Source: Akkermansia muciniphila (GTDB taxonomy: Bacteria > Verrucomicrobiota > Verrucomicrobiia > Limisphaerales > BJHT01). Taken from it: a stretch of 47,539 nucleotides of DNA. Below the pieces are notes generated by a model. That model did no database searches, was not told the DNA's origin, and saw nothing but the letters and a program-made list of their open reading frames with translations. A program made the translations under genes and the position numbers. Positions within the stretch are counted from its first letter, which is position 1. Every line of letters starts with the position of its first letter. Positions 1-47,539 of the stretch are shown here, piece by piece. Where the stretch lies: positions 1-47,539 of the forward strand of contig CAMAUZ010000064.1 in the NCBI GenBank assembly GCA_945861535.1. Direction: 5' to 3'.

Positions 1-18
1 TTTTGAATTGAGCGCGCT

Positions 19-97
19 GTCCGCCTCTGCCGGGGTGCGGCTACGCGCCGGCTCGCTACGCTCGCCGCCGCTCCGCCGCACCCCGACAGAGGCGGAC
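19..97. repeat. Long palindrome, window start
   Basis: The 22 bases at 19-40 (GTCCGCCTCTGC, then CGGGGTGCGG) are matched by their near-perfect reverse complement at 76-97. The loop between them is GC-rich and contains the smaller inverted words GGCTCGC and CGCTCGCC. A second short palindrome, GGCCGGCCTTCCGGCC, follows at about 111-124. The form matches the other palindromic elements of the window. No gene is visible in 1-392; short open frames here are repeat-derived. Confidence 0.6.
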
Positions 98-277
98 AGC
101 GGAGGCCGGCCTTCCGGCCGGTACCCGATCCAGCGGCGCCGCCGCCAAAAAAAATTCCACCCCGATCCAGCCGCCAATTCTCCAATCAAATTCTAAAAAA
201 ACATGTGACAAGTTTTAACTAGGACTTGACCGCGCTAATGCGGCTGGAAGGGGCTAGCAGCTCAAGGTGTGTCCGCA

Positions 278-324
278 TGGTCCTTGGCCCTTGGTGTTTC
301 CCTTGAGCTTTGAACTTTGAGCTT
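278..324. repeat. Partial copy (right arm) of the TTGAACTTTGAGC repeat
   Basis: The stretch TCCTTGG...CCCTTGAGCTTTGAACTTTGAGCTT matches the right arm of the full palindromic element at 18792-18974. The left arm is missing here, so it looks like a half copy. It lies just upstream of the YaeQ-family gene. Confidence 0.55.
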
Positions 325-392
325 GCTCCTTTCCCCGCCGCCTCCCGTTCCTGAATCACCCTCGCCGACCCCACGTCACTGACCGCCCTGCT

Positions 393-941
393 TTGAGCGC
401 CAAATACAGCTTCACCCTCACCAGCCAGGACCGGCGACGCGAACTGCCCGAACGAATTTTCATCGGGCGGGACGTGACCGAAACCCCTGCCCACGTGCTG
501 CTCAAGCTCTTCGCGTTCCTGCTTTTCTACCGACCCCGTTTGCAGCTCGGACCCAATCTGCACAACGACAACATCCCCTTCGTCCCCGACCTCGTGGAAC
601 TCGACTACGAGCTGCGCCCGCGCCTCTGGATCGAGTGCGCCGACTGCGGCACCGGCAAGCTCAACAAGCTCGCCGTCAAAGTCCCCGAGGCGGAAATCTG
701 GGTGATGAAACGCGATCCCGCCGACACCGAGTTCCTCCTCCGCGCCATGGCCCGCGAAGACCTCCGCCGCAACCGCTACCAGATCCTCACACTCGACGCC
801 GAGATGTTCACCGAAGCCCTCGGCCTCCTCCAGACCCGCAACGAAATTCTCTGGGTCACCGGCGAATTCGAACCGCCCGAACTCCAGCTCGACTTCAACG
901 GCCTCTGGTTCGACGCGCCGTTCACGGTGACGAAATTCTGA
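393..941 (+). CDS. YaeQ family protein (PD-(D/E)XK nuclease-like fold)
   Basis: This 182-residue soluble protein resembles the YaeQ family, which has a restriction-endonuclease-like fold and no firmly known biochemical role. The family-typical stretch is visible: IPFVPDLVELDY, then LWIECADCGTGKLNKLAVK, then AEIWVMKRDP. It supplies the acidic (D, E) and lysine positions of a PD-(D/E)XK-type core at about residues 60-95. The length fits the family. The start is a TTG at 393 with no visible Shine-Dalgarno; no better ATG lies near. It is a stand-alone gene followed at once by a palindromic repeat. The family call rests on remembered sequence patterns; nuclease activity is inference. Confidence 0.8.
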   Translation: MSAKYSFTLTSQDRRRELPERIFIGRDVTETPAHVLLKLFAFLLFYRPRLQLGPNLHNDNIPFVPDLVELDYELRPRLWIECADCGTGKLNKLAVKVPEAEIWVMKRDPADTEFLLRAMAREDLRRNRYQILTLDAEMFTEALGLLQTRNEILWVTGEFEPPELQLDFNGLWFDAPFTVTKF

Positions 942-977
942 CGGCCAGCGTTGCGCAAAAACAGGATGCAGGATTCG

Positions 978-1089
978 AAACCACTAACCGGCACTAACCG
1001 GCACTAATGAAAACCAAGTAATGCCGCACCCGGGCAGCGCAACCAGTCAGTCCTTCTTATTAGTGCCGGTTAGTGCCGGTTAGTGGTTT
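978..1089. repeat. CACTAACCGG palindromic element, copy 1
   Basis: The left arm AAACCACTAACCGGCACTAA contains a tandem CACTAACCGG unit. The reverse complement ends the element (TTAGTGCCGG, twice, then TTAGTGGTTT). The middle differs from copy 2 at 19624-19735, while the arms are nearly identical. It sits between two convergent genes and may act as a two-way transcription end, but no T-run follows. Confidence 0.8.
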
Positions 1090-1125
1090 TTTCAGTTCGT
1101 GGTTTGGCTCCCGCCCGATGGCGGT

Positions 1126-2475
1126 TCACCCCCGCGGCCAGAACCGCATCAGCTCGCGCAACGGCGACTGTTGCAACAAATCCCGCAGCAGCTCATCCAG
1201 GCTCGCCGCCTGCGGTTCATCCAGCCGTCGGCAATACCACAGCGTCACGAGAAACGTCACCGCCACGCCGGCGAAAAAGAGGCTGTACGCGTTCACCTCG
1301 AAGCCGTGCCGGACGTGATGCACCGCCGCCAGCGCGTCGATCAGCAGGCCCCACACGATCGGCGACACGCCCAGGGTCAGGCTCCCCACCACAGAGAAGA
1401 GCGCGAAGAAATGGTTGCGCCCCATCGGCGGCACGATGGCCATCGCCAGGCGCGTGTTCGCGAGGCCCACCATCGAACCCACGAGGCCCATCAAGAATTG
1501 CAGCGCACACGCCAGCCAGAACGGCGTCGGCCACACATGCGCCGCCAGCAGCACCCAGCCGACCGCGATTCCGAACCACGCCAGCAGCGACGCCGTGATG
1601 ATCGGCTTGCTGCCCACGCGATCCAGCCGCGTCCCCAGCAGCGCCAGGCTTGCCAGTCCGCCCAGGAACGACGCCGAAATCGCCAGCAACACCCGGCCCT
1701 CGGACATGCCGGCCACGGACTTCAGAAACACCACGACAAACGTTCCCAACCCGCCGTTGGCCACCGACCATGCCACGTTCATTCGCAGCAGTTTCCGGAA
1801 CGGCGGATAACCACCGATCGCGCGCCACGGCACCGGCTCCGTCGAGGTCTGCCCCTGTTGCTCCGGCATTTCCGGCTCGGGAATGCGCTTGAGAAAATAG
1901 AGGCTCGCCACGCCCATCACGCCGCTGAATCCAAACAACGCCGCGAACTGCCACGCGTGCGGCTCGTTGCCCAGATACAGCGCGGCCAGCAGAAAGGACG
2001 CGAAACTCCCGAGATTCCCGAAGCCCGCCTCGCGCGTGAGATAGCGCCCGCGCAACGCCTCCGGCACGAGCGTCGTGATCCACGGCAGCCACGCCGCGCT
2101 CGAAATGCCGCGCGAGAGGTTGAAGGCAAACAGCACCGCCATCACCAGCACGAGCCGCGTGGTGCCATCCAGAAAACCGCTCGCCAGCGGGATCAGCGCG
2201 ATCGCGAAGATGAAGGCCACCCGCGTCCCCCAGCCCGCGAACACAAACCGTTTGTAGCCGACCCGCGACACATGCTTGGCCGCCGGAATCTGGAAAATCA
2301 CCAGCAGCGGCATCATCCCCGTGATGATCCCCAGCACCGTCGCGCTGGCCCCGAGCGACTTGGCGTAGAGCACCATCGGTCCGCCCAGCACGATCTGAAA
2401 CGAGAGCGCGTTGAAGATGGCGAACGCGAAAACGTTCGGCAGCCCCGCGGGAAAACGTGGTTCGTCAGCAGCCAT
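1126..2475 (-). CDS. Major facilitator superfamily permease
   Basis: A 449-residue integral membrane protein with about twelve hydrophobic segments in two halves separated by a charged loop (PEPEMPEQQGQTSTEPVPW, about residues 210-230). It begins with a short cytoplasmic tail, MAADEPRFP, then NVFAFAIFNALSFQIVLGGP. The loop HVSRVGYKRFVF after helix 2 is in the position of the MFS GxxxDRxGxR motif, and a second copy (GTRLDRVGSKP) occurs in the C-terminal half. The substrate cannot be told from the sequence. I chose the ATG at 2475 because the open frame further upstream runs through repeat DNA (2502-2759). The gene stands alone. Confidence 0.8.
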   Translation of the reverse strand: MAADEPRFPAGLPNVFAFAIFNALSFQIVLGGPMVLYAKSLGASATVLGIITGMMPLLVIFQIPAAKHVSRVGYKRFVFAGWGTRVAFIFAIALIPLASGFLDGTTRLVLVMAVLFAFNLSRGISSAAWLPWITTLVPEALRGRYLTREAGFGNLGSFASFLLAALYLGNEPHAWQFAALFGFSGVMGVASLYFLKRIPEPEMPEQQGQTSTEPVPWRAIGGYPPFRKLLRMNVAWSVANGGLGTFVVVFLKSVAGMSEGRVLLAISASFLGGLASLALLGTRLDRVGSKPIITASLLAWFGIAVGWVLLAAHVWPTPFWLACALQFLMGLVGSMVGLANTRLAMAIVPPMGRNHFFALFSVVGSLTLGVSPIVWGLLIDALAAVHHVRHGFEVNAYSLFFAGVAVTFLVTLWYCRRLDEPQAASLDELLRDLLQQSPLRELMRFWPRG

Positions 2476-2501
2476 CACGTCAGGGAAGGAAAAGCAAACC
2501 T

Positions 2502-2528
2502 CGTAGCCGCCGACGTGAGGAGGCGGAC
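2502..2528. repeat. Solo arm of the CGTAGCCGCCGACGTGAGG repeat
   Basis: This 27-base stretch is identical to the left arm of the hairpin element at 2688-2759, but without its partner arm nearby. It suggests a disrupted or half copy, separated from the complete copy by another palindromic element (2576-2680). Confidence 0.65.
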
Positions 2529-2575
2529 GACCACCCGCGACGCCCGATCTGCCTGCCAACGTGCAGTCGCGCACC

Positions 2576-2680
2576 GGTACCGCAGGTGTCCCGCCTGCGC
2601 GGTCGCGGGGCGTGTCGCCCCGAGTTGGCACGGGCGGCGAGACGCCGCCCGAACTCGCAGGCGGGGATGCCTGCGGTACC
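2576..2680. repeat. GGTACCGCAGG...CCTGCGGTACC palindromic element
   Basis: Perfect 11-base inverted ends enclose nested hairpins: GTCCCGCCTGC, GGGGCGTGTCGCCCC, and GGGCGGCGAGACGCCGCCC. Its design (outer inverted ends plus internal hairpins carrying GGCAGGGATGCC-like words) recalls the element at 7510-7647. It lies between the MFS permease and the CcsA-like gene, flanked by arms of the CGTAGCCGCC family. Confidence 0.7.
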
Positions 2681-2687
2681 AATCCCC

Positions 2688-2759
2688 CGTAGCCGCCGAC
2701 GTGAGGAGGCGGACTGCCACCCACGACGTCCAATCCGCCTCCTCACGTCGGCGGCTACG
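2688..2759. repeat. CGTAGCCGCCGACGTGAGG hairpin element, complete copy 1
   Basis: A stem of about 25 bases (CGTAGCCGCCGACGTGAGG then AGGCGG) is closed by its exact complement ending GGCGGCTACG, with a loop of about 20 bases. A second complete copy with a different loop lies 42 kb away at 44691-44767. The arms are almost identical while the loops are not, which suggests the stem is the conserved unit. Confidence 0.85.
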
Positions 2760-2782
2760 GGGACGGCTCATTGCGATCCGTC

Positions 2783-4744
2783 TCACGCCTGCGCCGGCGT
2801 CGGTTTCTTCCCCGCCAGCGGCGCCGTTTTCTCCGCGCTGCCAGCCGGCCCTTTCGCCGCCACGGTCTTGCCGCTGAAGCTCGCCCAGAAGCGGTCCGGC
2901 AACAGCCCCAGGCCCATGATGACAAGCTGGCTGGCCACAAACGTGATCAGCCACCAGAACGCCGCGTCCATGAAGCCGTAGCTGTGCAGGCCGATCCCCA
3001 GCATGTTCACGCCGAACCACGACCAGCTCGTCACGATGTTGCCCACGATGGCCATGTTCATCAGACCCCGCTCACGGATCATCCCGCCCATGCGCGAGTG
3101 CAGGATCAGCACGTTCCACAGCACGATGATGAGCGCGCCGTTCTCCTTCGGATCCCAGCCCCAGAAGCGCCCCCATGATTGATCCGCCCAGATGCCGCCG
3201 AGCACCGTGCCGACGAAGCTGAACAGCGTCGCGAAACAGATGATGCCGTAAACCATCCGCGCCAGCGCCTTGCCCGTCTCCGCGCTCAACGTACGGGTGA
3301 AGACGCCGCGCAAAATGTACACGAGCGCCAGGAACCCCGCGACGAACGTGCTCGCGTACCCGAGCGTCACGACCACCACATGCGTCGCCAGCCAGAAGTT
3401 CGTGTCGAGCACCGCGCGCATCATTTCCATCGTGTCGCCGGTCTGCGACAGGTGATGCGCGATGATCAGCGAGATGAACCCGACCGCCGACGCGACCACC
3501 GACCCGATGCCATCCTTGAAGAAACGCTCGAGCACCATCCCCAGCACCACCGCGCCCCAGCCGATGAAAATCGCGGACGAGTAGAGGTTGGTCACCGGCG
3601 GACGCCCTTCGAGCCACATGCGGAAAATCAGGCCAGTCGTGTGAATGACAAACCCCAGCACGATCAAGCCCGCCGCCGAGCGACGCAGCCCATCGGAGAG
3701 GTTGAACCACGAGAAACACGCCAGCAAAAACGCCAGCACGTAGATCACCATCGAGTTGTAGAACGGCTGCATCCGGTTGAAGAAATGCTCGCGCGACGCC
3801 TTGGTCAGCTCGGGCGAAAACCGCGGCGCAAGCGACGCGCGATAGTCTTGCACCGCGCGATTGAAATCCGCCGAACGGCCCTGTCGAAATGCACTGGTCA
3901 TGCTCGCGTAAGCCTTGGCTGCCGGCTGCAGTTTTTCTCCCCGCGCCGCCTCGATCAGCACGTCGCCCATGCGCATCCACTCGTCGCGCGCGCGGTCGTC
4001 GTGATGCGGCGGCACCACCAGCGGCGGCTCGAAGCGCGCCATCGCATCAAAGCGCTGCATCAAGCCGAGGAAGCGGTCGAACACCGCCTGATCAAACGGC
4101 TTGCCCGCCTGCTGCGCGCGCGCCGCCGCGACACCGGGGCCGATCAGCGTCTCGAATTCCGTCAGTTCCCGCGCCCAGTCGCGCGCGTCCTGCGGTTGCA
4201 GCGTGTTCTTGAGGCGCATGTAGAGAATGAGGCGCGTGTGCAGTTTCATCACCGCCTGCTCGAAGGGCGTGCGGCTGGTTTGCTCGGTCTTGCCGATGCG
4301 CTTGCTCTCCTTCTCCATCGTCTCGATGGCGGGCTGGATGTTGTTCCACGAAAAATGTTTGCCGTCCTGCTGCTGCTCCTTGCCCTTCGCCGGCAGCTTG
4401 AGCAGGGCGATCAACTCGGGGTGATCGATGCGAAACACCGGCCAGCCGTCGGTCTTCTCCGGGTTCATCATCACGGTCGCGAGCCAGTTCACGGCGGGCA
4501 GGACGACGGGCTTCTCGTACCATTCCTTCCACGGCTCGAGGTTGATGGTCTGCTTCTCGCGAATCTGCAGGAGCGAGTTGCGCGCGAGCGAGTCCATCGG
4601 CTGGAACCGGCCGTTGAACACCAGCGGCAGCCGGCCGAACTCGGTGAGCGCGAAGTCCGTTTCCTTCGGCGCCCGCAGGTTGCCGAGGAACCACACCGCC
4701 ATCACCGCCACCAGAATCCACGGGGCATTCTTTTTCATAAGCAT
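2783..4744 (-). CDS. CcsA-like cytochrome c biogenesis protein (haem handling)
   Basis: This 653-residue membrane protein should act with the ResB-like product of the preceding gene in System II cytochrome c maturation, carrying haem across the membrane to apocytochromes. After one N-terminal membrane segment (WILVAVMAVWFLG) comes a large hydrophilic domain to about residue 340. A CcsA/CcmF-type multi-helix domain follows, with the tryptophan-rich haem motif WGRFWGWDPKENGALI near residue 526 and several intramembrane histidines (HHLSQTGD, THVVVV). The N-terminal extension makes it about twice the length of a plain CcsA. I chose the ATG at 4744; a second ATG at 4738 is possible. The gap to the ResB-like gene is 41 bases, so they are probably one operon. 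Confidence 0.88.
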   Translation of the reverse strand: MLMKKNAPWILVAVMAVWFLGNLRAPKETDFALTEFGRLPLVFNGRFQPMDSLARNSLLQIREKQTINLEPWKEWYEKPVVLPAVNWLATVMMNPEKTDGWPVFRIDHPELIALLKLPAKGKEQQQDGKHFSWNNIQPAIETMEKESKRIGKTEQTSRTPFEQAVMKLHTRLILYMRLKNTLQPQDARDWARELTEFETLIGPGVAAARAQQAGKPFDQAVFDRFLGLMQRFDAMARFEPPLVVPPHHDDRARDEWMRMGDVLIEAARGEKLQPAAKAYASMTSAFRQGRSADFNRAVQDYRASLAPRFSPELTKASREHFFNRMQPFYNSMVIYVLAFLLACFSWFNLSDGLRRSAAGLIVLGFVIHTTGLIFRMWLEGRPPVTNLYSSAIFIGWGAVVLGMVLERFFKDGIGSVVASAVGFISLIIAHHLSQTGDTMEMMRAVLDTNFWLATHVVVVTLGYASTFVAGFLALVYILRGVFTRTLSAETGKALARMVYGIICFATLFSFVGTVLGGIWADQSWGRFWGWDPKENGALIIVLWNVLILHSRMGGMIRERGLMNMAIVGNIVTSWSWFGVNMLGIGLHSYGFMDAAFWWLITFVASQLVIMGLGLLPDRFWASFSGKTVAAKGPAGSAEKTAPLAGKKPTPAQA

Positions 4745-4785
4745 GATTGACTGACGCTCCGCCGCGCCGAAACGCGGGAGCGATA

Positions 4786-6054
4786 TTACGCCGCGGCCTT
4801 GACCGCGCCGGCCTTGCGCTTGTTGATGAATCCGACCAGATGAATCAGGAACTGGAACACCAGTCCGGCCGCCACGAGCACGCACCCCGCGTAGGGCGTG
4901 AGCCAGCCGGGATTGCGCACCACCTGGAGCGTGCTGGTGCCGCGCGCGGCGTCGATTTCGTCGCGCCCCATCTGATATTGGTAATAGGTCAGCCCCTCGT
5001 AGCGGAGCGGGTTGTTCATGAAGATGTCCGTCTCGCGGTTCTCGCTCGTGCGCGGATTCTCGATGCGCACGCGGCTCTGGAAATTTTTCGGGATGTCCGT
5101 GCCGCGATAAATCTCGTGGGTGGTCTTGAGCAGCGTGATGGAATACGGGAGGTAGTAACGCTCCGGCCGCAGCGCCAGCGTGTATTTTTTGCCGCCCACC
5201 TCGACCGTCTGCGGTTCGGTGAATTGCGAGAAAACCTTGCCGGCCAGTTGCGCGCCGAACTGCCGTTCCCACCCGCGCCGCAGCGCCGTCAACATCACCT
5301 CGTCCGCGCTCCAGCCCGAGGCCATCCACGTTCCCAGCGAGCCGTTCGGCCCGGTCAGCTCAATCAGGGTGGCCGGGACGTTCTTGTCCTCCATCTTCGC
5401 GGTGACGGCGGACTTCCGGAAATCGAAATTCTTGCTGATGCCCTGCGACGCCTGCGGCGGATCGTTCTGCTGCATCGGGGCGCGGAAGGCCGGCTCGGAA
5501 TTCTTCCAGTAGCTTTTCACGCTCACGGTGAACGGCAGCTCGGGATGCCGCACCTCGCCCTCGCGCATCAGCCGCGCCTCGGGGATCGCGACGACCTTCT
5601 GGTTCTGCGCGTCGGCGTCGGTGAGGAAGACCAGTTCGTAATCCATCGGATTGTCCGAGAACGAGCGGCTCTCGCCCTCGACAAAACGCATCTGGCTTTC
5701 GCGGGAAAAAATATCCGTCACCAACTGGCCGACCAGCAGCAGGATGATGCCGATGTGCGTGAGGTGAATGCCGATGGTGCGGGTGTTGAACTTGAAGCGC
5801 TTGATGTACGTGAGCACCAGGTTGAGCACGAGCAACGTGCCGATGAGATAGCCGCCGGGCAGCGGCACCGGCAGGCGCTTGCCGAACATCGTGATGCCGA
5901 AAACGTACCAGTGCTTGAAGTAACGCAACTGCGCGGTGTACAGCCCCTCATCGGCCTGCGCCACCGTGCCGACGAACACGAGCAGGATGCCGAAGGCCAG
6001 CAAGGTCACGGTGAGCCGGAGCGAGGTCAGAATTTTCCAAAGCGTGTCAATCAT
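4786..6054 (-). CDS. ResB-like cytochrome c biogenesis protein
   Basis: This 422-residue membrane protein looks like ResB (Ccs1), partner of CcsA in System II cytochrome c maturation. Near the N-terminus are the family start MIDTLWKILTSLRLTVTLL and further segments around GGYLIGTLLVLNLVLTY and IGIHLTHIGIILLLVGQL. A long extracytoplasmic domain follows, and one last helix near residue 390 (TPYAGCVLVAAGLVFQFLIH). The H of GIHLTH and the late H of FLIHLVG are candidate haem ligands. The ATG at 6054 was chosen because the upstream open frame runs into a repeat. The CcsA-like gene starts 41 bases downstream. The cytochrome at 19090-19494 shows that c-type cytochromes are made. Confidence 0.85.
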   Translation of the reverse strand: MIDTLWKILTSLRLTVTLLAFGILLVFVGTVAQADEGLYTAQLRYFKHWYVFGITMFGKRLPVPLPGGYLIGTLLVLNLVLTYIKRFKFNTRTIGIHLTHIGIILLLVGQLVTDIFSRESQMRFVEGESRSFSDNPMDYELVFLTDADAQNQKVVAIPEARLMREGEVRHPELPFTVSVKSYWKNSEPAFRAPMQQNDPPQASQGISKNFDFRKSAVTAKMEDKNVPATLIELTGPNGSLGTWMASGWSADEVMLTALRRGWERQFGAQLAGKVFSQFTEPQTVEVGGKKYTLALRPERYYLPYSITLLKTTHEIYRGTDIPKNFQSRVRIENPRTSENRETDIFMNNPLRYEGLTYYQYQMGRDEIDAARGTSTLQVVRNPGWLTPYAGCVLVAAGLVFQFLIHLVGFINKRKAGAVKAAA

Positions 6055-6132
6055 GGGTGCGGCGGGGTGGGGCGGTGGGCGGAGAAATGAGGTGCTGGTC
6101 GTGAAACGGCGCGCGGCTCGCCCGCAATCGAA

Positions 6133-6260
6133 GGAGCGCGGCTGTGTGCGCGGAGAGAAGCCGCAGCGCGTTGGCAGCGTGGGATGCCTCAAATTTCAAT
6201 GGGTGCCTGCGAGCTTTCGAAGCCGCTGCGGCTGGTCCTCGGCGGACACAGCCGCGCTCC
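6133..6260. repeat. GGAGCGCGGCTG...CAGCCGCGCTCC palindromic element, copy 1
   Basis: The element opens GGAGCGCGGCTGTGTGCGCG, has an inner inverted pair GAAGCCGCAGC / GCTGCGGCT, and closes GACACAGCCGCGCTCC. The closing stretch GCTGCGGCTGGTCCTCGGCG is shared exactly with copy 2 at 46741-46869. It lies upstream of the ResB-like gene and downstream of the lipoprotein gene. Confidence 0.8.
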
Positions 6261-6337
6261 TCCGGGGGCGGCTCCGCCGCTCGGTGTTCATCGTGCCACC
6301 GTGGTTTTCCCGGCATTGGCGACTGCATAGACACGGC

Positions 6338-7375
6338 TCAGGGTTCCGATTTGGCGAAGCCCACGAACGCTTCTTTTTCCGGTGCGACGGCCTCGGTGTC
6401 GCCCATCAGCTTGTAGAAGAACCAGCGGCTGCCGCGCGGCACAATTGCGCCGACGAGGCGTTTGGTGTTGTTGGTCACATCGACCAGCATTGCTCCGGGC
6501 AGTTTGGAATCCAGCGGCGTCGCCACCGTTGGCAGTTCCGCCTGGCTTACGTCGCCCAGCCCGATTTGCCGCCGCCAGCGGTTGACGTTGGCCAGCATCC
6601 CGCCGGTGTCGCTCGGGAAAATGCTCACGGAAACATCCGCCTTCGCCGCGCCGCGTTCGGGCACTGCGAACTTGGCCACCTGCATCTGTCCCGCCGCCGC
6701 CGCCTTCCACGCCTTCGGCACTTCCCACTTGAAACCGCTCGTGTCGGCTCCGGCCTCGGGTGCCGCCGCGGCGACTTCTTTCACGCGCACGGATTTCAGA
6801 AACGTGAGGAACGCCGGCTTCTGCGCCGTGACCACTTCGGCATCGCCCGAGAACCGGTAAAACCAGCTCGCGTCCGAGCGATGCACAAACGCCGTCACCA
6901 CGCCGACCGTGCCGGTCGCACCCTCGGGACGATTGGCCAGCTCGAACATCTTCCCCGCCTCGCCGGCGACCTCGACCGCCGCGAGTTGCTTCAGCGCGTC
7001 CTCCGCCGGAATCGCCGCGAGTCCCAACTGTTCGCGCCACATGTTCACGATGTCGGCCTCGCGTCCGCCCAGCGACGGCAGCGGCGTGATCGAGACCTGC
7101 GCTTCCTTCCCGCTCGCGCCCGCGACATTGAACGCCGCCACGCCCAGACGGCCCGGCGCTGTTTCCTTCCAGCCCTCGGGCAGCGTCCACGTCACCTCGG
7201 GGCGCGGCCGCGCGGCCATCGGGGGACCGCCCATCGCCGCCGGCGCGACCGGCGCGGGCTTGTCTTTGGGGGCGGTGTAAACCGTGATCTCCTGCCGGGA
7301 GCAGGCGGTCAAAAACAGGGCCGCCAGCGGTCCGGCGGCCAATAAAACACGGTGTGAGAAGGTGTGGGCTGTCAT
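6338..7375 (-). CDS. Lipoprotein with a tandem duplicated domain
   Basis: A 345-residue predicted lipoprotein. The N-terminus has a signal peptide ending in a lipobox, ALFLTAC, with Cys25 as the likely lipid site. Two related domains follow, roughly residues 61-198 and 214-345. Each starts with a tryptophan-rich segment (VTWTLPEGWK; FKWEVPKAWK). Each then has a run of the pattern A-x-V-S-I-x-P, a GG with an N-x-W/R-W-R-x-Q-x-GL block (READIVNMWREQLGL; MLANVNRWRRQIGL), and an aromatic WFYRFSGDAEVV or WFFYKLMGDTEAV strand. The function is unknown; I do not recognise the family with certainty. The ATG at 7375 gives a proper signal peptide. It lies about 280 bases upstream of resB-ccsA, across a repeat, so a shared role in cytochrome maturation is only a guess. 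Confidence 0.8.
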   Translation of the reverse strand: MTAHTFSHRVLLAAGPLAALFLTACSRQEITVYTAPKDKPAPVAPAAMGGPPMAARPRPEVTWTLPEGWKETAPGRLGVAAFNVAGASGKEAQVSITPLPSLGGREADIVNMWREQLGLAAIPAEDALKQLAAVEVAGEAGKMFELANRPEGATGTVGVVTAFVHRSDASWFYRFSGDAEVVTAQKPAFLTFLKSVRVKEVAAAAPEAGADTSGFKWEVPKAWKAAAAGQMQVAKFAVPERGAAKADVSVSIFPSDTGGMLANVNRWRRQIGLGDVSQAELPTVATPLDSKLPGAMLVDVTNNTKRLVGAIVPRGSRWFFYKLMGDTEAVAPEKEAFVGFAKSEP

Positions 7376-7509
7376 CAGGCACGGGACTTCTAACCGGTCC
7401 CGCCACGGTGTGCAACGGCGGCGGACGCCCCGAGGCATAAATCATTCACGCGGCGCGGAGGGGGCGGACGGCAGAAAAACGAAGGCAGAAAAATGGGGCG
7501 GGAAGTGGG

Positions 7510-7647
7510 TGTGGGGCAGGCATCCGTGCCTGCCGGTTCACGGGGCATCCCTGCCCCGTGTTCCAATCCCGGCCGCACCGCACCTCCGCCAAAGAAACGG
7601 GCGGCAGGGATGCCGCCCGAACTGGCAGGCTGGAAGCCTGCCCCACA
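7510..7647. repeat. TGTGGGGCAGG...CCTGCCCCACA palindromic element
   Basis: Inverted ends TGTGGGGCAGG / CCTGCCCCACA enclose nested hairpins GCAGGCATCCGTGCCTGC, ACGGGGCATCCCTGCCCCGT and GGGCGGCAGGGATGCCGCCC. It fills most of the 341-base gap between the phospholipase D-like gene and the lipoprotein gene. No gene is visible in the gap. Confidence 0.8.
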
Positions 7648-7716
7648 GGACCGGCGGGCGCGTGTGCGCCCCCAATTTCGGAGTGCGGGCTGGGCTTCGT
7701 TCCTCGCGCCGTTTTT

Positions 7717-8871
7717 TCACCGCAGGTTCCGCATTTGGTGGCGGGCGATGTAGGGGTCCACGCGCGCGAGAAGAAAGCGGGCGACGGCCTCTTTGAGTTT
7801 GTCGAGGAAACCCCGGGAGTGCGCCCAGGTGGCGGGGTCGATGCGGTGGCAGTGGGTGAGGTCGCGTTGGAAACTTTGCTCGGCGACGGCGGCGAGCGCG
7901 CGGTCCTGCACGCGGATCATCAGCTCGTAATTGATGTGCAGGCTGCGGGTGTCGAGGTTGGCGGAGCCGACGTACACGGCATCGTCGATGCGCACGAATT
8001 TGGCGTGGAGAATCTGCGGCTGGTATTCGAAAATCTCCACGCCGGCCCGGAGCAAACGCTGGTAAAAACTGCGCGCGGCCATTTGCGCCAGACCAACGTC
8101 GCTCTTGCCGGCGAGGAGCAATTGCACCTTGCCGCCGCGGCGGGCGATCTTGCCCAGGGCACGGCGGATGCGCCAGGTGGGCAGAAAATAGGCGGAGGTG
8201 ATCTGCACTTCGCGGGCGTGGCTCAGATCCCGGGCGAGCGCGGTGCGGTAAAGATTTTTGCCGAAGCCGGGCCCGGTGAGGAGCAGTTCAGCGGCGGGGG
8301 CGGGGGCGGCACCGGGTTGCACCAGGGTCAGCAGGCGGTCGATGCTCAGGAGGCGCAGTTCGGCGCGATTGAAGAGTTCGTCGAAGGTGCGCCCGAGTTC
8401 GAGCGCGAGGCCGCCGTCGAGGCGCAGGCCGAGGTCGCGCCAGCCGCGCGTGACGCCGTCGCCCTGGTATTCGGGGGCGATGTTGAAGCCGCCGACGAAG
8501 GCGGTGCGGTCGTCGCACACGAGAAGTTTGCGGTGATTGCGGATGCCGAAGCGCGAGAGGTTGAAGGGGTTGAACCAGCGGAATTTTCCTCCGGCCGCGA
8601 TGAAGGGGCGCCAGTAGTCGTCGCTGAGGTCCGGCGAACCCCAGGCGTCGATCAGCACCTGCACCGGCACGCCGCGCTGGCAGGCCTGCACGAGGGCGTC
8701 GCGAAACGCATCGCCAATCGGGCTGGCCTCGAAGATGTAGAACTCCAGCCTGACCGACCGTGTGGCCGCACGGATGGCGGCGAGCATGGCGGCGAAGGCG
8801 ACGTCCACGGAGTCGAGCCAGGTGAAGGTCGTGGCGGTGGTGGTGGCCGTTGCGGCGTTGGTTTCCGGCAT
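7717..8871 (-). CDS. Phospholipase D / cardiolipin synthase-like enzyme
   Basis: A 384-residue protein with two phospholipase D signatures (HxKxxxxD). The first is HRKLLVCDDRTAFVGGFN near residue 112, the second HAKFVRIDDAVYVGSANLD near residue 288. Two such motifs in one chain make a complete active site; bacterial members of this length are mostly cardiolipin synthases or phosphatidyltransferases. Unlike classical Cls there are no N-terminal membrane helices, which fits the ClsB type. The ATG at 8871 (MPETNAATA) was chosen because upstream sequence in this frame is repeat-derived. Substrate is inferred from family only. Confidence 0.85.
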   Translation of the reverse strand: MPETNAATATTTATTFTWLDSVDVAFAAMLAAIRAATRSVRLEFYIFEASPIGDAFRDALVQACQRGVPVQVLIDAWGSPDLSDDYWRPFIAAGGKFRWFNPFNLSRFGIRNHRKLLVCDDRTAFVGGFNIAPEYQGDGVTRGWRDLGLRLDGGLALELGRTFDELFNRAELRLLSIDRLLTLVQPGAAPAPAAELLLTGPGFGKNLYRTALARDLSHAREVQITSAYFLPTWRIRRALGKIARRGGKVQLLLAGKSDVGLAQMAARSFYQRLLRAGVEIFEYQPQILHAKFVRIDDAVYVGSANLDTRSLHINYELMIRVQDRALAAVAEQSFQRDLTHCHRIDPATWAHSRGFLDKLKEAVARFLLARVDPYIARHQMRNLR

Positions 8872-9259
8872 TGCGGCGCAGATTAGGGCGACGGCGGGGC
8901 GATGGCAATTGCGGGCGCGGAGCGGGGGAAGGGGAGCAATCAGTGATTGGTGATTGGTAATTGGTGGGCGGGGAAGCGGTGGGCATCGGGAGGCTGTGGC
9001 GGTGTCGTGGCGAGGGATACTGCTGGCCGGAACGAATGAAACGCGCGGTCCGACTTCAAGGCGGTGGGCGGTATCGAACGCTCGGCCGGGAACCCGATAC
9101 GGCAGACGAATGCGGGCAGCCGAATTTCTGATTTGGGCCATTCCCGTGGCTCAACGCGCGTTGATCTGGCCACCACAAATAGCGCCGTTGCCTGCATAGA
9201 TTTGGATGCGTCGCTGTCGGCTGAGGCAAAAACATAGCTCAGAAAAACAGCAGAATTTT

Positions 9260-9469
9260 CCCATCTTTTACCCCGCATCTTTTACCCTCACTTCAGGATC
9301 GGGCGCTGGATCAGTTCGCTTGCCTGCGCCGCCAACTCGTCGAGCCGGACCAGCAGCCCCGTGATTGTGAAAAGTTCAGCCGATGGGCGATCACTTGGCG
9401 AAGGCCTGGCGACTGTTCGTAAGGGTGATTTCGGAGAGGTTTTTGGTAAAAGATGGGCGGTAAAAGATG
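9260..9469. repeat. CATCTTTTACC / GGTAAAAGATG inverted pair
   Basis: The left arm CCCATCTTTTACCCCGCATC continues TTTTACC. The right arm is its reverse complement, GGTAAAAGATGGGCGGTAAA then AGATG. Each arm is itself a tandem duplicate. The 158 bases between the arms carry no recognised gene. Confidence 0.65.
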
Positions 9470-9777
9470 AAGACAAGTGGGGACATCCCATTGACTCAAC
9501 TCGCGTTGACCTGGCCACCGCAAGTAGCACAGTTGGCGGTCAAAACGTCGGGGCGTAGCTGTCGGTTGAGTCAAGGGAATAGCCCTATTTCTGATTTTCA
9601 TTCGCCTGCCCCATTCGTCTGCCAAACCGTTTCCGGGATTTCCGCGGGACGCGCCGTTGCGGGTTCGAACGCGGCACGACAGTTGGGAGGTGAAGCGGCG
9701 TGAACGTCGCGCGCCGTTGGCGCTTATCAATCGTTGCGAACGCTCGTGCCGGGACAGTTGTAACAAGCAGCGCGTTC

Positions 9778-9912
9778 GTCTCCCTTGCCCCGTGAGGCAC
9801 GAACGGGGAGAGGGCCGGGGAGAGGGGTGCTCCACCATCGCGAGCGGTCCAACCTTGTCGCGCGCCTCCTCTTCCCGACCCTCTCGTTCGTTCCGAACGG
9901 CGGAGAGGGAGA
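9778..9912. repeat. GTCTCCCTT...GGGAGAC palindromic element
   Basis: Ends GTCTCCC / GGGAGAC enclose the words CCCCGTGAGGCACGAACGGGG, GAGAGGGCCGGGGAGAGGGG and CCTCTCGTTCGTTCCGAACG in partly inverted order. The style matches other intergenic elements of the window. Confidence 0.5.
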
Positions 9913-9982
9913 CAGAAGCCTCAGTGCCGACGGCGCGAACTTTCGGAAGGACTGATACGGCGTTTGGCACCGGCTGGGCGCT

Positions 9983-10705
9983 TTACTTTTTATCCCAGCG
10001 AGCGCGGGGATGGCCGTTGGCGAACTGCATGCCGAGGTCCTTGGACGTGGTGGTTTCGAGGTGGCCGTCGAGGAAGGCGGCGTTGAGGCGGTTGTTGTGG
10101 CGGGCGGACAGCGCGCCGCCGGCGCAGCGGAACTGGCAGGAGTGGTTGGGCGTGCGGAAGAAAATCGCGAGGGTGCCGGCGGCGCGGTTGGTCAGGCCGG
10201 TGGAGACGATGCCGAGGACGTTGGTGGACAGGAACGTGTTGGTGTTCACGTAGGCGCCGGTGTTGCAGTCGGCGAAGACGACGGTGTCAGCGGGACGGGC
10301 CACGTCCGGGAGGCGCGTGCGACCGGTGTTCCAGAGGCCGATTTCGCTGTGGTTCATGCCGAGGCCGTAGTCGGTCTTTTGCGCGGGGCATTTGAAAACT
10401 TTGGCATTGCCGACGTAGGGGGTGACTTGCCTGGTCCACCAGGTGAAGCCGCTGTTGGCGTAGAGTCCGAGGCCGTTGGTGCGGCCGTTTTTGACGAGCA
10501 GCGCGTAGGTGTCGTGGTGTTCGTCGGCGTAGAGCTGCGCGGCCAAGGCGATCTGGCGCAGGTGGGCCTGGCACTTGGCGGTTTTGCTTTTGTTCTTCGC
10601 GCGACTCAGCGTGGGCAGCAGCAAGGACGCGAGGAGGCCGATGACAACAATCGAGAGCAGCAGCTCCAGCAGGGTGAAGGCGGCGCTGGGTTTGGTGGGC
10701 GGCAT
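9983..10705 (-). CDS. Prepilin-like protein with H-X9-DG motif (type II secretion/pseudopilin style)
   Basis: A 240-residue protein. A short polar leader (MPPTKPSAA) is followed by the prepilin signature FTLLELLLSIVVIGLLASLL, with Glu at position 5 after the likely peptidase site; the residue before the cut is Ala rather than the usual Gly. The mature part resembles pseudopilins, and near the C-terminus HNNRLNAAFLDG is an exact H-X9-DG motif, hallmark of a family expanded in Planctomycetes, Verrucomicrobia and Lentisphaerae. It is probably secreted or assembled after prepilin peptidase cleavage. I prefer the ATG at 10705, which gives a leader of normal length; an ATG at 10735 would lengthen it. 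No secretion-system genes are nearby. Confidence 0.87.
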   Translation of the reverse strand: MPPTKPSAAFTLLELLLSIVVIGLLASLLLPTLSRAKNKSKTAKCQAHLRQIALAAQLYADEHHDTYALLVKNGRTNGLGLYANSGFTWWTRQVTPYVGNAKVFKCPAQKTDYGLGMNHSEIGLWNTGRTRLPDVARPADTVVFADCNTGAYVNTNTFLSTNVLGIVSTGLTNRAAGTLAIFFRTPNHSCQFRCAGGALSARHNNRLNAAFLDGHLETTTSKDLGMQFANGHPRARWDKK

Positions 10706-10831
10706 GGTGGCGGAGGTGCGACTGTAACCAATCATCGTGCGTATGGACGAAAGTCTTAACTGTTGGCGGTGCGGGCGCAAATCTCGTTTCGGGTTGGGGG
10801 CGCGCAGCGGGGGCGTATCCGCGCGCGGCTT

Positions 10832-10994
10832 CCCGTAGCGCAGACTTCCAAGTCTGCTGTATCGCGGGTTTCCAAACCCGCGGGCCGTACGGCCACCCGC
10901 AACGCCTCGCCTTGCCACATGCGCCCGAAACTCCGCGGCCCCCTGCCGATTTAGAAATCGGCGATACAGCAGGTTTGGAAACCTGCGCTACGGG
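10832..10994. repeat. GTAGCGCAG...CTGCGCTAC multi-hairpin element, copy 1
   Basis: Perfect 12-base inverted ends (CCCGTAGCGCAG / CTGCGCTACGGG) enclose four internal hairpins of one design: AGACTTCCAAGTCT, GGGTTTCCAAACCC, CCGATTTAGAAATCGG and AGGTTTGGAAACCT. CTGCTGTATCGC near the left end is matched by GCGATACAGCAG near the right. The whole can fold as a multi-arm cruciform. Copies 2 and 3 are at 24818-24954 and 37028-37183. Confidence 0.92.
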
Positions 10995-11049
10995 GGAGTG
11001 CGCCGATGCGCCCCGCGCACGGAATGGCGCTCCAACCCGCCGCCGCCAG

Positions 11050-11155
11050 TCTGGAGTCCCGGCTTCAGCCGGCGGGACGTTGAAAGGAGTGCGATGGGCA
11101 AGATGTCACGTTGCGTGCGTTCGGAGCGTCCGCCGCCTGAAGGCGGGACTCCAAA
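11050..11155. repeat. TGGAGTCCCGGCTTCAGCCGG palindromic element
   Basis: The left arm TGGAGTCCCGGCTTCAGCCG is answered by CCGCCTGAAGGCGGGACTCC at the right. The arms contain their own small hairpins (CGGCTTCAGCCG; CCGCCTGAAGGCGG). A single copy in this window, directly before the element at 11188-11348. Confidence 0.7.
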
Positions 11156-11187
11156 CGGCCGTCGTGCGGCTCGCAATCGGGGCGGCA

Positions 11188-11348
11188 GGAGCGCGGCCTT
11201 CAGGCCGCAGAAACGTCCGCCCGTACCCGCCGTCACCAAGAACCCCAACGCCTCCCGTCACCCACCTTTTGGTGATTCAACAAGAGCGTCAGGAAACTCG
11301 CGCCTCCTCTACCGGCCGCACGTTTCTGCGGCCTGAAGGCCGCGCTCC
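11188..11348. repeat. GGAGCGCGGCCTTCAGGCCG palindromic element, copy 1
   Basis: The left arm GGAGCGCGGCCTTCAGGCCG continues CAGAAACG and is matched by CGTTTCTGCGGCCTGAAGGC then CGCGCTCC at the right end. The middle holds CCCGTCACCCACCTTTT. The same arms occur at 33609-33715 and 47143-47305, and a worn copy at 43225-43395. Together with the two preceding elements it fills the gap between the helicase and prepilin genes. Confidence 0.88.
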
Positions 11349-11365
11349 GACTGCATGGTTGCGGC

Positions 11366-14224
11366 TCAGTGCCGCCGCAGGATGAGGCGGTGGTCGATGC
11401 GTTTGGTCTGGGCGTATTCGAGCGGGGGAAGTTCGGTGAGGGTGGGGGATTCGGTCTGGTTCAGGATGGCGCGGGCGAGGGCCTGGAAGGCGGTCCAGCG
11501 CGGCCACTCGAGGGGCGGGGCGTGGGCGGTTTGGCGCAGCAGGCTGCGCCATTCAATGATGACGCGGTCGATGTCGCCGACGCCGACGAAGGGCGACACC
11601 CAGCGGGTTTTGTCGAGCGGGTTTTTGTGGACGGCCGCGACGATGTTTTCCGCGCCCGCGCCGTAGCCGGGGGGCACGCCGTTTTCAAGGTAGCCGGGAA
11701 TATTTTGGATGCCGAAGTGCGACTGGCAGACCATCGCGAGGCGGCCGCCCCAGCGGTTGTCTTCGCCGCAAAAACGGAAGCCGCCGTCGAGGTCGGCGAG
11801 GTCGTAGATCAAGTCTTTGAGCGGGTAGCGCTCGTCCTCGAGCGCGACGGCGATGGCGAGGCCATCGCCTTGTGAAAACCGGCTGACGACGCGGCCGCGC
11901 CGGGTGGGCGCGCCCGCGGCATCGACGAGTCCAAGCCGCCGCCAGAGCATCGCGACGCCGGTGGCGGCGGAGAGCTTGGTGCAGATGGGAACGTGCGGAC
12001 AACGCGCGCAGTCGGGCGGCTCGACCATGCGCGTCGGCGGGTGCCAGAGCGCGACGCCGTGGGCATCGACGGGCACGCGGAGGGTGAGCTGGGCGACGCT
12101 GACGAGGGCGACGATTTTGTCCGGGTGATGGGCGAAGCGGACGACGGGGGTGCGGACTTTGGCGAGGTGCGCGGTGACGAGGGGTTCGATTTTTTCACGC
12201 CATTCGGCGAGCGAGCTGTTGCGGCCTTTCCAGCCGGTCGCGCGCCGCGCCCATTTGGCGAGCACGACGCGGTCGTCGGGGAGGAGGTCGGCGACGGTCT
12301 GGGCGCGGCCGAAGGTTTTCACACCTTCGGTTTCGGCGAGGAGGCAGATGCCGCCGGTGCCGATTTTTTCGAGCGCGGCTGGCTCGGTGAGCGCGGGGCG
12401 GAGGGAAGGATGAATTATGAGGGATGAATTATGAAGGGGGAGGGGCGGGGGCGGAGGCGATTCGGGGGCGGCGGTCGGCGTGGATTCGGCTGGCGCGGGT
12501 GTCGATCTCGGCGGAATCGGAGCGAGGGGATCGGGGTTTTCGGCGTGGTCGTGAGGCGGAGCACCGGGCATTGCTCGGCTCGTTTCGCTGGTGGTCCGCC
12601 TGGCCGAGCAATGCTCGGCGCTCCGTACCATTGCGGTGGCGCTGGAGCGTTCGTGGCTCGTGGTTTCGTTGGAGCCGCTGCGGGCGGGCCGCCCGCGCTC
12701 CTGATCTGGAGCGCCGAGCATTGCTCGGCTGGGATCGTTCGTCTCGCGTCCGGCCGAGCAATGCTCGGCGCTCCGGGGTGGCGCGGTGGCCGGAGCGTTG
12801 GTGATGAAAACCTGGCTGACGGGCGTGTCGAGTTCGGGCGGGTAGTTTTGCCATTCGCCGCGGCTGTTGAGGATCTGGCGAATGCGGTGGCGGACGTGGC
12901 GGGCGCGCTCGGCGTCGGTCATCAGGCCGCAGGGGGCGGCGGGATTTTTCAGCGCTTCCTCGACGCCGAGCACGATGGGTTTGGTCGTGAAGAGGCGGTC
13001 CTGCACGCGGACGGCTTCGGCGAAGGGTTCGCGGCCGTTGTCGGCGGCGAGGGCCATGACGCCGAGAAGCGCGGACCAGTCCACCAGTCCGCCGCGGGCG
13101 AGGTGACAGGGGCGGCCGTCGCGGAGGCGGAGGTCGTTTTGCGTAACGAGGACGTAGCCGATTTCATCAATGCCCCGGCGGCCGGCGCGGCCGAACATCT
13201 GGAGGATTTCGTCGGCACGCAGCGGAAATTCCTGGTAGTCACGGCGGTAGGAATCGCCCGCGAGCGCGACGCTGCGGAGGGAGAAATTGATGCCGGCGGC
13301 GAGACCCATGGTGGCGACGACGACGCGCAACTGGCCGGCCTTGGCGAGCGGTTCGATGACCCCGGCGCGGGCCGCGTAGCTGAGGCCGCTGTGGTGATAG
13401 CAGATCCGGCTGCGGAGAAGGCGGGCGAGGTCGTCGCCGACGAGGAGTTTTTGCTCGGGCGTGAGTGTGAGGGGATTGGGCGTGGGCAGGTTGCGCGCGA
13501 GTTCAGCGGCCATCTGTTCGGTGGCGTTGCGGCGCGGGGCGAAGATGAGAATGGGGCCGAGGTCTTCGGCAAGCGCCTTGGCGACGAAGCGGGGCCAGTA
13601 GCCGCGCACTTCCTGGGGAATGTGAAATTGCAGGGAGTCGGAAAAAATCTCTTCCAGCGGCACGGGGCGTTCCTCGTGGCGGATGAGGGTGACCTGGCGA
13701 CCGAGGCGCTGGAGCCATTTCACGGCGTCGTGGGGATTGGCGACGCTGCCGCTGAGGAGGAGGAGCTGCGTCTGGGGCGGCGCGAGGGCGAGGGCGAGTT
13801 CGTAGTTCAGGCCGCGGTCGGGGTCGCCGAGCATCTGGTATTCGTCCACGACGAGCAGGGCCGGGCCTTCGCCGCGAATGAGGCGGCTCTTCTGGGTTTC
13901 GAGCGTGGCGACGAGGACGGGGGCTTCGAGATTCTCCGCGAGGTCGCCGGTGGCGATGCCGACGTTCCAGCCGCGGGCGCGCCACTCGGCAAGTTTGTCG
14001 TTGGCGAGCGCGCGCGTCGGGACGGTGTAGATGGCCTGGCCGCGATTTTTTCCCTGCTGCGACCAGAGTTCGAAGATGAGGGTTTTGCCCGCGCCAGTCG
14101 GGGCGTGGACGATGACGTCGCGGCCCGCGCGCAACGCGGCGACGGCCTGCTGCTGCCAGAGGTCGGGGACGGCGACTTGGTTGAGCGTCGGAAGATTCTG
14201 GAGCGGGTCGGTGATGCGCGTCAC
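11366..14224 (-). CDS. Large DEAD/DEAH-box (Ski2-like) helicase with repeat-derived insert
   Basis: A 952-residue superfamily 2 helicase. Walker A is HAPTGAGKT (about residues 37-45), the Walker B box is VVDEYQ (about 125), motif III is SGSVANP, and motif VI is QMFGRAGRRG (about 345), as in Ski2/Hel308-type RNA or DNA helicases. A late cysteine group, CARCPHVPIC (about 738-746), could bind metal. Residues about 478-604 are low-complexity Ser/Pro/Ala sequence. The DNA coding for them carries at least two copies of a GAGCAATGCTCGGC palindrome and a GAATTATGA palindrome, all in frame. No ATG lies near the conserved start; I chose GTG at 14224 because sequence further upstream overlaps the CPBP gene region. 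The cellular role is not known. Confidence 0.85.
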   Translation of the reverse strand: MTRITDPLQNLPTLNQVAVPDLWQQQAVAALRAGRDVIVHAPTGAGKTLIFELWSQQGKNRGQAIYTVPTRALANDKLAEWRARGWNVGIATGDLAENLEAPVLVATLETQKSRLIRGEGPALLVVDEYQMLGDPDRGLNYELALALAPPQTQLLLLSGSVANPHDAVKWLQRLGRQVTLIRHEERPVPLEEIFSDSLQFHIPQEVRGYWPRFVAKALAEDLGPILIFAPRRNATEQMAAELARNLPTPNPLTLTPEQKLLVGDDLARLLRSRICYHHSGLSYAARAGVIEPLAKAGQLRVVVATMGLAAGINFSLRSVALAGDSYRRDYQEFPLRADEILQMFGRAGRRGIDEIGYVLVTQNDLRLRDGRPCHLARGGLVDWSALLGVMALAADNGREPFAEAVRVQDRLFTTKPIVLGVEEALKNPAAPCGLMTDAERARHVRHRIRQILNSRGEWQNYPPELDTPVSQVFITNAPATAPPRSAEHCSAGRETNDPSRAMLGAPDQERGRPARSGSNETTSHERSSATAMVRSAEHCSARRTTSETSRAMPGAPPHDHAENPDPLAPIPPRSTPAPAESTPTAAPESPPPPPLPLHNSSLIIHPSLRPALTEPAALEKIGTGGICLLAETEGVKTFGRAQTVADLLPDDRVVLAKWARRATGWKGRNSSLAEWREKIEPLVTAHLAKVRTPVVRFAHHPDKIVALVSVAQLTLRVPVDAHGVALWHPPTRMVEPPDCARCPHVPICTKLSAATGVAMLWRRLGLVDAAGAPTRRGRVVSRFSQGDGLAIAVALEDERYPLKDLIYDLADLDGGFRFCGEDNRWGGRLAMVCQSHFGIQNIPGYLENGVPPGYGAGAENIVAAVHKNPLDKTRWVSPFVGVGDIDRVIIEWRSLLRQTAHAPPLEWPRWTAFQALARAILNQTESPTLTELPPLEYAQTKRIDHRLILRRH
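12410..12436. repeat. GAATTATGAGGGATGAATTATG repeat inside the helicase gene
   Basis: A tandem GATGAATTATGA word at 12410-12436 is coded in the helicase frame as HNSSLIIHPS. Composition and phrase differ from the surrounding helicase sequence, and the word looks like one arm of an intergenic-type element. Confidence 0.6.
12558..12624. repeat. GGAGC...GAGCATTGCTCGG palindrome in helicase gene, copy 1
   Basis: Left arm GGAGCACCGGGCATTGCTCG, right arm CCGAGCAATGCTCGGCGCTC plus C. It lies wholly inside the helicase reading frame and keeps it open; read in frame it yields RSAEHCSA and SRAMPGAP. Copy 2 is 84 bases further on. Confidence 0.85.
12671..12701. repeat. GCGGGCGGGCCGCCCGC palindrome in helicase gene
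   Basis: A short element GGAGCCGCTGCGGGCGGGCC followed by GCCCGCGCTCC, again with GGAGC/GCTCC ends. It sits between the two GAGCAATGCTC elements and remains in frame in the helicase gene. Confidence 0.6.
12708..12774. repeat. GGAGC...GAGCATTGCTCGG palindrome in helicase gene, copy 2
   Basis: GGAGCGCCGAGCATTGCTCG at the left and CCGAGCAATGCTCGGCGCTC plus C at the right; almost identical arms to copy 1 with a different centre. In frame it yields RSAEHCSA and SRAMLGAP. Confidence 0.88.
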
Positions 14225-14294
14225 GGCGCGACGATAGCGGAAGCGGGTGGGAGCGAAATGGGATTTTCGGCGTGGAGCAGAAATTGGCGGCGCC

Positions 14295-14870
14295 TTAAGC
14301 GGACGGGCGCGGCGGGGTGCGCAGATACCAGACGAGCGCGGCGAAATCGTAGAGGGCGTGGGTGATGATGGGCGTGAGGAGGTTGCCGGTGAGTTCCCAA
14401 AGCTGGCCGAGGTAGAGGCCGATGATGCCGACGACGAGGGCGTAGCCGAGGGTGACGGGATGGGCGAGTCCGAAGGCCGCGCTCGCAAGGAGCAGCGCGG
14501 AAATGAAGCCGAGGTGGTCGCGCAACCAACCTTGGAGAAAGCCGCGGAAGAGGGCCTCTTCGCTCACGCCGGCGATGGCGGCGATCAATGCGAGCTGCCA
14601 GAGCGACCAGTCGCGCATGAGCGGGCGGAGGGTGTGATCGAGGAATTGCCGGATGCGCGCGAAGGGCGCGGCGGGGGACTTCAGGGTCCAGAAAAACGCG
14701 CCGAGCGGCGGCACCGTGGCGACCACCCCGACGCAGGCGTCGCGCAGATTCCAGTGGAGATCGGCGAGGGGCGCGCGGCTCGTGATTATCGCCGCCACTG
14801 CGGCGACGGCGAGCAAAGCAAGCTCGACCAGGCAGGCTTGGAGGAAGGGCTTGAGGTTGGATGGGTTCAC
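14295..14870 (-). CDS. CPBP family intramembrane metalloprotease
   Basis: A 191-residue membrane protein of the CPBP (Abi/CaaX protease-like) family. The catalytic motif SEEALFRGFLQ (EExxxR) sits near residue 104. The second motif FGLAHP follows near 133, and the third, LLTPIITHALYDF, near 165; together these supply the glutamate and histidine metal ligands. Several hydrophobic helices surround them. Substrates of bacterial members are mostly unknown; some act in bacteriocin self-immunity or protein processing. The start is a GTG at 14870; no Shine-Dalgarno is clear. The helicase gene begins about 70 bases downstream on the same strand, so they may be co-transcribed. Confidence 0.87.
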   Translation of the reverse strand: MNPSNLKPFLQACLVELALLAVAAVAAIITSRAPLADLHWNLRDACVGVVATVPPLGAFFWTLKSPAAPFARIRQFLDHTLRPLMRDWSLWQLALIAAIAGVSEEALFRGFLQGWLRDHLGFISALLLASAAFGLAHPVTLGYALVVGIIGLYLGQLWELTGNLLTPIITHALYDFAALVWYLRTPPRPSA

Positions 14871-15162
14871 GGCAGGTGCGGGCGCGTGGGATGGAGTGTG
14901 CGGACGCGGCGCGGCGGTGTCGATCTTGGGAGGAAGCGGACGCGCGTTTTGGTTCTCTGCGGTGTACTTTTGGACGACTCGTGAAGTCTGAGGTCGCCAT
15001 CAGAACACCGCAGAGAGGGAAAGAGCGCAGGGCGGCGGAGCTGCAACCAAAGCGGAGCGCGACCGGTCCCCGGTCGCAGCGCATGAAATGGAAAGGGAGC
15101 GAGGGAATATTTCGACGACCTCCGCACTGCATCCGCGCCGCGATGGGGGACCCCAGGTCCTC

Positions 15163-15436
15163 GTCCCGGAGGGACGCCGGAGGAGATTAGCCGGGGGCAA
15201 GTCCGCCTCAGCGGACGCCGCCCCCGGAAACCGTGCCGGTTGGCTCGGTGCCCCAGCGGGGCATCGCAGAAAATGGCCCGAGGCGACGAGGGGTGGCGGA
15301 AATGCTGCGGGGACGCCGCCGCCAAAAACTTCTTCGATGCCCCGCTGGGGCATGGCCCGTTCGGCGGCGCAACCGGGGGCCGCGCCCGCGCAGCGGGCTT
15401 GCCCCCGGCTAATTTCCTGCGGCGTCCCTCCGGGAC
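15163..15436. repeat. GTCCCGGAGGGAC nested palindromic element, copy 1
   Basis: Ends GTCCCGGAGGGAC / GTCCCTCCGGGAC are each small palindromes and mutual complements. Inside, ATTAGCCGGGGGCAAG is paired with CTTGCCCCCGGCTAAT, and GGTGCCCCAGCGGGGCATCG with CGATGCCCCGCTGGGGCAT, giving a nested cruciform of 274 bases. Copy 2 is at 28810-29119. It fills the gap between the divergent CPBP and PQQ-protein genes and could affect both promoters. Confidence 0.92.
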
Positions 15437-15585
15437 GAAGAGCAAAGCGTTGACAACTATTCTTCAGTCCCCTGCCCGCGGCCCGGCAGCGGTAAAATCC
15501 TCCCGGCGCGCGAGGGTTTTGCTGGATTGCAGTGCAGAGGGGGACGGCGGTTGACGGTCCGGCGGGCGTGGCACACGCTGCGAGC

Positions 15586-18500
15586 GTGAACCCAGCCCCA
15601 TTTCAAAAAATCTTTGCCACCGTGTTCGGACGGCGAGCGCCCGGTGCTTTCCTCCTGATCAGTCTGCTGTCTTGCACCGTGGTGCGCGCGGAGGACTGGC
15701 CCACGTTCATGCACGATCCCGCGCGCAGCGGGGTGTCGCGCGAGACGCTGACGTTGCCGCTGGCGGAGTTGTGGAATTACACGCCGCCCGCCGAACCGAC
15801 GCGCGCGTGGCCGAATCCGCAGGCGGGCTGGACGGAGCTGCCGAAGCTCGCGTTTGACGACGCCACGCACGTCGCGCTGGCGGGGGACACGGTTTATTTC
15901 GGGTCGGCGGTGGACCACGGGATTCATGCGGTGGATGCGGCGACGGGCGCGCGGCGCTGGACATTTTTCACGGAGGGTCCGGTGCGGCTGGCGCCGACGG
16001 TGGCGGGCGGGCGCGTGTATGCGGGGTCGGATGACGGGTTCGTTTATTGCGTCGCGGCAGCCGACGGGCGGCTGGTGTGGAGCGCGCGGGCGGGGGCGGG
16101 GACGACGCGGATTCTCGGGGCGGGGCGGATGATGTCGCTGTGGCCGGTGCGCACGAGTGTGCTGGTGGACGGCGGCGTGGCGTATTGCGGCGCGGGGATT
16201 TTTCCGGCGCGGGAGCCGGCGGTGGTGGCGTTCGATGCGGCGACGGGGCGGCAGTTGTGGAAATCGGCGGCGGTGGCCAAGACGGAGGCGGCGGTCGCGC
16301 TGGCGCCGCAGGGGTATCTGCTCGCGACGGCGGACCAGCTTTTCGTGCCGTGCGGTCGCACTGCGCCGCTGGCGTATGGGCGTGCGGACGGCGCGTTGCG
16401 CGGGTCGATGGTGAAGGCGTACGCGGTGGTGGCGAGCAAGGGTGTGGTGAGCGGCGACTACGGCGTGCTGGTGGATGATCTGTATTATCTCGGCTCGCAG
16501 AATGAACTGCACTGCTATCGGCCCGATGGGACGCATGTGGCGACGTGGAAGGAGGCCGCGCAGTTGGTGGCCACGCGCGACCGGTATTACCGGCTGACCG
16601 GCCAGCCGCCACCGGCTTATGGCCGCAACACGGCGGAGCGAATCAATGCGGTCACGGCCTTTGACCGCACCCGAGCGGGCGAGGCCGTGCGGGCGGGCGC
16701 GATGCCGAAGGACGCGCTGCGCTGGAGCTACAAGGCGGCGAAACTGCAGACGATCATCGCGGCGGGCGCGCATCTGTTTGTGGGCGGCTCGAACGTGGTC
16801 GTGGCGCTGGATGTCGCGACGGGCATGCCGGTGTGGACGGGCCAGGTGGCCGGACTGGCGAAGGGCTTGGCGGTTGCGAACGGACGGCTGGTGGTAAGCA
16901 CGGACAGCGGGCGGATTCATTGCTTCGGGAACGGGCCGTCCGCCGGGCTGGCGATGAAGCCGGCGGCGACGGCGTTTCCCGCGGACGCGGCGGGGGCTAA
17001 CGTGGCCGCGCAGGCGGAGGCGATCGTGCAAGCGGCCGGGGTGATCCGCGGCTACGGGCTGGTGATTGGCGGCGATGGCGCGCGGCTGGCAGAGGCGCTC
17101 GCGCGGCGCACGGGCTTGCTGATTCATGTGCTGGAATCGGACCCGGCGAGGGCGGCGGCGGCGCGTGTGGCGTTGGCGTCGGCGGGTGTTTACGGCGCGA
17201 AAGTGGTGGTGGATCTGGTGTCGGCCACCGCGACGAACGGTCTGCCGTATCCGCCTTATTTCGCGAATCTCGTCGTGGTGGACCCGGCGGCGGTGGGGCA
17301 GGGGACCGTGACGGCGCGCGAGGTGTTGCGCGTGCTCAAGCCCGCCGGCGGCGTGCTGCTCGCGGGCACGGGCGCGCCGGATGCGGCGTGGACCGCGGCG
17401 GGCACCGTGAGCGCCGCCCAGCTCGGAAGCGCCGCTGCGTGGACGAAACTGGTTCGTGGTCGCCTTCCCGGCGCACGCGACTGGACGCATCAATATGCCG
17501 ACGCGGGCAACACCGCGTCGTCCGACGACGAGCGCGTGCGCGGTCGCCCCGAGGTGCTGTGGTATGGCGAGCCGGGCGCGGACAAAATGCACGACCGCCA
17601 TCGCCGCAGCGAAGCGCCGCTGTCGCGCGAGGGCCGCATGTTTGTGCAGGGTTATCACCAGCTCACGAAGACGCCGCTGCTGTTGAGCTTTGATGCGTAC
17701 AACGGATTGCCGTACTGGGAGCGCGAGTTTCCCGGGGCCGAGCGGCTCGACATCACGCAGGACTGCGGGAACCTCGCGGTGTCGGCCCACGGCCTGTTTG
17801 TGGTCGCCGAACAAGGGTGTCACCAACTCGACCTTGCCACCGGCGCGACCCGCAAGTCCTACGCCGTGCCGGCGCGGCCGGGCGGAACGAATGGCGCGTG
17901 GTCGTACGTGGCGGCAGAGGGCGATCTGCTCGTGGGCAGCGCGTCGGCGGGCTATCAATTCAGCGCCGCCGTTTTTGCCTACGACCTGCGGACGGGGGAA
18001 TTGAAATGGCGTTATGAAAGCCCCGCGATTCGCAACGCGACCATCGCGATTCAGGGCGGCAAAGTTTTTCTGGTCGAACACCGCGGACAGGCGGTCGCCC
18101 CGAAAGTGCTCACCGTCGCCGAGGCCTACAAAGAAATAGCGAAGCCAAAACCCCGGCCGCTCGGCCCGCCGGCACCGTATGTGCGCACGGTCGTGGCGCT
18201 GGATCTCGCGACCGGACAGCCGGTGTGGGCGCGCGATCACGACCTGAGCGGTTGCGGCAGTTGGACCGGGAGCCTGTGCCTCACGGCCAAGGACGGCGTG
18301 GTGTTGCTGGCGGGAGTTTACAGCGCTTACGGCAAACCGAAGGGCGACGAGGACGAACGCCGCGCGCTGGCGTTGTCCGCCACCGACGGCGTGCAATTGT
18401 GGAATCATGCCATCGGAAATCGCGTGCGGCCGGTGCTGGTCGGAGATCGTGTCATCGGCCGGCCGCGAGCGTACGATCTCCACACCGGCGCTGGCATCCT

Positions 18501-18786
18501 GCGACCCGGACCGAAGGGGCCGACGCCGTGGGTCGTGCCCGCCAACGGCGCGTGCGGCCAGATGTCCGCTTCCGCCGGAATGCTCTTCTATCGCGACGGT
18601 TACACGGTGATGCGCGACGCCGGCAGCGGCGGGCCGCTGATGACTTTTACCGGGATGCGGCCCGGCTGCTTGATCAACATCATCCCGGCCGGCGGCGTGA
18701 TCGTGCAGGTCGAGGCCAGTTCCGGCTGCCAGTGTTACCACGCCATCCAGTCCACGGTGGTGTTCGTACCGCCGGGAGCGGAGTGA
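15586..18786 (+). CDS. PQQ-like beta-propeller protein with embedded methyltransferase-like domain
   Basis: A 1066-residue exported protein. A signal peptide (h-region GAFLLISLLSCTVV, likely cut after VRA) precedes a first beta-propeller with PQQ-type repeats such as GIHAVDAATGARRWTF and GFVYCVAAADGRLVW (about residues 40-450). Around 465-610 lies a Rossmann-like segment resembling SAM methyltransferases: YGLVIGGDGARLAEAL, a following acidic loop VLESDP, and VLRVLKPAGGVLLAG. A second propeller region follows (about 630-1050; for example VVALDLATGQPVWARDHD). PQQ-like repeat proteins of this mosaic type are common in planctomycetes and Verrucomicrobia and have no proven activity. The start is uncertain: GTG at 15586 gives the best signal peptide; GTGs at 15532 and 15568 are alternatives. 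It is a single gene. Confidence 0.85.
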   Translation: MNPAPFQKIFATVFGRRAPGAFLLISLLSCTVVRAEDWPTFMHDPARSGVSRETLTLPLAELWNYTPPAEPTRAWPNPQAGWTELPKLAFDDATHVALAGDTVYFGSAVDHGIHAVDAATGARRWTFFTEGPVRLAPTVAGGRVYAGSDDGFVYCVAAADGRLVWSARAGAGTTRILGAGRMMSLWPVRTSVLVDGGVAYCGAGIFPAREPAVVAFDAATGRQLWKSAAVAKTEAAVALAPQGYLLATADQLFVPCGRTAPLAYGRADGALRGSMVKAYAVVASKGVVSGDYGVLVDDLYYLGSQNELHCYRPDGTHVATWKEAAQLVATRDRYYRLTGQPPPAYGRNTAERINAVTAFDRTRAGEAVRAGAMPKDALRWSYKAAKLQTIIAAGAHLFVGGSNVVVALDVATGMPVWTGQVAGLAKGLAVANGRLVVSTDSGRIHCFGNGPSAGLAMKPAATAFPADAAGANVAAQAEAIVQAAGVIRGYGLVIGGDGARLAEALARRTGLLIHVLESDPARAAAARVALASAGVYGAKVVVDLVSATATNGLPYPPYFANLVVVDPAAVGQGTVTAREVLRVLKPAGGVLLAGTGAPDAAWTAAGTVSAAQLGSAAAWTKLVRGRLPGARDWTHQYADAGNTASSDDERVRGRPEVLWYGEPGADKMHDRHRRSEAPLSREGRMFVQGYHQLTKTPLLLSFDAYNGLPYWEREFPGAERLDITQDCGNLAVSAHGLFVVAEQGCHQLDLATGATRKSYAVPARPGGTNGAWSYVAAEGDLLVGSASAGYQFSAAVFAYDLRTGELKWRYESPAIRNATIAIQGGKVFLVEHRGQAVAPKVLTVAEAYKEIAKPKPRPLGPPAPYVRTVVALDLATGQPVWARDHDLSGCGSWTGSLCLTAKDGVVLLAGVYSAYGKPKGDEDERRALALSATDGVQLWNHAIGNRVRPVLVGDRVIGRPRAYDLHTGAGILRPGPKGPTPWVVPANGACGQMSASAGMLFYRDGYTVMRDAGSGGPLMTFTGMRPGCLINIIPAGGVIVQVEASSGCQCYHAIQSTVVFVPPGAE

Positions 18787-18791
18787 AGGAA

Positions 18792-18974
18792 AAAAGCTCC
18801 AAGGGCAAAGTTCAAAGCTCAAGGGAAGGGCCAAGATTCCAAGGAACAATGGGGGTATCGTTGAACCTCGATGTTGCGTGGATGCCGGGCAAGCGATCAC
18901 GACACCGCATGCGGGCCGCTTGGTCCTTGGAAATTGGTCCTTCCCTTGAGTTTTGAACTTTGAGCTTTGAGCTT
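18792..18974. repeat. TCAAAGCTCAAGG...CCTTGAG...TTTGAGC palindromic element, full copy
   Basis: The left arm AAAGTTCAAAGCTCAAGGGA is answered on the right by TCCCTTGAGTTTTGAACTTT then GAGCTTTGAGCTT. CCAAGATTCCAAGGA and TCCTTGGAAATTGG form an inner pair. A half copy is at 278-324. It fills the gap between the PQQ protein and cytochrome genes. Confidence 0.8.
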
Positions 18975-19089
18975 CTTCCCCCACCCCCGCCGTTCCTCCC
19001 TCACTGCCCGCCAGCCCGCGCCTGAATGCACTTTTCCCAACTCACGTCTGCCAACCGGCAAATTACTGCCGCAACTGAATTGCAATATT

Positions 19090-19494
19090 ATGGCCTATAA
19101 AATCTTCACCGTAACAATTGGCGCGCTGACCGGCATGGCCCTCCTGGCCTCTGCCGCCGGCAAGGTTGACACGAGCAAAATCCCGCCCGCTTCCACGAAG
19201 AAGGGCGTCACCTACGACAAGGACATCAAGGCGATCTTCGATGCCGCCTGCTTCAAGTGCCACGGCGCGGAAAAGCAGAAGGGCAAGCTCCGCCTCGACA
19301 GCCTCGCGGCCACCCTCAAGGGCGGCGAAAACGGGAAATCCGTCCTCCCCGGCAAAGGCGTGGACAGCCCGCTCGTTCACGCGGTCGCGCGGTTGGTGGA
19401 AGACGATGCGATGCCTCCGGCCGACAAAGGCAAGCCGCTCACCAAGGAACAGATCGGCCTCATCCGCGCCTGGATCGATCAGGGCGCCAATTAA
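19090..19494 (+). CDS. Small exported c-type cytochrome (planctomycete/verrucomicrobial cytochrome C domain)
   Basis: A 134-residue protein with an N-terminal signal peptide (MAYKIFTVTIGALTGMALLA, likely cut after ASA) and a single haem c site CFKCH (Cys54, Cys57, His58). The sequence DIKAIFDAACFKCHGAEKQK, then GKLRLDSL and a later DDAMPPADKGKPLT...IGLIRAWIDQGA, is the usual layout of the cytochrome C domain seen in many PVC-group secreted proteins; the M of AMPP is the likely sixth haem ligand. The likely role is periplasmic electron transfer. It depends on the ResB/CcsA pair in principle. A strong terminator follows 42 bases after the stop. Confidence 0.9.
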   Translation: MAYKIFTVTIGALTGMALLASAAGKVDTSKIPPASTKKGVTYDKDIKAIFDAACFKCHGAEKQKGKLRLDSLAATLKGGENGKSVLPGKGVDSPLVHAVARLVEDDAMPPADKGKPLTKEQIGLIRAWIDQGAN

Positions 19495-19536
19495 GCCGTT
19501 TCCAAAATTTGAATTGCCGCCTCCCTGGCGGTCGCG

Positions 19537-19567
19537 ACTCCGGTGGCAACCCCACCGGAGTTTTTTG
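19537..19567 (+). terminator. Rho-independent terminator after the cytochrome gene
   Basis: Stem ACTCCGGTGG / CCACCGGAGT (10 perfect pairs), loop CAACC, followed directly by TTTTTTG. It is on the plus strand, 42 bases after the cytochrome stop codon. Confidence 0.92.
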
Positions 19568-19623
19568 TTTTCATACACGATCGATCACCGTCCCTCCGGC
19601 GTTGGCCAGCTACTCGTGATTAA

Positions 19624-19735
19624 AAACCACTAACCGGCACTAACCGGCACTAATGGAAAACCAAACCCGACTGCACGCCGCGGATGCGGTATCGGCGGGT
19701 TCCCATTAGTGCCAGTTAGTGCCGGTTAGTGGTTC
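19624..19735. repeat. CACTAACCGG palindromic element, copy 2
   Basis: AAACCACTAACCGGCACTAA opens the element, the centre differs from copy 1 (978-1089), and CATTAGTGCCAGTTAGTGCC then GGTTAGTGGTT closes it. One arm carries a single change (GCCAG for GCCGG). Confidence 0.85.
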
Positions 19736-19760
19736 TCAACCTCGAAAAAGCAGTCGGAAC

Positions 19761-19890
19761 CACGAAAGACACGAAAGGAGCAGGGCTGGCGGAATCAGGG
19801 GTTGTCATCTGGCGGGTGGGTTGTTCGGAAGTCGAGCCATCACGCTTTCCCCCCTTTTTTTCGGGCTTTTCGTGTCTTTCGTGTCTTTCG
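19761..19890. repeat. CACGAAAGACACGAAAG inverted pair
   Basis: CACGAAAGACACGAAAGG near the left is matched by CTTTTCGTGTCTTTCGTGTC on the right. The stretch lies between the preceding palindromic element and the stop codon of the NirA-like gene. No gene is visible here. Confidence 0.7.
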
Positions 19891-19956
19891 TCGTTCAACC
19901 CGACTGCCGTTTCCAGGTTCAACTGTTTCGCGGTTCCGCAACCGGCGGATCACGGT

Positions 19957-21714
19957 TCACCCCTCTCCGCCGAAAAGCACCTGCAGCGCGTTCAGATCAT
20001 GCCGCGCGGCGAAGGTTTGGAAACGCTCGCCGGGCTGGCGGAGGCGCAGGTAGGTCTGGAGCATTTTCTCGAGCAGCGGCTTGAGCTGCGCGACGGAGAC
20101 GCTGGAGAACACCTGCCGCCCGAGCGCCGCGTGCGCGCCGAAGCCGCCGCCCACGAAGACGTGGTAGCCCTCGAGCGTTTCGCCGGCGACTTTCACCTTC
20201 GTCGCCAGCAGGCCGATGTCGCCGAGGTAATGTTGCGCGCACGAGTTCGCGCAGCCGGTGAGATGCACGTTCACCGGGACATCGAGCGCCACGCGTTTGT
20301 CGAGGTGGCTCATCAATTCCAGCGCGTGGCCCTTGGTGTTCGAACTGGCGTATTTGCAATAGCTGTTGCCCGTGCAGGCCACGAAGCCGCTGCGCAGATT
20401 CGATTGCCGCCAGTCGAAGCCCATTTTCACCAGCGCCTTTTTCAATGTCTCGACATAGGTGTCGGACACGTTCGGGATGATGAGGTTCTGCCACACCGTG
20501 AGGCGCACCTCGCCGCTGCCGTAAAGGTCCGCGAGGTCCGCGATGCGCAACATCTGCTTGGGCGTGATCTGGCCGACGGGAATCGCGACGCCGACGTAGT
20601 TCAGGCCCGGCTGCTGCTGCGGAAACACGCCGACGTGGGAATGCGGGATCGCGGGAGATTTGAGATTGGAGATTTCAAATTTCAGATCGGCGGGCGTGCG
20701 CAGCAGTTGGAAGCCGAGGAGCTTTTCGGTTTCGGCGAGATACTGCGCCAGCGACCAGGTTTCGAGCAGGTGTTTGAGGCGTGCCTTCTTGCGGTCGGTG
20801 CGGTTGCCATTCGCAATGTACACGCGCACCAGGGCGGCGATGACCTTCAGGACTTCATCCGGTTTCACCAACACGCCGAGGTCGCGCGCGAAGGCCTTGT
20901 GGCCGGTCGCGCCGCCGAGGGCGATGCGGAAATAAACGCCCGCCGCGACCGCGCCCTGCGCCTCGGTGACGCGCACGGCCTTCACGCCGATGTCGTTGGT
21001 GTCCTCAAGGCTGCCGATCAGGCCGCCGCCATCGAGCGCGATGTTGAACTTGCGCGGCAGGTCGTAGAACTCGCGGTGGTTGATGATGATCTGCCCGAGT
21101 TCCAGCGTGTAGGGCAGCGTGTCGATCAGCTCGGCCGGATCAAGGCCCGCGGTCGCGTTGCAGGTGAGGTTGCGGATGTTGTCTGCGCCGGTGCCGCGCG
21201 AGTGCAGGCCGACGCTCTGGATGCGGCGCAGCACCTCGGGCGCGTCCTTGGGCTGGATGAGGCGGAGCTGGAGATTCGAGCGGTTCGTGATCTGCACGTA
21301 GCCGGTGGTCAACTGCTGCGCGACGTGCGCCAGTTCGCGCAACTGAAAGGTCCGCACCTGACCGCCGGGAATGCGCAGGCGCGCCATGAAACCCTCTTTG
21401 TTCGGCGCGAGGTAGAACAGCCCGTGCCACTTGAACCGGAAGGTGTTGTCCTTGTCCGGCGCCTGATTCGCCGCGGCGTGCTGGAGCAGGAGCGGATACG
21501 AATCGAGCGGATGCGACTCACGTTTGAGGCGTTCCTCGGGGATCAGATCCTCCAGCTCCGCCGGTGCCGCGCGTCCGCTCGCGGGCGTTGGCGACGGCTC
21601 GACCTCCCCGAACGTGAACCCGCGGTTGCGCAGCCCGGAGAAGAAGCCATCAAGGTAGCTCGTTTGCTCGGCGTTCAACTTTTGACCCGCGATCTCGGTA
21701 AGGGTGGGGGGCAT
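19957..21714 (-). CDS. NirA-like sirohaem nitrite/sulfite reductase
   Basis: A 585-residue protein of the nitrite/sulfite reductase family, which uses sirohaem and a [4Fe-4S] cluster for six-electron reduction of nitrite to ammonium or sulfite to sulfide. The cluster and sirohaem ligands are visible as CTGNSYC (CX5C, about residue 445) and CANSC (CX3C, about 485). Two ferredoxin-like half domains precede each core. Its neighbour on the operon side is a CysJ-like diflavin reductase, so NADPH rather than ferredoxin may feed it. Given the nitrate cluster, nitrite is the more likely substrate, but sulfite cannot be excluded. An insert LKFEISNLKS (about residues 342-353) comes from repeat-like DNA. 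The ATG at 21714 was chosen since upstream is repeat DNA. Confidence 0.85.
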   Translation of the reverse strand: MPPTLTEIAGQKLNAEQTSYLDGFFSGLRNRGFTFGEVEPSPTPASGRAAPAELEDLIPEERLKRESHPLDSYPLLLQHAAANQAPDKDNTFRFKWHGLFYLAPNKEGFMARLRIPGGQVRTFQLRELAHVAQQLTTGYVQITNRSNLQLRLIQPKDAPEVLRRIQSVGLHSRGTGADNIRNLTCNATAGLDPAELIDTLPYTLELGQIIINHREFYDLPRKFNIALDGGGLIGSLEDTNDIGVKAVRVTEAQGAVAAGVYFRIALGGATGHKAFARDLGVLVKPDEVLKVIAALVRVYIANGNRTDRKKARLKHLLETWSLAQYLAETEKLLGFQLLRTPADLKFEISNLKSPAIPHSHVGVFPQQQPGLNYVGVAIPVGQITPKQMLRIADLADLYGSGEVRLTVWQNLIIPNVSDTYVETLKKALVKMGFDWRQSNLRSGFVACTGNSYCKYASSNTKGHALELMSHLDKRVALDVPVNVHLTGCANSCAQHYLGDIGLLATKVKVAGETLEGYHVFVGGGFGAHAALGRQVFSSVSVAQLKPLLEKMLQTYLRLRQPGERFQTFAARHDLNALQVLFGGEG

Positions 21715-21725
21715 GGGAATTAAAG

Positions 21726-21985
21726 AATTGGACAGAAGCGCGGGCGGCCCGACCGCGAGTGCCGGAGGTGCGGATTGAGGCGTTGAAGGGTCGGGCAAAC
21801 GACGGGTGCAGCCGTGCGCTCCGGGGAGCGCACGCCGCTGGCGTGCTGTTTTCGGCGGCCCGCCGAAAACCTCGTACCACTAACTTTTCCCCGCCGAAGA
21901 GATGGCAGATCGGGGAACGACGGTTTGGGCGGGCCGCCCAAACCGGCACGCGGGCCGCGTGCGCTCCCCGGCGGGCGGGCGTTCC
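21726..21985. repeat. Array of short perfect palindromes between nirA-like and cysJ-like genes
   Basis: At least four hairpins follow one another: GTGCGCTCCGGGGAGCGCAC, TTTTCGGCGGCCCGCCGAAAA, GGTTTGGGCGGGCCGCCCAAACC and GGCACGCGGGCCGCGTGC. GGGCGGCCCGACCGC at the left end adds another GC-rich word. The 294-base gap holds no gene. Transcripts crossing it would be highly structured. Confidence 0.8.
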
Positions 21986-22008
21986 TCTCCCCATTTCGGC
22001 GTTGGGAA

Positions 22009-23814
22009 TCAATACACATCGCGTTGATACCGTTTGTCCGTTTTCAAATCCTGCACGTAAGCCTCGGCCTGCTCGGGCGTGCGGCCGCCGGCCTTGACGA
22101 TCATCTCGTGCAGCGCGGCATCGACATCCTTGGCCATGCGCCGCGCGTCGCCGCAGACATAGAGGTGCGCGCCGGCCTCGAGCCACGCCCACAACTCCGC
22201 GGCGTTTTCGAGCATCCGCGTCTGCACGTAAATTTTATCCGCCTGATCGCGGCTGAAGGCGAGGTCGAGCCGGGTGAGAAAACCAGCGCGCTGCATCGCG
22301 GTCAGTTGCTCCTCGTAATAGAAATCCGACGCGCGCCGCTGGTCGCCGAAGAAAAGCCAGTTGCGGCCTTTTGCGCCGACGGTCTGCCGCTCCTCGAGAA
22401 ACGCGCGGAATGGCGCGATGCCCGTGCCCGGCCCGATCATGATGACCGGCCGGTCACCGTCGGCCGGGAGGCGGAAGCCGTGCGAAGTCTGCACGAACAC
22501 CGGCACGGGCGTTTCATTCACCACCACGCGGTCGGCGAGAAACGTGGAGCACACGCCGCCACGCTGGCGCCCGTGCGCCTCGTAACGCACTGCGCCGATG
22601 GTCAGATGGACCTCGCCGGGATGCGCCTTGGGACTGGAGGAAATCGAGTACAGGCGCGGCTGCAACTTCCGCAGAAAACCCGCGAACTCGTGGGCCGTGA
22701 ACCGCGCCCGCGGCAGCGCGCGCGCCAGGTCGAGCACGTCGCGTCCGTAAAGCCACGCGTCCAGCTCTGTCTTGCGCGCGGGGTCGAGCAGCGCCTTCAC
22801 CGTCGGATCGCCGCCGCGCTCTGCGAAGGCCTGCAGCAAGGGCGGCGGCACATGCGTGATCACGTAGTCGCGCAACAGGCCGTCGCGGATCGGCTCGTCC
22901 ACGCCGGCCGAGGTTTTCACCTGCTCCTCGCCGGTGAAGCCGAGTGCGGCGAGCAATTCGGACACGAGCAGCGGATCGTTCTGCGCCACGACGCCGAGCG
23001 CGTCACCGACCTCGTAGGTCAGGCCCGAGTCGCGCAGGGAAATCTCGAAGTGCCGCACCTCCTTGCCCGAGCCGCTGCGGTTCAGCTTGCGATTGGTCAC
23101 CAGCCGCGCCGGGAAGGGATGCGCGCGCGTGTAGGTGGGCGTGACCGGCGCGCCGCTCGCGTCGTGACTGCCGTTGACCGCTGGCGATGGCGAGACGGCG
23201 ACTCCGCTCGCCTGCCCCGCTGAACCGCGCAGCACCGGCCAGAGATTCTCCACCCACGCCTTGGCAGTCGCCTCGTAATCAACATCGCACTCGCCGCGCG
23301 CGAGCAGGCGTTTTGCCCCGAGCGCCTCGAGGCGCGCATCGAACTTCTGCGAGGCCCCGCAAAACTCGGCGTAGTTTTTGTCGCCCAGACCGAGCACGGC
23401 GAAGCGGAGATTATCCAAGCGGGGCGCGGTTTCCGCGCTGAGCCACGACCAGAAACTCACCGCGTTGTCCGGCGGATCGCCGTCGCCCCAGGTGCTCGAG
23501 ATGATGACGAGCTTCGCGGCCGCGGGCAGTTCGGCTTTGGCGAAATCATTGAGCGCGAGCACGCGCGGTGCGAAGCCGTGCTTGCCGGCCTCCTTGCCGA
23601 CACGTTTGGCGAGTCCCTCGGCGCTGCCGGTCTGCGAGCCGAACATCACGAGCAGCGGTTCCAGCGGCGGCGCGGGCGCGGCGGGGGCTGACGCGGACGG
23701 AGCGCCAACTACGTTTGCATCGCCGAAAAGGCCGGCGAGATAGCCGTTGAGCCACGCGCGTTGTTCCGGCGTGAAGGGCGCGGTGTTGGGCAGGTAAGGA
23801 ACCGGGAGCGGCAT
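22009..23814 (-). CDS. CysJ-like diflavin reductase (sulfite reductase flavoprotein subunit type)
   Basis: A 601-residue flavoprotein that should pass electrons from NADPH through FAD and FMN to a sirohaem enzyme. A flavodoxin domain (about residues 52-195) has the FMN loop FGSQTGSAEGLAKRV and SSTWGDGDPPDN. The FAD domain (about 230-440) has RLYSISSSPK, and the NADPH domain has GPGTGIAPFRAFLEER and YVCGDARRMAKDVD. The C-terminus KRYQRDVY is the typical end of CysJ. A 51-residue N-terminal arm precedes the flavodoxin part. It lies between the DUF4202 gene and the NirA-like gene; the likely partner is the latter. No CysI-type haemoprotein is in the window, so nitrite reduction via this pair is an inference. 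Confidence 0.92.
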   Translation of the reverse strand: MPLPVPYLPNTAPFTPEQRAWLNGYLAGLFGDANVVGAPSASAPAAPAPPLEPLLVMFGSQTGSAEGLAKRVGKEAGKHGFAPRVLALNDFAKAELPAAAKLVIISSTWGDGDPPDNAVSFWSWLSAETAPRLDNLRFAVLGLGDKNYAEFCGASQKFDARLEALGAKRLLARGECDVDYEATAKAWVENLWPVLRGSAGQASGVAVSPSPAVNGSHDASGAPVTPTYTRAHPFPARLVTNRKLNRSGSGKEVRHFEISLRDSGLTYEVGDALGVVAQNDPLLVSELLAALGFTGEEQVKTSAGVDEPIRDGLLRDYVITHVPPPLLQAFAERGGDPTVKALLDPARKTELDAWLYGRDVLDLARALPRARFTAHEFAGFLRKLQPRLYSISSSPKAHPGEVHLTIGAVRYEAHGRQRGGVCSTFLADRVVVNETPVPVFVQTSHGFRLPADGDRPVIMIGPGTGIAPFRAFLEERQTVGAKGRNWLFFGDQRRASDFYYEEQLTAMQRAGFLTRLDLAFSRDQADKIYVQTRMLENAAELWAWLEAGAHLYVCGDARRMAKDVDAALHEMIVKAGGRTPEQAEAYVQDLKTDKRYQRDVY

Positions 23815-23841
23815 GGGTTTACAGCGGGATACGGCTGATTA

Positions 23842-24444
23842 TCACGGGTTCAGCAGTGCGCGTTGGATCAGCGCGGTTTCACGCGCGCCGAACGAGAGCT
23901 GGAGGGCCTCGTTCTGTGCGGCGATGGACATTTTCCCCCACGACTTGCGGAGGGCGTTCACCACCTTCTCGACGTCGGTCTTGGCGGCGAGATCGGCGAA
24001 TTGAAACTCGAGGAAGACCAGGCAGAGCGCGTCTTCGATGACGCGGCTGTCGGGGTCGGCGGGGAAATTTTTCTTCAGATTCAGCGCCTGGACCTGGGCG
24101 ATCAACTCCTCGTCGTAACCGACTTCGCGCAGGATTTCGCCGGCTTTCGCGGCGTGGAATTTTTTCAATTCCGCGCGCCACTTGAGGTAGCCGGCGCGGT
24201 CCATCGGGTGGCGGCTGCGCGGGCTTTCCCAACGGCACAGATGCTGGCAGCGCGCGGCGAGGCGGAGCGCTTCGGAGGCGTCGGGACAAAGGCGGAGCAC
24301 CCAGGCGGTCAGGCGTTCGGCATAGACCAGTTCGCGCGGGCGCGCCACGCCGCCGACCAGTTCGGCGTTCGGGTCGCGGGCATTCGCCTCGTCGAAACGC
24401 CGCAGGGCATTGGCGAATCGAGTTTGATCGAAAGGCGGCGGCAT
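23842..24444 (-). CDS. DUF4202 family protein
   Basis: A 200-residue soluble protein of the DUF4202 family. It is recognisable by FDEANARDPN near the N-terminus, then RCQHLCRWESPR and the long basic stretch RAGYLKWRAELKKFHAAKA. The histidines and acidic residues (H, E, D in EDALCLVFLEFQFADLA) suggest an HD-like, possibly metal-binding helical fold, but this is inference. Genes of this family recur in nitrate and nitrite assimilation operons; no function is known. Here it is 27 bases upstream of the cysJ-like gene and 26 bases downstream of nirD. The ATG at 24444 begins MPPPFDQTRF. Confidence 0.82.
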   Translation of the reverse strand: MPPPFDQTRFANALRRFDEANARDPNAELVGGVARPRELVYAERLTAWVLRLCPDASEALRLAARCQHLCRWESPRSRHPMDRAGYLKWRAELKKFHAAKAGEILREVGYDEELIAQVQALNLKKNFPADPDSRVIEDALCLVFLEFQFADLAAKTDVEKVVNALRKSWGKMSIAAQNEALQLSFGARETALIQRALLNP

Positions 24445-24470
24445 GACGCGGAGGCGGGCGCGGGGCGCGG

Positions 24471-24788
24471 TCAGAGTTGCAACAGGATTTCTCCGCCGGC
24501 CTCGCGTACGACGTACGTTTTCACGCACTCGTGCGGTTCGCTGCCCTGGCCGGTGGCGAGATCGAACTTATGCGAGTGCAGCGGGCAGATGACCTTGCCG
24601 CCGCCGGCCACGCCCTCGGCGAGCGGGCCTTGCTTGTGCGGGCAGGCGTTCTGCGTGGCAAAGAGCTTGCCATCGCGCTGACGGAAGACGGCGATCTGCG
24701 TGTCCTCGACCTGGAAACTGCGGCCCTGGCCGAGGGGGATTTTGTCGAGGCTGCCGAGATTAATCGTGCGGGTGTTCGGGGTGTTCAT
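24471..24788 (-). CDS. NirD, Rieske-type small subunit of NADH nitrite reductase
   Basis: A 105-residue [2Fe-2S] protein of the NirD/Rieske ferredoxin type. The cluster motifs are CPHKQGPL (C49, H51) and CPLHSHKFDL (C68, H71), with no extra cysteines of the disulfide type, as in cytoplasmic NirD. The C-terminus VVREAGGEILLQL is typical. It should work as the small subunit of the NirB enzyme encoded upstream. It is followed after 26 bases by the DUF4202 gene. A palindromic repeat (24818-24954) is wedged between nirB and nirD, the only large gap between these normally adjacent genes. Confidence 0.93.
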   Translation of the reverse strand: MNTPNTRTINLGSLDKIPLGQGRSFQVEDTQIAVFRQRDGKLFATQNACPHKQGPLAEGVAGGGKVICPLHSHKFDLATGQGSEPHECVKTYVVREAGGEILLQL

Positions 24789-24817
24789 GGGGTGTTCAGC
24801 CGTTGCCTGAGAGTCGT

Positions 24818-24954
24818 GTAGCGCAGACTTCCAAGTCTGCTGTATCGCGGGTTTCCAAACCCGCAGAGCGTGGAACTTTCGAGGCCCCCCGGCCCAGCCG
24901 ACGCCCCGCCGGTTTGGAAACCGGCGACACAGCAGGTTTGGAAACCTGCGGTAC
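24818..24954. repeat. GTAGCGCAG...CTGCGGTAC multi-hairpin element, copy 2
   Basis: Same plan as the copies at 10832-10994 and 37028-37183: GTAGCGCAGACTTCCAAGTC, then GGGTTTCCAAACCC, CCGGTTTGGAAACCGG and GGTTTGGAAACC. The third hairpin is CCGGTTTGGAAACCGG instead of CCGATTTAGAAATCGG. It is inserted between nirB and nirD in the nitrate cluster. Confidence 0.92.
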
Positions 24955-24988
24955 AGCAGCAAGGTGCGGGTTGGTTTCCATGGCGCGT

Positions 24989-27496
24989 TTATCCGTTGTT
25001 CTCCGCCACTTCCAGCACTTGGGCCAGTTCGGGCGCGCTGAATTGCCCGGGGTACGCTGGCACTGCGGCCTCCTGCCACGGGTCTTTGTAGGCGTCCACG
25101 GCCTGCTGGATGGCGGCGTCGAGCCGCGCGGCGATGCCTTCGCTGTCCTCGACGACGATCATGCGGATCGTCTCGATGCCGAGGCGCTCGACGAAGTGGT
25201 AGGTGCGTTCCAGGTATTTGCCGTGCTCGCGGTAATACTGCATGAAGCGGCCCATGAGCTTCAGCACCTCGTCGTGGCTCTTCACCGTGCAGAGCAGGTC
25301 GCCCTTGCGGATCGTGCCGCCGGCCGCGCCGCCGATGTAGATTTCCCATAGGCCGCCCTCGATGGCCACGGCACCGAGATCCTTCACGTACGCCTCGGAG
25401 CAATTCCGCGGACAACCGGCGGTGGCCAGCTTCATCTTGTGCGGCGACTCGATGCCCTGAAAGCGGTGCTCGATCTCCTGCGCCAGCTTGATGGAATCGC
25501 CGAGTCCGTAGCGGCAGAAGTCCGTGCCGACGCAGCTCTTGCAGGTGCGGAAACTCTTCGTGTAGGCGTGGCCGCTCGGGATGCCGAGGTCCTTCCACAT
25601 CTTCGGCAGGTCGTCCTTTTTCACACCGAGCAGGTCGAGGCGCTGGCCGCCGGTGAACTTCACCATCGGCACGTTGTACTTCTCGGCGACCTCGGCGATG
25701 CGGCGCAATTCCGCGGGTGAAGTAACGCCGCCGTAAATGCGCGGCACCACGGAGAACGTGCCGTCCTTCTGGATGTTCGCGTGGACGCGGTCGTTGATGA
25801 ACCGCGCGTCGCGCTCGTCGTCGTATTCGCCGGGCCAGAGGGTTTTCAGCAGCGACGCGAGGCCGACCTTGCTGGCGGGGTCTTCCTTGCCGCCGGCCAG
25901 CTCGCGGAACACGGCGCTGACGGACTTGAGGCCGAGCCGCTTGATCTCCGCGACGAGCTGCGATTTCTCCAGCGCCACGCCGGGCACGTAGTAATGCTCG
26001 CTGGCGTCATCGACCACCTCGCCCGCGTAGGCCTCGATGAGCTGGGCAACCAGGCCCTTGCACGAGCCGCAGCCGAGGCCGGCCTTGGTGCAGCCGCCGA
26101 CCTTGGCGACGGAGTGGCATTTGCCAATCATGATCGCTTCCTTGATCGCGCCCTTGGTGACGCCGTTGCAATTGCAGATCTGCGCGTGGTCCGGCAGGTC
26201 GAACACGCTCAACACGGGAGCGCCCGTGGCGCTGCCGAAGAGCAAGTCCGCGCGGCGCGAAGACACGGCGGAGTTCGCCATGAACATCTGCATCAACACG
26301 CCCGCGGTGTCGGTTTCGCCCAGCAGGATGGCCCCGGCGATCTTGTTGTCGCGAACGATGAGCTTCTTGTAAACGCCCCGCGACGGCTCGCGATAAACCA
26401 CAACCTCATCGTCGGGCAGCGACGGTTTGGTGTCGCCCATCGAGGCCAGCTCGACACCCATGACCTTGAGTTTGGTGCCGAGTTTCGAGCCGAGGTATTC
26501 GGCCTTCGGGTTGAAGCCGGTGAGCACGTCGGCGAGCACCTTGGCCTGCTCCCAGATCGGATCGACGAGGCCGTAAATCTTGCCGCGATGCTCCACGCAT
26601 TCGCCGACGGCGAAAATGCTGCGGTCGCTCGTGCGCATCTGGTCGTCGCAGACGATGGCCTTGTTCACGGTGAGGCCGGAAACACTGGCGATTTCCGCAA
26701 TCGGCCGGATGCCGGCGCTGACCACCACCATGTCTGTGGCGAGCGTCGAGCCGTCCTTGAAATCGAGGCGTTTGATGCGGCCATCCTCGCGCACGATCTT
26801 GGTCGTGATCTTCTCGCACATCACCTGGATGCCCATGTCCTCGATGGTGTCGCGCAGCATCTGGCCGGCCTCGGGATCGAGCTGCGCGATCATCAACTGC
26901 GGCGCGGCCTCGAGGATCGTGACCTCGACGCCGTGTGTCATCAGCCCGCGCGCGGCCTCGAGACCGAGCAGGCCGCCGCCAATCACGGCCGCGTGCTTGC
27001 AGGTCTTGGCGTATTCCGCGATCTGGTCGCAGTCATCAATGGTGCGAAACAGAAACGTGCCGGTGCCGCCGAAGCCTTCCATCGGCGGCACGAACGGCCG
27101 CGAGCCGGTGGCGATGATGACGTGGTCGTAACTCTCCTCGACCAGTGCCGCGTCCGGCACCGCCGCGGCGTCCACCGCGTAGGCGAGCGCTTCTTTCTTG
27201 AGCGGACTGCCGATGACGACCTTGCGCTCGCGATCGATCTTCGTGGCCTTCACGCCGGCGTGGAGCTTGATCCCGTTCTCTGCGTACCACGCGAGCGGGT
27301 TCATGAAAATCTCCGTGGCCGACTGGCTGCCGTTGAGCACGTTGCTCAGGAGGATGCGGTTGTAATTGCCGTACGGCTCCGCGCCAAACATCACGATCTC
27401 GAAGCGGTCGCGGGCGCGCTTAAGGATTTCTTCCACGACACGGGCGCCGGCCATGCCGTTGCCGATGACGACGAGTTTTTGTTTCTGAGGGGTCAT
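24989..27496 (-). CDS. NirB, large subunit of NADH-dependent nitrite reductase
   Basis: An 835-residue flavo-haemoprotein that reduces nitrite to ammonium in the cytoplasm with NADH. The FAD site is VVIGNGMAGARVVEE (about residues 9-23) and the NAD site is AVIGGGLLGLEAARGL. A BFD-type [2Fe-2S] domain has CNCNGVTKG and GLGCGSCKG (about 437 and 477). The sirohaem/[4Fe-4S] core has TCKSCVGTDFC (about 650) and GCPRNCSEA (about 695). Length and domain order are normal for NirB. The start ATG overlaps the stop of the upstream Rieske gene by four bases (ATGA), which fixes the start at 27496 and indicates translational coupling. Confidence 0.97.
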   Translation of the reverse strand: MTPQKQKLVVIGNGMAGARVVEEILKRARDRFEIVMFGAEPYGNYNRILLSNVLNGSQSATEIFMNPLAWYAENGIKLHAGVKATKIDRERKVVIGSPLKKEALAYAVDAAAVPDAALVEESYDHVIIATGSRPFVPPMEGFGGTGTFLFRTIDDCDQIAEYAKTCKHAAVIGGGLLGLEAARGLMTHGVEVTILEAAPQLMIAQLDPEAGQMLRDTIEDMGIQVMCEKITTKIVREDGRIKRLDFKDGSTLATDMVVVSAGIRPIAEIASVSGLTVNKAIVCDDQMRTSDRSIFAVGECVEHRGKIYGLVDPIWEQAKVLADVLTGFNPKAEYLGSKLGTKLKVMGVELASMGDTKPSLPDDEVVVYREPSRGVYKKLIVRDNKIAGAILLGETDTAGVLMQMFMANSAVSSRRADLLFGSATGAPVLSVFDLPDHAQICNCNGVTKGAIKEAIMIGKCHSVAKVGGCTKAGLGCGSCKGLVAQLIEAYAGEVVDDASEHYYVPGVALEKSQLVAEIKRLGLKSVSAVFRELAGGKEDPASKVGLASLLKTLWPGEYDDERDARFINDRVHANIQKDGTFSVVPRIYGGVTSPAELRRIAEVAEKYNVPMVKFTGGQRLDLLGVKKDDLPKMWKDLGIPSGHAYTKSFRTCKSCVGTDFCRYGLGDSIKLAQEIEHRFQGIESPHKMKLATAGCPRNCSEAYVKDLGAVAIEGGLWEIYIGGAAGGTIRKGDLLCTVKSHDEVLKLMGRFMQYYREHGKYLERTYHFVERLGIETIRMIVVEDSEGIAARLDAAIQQAVDAYKDPWQEAAVPAYPGQFSAPELAQVLEVAENNG

Positions 27497-27978
27497 ACGA
27501 TCTTCGCTTGAGGGGTGATCCAGATTTCGCCGTTCCGAATTTCCACGGGATAACGCGGCAGCGCGCGCGGCGGCGGGCCGGCGAGCACGCGTCCGTCTTG
27601 GGCGCTGAAAAAGCCTTCGTGGCAGGGACAGTAAAACTGTTGCTTCGCGTGCTGGTAATGCACCGGGCACATCAGATGCGTGCAGGCCTGGCTGTAGGCG
27701 GCGAACTCGCTTTCACCCAGGCGCACGAGAATCGCGGGATGGTCCTCGGTCGGATAACGGAAGAGTCGGCTGCCGCCGACGGGCACGTCGCTGACGCGGG
27801 CGACGAGCTTCGGTGCGGTCGCGGCCGGCAGGGGCAGAATTTTGTCCCGCAACGCCCACGCTGCACCGACGGCGAGCGCGGAACAGCACGCGACCTTCGC
27901 GAACTGCCGCCGCGAGACGTCGTGCTCGGCGGACTGGCGGACGGGGAACTGGGATTTCCAATCGGGTGCTTCAGTCAT
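27493..27978 (-). CDS. Disulfide-type Rieske iron-sulfur protein, likely exported or membrane-anchored
   Basis: A 161-residue Rieske protein. The cluster boxes are CTHLMC (C99, H101, C104) and CPCHEG (C117, C119, H120). The extra cysteines C104 and C119 are those that form the disulfide of bc1-type Rieske proteins, unlike NirD. A twin-arginine-like stretch SRRQFAKVACCSALAVGAAW (residues 22-41) provides a likely Tat signal or membrane anchor. This suggests the cluster domain faces the periplasm and takes electrons from quinol or a cytochrome. The gene sits 5 bases after the ferredoxin gene and overlaps nirB by four bases. A role as a subunit of a quinol-linked nitrate reductase complex is inference. 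Confidence 0.88.
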   Translation of the reverse strand: MTEAPDWKSQFPVRQSAEHDVSRRQFAKVACCSALAVGAAWALRDKILPLPAATAPKLVARVSDVPVGGSRLFRYPTEDHPAILVRLGESEFAAYSQACTHLMCPVHYQHAKQQFYCPCHEGFFSAQDGRVLAGPPPRALPRYPVEIRNGEIWITPQAKIV

Positions 27979-27983
27979 GGCTG

Positions 27984-28715
27984 TTAGTTGGCGCTGGCCG
28001 CCGCGAGTGCGGGCGATTGTTTGCAGGCGCAGTTGCCGCTGCCGCACGACGTGCCCGGCAGCGATTCGTCATCCCACACGGCGCTGTCCGCGACATCGGG
28101 TGCGCCTGCGCGGGCGAGCGCGAGCGGGTCCTGATCGAGCGCCTCCCACGGGAGAAAATCGGCCACGTCGAAGCGGAGCGCTTTCACGTGGGGCGAGGTC
28201 ATCATGTTCACCTTGGTGCGCACGGTCTGGCGGCCGAACTGGAATTCGTTTACCGGCGTCTCGCGGCGAAACTGCTCCACGTAGCTGCGCGGACCGTAGT
28301 AGAGCGCGCCGCTGGGGCAGACCGTGGCGCACATGGGCTTTTTCCCAACGCTGGTGCGGTCGTAACACATGTCGCACTTCATCATCAGGTCGAAGTCCAC
28401 CTTCATCTTTGGCACACCGAAGGGGCACGCGAGGACGCAGTTCGAGCACGCGACACAGCGCGGTTTGGCGGCGCTGTGGACCACGCCGTTGTCGTCCTGC
28501 TTGATGGCGTCGGCGGGGCAGACCTTGGCGCACGTCGGGTCCTCGCAGTGCATGCACACGACCGGCGCGGTTTGCACGCCCGAGGACCGATGCACGTAAT
28601 CGAGGTGAATCATCGGCACGCCGCGATGTGTGCCGCACTCTGCACACGCCTGCACGCACGCCTGGCAGCCGATGCAGCGCGAGGGGTCGATGAAGAATTC
28701 GAGGTCGGAGGTCAT
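27984..28715 (-). CDS. Four-cluster ferredoxin (NrfC/DmsB-type electron-transfer subunit)
   Basis: A 243-residue iron-sulfur protein with sixteen cysteines arranged for four [4Fe-4S] clusters. The groups are [11 protein letters not shown] (C14-C24), [13 protein letters not shown] (C54-C66), [11 protein letters not shown] (C87-C97) and CDMCYDR...CATVC (C114-C133). This is the layout of the B subunits of molybdopterin enzymes such as DmsB, NrfC and NarH-like proteins. No signal peptide is present. The tail carries an unusual CGSGNCAC (C224-C231). It would link the nitrate reductase catalytic subunit to the Rieske protein and NarI-like cytochrome. The ATG at 28715 begins MTSDLEFF. The gap to the reductase gene holds toxin-antitoxin genes and a repeat. 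Confidence 0.9.
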
Positions 28716-28809
28716 GAGGATTTGACCGCAGAGACGCCATGGACAGAGAGCCGCGAAGTCGCAATCGAACGAGTTTGGAACGCCACCGCCACGTCACCGC
28801 ACAGTTGCC

Positions 28810-29119
28810 GTCCCGGAGGGACACCGGAGGAAATTAGCCGGGGGCAAGTCCGCGGCAGCGGACGCCGCCCCCGGAAGTGGGCGGGAGTAGCTCGGTGCCC
28901 CAGCGGGGCATCGAAGAAACAGTCCGCGATGTCGGCCGAGTGGTGGGGTTTCGATTGACCCGAGGAGGCGAGCGGTGCCGGTGACGTCGCGGGGCGGCCA
29001 ATCCCCAAAGCTTCTCCGATGCCCCGCTGGGGCATGGACCGTTTGGCGCCGCCACCGGGGGCCGCGCCCGCTGGGGCGGGCTTGCCCCCGGCTAATTTCC
29101 TGCGGAGTCCCTCCGGGAC
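28810..29119. repeat. GTCCCGGAGGGAC nested palindromic element, copy 2
   Basis: Ends GTCCCGGAGGGAC / GTCCCTCCGGGAC, inner pairs TTAGCCGGGGGCAAG / CTTGCCCCCGGCTAA and GGTGCCCCAGCGGGGCATCG / CGATGCCCCGCTGGGGCAT. Arms are nearly the same as at 15163-15436; the centre is different and longer. It lies within the nitrate cluster, upstream of the ferredoxin gene. Confidence 0.92.
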
Positions 29120-29216
29120 ACTCAGCAAGCCCGTGGTGAATCCGTCAGAGAAAAGCGTGTCCCTAGCTGAAACAAATCCGGCAGGCGGGATGGAAGTCAG
29201 CGCGGCACGATGTGAT

Positions 29217-29405
29217 CTAAGGGTGACGGTGCTCGTGAATCTTAGCGACGAACTCCTCGCGCGTGAGTTCGAGAACTTCCCCAGCTTCCAACTGCTCGAA
29301 ACCCAACCGGGCCTCGCGGCGCAGTCGGTCCATATCCGACTCGTTTTCGGCGGACACTTTCTCTCCAACCATCCGATCCAGCTCGGGCGTGAGATTAACT
29401 TGCAT
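29217..29405 (-). CDS. ParD-like antitoxin, apparently internally shortened, no toxin partner
   Basis: A 62-residue reading frame starting MQVNLTPELDRMVGEKVSAE and continuing LRREARLGFEQLEAGEVLE. The ends match the ParD/CopG-type antitoxins of ParE toxins. The middle that normally holds the second helix region (the SASEVVREALRLLEE-like stretch) is missing. I see no parE nearby. It is therefore likely a degraded, orphan antitoxin; a shortened but functional DNA-binding protein is possible. An in-frame start 12 codons further upstream exists (29441) but lies in sequence without family match. Confidence 0.6.
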   Translation of the reverse strand: MQVNLTPELDRMVGEKVSAENESDMDRLRREARLGFEQLEAGEVLELTREEFVAKIHEHRHP

Positions 29406-29518
29406 GGTTTCAAAGGGTTGGCCTCCCCGCCGGTAAGTCAAGGGTTCGCCCCGCCGTTTCCGGCTTCTCTGGCAACCGTCGTCTTGCGTTTGTCTTACAC
29501 GAAACTAGCCTTGCGGCC

Positions 29519-29752
29519 ATGAACTCCACCTTGACCATCCGGTTGGACAAGCAGCAGCGCGACGCATTGAGCAAGCGCGCGCGCAGCGAGCAAAAGTCCG
29601 AGTCTGAAGTCGCGCGTGAACTCCTCGCCGCGGGCCTCGAGCATTCGGCCGCGTGGGAGGACATCAGCGATCTGCTCGGTTCGGTGAAGCTGCCCAAGGC
29701 AACCACCGATCCGTGGCGGAAGCAGCTCCGCGAACGCAACTGGCGCAAATGA
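29519..29752 (+). CDS. VapB-type (ribbon-helix-helix) antitoxin
   Basis: A 77-residue protein with an N-terminal ribbon-helix-helix motif (TLTIRLDKQQRDALSKRARS then SESEVARELLAAGLE), typical of DNA-binding antitoxins, and a C-terminal tail rich in charged residues ([12 protein letters not shown]) that would wrap the toxin. The stop overlaps the start of the PIN-domain toxin gene by the ATGA arrangement (29749-29752), the usual coupling in VapBC pairs. It probably represses its own promoter together with the toxin. Plus strand, opposite to the nitrate genes around it. Confidence 0.85.
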   Translation: MNSTLTIRLDKQQRDALSKRARSEQKSESEVARELLAAGLEHSAAWEDISDLLGSVKLPKATTDPWRKQLRERNWRK

Positions 29753-30177
29753 GCACCTGGATCGCCGACACGGGCGCTTTTGTCGCCGCGCTTGATCCGT
29801 CCGATTTCCATCACACGCGCGTTGCGGCCGCGCTGCAAAGTGAACGTCCACACTTGTGGACGACCGTGCCCGTCATCACGGAAGCATTGCACCTGCTCAG
29901 CGAGGGAACCGATGCCCCGGCGAAGTTGTTGGAACTTCTCCGCCGAACTCACGCTAGAATCGAGGGTACAGCCGAATGGAACACGCTTCAGAGCGCGGTC
30001 ACTCTCATGGAAAAGTATGCTGACCTGCCGATGGATTTTGCCGATGCTTCGTTGGTCGTGCTGAGCGAGAAGATCGGGGTGCGCGACATCCTCACCACGG
30101 ATGAGCGCGGGTTTCGGGTGTTCCGAATCAATGGGCGGCAGGGGTTTCATTTGGTGCTCGATGATTTTGAAGCGTGA
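29749..30177 (+). CDS. VapC-type PIN domain toxin
   Basis: A 142-residue PIN-domain protein, the ribonuclease partner of the upstream antitoxin. The first acidic residue is in [12 protein letters not shown] (D7), a Glu follows in [11 protein letters not shown], and two further aspartates lie in [12 protein letters not shown] and ILTTDERGF. This completes the usual PIN site, which cuts RNA. The start overlaps the antitoxin stop. The 3' end overlaps the 3' end of the convergent nitrate reductase gene by 31 bases (30147-30177), so transcripts of the two can pair. Confidence 0.88.
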
Positions 30178-32369
30178 GCCTCGGACGCTGATTTCACCGG
30201 CGCGTCCGCGACCTTCTCGATGCGGCAGGCGCAGACTTTGAACTCGGGGATTTTCGAGATCGGATCGAGGGCGCGGTTGGTGAGCTGGTTGGCGGCTTTT
30301 TTCCCGGCCCAGTGGTAGGGGATGAAAATTGTGTCGGGGCGGATGCTCTTCACCACTTGCGCGGGCAGGGTCATGTCGCCGCGGCGCGTGGTGACGCGCA
30401 CGAGGTCGCGGTCTTTGATTCCAAACTTTGCGGCGAGGAGCGGGTGCAGCTCGCAGAGCGGCTCGGGATATTGGTCCACGAGCGCGCCGATGCGGCGGGT
30501 CTGGGTGCCGCTGAGGTATTGCGAGACGACGCGGCCGGTCGTGTAAAAAATGGGGAACTCGGCATCCACGTCCTCGGCGGGCGGGCGGTAGTCGTAGGCG
30601 TGGAACTTCGCCTTGCCGTCGGGGTGATGAAACTTCCCGCCTTCGAACAGGCGTGGCGTGCCGGGATGCTCGGGCGCGGGACACGGCCAGAAGATGCCCA
30701 TGTTCTGCTCGATCTTCTCGTAGGTCATGCCGCTGTAATCAATCGGCCCGCCTTTGCTGGCCGCCGTCAGCTCGGTGAAAATCTCGCCCGCGTTCGCGTA
30801 GGTGAACCACTTCTCTTTGCCAAGCTGCTTGGCGAGCTGGCAGATGATCCACCAGTCCACGCGCGCGTCACCGGCCGGCGGCACGGAGTTGCGCAGGCGC
30901 ACGCAGCGGCCCTCGCCAGTCGTGACGGTGCCTTCGTCCTCCTCTTGCAATGAGCCGGCCAGCACCACGTCGGCGTGGCGCGCGGTCTCGCTGAGGAACG
31001 GGTCGATGCACGCGAAGAACTCGAGCTTCTCGAGCGCGGCGCGCGTGCGGTTCGAGTCGGGGATCGAGACGAGCGGATTGAAGCTGATCGAGAGCAGGCC
31101 CTTGATCTCGCCGCGCTCGATGGCGTCGATGATCTCGCACGCGGTGAGGCCCTGCTTGGGCAGCTCGGGCTCGGGGATTTTCCAGAAGTCGGCGATGAAC
31201 TGGCGGTGCTCGGGCTTGTTGATGTCGCGGCCGCCGGGGAGCTGGTTGCAACGCTGGCCATGCTCGCGTCCGCCCTGGCCGTTGCCCTGGCCGGTGATCG
31301 TGCCGTAGCCACAGCCGGGCTTGCCGATGCGCCCGCTGGCGAGGACGAGGTTGATGTAGGTGAGGACGTTCTCGACGCCCTTGGTGTGATGCTCGATGCC
31401 GCGCGCGTGCAGCAGCATCGAGGTCTCGGCGGTGCCCCACGCCTCGGCCACGGCAAGGATGCTCTTCGCAGGAACGCCGGTGATTTTCTCCGTCACGGCC
31501 GGCGTGTATTTCTTCACCAGCTCGCGGACCTGGTCGAAATCGTGCGTGTGCGCGGCGATGAATTTTTCATCAATCCAGCCGCGCTCGATCATGACGTGGA
31601 GGATGCCGTTCGCGAGGGCGCTGTCGCGGCCGGGGCGCACGGGGAGGAAGAAATCCGCGGTGCGTCCGATGGGCGTGATGCGCGGGTCGATGACGATGAT
31701 TTTCGCGCCGGCGTCGCGCGCGCGCCACACGTAGTCGGTGAGGATGGGGAAGCACTCGGCGAGGTTGGTGCCGGTGAGGATGATGACTTTGGCGAGCGGG
31801 ATGTCGCTCCACGGATTGGCCGCGCGGTCCACGCCGAAGGCCATGCGATTGGCCGCGCCGGCGCTGACCATGCAGAGGCGGCCGTTGTAATCGATGTTCG
31901 CGGTGCCGAGCGCGATGCGGGCGAACTTGCCGTTGAGGTAGGCCTTTTCATTCGTCATCGAAGCGCCCCCGAGGAAGGCGAAGGCGTCCTTGCCGTACTT
32001 CGATTGCACGCTCTGGATGCCCTTCACGGTTTCGTTGAGGGCCTCGTACCAATTGGTCGCGATGAACCCGCTCTCGCTGCGGAGGAGCGGTACCACGAGG
32101 CGGTCGGGGTGCTCGTTCTGCAGGTACCGTTTCACGCCCTTGGGGCAGAGCTTGCCCTGGTTGACGGGGAATTCCTCCCACGGCTCGAAGCCGATGACCT
32201 TGTTGTCTTTGACCTTGAGCTGGATGCCGCACTGCACGCCGCAGAAGCAGCAGTGGGTCTTCACCAGCCGGTCCGGCTCGCCGTTGTTCCAGCCACCGGC
32301 CGGCTCGTAGGCCGGAGTGGGGCCGTAGAGGCGGGTGTAGTTTTCGTCGGTGAGGGTGAGGGTGGCCAT
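30147..32369 (-). CDS. Molybdopterin assimilatory-type nitrate reductase, catalytic subunit
   Basis: A 740-residue enzyme of the bis-MGD (DMSO reductase) family, closest in layout to NasA/NarB/NapA nitrate reductases. The [4Fe-4S] motif is C-X2-C-X3-C at residues 40-47, with the fourth ligand in KLCPKG (C75), whose lysine is typical of this group. The probable molybdenum ligand is Cys166 in [12 protein letters not shown]. Cofactor stretches include [27 protein letters not shown] and [15 protein letters not shown]. It lacks a Tat signal, so it is cytoplasmic, and lacks the extra C-terminal iron-sulfur domain of the Klebsiella enzyme. It reduces nitrate to nitrite. The NarI-like gene lies upstream, the ferredoxin gene downstream. 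Its end overlaps the toxin gene. Formate dehydrogenase is the alternative, less likely here. Confidence 0.9.
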
Positions 32370-32373
32370 GGCT

Positions 32374-32468
32374 CAAATTGCGAATGACGAATGTCGAATG
32401 TCGAATGGCCCGGATGAACGCGCACCCCCACCCATTCGCCATTCGAAATGCGAGATTCGGAATTTCAT
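32374..32468. repeat. GAATGTCGAATGG...CCATTCG palindromic element
   Basis: CGAATGACGAATGTCGAATG and a further CGAATGG on the left are answered by CCCATTCGCCATTCGAAATG and CGAGATTCGGAATTTC on the right. It fills the whole gap between the reductase gene and the NarI-like gene and overlaps the last codons of the latter. Confidence 0.75.
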
Positions 32469-33574
32469 CGGCCGATGCTCCTTCCTTGATTGAGGGCGAG
32501 CAGGCGGCGGCGGCAGGCGGGGCAGATGTCCTGGTAGTGAATGCGTCCGCGGGTGGTGGCGAAGCGGTAGTCGAAGCCGAGTTGGTCGAGCACGACTTTG
32601 AGGTCATCGACGTGCATCTGGCTGGCGAAGTCCTCGCCGCAGGCGCGGCAGTGGGCGCGCGGGCCGGTCGCGCCGGCTTTTTTGTAGAGGCTCACCATCA
32701 GCGAGCAGGTGCGCTGGAAAATGTGGAAGAGCTTGCCGAACGGAATGTAGAGCAGCAGCGAGACCACGCTGACCATGTGGACCACGGCCCACAGCCCGTG
32801 GCCGCGGCCGGCGAGGAATTTGTAGCTCACGGTCAGCGCGAGGCCGGTGACGGTGACGGTGAAGATGAGGACCAGCGGGAGGATGTCCTCGACAAAGGTC
32901 TGCGTTGCGCGCTCACCGGCGTCGGTGACGCGCCGCCAGGCCGCGAGCACCAAGCCGACGAGCACGATGACGGCGGAGAAGTTCAGCAGGTTGAACATCA
33001 CGAACGCCTTCGCGCTGTGGACGCTAAACTGGTCCACGGCGAGGCCGAGGGCTTTCACTTGATAGATTTCCGCGTTGTTGGGGAGGGATTCGAAATGCAC
33101 CCAGCCGAACACGAGCGGGAACGTGATGGCGAACGCGAGGGTGGAGCCGCCGGACAGGCACACGTGCATGACCCAGCGCAGCGGGCTGCGGCGCGCGATG
33201 AAGCTTTGGGTGACGAACTTGGTGGCGAGGGCGTGGCCGAGGGTGCCGGCGCCGAGGGGCAAGGTTGAAGAGTTGAAGGGTTGAAGGGTTGAAGCGTGGA
33301 CGGGGATGTTCGTTGCTGAATCTTGGGGGGCGGCGCTGGCGCGGCGAAAGAGGAGTTGCAGGCCGCGGCGGAAATACATCCGCGAGGGCGGGCGTTGGGC
33401 CCACGTCACGAAGCGGTAGCCGACGGCGAAGGCCGCGAGGAGCGTGCCGATGGCGTAGCCGATGACGGCGGGATCGAAGTGTCGCAATCCGTGCGAGCCG
33501 AGCCAGATGCCCGCGCCCACGGCGAGCGCGAGCGCCGCGCCACCGACGAGGCCGAGATGGTTGCGGGCGTTCAT
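32465..33574 (-). CDS. NarI/DsrM-like b-type cytochrome with C-terminal Cys motifs
   Basis: A 369-residue membrane protein with about six hydrophobic helices. The block HMVSVVSLLLYIPFGKLFHIF (H266 to H284) has the spacing of the haem-binding helix of NarI/DsrM-type membrane subunits (H...PFxK..H), and H137 may be a further ligand. Beyond the last helix a soluble tail has CRAC (C309, C312) and CPAC (C351, C354), which could bind zinc or an iron-sulfur centre. It would oxidise quinol and feed the nitrate reductase through the ferredoxin. Residues 92-104 (ASTLQPFNSST) come from an in-frame GGGTTGAA tandem repeat. It lies between the kinase/phosphatase gene and the nitrate reductase gene. Haem binding and quinol use are inference. 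Confidence 0.78.
   Translation of the reverse strand: MNARNHLGLVGGAALALAVGAGIWLGSHGLRHFDPAVIGYAIGTLLAAFAVGYRFVTWAQRPPSRMYFRRGLQLLFRRASAAPQDSATNIPVHASTLQPFNSSTLPLGAGTLGHALATKFVTQSFIARRSPLRWVMHVCLSGGSTLAFAITFPLVFGWVHFESLPNNAEIYQVKALGLAVDQFSVHSAKAFVMFNLLNFSAVIVLVGLVLAAWRRVTDAGERATQTFVEDILPLVLIFTVTVTGLALTVSYKFLAGRGHGLWAVVHMVSVVSLLLYIPFGKLFHIFQRTCSLMVSLYKKAGATGPRAHCRACGEDFASQMHVDDLKVVLDQLGFDYRFATTRGRIHYQDICPACRRRLLALNQGRSIGR
33260..33297. repeat. GGGTTGAA tandem words inside the NarI-like gene
   Basis: GTTGAAGAGTTGAAGGGTTG is followed by AAGGGTTGAAGCG: four GTTGAA words at about 8-base steps, in frame, coded as ASTLQPFNSST. The surrounding sequence has no such repetition. Confidence 0.6.
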
Positions 33575-33608
33575 GGCGACCTCCGCAGTGGGGTGTGGGA
33601 TCGTCTCC

Positions 33609-33715
33609 GGAGCACGGCCTTCAGGCCGCAGGAACGTGCGCTGGGCGGAGACGTTGGAACGTTTGAAAGCGCACAGTTCCAGTCGTGGCTTTCTGCGGCG
33701 TGAACGCCGCGCTCC
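33609..33715. repeat. GGAGCACGGCCTTCAGGCCG palindromic element, copy 2
   Basis: GGAGCACGGCCTTCAGGCCG at the left and CGGCGTGAACGCCGCGCTCC at the right, with an inner GAACGTGCG / CGCACAGTTCC pair. It is a shorter, more diverged copy of the element at 11188-11348. It lies between the kinase/phosphatase gene and the NarI-like gene. Confidence 0.78.
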
Positions 33716-33768
33716 GGACGCGTCTGGCGCGTTGGTGCGTTGGGTGTTTCACGAGAGGCGTTCATCGA

Positions 33769-35418
33769 TCAGCGGGAGAAAAGTTTGAAGGCCAGCAACA
33801 GGTTCACGACGAGGCTGAGGGCGAGCAGGAGCTTGAGCAGCAGCACGGGGTCGCGCTCGGCGAGCGACGCGCCGGCGCGGTGGAAGGGTTGCACTTTCTC
33901 GGGATTCTCCAGTTCAAAACGCATCTCGCTGTAGGCGGCGTAACGCTCGGCGGGCGGCACGGCGAGGGCGTGGAGCAGCACGGCGTCGAACCATGGCGGC
34001 AGGTGCGGATTCAACCGGCTGGGCGGACGGGGGGCGCGGAAGACGGGCGTCTGGAACGGCTCGATCTCGCCGAAGGGGAGCTTGCCGGTGACGGCTTCGT
34101 AGAGCACGACGCCGATGGCGAACAGCTCGGTGCTCTCGCTTACTGCCGCGCCGTGGAAGCGCTCGGGCGCGAGGTAGCTCGGCGTGCCGGCGCGGGTGTT
34201 GACGCTGAAAACTTCCGCGACACTGCCGAGGTCGATGAGCTTGAACGTGAGCGCGCCGCGTTCGCCGAGCACGAGGATGTTCTCGGGCTTCAGGTCGCCG
34301 TGGACGAAGTCGTGGCGCAGGAGGAACTGCGCGGCGTAGAGGAGGAATTTCCCAAGCGCGACGGCCTCGGCGGTGTCGAAGCGGCCATTCTCCGCGAGCC
34401 AGTGGCCGAGTGTCGGGGCGTGAAAATATTCGAGCGCGTAATAGCGGGCGGTCGCGTCGTCGGGCACGGACGCGGCGGGGAAGAAGTCGGCTTTGAGCGA
34501 GGTGGCGTGCCAGGTTTCGCGGATGAACTGCGTGAGCACGGCCTCGTTGGCGCGGGCTTCGAGCGGCGCGAATTTGAGCACGAATTGCTTGCCCATTTTC
34601 GCCGCGAGCCAGATGCGGTCGGTGGCGCGGAAGGAGCGGCGCAGCGTGAAGCCGTCGATGAGGTCGCCGGCTTTGAGCTGGTCGGGAATCGGCAGCGCCT
34701 CGGCCTCGCCGCTCGCAGGAGCACCGATGGCCTCGATCTCCAGGACTACGGCGGTGCAGTCATCGAGTGTCTCGGGCGTGGCGCGTTCGCGCGCCTCGGC
34801 CACGAGCGTGCGTGCGCTGGCGTGACCGGCGAGCAGGCGGGCGAGGTCGGCGTCGGGCAGTACATCGCTCAGGCCGTCGGTGCAGAGCAGCAGCACGTCG
34901 CCGGGCGCGAGGTCGGTCCAGACGACGTGCGGCGCGAGATCGTTGGCGAGGCCGAGGGCCTTGCGGAGGACGTGCTCGCGGTCGGGGGCGGACTCGCGGT
35001 GATCCTCGGAAAGTTGCGTGAGGTTGCCGTTGCGGAGGCGGTAGCAGCGCGAATCGCCGGCATTGACGAGATGCAGGCGGTCGCCGTCGAGCGCGACGGC
35101 GACGACGGTCGAGGCCATCTCGGGCGATTCGTAGCGGGCCAACCCTTCCTGGTGCAATTGGCGGTTGAGGTGACGCGTGATTTCCTCGAGCGCCTTGGCG
35201 GAACTCCAGGCGCGCGGGCGGTTGCGGAAGTTGGCGAGATACGTCGCGACGGCTTTGCGCGCCGCGTCGCCGCCGCGATGGGCCCCCCCGATGCCGTCGG
35301 CGACCACGGCGAGAAAGGTGCCATCATCAAAGGGGCGCGCCTCGGCGGCATCGTCCGCGGGCGTCGTCTCCGAGGCCGCCAGCACACAACTCGTGGCGCG
35401 CACTGCAAGCTTGGTCAT
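33769..35418 (-). CDS. PP2C phosphatase / Ser-Thr kinase fusion, membrane-anchored
   Basis: A 549-residue two-domain regulator. The N-terminal PP2C phosphatase domain shows VVADGIGG, NAGDSRCYRL, LLCTDGLSDVL and DDCTAVVLE. The C-terminal protein kinase domain shows the VLK lysine, HGDLKPENILVL (catalytic loop), IDLGSVAE (metal site) and GTPSYLAPERF. A final membrane helix (LLLKLLLALSLVVNLLLAFKL) anchors it. Such fusions next to nitrate transporters are known in Pseudomonas and others, so it likely tunes nitrate uptake or reduction by phosphorylation; the target is unknown. The ATG at 35418 starts at the domain border. ATGs at 35514 and 35523 are alternatives; the latter overlaps the transporter stop as TGATG, favouring translational coupling and a 35-residue longer N-terminus. 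Confidence 0.88.
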   Translation of the reverse strand: MTKLAVRATSCVLAASETTPADDAAEARPFDDGTFLAVVADGIGGAHRGGDAARKAVATYLANFRNRPRAWSSAKALEEITRHLNRQLHQEGLARYESPEMASTVVAVALDGDRLHLVNAGDSRCYRLRNGNLTQLSEDHRESAPDREHVLRKALGLANDLAPHVVWTDLAPGDVLLLCTDGLSDVLPDADLARLLAGHASARTLVAEARERATPETLDDCTAVVLEIEAIGAPASGEAEALPIPDQLKAGDLIDGFTLRRSFRATDRIWLAAKMGKQFVLKFAPLEARANEAVLTQFIRETWHATSLKADFFPAASVPDDATARYYALEYFHAPTLGHWLAENGRFDTAEAVALGKFLLYAAQFLLRHDFVHGDLKPENILVLGERGALTFKLIDLGSVAEVFSVNTRAGTPSYLAPERFHGAAVSESTELFAIGVVLYEAVTGKLPFGEIEPFQTPVFRAPRPPSRLNPHLPPWFDAVLLHALAVPPAERYAAYSEMRFELENPEKVQPFHRAGASLAERDPVLLLKLLLALSLVVNLLLAFKLFSR

Positions 35419-35522
35419 GGCAGAAGCAGCGCACGAAACATCGGCGGCGTCACGCCGGGAGTCCGTTGGCAGGATTGGCGCACGGGCTGGGGCTTCCAGA
35501 AGATCGGCGGTCATGCGCGGCA

Positions 35523-36734
35523 TCAGATGCGGGCCTGGGCCAGGGCGCCCCAGGTGGTGCGCCAACGCTTCTTCACCAGTCCCAGACCGATGAGGGCCAA
35601 GATGCAAAGGCTCGCGAAGATGAGCAGGCCGGTGAGGTAGCTGCCCGTGTGCTGGCGGGACTGGCCCATCATGTTTGCCAGCAGAAAACCGCCGAGACCG
35701 CCGCCGCAGCCGACGAGGCCGGTCATCAGGCCGAGCTCGCGGCCGAAGCGTTGCGGCAGGAGCTGGAAGACCGAGCCGTTGCCCATGCCGAACGCGCCGC
35801 ACGCGATGAAGAAGGCGGCGACATTGAAGGCGAGGTTTTCAATCAGGCCGCCGGCAATGAGCGCGAGGCACGCGACCGAGTAGTAGATGTGCAGCGATTT
35901 GATGCCGCCGATGCGGTCGGAGATGCCGCCGCCGAGCGGACGGCCGAGCGCGCCGATGGCCGTGCAGAGCGCGACCAGATCGCCGGCCTGCGAGTTGGTC
36001 AGGCCGAAGCGGTCCTTGAAATACATGCCGAGCGAATAGGCCAGCCCGACGAAGCCGCCGAAGGTGACGGTGTAGAAGAAGCAGAACCAGTGAACGTCCT
36101 TCTCGGCGAAGAGGCGGAGGTAATCGCCGATTTTCTTGGGCGTGAATTTCACCGGCGGCTCCTTGGCGATGACGCAAAAGGTCGCGAGCACGACGACCGC
36201 CGGGATGATCGCCAGGCCGAACACGGCGGGCCAGCCGTAGGCCGTGGCGAGCCGGGGCGCGAGCAGTGCGTCGATGACCACGCCGATGTTGCCCGCGCCG
36301 GCGAGGCCCATCACGAGGCCCTGCATGTGCGGCGGATACCAGCGCCCCGCCAACGGCAGCGCGACAGCGAAGCTCGCGCCCGCCACGCCGAGCACCACGC
36401 CCATGAGGAGCGTGGCCTCGTAATTTTTCAACCCGACGAGCCACGCGACGGTGAGTCCGGCGATGACCACGAGCTGCGCGAGGATGCCGGTGGTCTTTGC
36501 GCCGATGCGGTCCACGAGCAGGCCGAGCAGGAGCCGGATGAACCCGCCGGAGAGAATCGGCACGGAGACCATGAAGAAGCGCTGCTGCGGGGTGAGGTTT
36601 AGCGAGTCGGGCGCGGCGATCTGGTTCGCGAGCACGCCGAGCAGCGTCCACACCATGAAGCTGTAATCGAAGTAGAGAAACGAAGTGACCAGCGTGGGCC
36701 AGTGCCCGGCGGATTTGAGTTCAGACAATTTCAT
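35523..36734 (-). CDS. NNP family (NarK/NasA-type) nitrate/nitrite transporter
   Basis: A 403-residue membrane protein of the major facilitator superfamily with about twelve helices. Nitrate-porter features are the glycine-rich segments LAGAGNIGVVIDALLAPRLA and GGGISDRIGGIKSL, plus arginines in helices 2 and 8 regions (FIRLLLGLL; ALGRPLGGG). It imports nitrate for the reductase downstream. The start ATG at 36734 (MKLSELKSAGHW) is well placed at the first helix. It is the first gene of the nitrate cluster. The stop TGA overlaps an ATG of the kinase/phosphatase gene. Confidence 0.93.
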   Translation of the reverse strand: MKLSELKSAGHWPTLVTSFLYFDYSFMVWTLLGVLANQIAAPDSLNLTPQQRFFMVSVPILSGGFIRLLLGLLVDRIGAKTTGILAQLVVIAGLTVAWLVGLKNYEATLLMGVVLGVAGASFAVALPLAGRWYPPHMQGLVMGLAGAGNIGVVIDALLAPRLATAYGWPAVFGLAIIPAVVVLATFCVIAKEPPVKFTPKKIGDYLRLFAEKDVHWFCFFYTVTFGGFVGLAYSLGMYFKDRFGLTNSQAGDLVALCTAIGALGRPLGGGISDRIGGIKSLHIYYSVACLALIAGGLIENLAFNVAAFFIACGAFGMGNGSVFQLLPQRFGRELGLMTGLVGCGGGLGGFLLANMMGQSRQHTGSYLTGLLIFASLCILALIGLGLVKKRWRTTWGALAQARI

Positions 36735-37282
36735 CGTCGGGGGGAAGCAGCGCAGTCCATGTGCCAACTGCTCTCGGCGGCGGGAATGAGCGGGATGAAA
36801 TTTTTTCGAGGAGACGATGAAACGGCTTGGTTGACGGCGTTTGCGTGCCCTTTGGCGGGATTTCCGATGACTTGGCGGCCGGAGCTGCGGGCGGATTTTG
36901 CCGCCGCACGACGCCAATGCCGCGGGGCGGCGAGCGGTCCGGCGGTGGTTCATTTCGCGCAGCATGGCGAAAAAGGGGGCGCGCGGATGGAAAGCGGAGG
37001 CCGGGTGCAGCGGCGCTGCCTGCCGACGTAGCGCAGACTTCCAGGTCTGCTGTATCGCGGGTTTCCAAACCCGCGGGCGGTCCGGCCACCCGCGTCGCCT
37101 CGGCTGGTTCGACGCTCCCGAAACCCAGCGGCCCCTGCCGATTTAGAAATCGGCGATACAGCAGGTTTGGAAACTTACGCTACGGGGCGGCGTGCGGAGA
37201 CGCCCGCCGGAAGCCCCTGTCGGGCGCGTGGCTGGACGTGTTTCGCGTGGCGCTCCGTGCGGGGGGAACGCATTCTCCGCCC
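36735..37282. other. Region upstream of the nitrate cluster
   Basis: The 548 bases hold no gene. A possible sigma-54-like site on the minus strand (TGGCAC, then GC, at 36752-36767) lies close to the transporter start, see findings. The rest is mainly the multi-hairpin repeat at 37028-37183 and its flank. The nitrate cluster promoter should lie here but is not otherwise recognisable. Confidence 0.45.
37028..37183. repeat. GTAGCGCAG...ACGCTAC multi-hairpin element, copy 3
   Basis: GTAGCGCAGACTTCCAGGTC, GGGTTTCCAAACCC, CCGATTTAGAAATCGG and GTTTGGAAACTTACGCTAC. Point changes in the first and last hairpins (CCAGG for CCAAG; ACTTACG for ACCTGCG) weaken its stems, so it looks older than copy 1. It lies between the nitrate transporter and rbsD, which are divergent. 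Confidence 0.92.
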
Positions 37283-37672
37283 ATGATTATCGCTGGCATC
37301 GTCAACCCCCGACTTCAGTCGCTGCTCTGTCGCGTGCGGCACACCAACAGCCTCGTCATCGCCGACGTGGGTTTTCCGTCCTGGCCGGGCGTGGAAACCG
37401 TGGACCTGTCGCTCGTGCGCGGCGTGCCGACGGTGCTGCAGGTGCTCGAGGCGTTGCGCGCGCAGTGGCAGTGCGGGGAGATTTTCATGGCGCAGGAATT
37501 CGTGGAGCACAATGACCGCCGGACGCGTGCGGCGTTTGCGAAGGCGTGCGTCGGCGCGGAGTTGCGCTTCGAGCCGCATGTGGATTTCAAGCAGCGCGTG
37601 CCGCACGCCATCGGCCTGATCCGCACCGGCGACCCGATCCAGTACGCGAACATGATTCTGGTCTCGGCGTGA
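37283..37672 (+). CDS. RbsD/FucU family sugar mutarotase
   Basis: A 129-residue protein of the RbsD/FucU family, which interconverts ring forms or anomers of ribose or fucose. RHTNSLVIADVGFP carries the conserved early histidine, HVDFKQ the second, and YANMILVSA the C-terminal Tyr/Asn that contact the sugar. The length fits RbsD (about 139) or FucU (about 140) slightly shortened. No sugar transport genes are near, so its substrate is undecided. The ATG at 37283 follows a divergent repeat; no Shine-Dalgarno. Confidence 0.85.
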   Translation: MIIAGIVNPRLQSLLCRVRHTNSLVIADVGFPSWPGVETVDLSLVRGVPTVLQVLEALRAQWQCGEIFMAQEFVEHNDRRTRAAFAKACVGAELRFEPHVDFKQRVPHAIGLIRTGDPIQYANMILVSA

Positions 37673-38076
37673 GCGGCAGACCCCGAAGACGCAGGCTCCT
37701 CGGGACGGACACTTGGGGCGGGCCGTCTGCGAGCGGGCTTGTGGGAGACGAAGTGGGGAGTCTCAGACCTTTTCTGCGCGGGGGGCGGGCGAAGTTCTGC
37801 GGGCCGCTTTGGGCACGGCCTTGGGGAAACCCGGTTCGGTTTCACGACGCGAGGTTGGGAGGTTGGGGCAGGCCTCGCGCGGATGGCGGTTAGAGTCTCG
37901 TTACCTCGACTCCTACAAGGGACCGGAGCGCGGGCCGGTTTCAAGATTCGGTTGGTGTTTGCCAAGATCGGGAAAGCAGCGCCATGCTGCAGGCGTAGCC
38001 TGAATGTGGCGTCGGACCAGCAACGAAGCTGGCGCGCCCGAAACGAAAACCAAAACCAAAAAACCAACGAGGAATT
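37673..38076. other. Gap upstream of the yqjD-like gene
   Basis: I see no gene, no strong hairpin and no known repeat in these 404 bases. It ends in GAGGAATT directly before the YqjD-like start, one of the few clear Shine-Dalgarno-like words in the window. A promoter for the three-gene group should lie here. Confidence 0.4.
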
Positions 38077-38373
38077 ATGAGCGCAACAGCTGAAAGCACC
38101 GAAAAACTAATGGCGGATCTGCGCATTGTCGTGCGCGATGCCGAGGATGTTCTCAAGGCCACGGCGGGCGACATGAGCGAGAAAGCCAAGGAAACCCGGG
38201 CGCGTCTGAACGCGTCGCTGGAGTCGGCCAAGGCGGCGTATCAACGGCTCGAAGACAAGGCCATCGCCGGCGCCAAGGCGGCGGACGGCGTCATCCGTGA
38301 GCACCCGTATCAATCCATCGGCATCGCCTTCGGCGTAGGTGTGTTGATCGGCGTGCTGGTGGGCCGGAAGTAG
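38077..38373 (+). CDS. YqjD/ElaB-like (DUF883) ribosome/membrane-associated protein
   Basis: A 98-residue protein with a long charged helical N-terminal part (LMADLRIVVRDAEDVLKATA; YQRLEDKAIAGAKAADGVI) and a single C-terminal membrane helix IGIAFGVGVLIGVLVGRK. This is the layout of the DUF883 family (YqjD, ElaB), inner-membrane proteins that bind ribosomes in stationary phase in E. coli. It is first of a plus-strand trio with yqjE-like and yqjK-like genes. GAGGAATT before the ATG is a good ribosome binding site. Confidence 0.88.
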   Translation: MSATAESTEKLMADLRIVVRDAEDVLKATAGDMSEKAKETRARLNASLESAKAAYQRLEDKAIAGAKAADGVIREHPYQSIGIAFGVGVLIGVLVGRK

Positions 38374-38388
38374 GCAACCCCACGAACC

Positions 38389-38775
38389 ATGAACGACTCG
38401 CAGCCCTCCCCGGGGGGGCTTTTCCAAAATCTCAAGCGGCTGGCGGACGGCGGCCTGGCGCTGGCGCAGAGCCGGCTGGAGTTGTTCGGCGTCGAGCTGC
38501 AGATGGAGAAAGTGCGGCTGGTCGAGTTGTTGATCCTGGCGGCAATGGTGGCGGCGCTGGGCTTGATGACGCTGACGATGATCACGTTCACGCTGGTGTT
38601 CCTGTTCTGGGAAAGCGCGCGGATGCAGGTGTTGATCATCGTCAGCCTGGCCTACCTGGGGGGGACGCTGTTTGCCTGGCGGGCGTTGAAAAGGCGGCTG
38701 GCGGCCCGGTCGGCTTTTGACGGTACTATTAGTGAGCTCAAGAAGGACCGCGCATGTTTGGAAACCGAGACCTAG
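38389..38775 (+). CDS. YqjE-like phage-holin superfamily membrane protein
   Basis: A 128-residue protein with the YqjE/DUF1469 layout: an amphipathic N-terminal part (GLFQNLKRLADGGLALAQSR), then two strongly hydrophobic segments (LLILAAMVAALGLMTLTMIT and VLIIVSLAYLGGTLFAWRAL) and a basic end. The role in E. coli is unknown. It lies 15 bases after the YqjD-like gene and overlaps the next gene by 22 bases. Confidence 0.85.
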   Translation: MNDSQPSPGGLFQNLKRLADGGLALAQSRLELFGVELQMEKVRLVELLILAAMVAALGLMTLTMITFTLVFLFWESARMQVLIIVSLAYLGGTLFAWRALKRRLAARSAFDGTISELKKDRACLETET

Positions 38776-39083
38776 AGCTGCTGGAGGAGCGCCGGCAGAA
38801 TCTGCTCCTGCAAAGCGAGCTGCACCGGCGGCTGCTCGCGTTGGACTGGGCCAGCACGCGCGCCTCCGGTTGGTGGCTCGAGGCGGGGGCTGGCTGGCTG
38901 CGCAAGCTGCGGCCACTGCTGCTGGTGGCGGCCCCGCTGGCGGGATTCTGGTTCGTGCGCAAAAAGGCGGGCGACAAGCCGGCGGGTTTCACGCGCCTCT
39001 GGGAACGATTGGCGCTGGGGCTGACGCTTTACCAACGAGCGCGGAGTTTGTGGGAGCAGTTTCGAGGACCGCGGCCAGAATGA
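38754..39083 (+). CDS. YqjK-like protein
   Basis: A 109-residue protein: a helical charged N-terminus (LELLEERRQNLLLQSELHRR), a middle part WWLEAGAGWLRKLRPLLLVA that may insert in the membrane, and RKKAGDKPAGFTRLWERLAL. It takes the third position of the yqjD-yqjE-yqjK set. The start overlaps the YqjE-like gene by 22 bases in another frame, implying coupling. The similarity to YqjK is by position and general character, with little conserved sequence. Confidence 0.75.
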   Translation: MFGNRDLELLEERRQNLLLQSELHRRLLALDWASTRASGWWLEAGAGWLRKLRPLLLVAAPLAGFWFVRKKAGDKPAGFTRLWERLALGLTLYQRARSLWEQFRGPRPE

Positions 39084-39333
39084 CGCGGGGCGCGCCGCAG
39101 TTTGCGCCTCTGTTCGTGCCGTCCAGAAGCCTGCTGTCCCTTGGTCGCCCCGCGGAGCATTGAGCTATCTCGAGCGCACTCCCGCCTTTCTCCTCAGGTC
39201 GGGTTTCGTTTCCGCCGACACCCTGAGATGCGCTTTGATGATTCCCCATGATTTGCGCAAAACCCTGCGCGCACTGCGCGTTGGCGGGGTAAGTTGACCT
39301 AACTCGGGATAAACTGATCGAGCCAGCGGGCAC

Positions 39334-39362
39334 AAAAAAACGCGCCCCGCTGCGGGGCGCGT
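39334..39362 (-). terminator. Rho-independent terminator after tsf
   Basis: On the minus strand, the stem CGCGCCCCGC / GCGGGGCGCG is followed by seven T residues (seen as a run of A on the plus strand, 39334-39340). It lies 32 bases beyond the tsf stop. The remaining 250 bases up to the YqjK-like gene hold no feature. Confidence 0.92.
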
Positions 39363-39393
39363 TGAGAATTACTGGCTGGCTGGAACAGCCATT

Positions 39394-40236
39394 TTACGAG
39401 GCCGGCGTCTCGCCCACCTGGAAGCGCACGAATCGCCGGATCGTGATCTCGTCGCCGACCTGCTTGCCCACGGCGGCGACATGTTCCTTCACGGTCACTT
39501 CGCCGTTCCGTTTCACGAAGCCCTGATCGATCAGGCAGCCGGTCTGATAAAACTTCTCGAGCTTGCCCTCGACGATCTTGGCGATGGCCTGCGGCGGCTT
39601 GTTCTTCACCTGTTCGGCCGCGATTTCGCGTTCCTTCTGGATAATCGCCGGATCGATGCTTTCGCGGGAGACCGCATAGGGGCTGGCGGCGGCGATCTGG
39701 AGGGTGATGTCGCGGACGAGCTGCTTGAAGTCCTCGCTCGCCACAGTGGCGTCCTTGCCGGCGCCGACTTCGACGAGCACGCCGACCTTGGAGCCGGTGT
39801 GAATGTAGGCGGCCACGAGGCCGTGCCCGGTCACTTCCATACGATGGAAGCGGGGGATTTTGATGTTCTCGCCGATCTTGGCGACCTGCGCCACGCGCGC
39901 GGCCTCGAGATCCGCGGCGGGATTGGCCGCGAGCGTCTTCGCGACGTCGTCGCAGAACTCGCGGAACGAATCGTTCTTCGCCACGAAATCGGTCTCGCAG
40001 TTGATCTCGACGATCACCCCGGCCCGGGCGCCGGGCTGGATGTGCTGGGCGATGACGCCTTCATTGGCGTCGCGCAGGGCTTTCTTGGCGGCGGAGGCGA
40101 CGCCGCGTTTGCGGAGGATGTCCACGGCGGCGGAGAGATCGCCGTTGGATTCGGTGAGCGCTTTCTTGCAGTCCATCAAACCGGCGCTGGTCATTTCGCG
40201 CAGTTTGCCAACGTTGGCGGCATTAATTTCGGCCAT
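39394..40236 (-). CDS. Elongation factor Ts
   Basis: A 280-residue guanine-nucleotide exchange factor for EF-Tu. The N-terminal UBA-like domain LREMTSAGLMDCKKALTESN and the core motif NCETDFVAKND are typical, and the downstream part NKPPQAIAKIVEGKLEKFY matches the C-terminal domain. The length is normal. It follows rpsB on the same strand after a 93-base gap containing the inverted pair CGCCGCCGCC / GGCGGCG, which might act as an attenuating hairpin. Confidence 0.97.
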   Translation of the reverse strand: MAEINAANVGKLREMTSAGLMDCKKALTESNGDLSAAVDILRKRGVASAAKKALRDANEGVIAQHIQPGARAGVIVEINCETDFVAKNDSFREFCDDVAKTLAANPAADLEAARVAQVAKIGENIKIPRFHRMEVTGHGLVAAYIHTGSKVGVLVEVGAGKDATVASEDFKQLVRDITLQIAAASPYAVSRESIDPAIIQKEREIAAEQVKNKPPQAIAKIVEGKLEKFYQTGCLIDQGFVKRNGEVTVKEHVAAVGKQVGDEITIRRFVRFQVGETPAS

Positions 40237-40329
40237 AGGAATTAAGGTGATTGAGGGTTGTCGCTGAGAGGTTGAAAACGCGGACGCCGCCGCCCTTCCG
40301 GATCGGCGGCGCCGCAGTGGGTGAAACGA

Positions 40330-41121
40330 TCAGGCTTGGACCGGTGCCGCCGCAGGCTGGGATGCGGGCGTGGCTTCGGCAACGGGTGCCGCTTCTTCGG
40401 TCTGCTCCATCTTTTTCGCGCGGCCGTATTTGGCCTGATACTCGGCCTTCGCCTGTGTCAACGCCTGGGTGACGGTGGCGAGAATGATGCGCACCGAGCG
40501 GATGGCGTCGTCGTTGCCGGCGATCGGGTAGTCGATCAGGTTCGGATCGCAGTTGGTGTCGGCGATGGCGGCGATGGGGATGTTCAGCCGGCGCGCCTCG
40601 GCGACCGCGTTGTGCTCGCGCTTGACGTCCACGATGAACATCGCGTCGGGCAGTTTGTCCATGTTGCGCACGCCATCCAGGTTCTTCACCAGGCGGGCGG
40701 CTTCGCGGCGAAGCGCGGCCTGCTCCTGCTTGACGTAGCCGTTGATGGAGCCGTCGGCTTCCATCGCTTCGATCTTCTTGAGGCTGTTGAGCGAGCGCTT
40801 GAGCGTGCCGAGGTTGGTCATCGTGCCGCCGAGCCAGCGTTCCGTGACGAACATCTGGCCACAGGCCTGCGCCGATTCCTTGACCGCCAACTGCGCCTGC
40901 TTTTTGGTGCCCACGAAGAGCACGGTGCCGCCCTTGGCGACAACCCCGGCGAGGAAGGTGCAGGCCGCGTCCAACTGCGGGACGGACTTGCTGAGGTCGA
41001 TGATGTGGATGCCGTTGCGGGACTCGAAGATGAAGGGCTTCATCTTGGGATTCCACCGCTTGGTCTGATGTCCGAAATGAACGCCTGCTTCGAGGAGTTC
41101 CTTGATGCCGATCGTGATCAT
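40330..41121 (-). CDS. 30S ribosomal protein S2
   Basis: A 263-residue S2. GIKELLEAGVHFGHQTKRWNPKMKPFIF near the start, LGGTMTNLGTLKRSL in the middle and IAAIADTNCDPNLIDYPIAGND later are conserved S2 stretches. The C-terminal tail (EEAAPVAEATPASQPAAAPV) is an Ala/Pro-rich extension. It is first of the rpsB-tsf operon. The ATG at 41121 fits the family; the open frame upstream is spurious. The 267-base gap to the next gene is expected to contain the promoter; it includes GATCCCG/CGGGAT-type inverted words but no recognisable regulatory RNA. Confidence 0.97.
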   Translation of the reverse strand: MITIGIKELLEAGVHFGHQTKRWNPKMKPFIFESRNGIHIIDLSKSVPQLDAACTFLAGVVAKGGTVLFVGTKKQAQLAVKESAQACGQMFVTERWLGGTMTNLGTLKRSLNSLKKIEAMEADGSINGYVKQEQAALRREAARLVKNLDGVRNMDKLPDAMFIVDVKREHNAVAEARRLNIPIAAIADTNCDPNLIDYPIAGNDDAIRSVRIILATVTQALTQAKAEYQAKYGRAKKMEQTEEAAPVAEATPASQPAAAPVQA

Positions 41122-41388
41122 GATTGCTTGATACTTCCAATGGTTGTCAGCGCGCCGGAACTCGTCCGGCGAACCATCCCGCGGAAGACGGGATTCCAGT
41201 TCAGTGTTGTTGTGGCCGGTCAGAATCACACGATCCCGACGCGTTACAGGCCGTTGGTCTCCTCCGTCAGTCAGCGACACTCGCTGCCGTTGCCCCGGCG
41301 AAAGAGCGCGGAAGCTAGCAGGCTCGCCCGGTGAGGCAATGGTTATTTCGCCCTGATTTGACGGGCGCGGGGGAGTGGAAGCCGGCAT

Positions 41389-42903
41389 TCACGGCGCGCC
41401 CAACCGCTGCAGCAGCGCATCGGCCCGCAGGTCAAAAATCTTCCGCCATTCCGGGGCCACGAGGCAGTCGCAGTCTTCCTGCGCGTAGCCGGTGTTCTTC
41501 CGCTGCGTCTCCGTGGGCAGGTAGAAGAGGTAGCCGTTGGTGTAGCCGGCCACGAAGGTGAACTTGCCCGGCGCGCGCCGCTTCACCGCGAGACCCAGTT
41601 CCACGGTCAGCTCGCCGGGGAACGTCACCATCACGAAGTCGCCGACGCGCACGCCGGCCATCTCGGTCTCCAGGGCGGCGTTCCCGGCGGCGACGGCCTC
41701 GGCGTGGTGGCGCTTGAGCAATGCGAGGTTCACCTGCAAGTGCGTGAGCCGCTCCATCGCCTGGAGGTTTTGCAGGTAGGCTTCGAGGTTCGCGCGGTTC
41801 TCGGCATCGAGTTTCGCCAGGGCATCGCGGCCCAGCGCCTGCTCGTGGAGGTAGCCGTAGCTGTGATAGCCGGGAAAGTCGGGCGCGAGTTTGTGCTGGA
41901 GGAAGAGCGGGAGAAACGCCTTGAAGTTCAGACTCGTGCCGCGAAACGACTTCAGCAGTCGCGCCTGCTCGCTCTCGATGGTTGCGATACGTCGCTCGTA
42001 GTCCGCCGCACGCGGCAGCGACACCGCCTCGCGCACGACGCGCAGCGGGCTGGCGTCGCCGGTTTGGATGCCGCGCGCCGCCCGCAGCGCGCTCAGGCCG
42101 AGCAGGTTTCCGTAAGCCTCCGCGTCGTGTGGATGCTGCGTGGCTTTGTAGAGCGATGGGTTGATGTCGCCCGCGCAACCCTGCACGAAAAACGCCAGCA
42201 CGCCCTCGCCCAAATTTTCCTCGATGACCTTGGAGGCGAAGCCGGGGAAATCCGCCGTGTTCCCGCCGGCCGGCACGCCGTGGATGGGATGACAGGCAAA
42301 GTTGTAAACCAGCGCGAAGGGCCGTCCGTCTGCGCGGTCGAGGCGCAGCAGGCCAATCTCCGCGTCCACGGGGCCGATGCCCGCCACGTCCTCGTCGCGC
42401 GGCGTCGCGTAGGCGCGCCGGAGGTCCAGTTCGCCGCCGTCCTTCAGCTTGAGCCGGCGGTTTTCCATGATGCGGTCCTCGCGCCCGCGGCCTGCACCCG
42501 CGCGCACGGGCACGAGATTTTTCACCGCCTCCTTCACCGCCTGGACCGTGAGTGCGTCGGTGTCCGCCCGCACGACGCTGTGACAATGGCTCGCGTTGAC
42601 CAGCACGCTCGCGGGCGGGATGCCCAGCTCCCGCTCCAATGCGGTGCGCACCTTGCCGAGGTAATCATTTCCGATGCGCCCGATGCCGCCGATGGCCACC
42701 GCATCCACCGTGACGAGCACGACCGTGGTGGCACCGTCCTTGAGCACCAGCGCCTTGACGTAGGAAGGGTCGTTCACCGGCCCCGCCGCGCGGTCCGTGA
42801 TGTCCACCCGCGCGACGCCAGCGAGGAGTTGGGCGGCGTGGCCGACCGTCGCAGCGAGGGGCAACAGGAGCAGCGTGAACAGCAGGAGCGGCGGGAATTT
42901 CAT
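41389..42903 (-). CDS. Neutral/alkaline ceramidase-like secreted hydrolase
   Basis: A 504-residue exported protein with a signal peptide (MKFPPLLLFTLLLLPLAATV, cut after GHA). It carries the N-terminal domain of the neutral/alkaline non-lysosomal ceramidase family: GVARVDITDRAAGP, NASHCHS and NFACHPIHGVP, which supply zinc-binding histidines. The nucleophile motif GDVSPN of true ceramidases corresponds to CAGDINPS here, so the active serine position is Asn, with the next serine two residues on. Substrate is therefore open; it may be a different amide or ester hydrolase. PVC-group genomes have many such paralogues. It is a single gene. Confidence 0.82.
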   Translation of the reverse strand: MKFPPLLLFTLLLLPLAATVGHAAQLLAGVARVDITDRAAGPVNDPSYVKALVLKDGATTVVLVTVDAVAIGGIGRIGNDYLGKVRTALERELGIPPASVLVNASHCHSVVRADTDALTVQAVKEAVKNLVPVRAGAGRGREDRIMENRRLKLKDGGELDLRRAYATPRDEDVAGIGPVDAEIGLLRLDRADGRPFALVYNFACHPIHGVPAGGNTADFPGFASKVIEENLGEGVLAFFVQGCAGDINPSLYKATQHPHDAEAYGNLLGLSALRAARGIQTGDASPLRVVREAVSLPRAADYERRIATIESEQARLLKSFRGTSLNFKAFLPLFLQHKLAPDFPGYHSYGYLHEQALGRDALAKLDAENRANLEAYLQNLQAMERLTHLQVNLALLKRHHAEAVAAGNAALETEMAGVRVGDFVMVTFPGELTVELGLAVKRRAPGKFTFVAGYTNGYLFYLPTETQRKNTGYAQEDCDCLVAPEWRKIFDLRADALLQRLGAP

Positions 42904-43191
42904 GCGGGAGGGACTGGTGGCAGGTCGCTTCGTTTCACGGTTTTCCGGGGCGAAGATGTGGGTCGGGGAAGCCCTCGCCCCGCGGACGAAAATCCCAGGC
43001 CGACGTCCGGAGAACTGAATTTCGAGCAGCAACCTCACCCCGCCTGGTCAAGTTCGAGTTGCAGCCGCAACACGAACTTGGCCATTCCATCGGCGGAGTT
43101 TTTTTGGAAGTGGTGATCACTGCGGAGCCGGGGAGGCGACTGCGAGGCGCGGGCAGAATGCTGGCATTGGTGTCCCATCGCTGTGGGGCCG

Positions 43192-43236
43192 CCAATTCTC
43201 TCACAGCCTGTGAGAGTTTTTGAAATCCAGTTCCGG
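43192..43236. repeat. CCAATTCTCTCACAGCCTGTGAGAG repeat, intergenic copy
   Basis: The palindrome CTCTCACAGCCTGTGAGAG followed by TTTTTGAAATCC and GTTCC. The same block occurs twice inside the DUF1016 gene (44146-44190 and, in part, 44206-44230). Confidence 0.82.
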
Positions 43237-43395
43237 CCGCAGCAACGACCGCCCGCAACGACCGCCCGCAACGACCGCCGCAAACAACCCGAAGGTCTCC
43301 CGTCACCCACCTTTTTGCGAGTCCGAAAAGACGGTCCGGGACTTTGCCCGCCCGCCACCGACCGCACGTTTCTACGGCCCGAACGCTGCGCGCCG
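43225..43395. repeat. Worn copy of the GGCCTTCAGGCCGC element family
   Basis: CGGCCGCAGCAACGACCG at the left, CCCGTCACCCACCTTTTTGC in the middle, and GACCGCACGTTTCTACGGCC at the right follow the order of the copy at 11188-11348, but the terminal GGAGCGCGGCC arms are eroded. An ACGACCGCCCGCA tandem is added near the left arm. The 517-base gap holds no gene. Confidence 0.6.
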
Positions 43396-43420
43396 CCCGC
43401 GCTGGCTCCATCGTCACTCC

Positions 43421-44524
43421 TCAGGGCAGCGCCTCGCGCATGGCGTCGGCGAGTTGTTTGGCGGTGGGCAGGCGGCCTTTGAATTTGGCCGGGAGGTGGT
43501 TCTTGAGTTCGTATTCGGCGACGCCAATGGGATTATTTTTGGTCTTCAAGGCGAACTCGACTTCGATGTCGTGTTTCTCGGCACACAGGATGATGCCGAT
43601 GGAGGGGCGGTCATCGACGGCGCGTTCGGTTGCGTTGAGGACATTGAGGTAGAAATCCATCTTGCCCGCGTGCTCGGGTTCGAAGCCGTTGAGTTTCAGA
43701 TCAAAGGCGACGAGGGCCTTGAGGAACCGGTGGTAGAACAGCAGGTCCACGAAGTATTCCTTGCCGCCGAGGGCGAGCCGGTACTGGCGGCCGACGAAGC
43801 AAAAGCCGTAGCCGAGTTCGAGGATGAACTGCTGGAGACGCTCGATGAGTTTGTCCTCCAGTTCGCGTTCCTTGAGCGCGCGACCAGCGCTGATGAACTC
43901 GAGGCTGTAGCGGCTCTTGAGCACTTCTTCGGCCTGTTCGGCAAAGTGCTCCGGTAGGGCCAGAGCGAAATTGTGGGTCTTCTTTTCTTTGACGGCACGC
44001 TCGAAGGCGCCGGCTTTGATCTGATTCAAGAGCACGCTGCGGGTCCATCCGAGCTGCCCGACGGCGCGCAGGTAGTAGAACCGGGCCGCGGGGTCGCGCA
44101 GCTTGGCCAGGTGATTCGCATGATGGCCCCACGGAACCCGCGCCACCAATTCTCTCACAGCCTGTGAGAGTTTTTGAAATCCGGTTCCCGCCCGCAGCCT
44201 GCCGCCCAATTCTCTCACAGCCTGTGAGAGAAATTCCGGCGTGGTGTGCGCCAGATAGAACTGCTTCATCCGCCACAAATTCGCCGAGGAAAAACCACTC
44301 ATGCCCGGAAAGGCCCGGCGCAGGTCGAACCCCATCCGTTCGATGACCCGATCACCCCAGGCGTGATCCTTCTGCTTCTCGACGATGCCGTGCCCGAGGT
44401 CCCAATACAGCAGGACGATGTCGTAGTTCACCACCCGCACCGCATGGAGACGGGCGGCGGCCACGCGCTCTTTCACGCTGGCGAGAAACGCGGGGTAATC
44501 CTTGGGAAGGCGGAAAGGTTTCAT
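43421..44524 (-). CDS. DUF1016/YhcG-type PDDEXK nuclease
   Basis: A 367-residue protein with an N-terminal helical DUF1016 domain (VVNYDIVLLYWDLGHGIVEK; SSANLWRMKQFYLAH) and a C-terminal PD-(D/E)XK nuclease domain. Catalytic features include FCFVGRQYRLALGGKEYFVD, LKALVAFDLKLNGFEPEHAGK and IGIILCAEK. The protein type is widespread near defence and restriction genes, with unclear role. Around residues 98-130 the sequence is duplicated: FLSQAVREL, then a Gly/Arg stretch, then KLSQAVREL, where relatives have one copy. The DNA there carries two CTCTCACAGCCTGTGAGAG palindromes in frame. The nuclease motifs are intact. It is a single gene, flanked by repeats on both sides. Confidence 0.85.
   Translation of the reverse strand: MKPFRLPKDYPAFLASVKERVAAARLHAVRVVNYDIVLLYWDLGHGIVEKQKDHAWGDRVIERMGFDLRRAFPGMSGFSSANLWRMKQFYLAHTTPEFLSQAVRELGGRLRAGTGFQKLSQAVRELVARVPWGHHANHLAKLRDPAARFYYLRAVGQLGWTRSVLLNQIKAGAFERAVKEKKTHNFALALPEHFAEQAEEVLKSRYSLEFISAGRALKERELEDKLIERLQQFILELGYGFCFVGRQYRLALGGKEYFVDLLFYHRFLKALVAFDLKLNGFEPEHAGKMDFYLNVLNATERAVDDRPSIGIILCAEKHDIEVEFALKTKNNPIGVAEYELKNHLPAKFKGRLPTAKQLADAMREALP
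44146..44230. repeat. Two CTCTCACAGCCTGTGAGAG palindromes inside the DUF1016 gene
   Basis: Two copies start at 44146 and 44206 (CCAATTCTCTCACAGCCTGT each). The first is followed by TTTTTGAAATCC as in the intergenic copy at 43192. Both stay in the reading frame and code for LSQAVREL. Confidence 0.85.
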
Positions 44525-44690
44525 GGTGGGAGGAGGGGACAGGTTGTTTGGTGCCGCACTCTAGCCAGACTTGGCTCGGCATTTCAACCTGCGGATGGCG
44601 GCCGGTTGTCCGCCGTCGTCCTCGCCGCCGCTTCGCCGCAACGATGCAGTCAGGACGAGAGGAGCGCGGCCTTCACAGACTGTGTGAAAA

Positions 44691-44767
44691 CGTAGCCGCC
44701 GACGTGAGGAGGCGGATGAAACCCACGAGAACTGCTGGAAAACCGCCTCCTCACCTCGGCGGCTACG
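44691..44767. repeat. CGTAGCCGCCGACGTGAGG hairpin element, complete copy 2
   Basis: CGTAGCCGCCGACGTGAGGA plus GGCGG at the left and CCGCCTCCTCACCTCGGCGG plus CTACG at the right. The loop (about 25 bases) differs from that at 2688-2759; the right arm has one change (CACCTC for CACGTC). It lies between the sulfatase and the DUF1016 gene. A partial GGAGCGCGGCCTTCACAGAC word precedes it at 44661. Confidence 0.88.
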
Positions 44768-44807
44768 TCTTCACATCAACTCGCACGGCCGCGCTCCGCG
44801 TGACTGG

Positions 44808-46628
44808 TCACGGCTTCAGCTTCGGCGATTTGCCGCCCTGGGTGATGTACTCGTCGCGGCTCAGGAAGCCATCCTTGTTGAGGTCCCATTTGTCGAAACG
44901 CTTGCCGGCGGCTTCGGCATCGGACTGACGGCTGGTGAATTCCTCGCGCGTGAGCTTGCCGGCCTTGGCCTTGTCGAGCCGGTCGAACTTCACGGCACGC
45001 TCTTCCGGCGTGCCGAAATCGCCGACGCCAGGTTTGGCGGCGGTCGCGGGAGCGGGCGTGGGTGTGCCGGTTGGTGCGGGTGCCGCCGCCAGAGTGGCCG
45101 CGATGGCGGCGGGCTTGCTCGCCGGCGCGTCGCCGAGGGCGGGCGGAAGATGTTTCGCCAGCGCGGCCATGACGAACTGATGCTCGGGCGTGGTGGCGAG
45201 GTTCACGGTTTCGTTCGGGTCGCTCCATTCATCATAGAACTCGGTGGCGACGATCTGGGTGCCGGCGCGCTCGCGCCAGAGCGTGAGACGGTAGCGTTCG
45301 TTGCGGAGGCTGTAGCCCATCACGGGGCCGCCGCCGGTTTTGCCCGAATTGCGCGGGTACTGACTGATGGCGACTTTGGTCGCGGGCGCTTCGGGATTCT
45401 CAATGAAAGGCTTCAGGCTCGTACCCGCGAGGCCGGTGGGAATCGGGAGGCCGCAGACATCGGCGAGCGTGGGATAGACATCCACGAACTCGACGGGCGC
45501 GTGACACTTCCGCCCGGCGGTCTGTTGCTGCGGCACGCTGATGAGCAACGGGGAGCGCGTGGCGATTTCAAAGTTCGTGTGCTTGTGCCAGAGGCCATGC
45601 TCGCCGAGCTGCCAGCCGTGGTCGCCCCAGAGGACGATGACGGTGTTGTCGGCGAGGCCTTCTTTGTCGAGCGCGTCGAGGAGGCGGCCAACCTGCGCGT
45701 CGATGTAGCTGATGCACGCGTAGTAGCCGTGCCGCAGCGTTTTGGCGAAGTCGGCGGGGATGGGGTTTTCCGCGGGCACGCCCTGGTAATTGTGCAGCTC
45801 GCTGTTGTTGTGCCCGGCAAAATCCGGCGCACCCGCCGGCAGTTTGTCAAAGGCGGGAACGGGAATCTGGTCGGGGTTGTACAGGTCCCAGTATTTCTTC
45901 GGCGCGACAAACGGCAGGTGCGGTTTCAGAAAACCGACGGCGAGAAAAAACGGCTGGCCCTTCGCCTTCAAATCGTGGAGCCGCTTCACGGCCTCGGCCG
46001 CGGTGGCGCCGTCGGGCAGTTGGTCATCGGTCTTCGGGCTGACCTCGAACGCGCCGCCGGCCTTGCCTTTCTTCCCGTTCTTCCGGTCCTCGGGTTTGTC
46101 GTTGTCATCGGGCGAGGCGCCCTTGGTGTATTCCTCCACGGTGGTGGGGTGTTTGGTCACGATCTGCTTGGTGTAGTCGGTCAGATCGGTGTCCACGGAT
46201 TTGCCCTGCGGATACCAGTGCGGCTCGTTCCACGAGCGACCGTCCTCAAAGCCCTTGTGGTAAATCTTGCTCAACCCCGCGCAGTGATAGCCGTTCATTT
46301 TGAAATGCTGCGGCAGCGTGATCACGTCGGGCAGCGCGACGCGGAAATGCGTTTCCAAATCCCACACGCGCGTCGCATCCGGTCGCCGGCCGGTGAGCAA
46401 CGACGTGCGCGACGGGCTGCACACGGCCTGCTGACAGTAGGCGTAATTGAAAACCGTGCCGCGCGCGGCCAGCCGGTCGATGTGCGGCGTGCGAACAATC
46501 TGGTTGCCGTAGCAGCCCAACTCGGGCCGCAGGTCATCGACGGCGATGAAGAGGACGTTGGGTTTGTTCGCGGCGTGCAGCGCGGTGAGCGACAACAGGA
46601 CCGTGGCGAGGCTAAGGAGGACTTTCAT
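44808..46628 (-). CDS. Secreted sulfatase with C-terminal EF-hand segment
   Basis: A 606-residue exported enzyme. A signal peptide MKVLLSLATVLLSLTALHA precedes the metal-site residues AVDDLRPELG (D31, D32). The formylglycine motif CSPSRTSLLTGRRP has Cys70, to be oxidised by a maturation enzyme. GDHGWQLGEHGLWHKH provides further metal ligands. DVITLPQHFKMNGY and YACISYIDAQVGRLLDAL match the iduronate-2-sulfatase/choline-sulfatase-like branch. After about residue 520 an Ala/Pro-rich linker leads to two EF-hand-like stretches, one weak (FDRLDKAKAGKLTREEF) and one canonical (WDLNKDGFLSRDEY). Substrates are likely sulfated sugars or glycans. The ATG at 46628 gives a proper signal peptide. No maturase is nearby. 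Confidence 0.9.
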   Translation of the reverse strand: MKVLLSLATVLLSLTALHAANKPNVLFIAVDDLRPELGCYGNQIVRTPHIDRLAARGTVFNYAYCQQAVCSPSRTSLLTGRRPDATRVWDLETHFRVALPDVITLPQHFKMNGYHCAGLSKIYHKGFEDGRSWNEPHWYPQGKSVDTDLTDYTKQIVTKHPTTVEEYTKGASPDDNDKPEDRKNGKKGKAGGAFEVSPKTDDQLPDGATAAEAVKRLHDLKAKGQPFFLAVGFLKPHLPFVAPKKYWDLYNPDQIPVPAFDKLPAGAPDFAGHNNSELHNYQGVPAENPIPADFAKTLRHGYYACISYIDAQVGRLLDALDKEGLADNTVIVLWGDHGWQLGEHGLWHKHTNFEIATRSPLLISVPQQQTAGRKCHAPVEFVDVYPTLADVCGLPIPTGLAGTSLKPFIENPEAPATKVAISQYPRNSGKTGGGPVMGYSLRNERYRLTLWRERAGTQIVATEFYDEWSDPNETVNLATTPEHQFVMAALAKHLPPALGDAPASKPAAIAATLAAAPAPTGTPTPAPATAAKPGVGDFGTPEERAVKFDRLDKAKAGKLTREEFTSRQSDAEAAGKRFDKWDLNKDGFLSRDEYITQGGKSPKLKP

Positions 46629-46740
46629 AATTTGGCGCAGGATACGATCAATGTGCGACAGATTCCAATATCGCTGAGGAACCAAATGCTTTTTGTGCTA
46701 CAACCCTGCAACATTCTCGCGCGCCGCGAGGATTTTTCCC

Positions 46741-46869
46741 GGAGCGCGGCTGCGTGCGCGGAGCACCAGCCGCAGCAGGTTGACCGCACGGGAAGCGTCT
46801 GATTTCTACGGGCACCCACGATGTTTCGGGGCTGCTGCGGCTGGTCCTCGGCGGACACAGCCGCGCTCC
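46741..46869. repeat. GGAGCGCGGCTG...CAGCCGCGCTCC palindromic element, copy 2
   Basis: GGAGCGCGGCTGCGTGCGCG at the left, inner CCAGCCGCAGCAG / CTGCTGCGGCTGG, and GACACAGCCGCGCTCC at the right. The right half is nearly identical to copy 1 at 6133-6260. Confidence 0.85.
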
Positions 46870-47142
46870 GCCGGCTGCGGCTCCGCCGCCCTGTGTTCTG
46901 CCAAACCATAAGGACTTCACTTCACAACGGAGCTGTCCGGCACCGGCGGCAGCGGCGGCGACGCGCAACGCTCTGCGCCGCCGGAAAAGAGCTGAAAAAA
47001 TCGCCGGATTACGCGCCTCTGGAAACCAACCTGGCATCATTTCATCCACAACACCGGTTGGGTGATGCCGAGGTTGCGTTGCGCTTCGGGATCGGTCGGA
47101 TCGGTGAGGAGTCTTAGCCGTAACTATGCAGTCAGCGCGGAA

Positions 47143-47305
47143 GGAGCGCGGCCTTCAGGCCGCAGAAACGTCCGCCCGCAGCGACCGTTTCAATCCAGCT
47201 GAGCGCGTATCAGCACTCACTATTTGGTGAGTCTCAAAAAGGTGGCTTGAAAACTCGCCCGCCCCAGACAAGACGCACGCTTCTGCGGCCTGAAGGCCGC
47301 GCTCC
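47143..47305. repeat. GGAGCGCGGCCTTCAGGCCG palindromic element, copy 3
   Basis: The left arm GGAGCGCGGCCTTCAGGCCG continues CAGAAACGTCCGCC. The middle has CACTATTTGGTGAGTCTC, and the right end is TTCTGCGGCCTGAAGGCCGC then GCTCC. It matches copy 1 at 11188-11348 in arm sequence and length. The gap 46870-47142 between this element and the previous one holds no visible gene. Confidence 0.9.
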
Positions 47306-47329
47306 GGGGGCCGCAAGCTGCGCCCGTGA

Positions 47330-47539
47330 CTACTGGCGGAGGAGGCGGAAGTAGGCGCGGTTGCCGCTGAAGGGCAGGGCGAGACCGCCCAGGCCTTCGG
47401 ACTCGGGCAGGGTCGTCCAGCCGGCCGCGTCGAGGGTGGCGCTGGTGTTGCGCTGCACCTTCACGCCGGTGGCGGAGGGCCAGACGAGGTGGAACTCGCC
47501 CGCGTGCAGCGAGAAGTGGGTGAAGGGCTTGACCGGGCC
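47330..47539 (-). CDS. C-terminal end of a secreted/cell-surface protein (partial)
   Basis: Read from the window edge on the minus strand, 69 codons stay open to a TAG at 47330-47332. The peptide runs GPVKPFTHFSLHAGEFHLVW, then PSATGVKVQRNTSATLDAAG, then WTTLPESEG and ends LPFSGNRAYFRLLRQ. The ending with a GNRAYFRL strand is common at the C-termini of large exported verrucomicrobial proteins and precedes the stop directly. The rest of the gene lies beyond the window, so the overall product cannot be named. Confidence 0.6.
   Translation of the reverse strand, partial: GPVKPFTHFSLHAGEFHLVWPSATGVKVQRNTSATLDAAGWTTLPESEGLGGLALPFSGNRAYFRLLRQ

Follow-up and report, generated by a model that had tools for sequence, protein, structure and literature searches.

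Palindromic repeats of REP-like type lie in frame within the linker of a Ski2-like helicase gene in a Limisphaerales genome

Results

Palindromic repeats within an open helicase frame

The DNA analyzed here (the window, 47,539 nucleotides) makes up contig C64 in a draft genome of 7.9 Mb and 169 contigs (G000), with relatives among the Limisphaerales/Pedosphaera-type Verrucomicrobiota. Its minus strand carries a gene for a Ski2-like helicase: the protein has the Pfam domains DEAD and Helicase_C, and its nearest solved structures, by PDB sequence match as well as by fold, are Ski2, Mtr4 and Hel308. Upstream of the GTG start, the frame is open to 14488 without a stop, and it crosses repeats of three kinds without a stop: two inverted palindrome pairs of 67 bp each, a single palindrome of 31 bp and a tandem word of 14 bp. 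The features are as follows.

11366..14224, minus strand: Ski2-like DEAD/DEAH helicase gene, 952 aa, GTG start at 14224 (Pfam, PDB, our own gene finder, start codon position)
12410..12820, minus strand: interdomain linker, residues 469-605 of 952 (related-locus alignment, AlphaFold2)
12405..12434 (copies at 12408-12434): 14-bp tandem word, GGATGAATTATGA x2; peptide LHNSSLIIHPS
12558..12624: REPIN-like doublet 1, 67 bp; left arm slightly degenerate (GGAGCACCGGGCATTGCTCGGC); peptide RSAEHCSARRTTSETSRAMPGAP
12672..12702: single REP of a second family, 31-bp palindrome, GGAGC..GCTCC; (A)GGAGCGCGGGCGGCCCGCCCGC on the minus strand
12708..12774: REPIN-like doublet 2, 67 bp; arms complementary at 22/22 positions; peptide RSAEHCSAGRETNDPSRAMLGAP

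The sequence-only reading had placed repeats in frame within this gene, and the counts bear it out: GAGCATTGCTCGG and its partner arms match seven times in the window with at most one mismatch, compared with 0.13 matches expected from shuffled sequences, and all seven fall at 12566-12768, inside the open frame. The 67-bp element consists of two inverted 22-bp arms (GGAGCGCCGAGCATTGCTCGGC) with a 23-nt spacer between them, and GCGGGCGGGCCGCCCGC, at 12680-12696, is the inner part of the 12672-12702 palindrome. Exact copies in G000 number 89 for the element sequence of the sequence-only reading, 19 for the GC palindrome core and 7 for the 14-bp word, while the reversed control sequences of the three repeats gave 0 exact copies each. 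All three kinds of repeat named in that reading are thus multi-copy genome-wide, but what it took for single elements are inverted doublets, and GAATTATGA is non-palindromic, being part of the 14-bp tandem word. A double copy of this word also lies in a second large gene (L063, G000:C23:87382-87408), where it is read in frame as PLHNSSLIIHPSL. Further intergenic GGAGC...GCTCC palindromes with a different core (GGCCTTCAGGCC) are found in the window at 11190-11350 and 33609-33715.

The repeats occupy a long, predicted disordered linker between conserved parts

Against the sister species, the helicase parts on the two sides of the linker have dN/dS values of 0.058 and 0.090, and the gene is therefore under purifying selection on both sides. 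Together with the alignment of related helicases, this confirms that the insertion lies between conserved domains, as originally proposed. The C-terminal part (11366-12409, about 345 aa) is conserved and contains an invariant CxxC...C motif; nothing in Pfam matches it, and it seems to be an uncharacterised domain common to the order.

The linker measures 137 aa, compared with a median of 30.5 aa at 100 related loci, and most relatives have 12-50 aa; a smaller first comparison with 24 relatives gave the same picture of a long linker. The added length had first been put at about 120 residues. The linker is indeed long for this group of helicases, but the gain over the related loci is about 105 residues. 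In an AlphaFold2 model built with 59 aligned sequences, residues 480-602 lack secondary structure and score about 30 in pLDDT, whereas most blocks of the C-terminal part exceed 90, so that the linker is predicted to be a disordered stretch between folded parts. In the sister species (G001), the two contigs that carry the gene break off within the linker. Just ahead of the break, at about the same site, stands a GGAGC...GCTCC element that is read in a different frame and yields a different peptide, and the sister linker also carries an GGCAGAAAAATGGGG-type repeat.

The 67-bp elements form a REP-like family beside RAYT genes

A covariance model of the 67-bp element gave at least 137 strand hits in G000, corresponding to at least about 68 elements, and at least 73 and 68 strand hits in the sister G001 and in G003, respectively; with up to 150 candidates scored per genome, 20 of the 30 order relatives gave no hits. 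Scanning 416 kb with a sensitive method yielded few further copies, all of them degenerate. GGAGC begins nearly all of the 68 copies, and no GTAG stands in the positions preceding it, so that the head is neither GT(A/G)G nor CGTC. The doublets are predicted to fold into hairpins of -46 and -58 kcal/mol.

On contig C94, a 67-bp element lies on each side of a RAYT gene (L015, G000:C94:21223-24453, 1396-2107), in inverted orientation, which makes the element a REPIN-like doublet. The 190-residue core of the encoded protein scores 83.4 bits against NCBIfam REP_Tyr_transpos (NF047646; cut-off 80), matches TnpA-REP 4ER8 and contains the motifs NHVHV and REYWDTF, that is, an HUH motif and a catalytic Tyr. 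The closest RAYT in G003 (L261, G003:C33, 130-930) is 74-78% identical and also adjoins a 67-bp element. Other RAYTs in the group have different GGAGC-headed palindromes on their flanks, and the RAYT of G007 has the GCGGGCGG type, the kind found at 12672-12702. The GGAGC/GCTCC ends, likened in the sequence-only reading to those of intergenic families, therefore correspond to the heads of REP-type elements adjoining RAYT genes. Judged from these sequences, the 67-bp family appears to work like REP/REPIN systems, but with GGAGC in place of the GTAG head.

In the C94 gene, the N-terminal 40 residues are out of frame with the intact 190-residue core, through either a frameshift or a misassembly. 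The G003 gene has one stop codon and carries a GGAGC-headed REPIN-like doublet (660-739) in frame within itself. As the RAYT copies of both G000 and G003 look damaged, the 67-bp family may be immobile now. One RAYT of G000 (L017) is flanked by GTAG-headed repeats, and GTAG-headed GTAGCCGCCGACGTGAGGAGGCGGA...TCCGCCTCCTCACGTCGGCGGCTAC inverted repeats stand beside GGAGC elements in G000 at L209/L243 (dnaE region) and L182/L238.

Arms are more conserved than spacers

Several elements, intragenic ones included, occupy the same site in both species of the genus. Over the 68 copies, the arms are 97% identical to their consensus, and the spacers are about 48% alike, compared with 33% after shuffling. 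Between orthologous copies, the divergence is 2.3% in the arms against 14.2% in the spacers (p about 1e-8), which is an upper estimate of the contrast because the pairs were picked for detectability of both elements. Arm-to-arm compensatory covariation over the 68 copies amounted to five events and was not significant against shuffles (p 0.15); two compensated changes noticed by eye are accordingly not taken as proof. The arms in G000 are near-identical although the spacers have strongly diverged and the cognate RAYT looks damaged.

Copies inside other genes are read in all codon phases

Gene calls with a simple gene finder of our own, trained on the fetched regions, placed 23 of the at least 68 copies in G000 within genes, 41 between genes and 4 across gene ends; about 20 genes other than the helicase thus carry such insertions. 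Most of the host genes could be identified by Pfam; they include a FadB-like enzyme, AddB, a U32 peptidase, ValRS, an Eco57I-type methylase, UvrD, DnaE, a PSCyt2/PSD1 protein, Lnt, UvrA, ApbE and a ketoacyl synthase, among others, and the element lies mostly between domains or forms a loop within a domain.

The codon phases of the 23 intragenic copies are distributed 11/6/6. The left arms are free of stops in all six frames in 68 of 68 copies, and whole elements are open in six frames in 65% of cases, compared with 10% of shuffled sequences and 13% of random genomic 67-mers. Openness is the same for copies between genes as for those inside them, and read-through is therefore a property of the GC-rich palindrome rather than the product of selection for coding. 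A genome-wide avoidance of stops in one frame, which the sequence-only reading had raised for checking, does not fit these results. Element lengths modulo 3 do not differ between intragenic (13/6/4) and intergenic (26/8/7) copies. Since the intragenic lengths do not share one value modulo 3, the in-frame outcome required further indels, or else selection, at every site.

Three candidate explanations were discarded on these data: coding in a single frame, as in the Rickettsia palindromic elements, because all three codon phases are used; functional selection for openness, because intergenic copies are equally open; and selection for an in-frame element length, because the lengths modulo 3 are alike inside and outside genes.

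Different repeats have lengthened this linker in further lineages

The longest helicase linkers elsewhere in the Limisphaerales contain palindromic repeats of other families. An CCCTCACCC...GGGTGAGGG element is present in the helicase linkers of L023, L075, L088 and L074 and in those of L068 and L089, and the L031 linker holds a mixture of hairpins with 51 matches in its own genome. Hairpins of the GGCAGGTTGCC type are another palindromic family by which this linker is lengthened elsewhere in the order. With the L068 linker as query, each of five genomes gave 58-99 matches, so that the CCCTCACCC repeat is strongly multi-copy in five other genomes that carry it in this linker; genome-wide in G015, this repeat gave weak partial matches only. 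On a tree of the helicase without its linker, with the repeat labels assigned by eye from the linker sequences, four changes are required to account for the repeats in the linker, and well supported branches force three of these; for the CCCTCACCC family alone, two are required. Across several lineages, unrelated repeats entered the linker independently of one another.

Discussion

The insert in the helicase gene is best read as short mobile palindromes that have accumulated there. Its two 67-bp elements are REPIN-like doublets, the GC palindrome a single REP of a second GGAGC-headed family, and the 14-bp word a minor tandem repeat. The elements probably spread as single-stranded hairpin DNA handled by RAYT, an HUH tyrosine transposase, and the flanking of RAYT genes points to mobilisation of this kind. 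They would have landed widely and survived inside genes only where the frame was kept and the stretch was disordered; GC-rich arms that are stop-free in every frame would be readable in any orientation and phase, and in the helicase the linker that they lengthen is a flexible one, joining the core of the enzyme to the C-terminal domain. We consider it highly probable that a disordered linker tolerates RAYT-type palindromes that come to lie in it in frame, and we infer that the linker peptide is translated and that the linker is neutral.

Three other explanations bear on the same observations. The elements might be kept as RNA or DNA structure (mRNA hairpins or protein-binding sites), with their coding location incidental to a regulatory role. 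The very stable predicted folds, the near-identity of the arms over 68 copies beside variable spacers, and the slower change of arms than spacers between orthologs all fit such a role, but compensatory changes between arms do not exceed those of shuffles, the ortholog pairs were preselected for detectable elements, and the element is absent, among the matches listed, from the 20 relatives mentioned above; we regard this explanation as unlikely. The linker itself could have a job, in that a long disordered tether alters helicase function and palindromes are recruited as its raw material. Lengthening of the linker at least four times by unrelated repeats would agree with this, as would the many host genes that act on nucleic acids. 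However, the codon phases differ among copies, the GGAGC-ended element at the same site in the sister species encodes a different peptide from another frame, and 12-50 aa suffice in most relatives. Since tolerance at disordered sites predicts the same pattern, a role for the linker seems to us quite unlikely.

The long frame could also be an artefact, either because GC-rich DNA leaves a spurious frame open, because a repeat connects two separate genes, or because the draft assembly was put together at a repeat. With its 169 contigs the genome is indeed a draft, and the sister contigs break within the linker, but the helicase and C-terminal parts form one open frame in nearly all relatives, both parts are under purifying selection, and many independent genes show the same kind of in-frame insertion, so that an artefact is very improbable. 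Tolerance is the simplest account of the lengthened linker. It accounts for everything seen and does not call for the repeats to make useful new linkers; the sequence-only reading had suggested them as a possible source of new protein linkers.

In-frame palindromes within genes are known in principle, from the REPs of Opitutus and the palindromic elements (RPEs) of Rickettsia. Our search of the literature on REPIN/RAYT systems in Verrucomicrobia returned one paper only (PMC3733652). It reports intragenic GTAG REPs as most numerous in Opitutus terrae (Verrucomicrobiota), names uvrA, UvrD helicases, recBCD, DnaE-type polymerases, tRNA synthetases and RNA helicases among the hosts of intragenic REPs, and describes different REPs at about the same site in the recB genes of two Xanthomonas species (PMC3733652). 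The elements described here resemble the Opitutus REPs in being short palindromes, often dimers, linked to RAYTs and read through inside genes (PMC3733652). They differ in their head, which is GGAGC and not GTAG or CGTC, in that a third of the copies are intragenic, and in that a single helicase linker has been struck by unrelated repeat families, in about four events among the lineages.

Descriptions of the REPINs of Pseudomonas fluorescens (PMC3116915) and of RAYT-REP pairs (PMC2817692) place the elements outside genes and give them a GT(A/G)G head. Common to these and to the present family are an inverted REP pair with a spacer, a RAYT with its cognate REPs inverted, and copies in the tens to hundreds (PMC3116915, PMC2817692); unlike those, the elements here have a GGAG head and are often intragenic. 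The RPEs are palindromic repeats of about 150 bp that lie in frame in unrelated genes and encode a conserved peptide (reviewed in PMC10969869). In-frame palindromic insertion into unrelated genes is shared with them, whereas the RAYT-type element is shorter (67 bp), uses all three codon phases and lacks a conserved peptide in a single frame. Three things are new: the family with a GGAGC head, the large proportion of its copies that lie inside genes, and the repeated insertion of palindromic repeats into a single linker.

There is a small chance of a wider picture, in which the Limisphaerales hold a broad GGAGC-headed RAYT/REP superfamily whose six-frame-open palindromes are a general and repeated source of disordered interdomain linkers in housekeeping proteins, with some proteins, this helicase among them, as preferred acceptors used again and again, and with functional effects of the lengthened linkers. 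The present case is a clear and testable one of selfish palindromes becoming protein sequence at scale, in about 20 predicted proteins of one genome. It makes a question of linker evolution open to test, namely whether mobile palindromes feed linkers or are merely tolerated in them. With it, the range of RAYT/REP systems comes to include a GGAGC-headed family in the Verrucomicrobiota.
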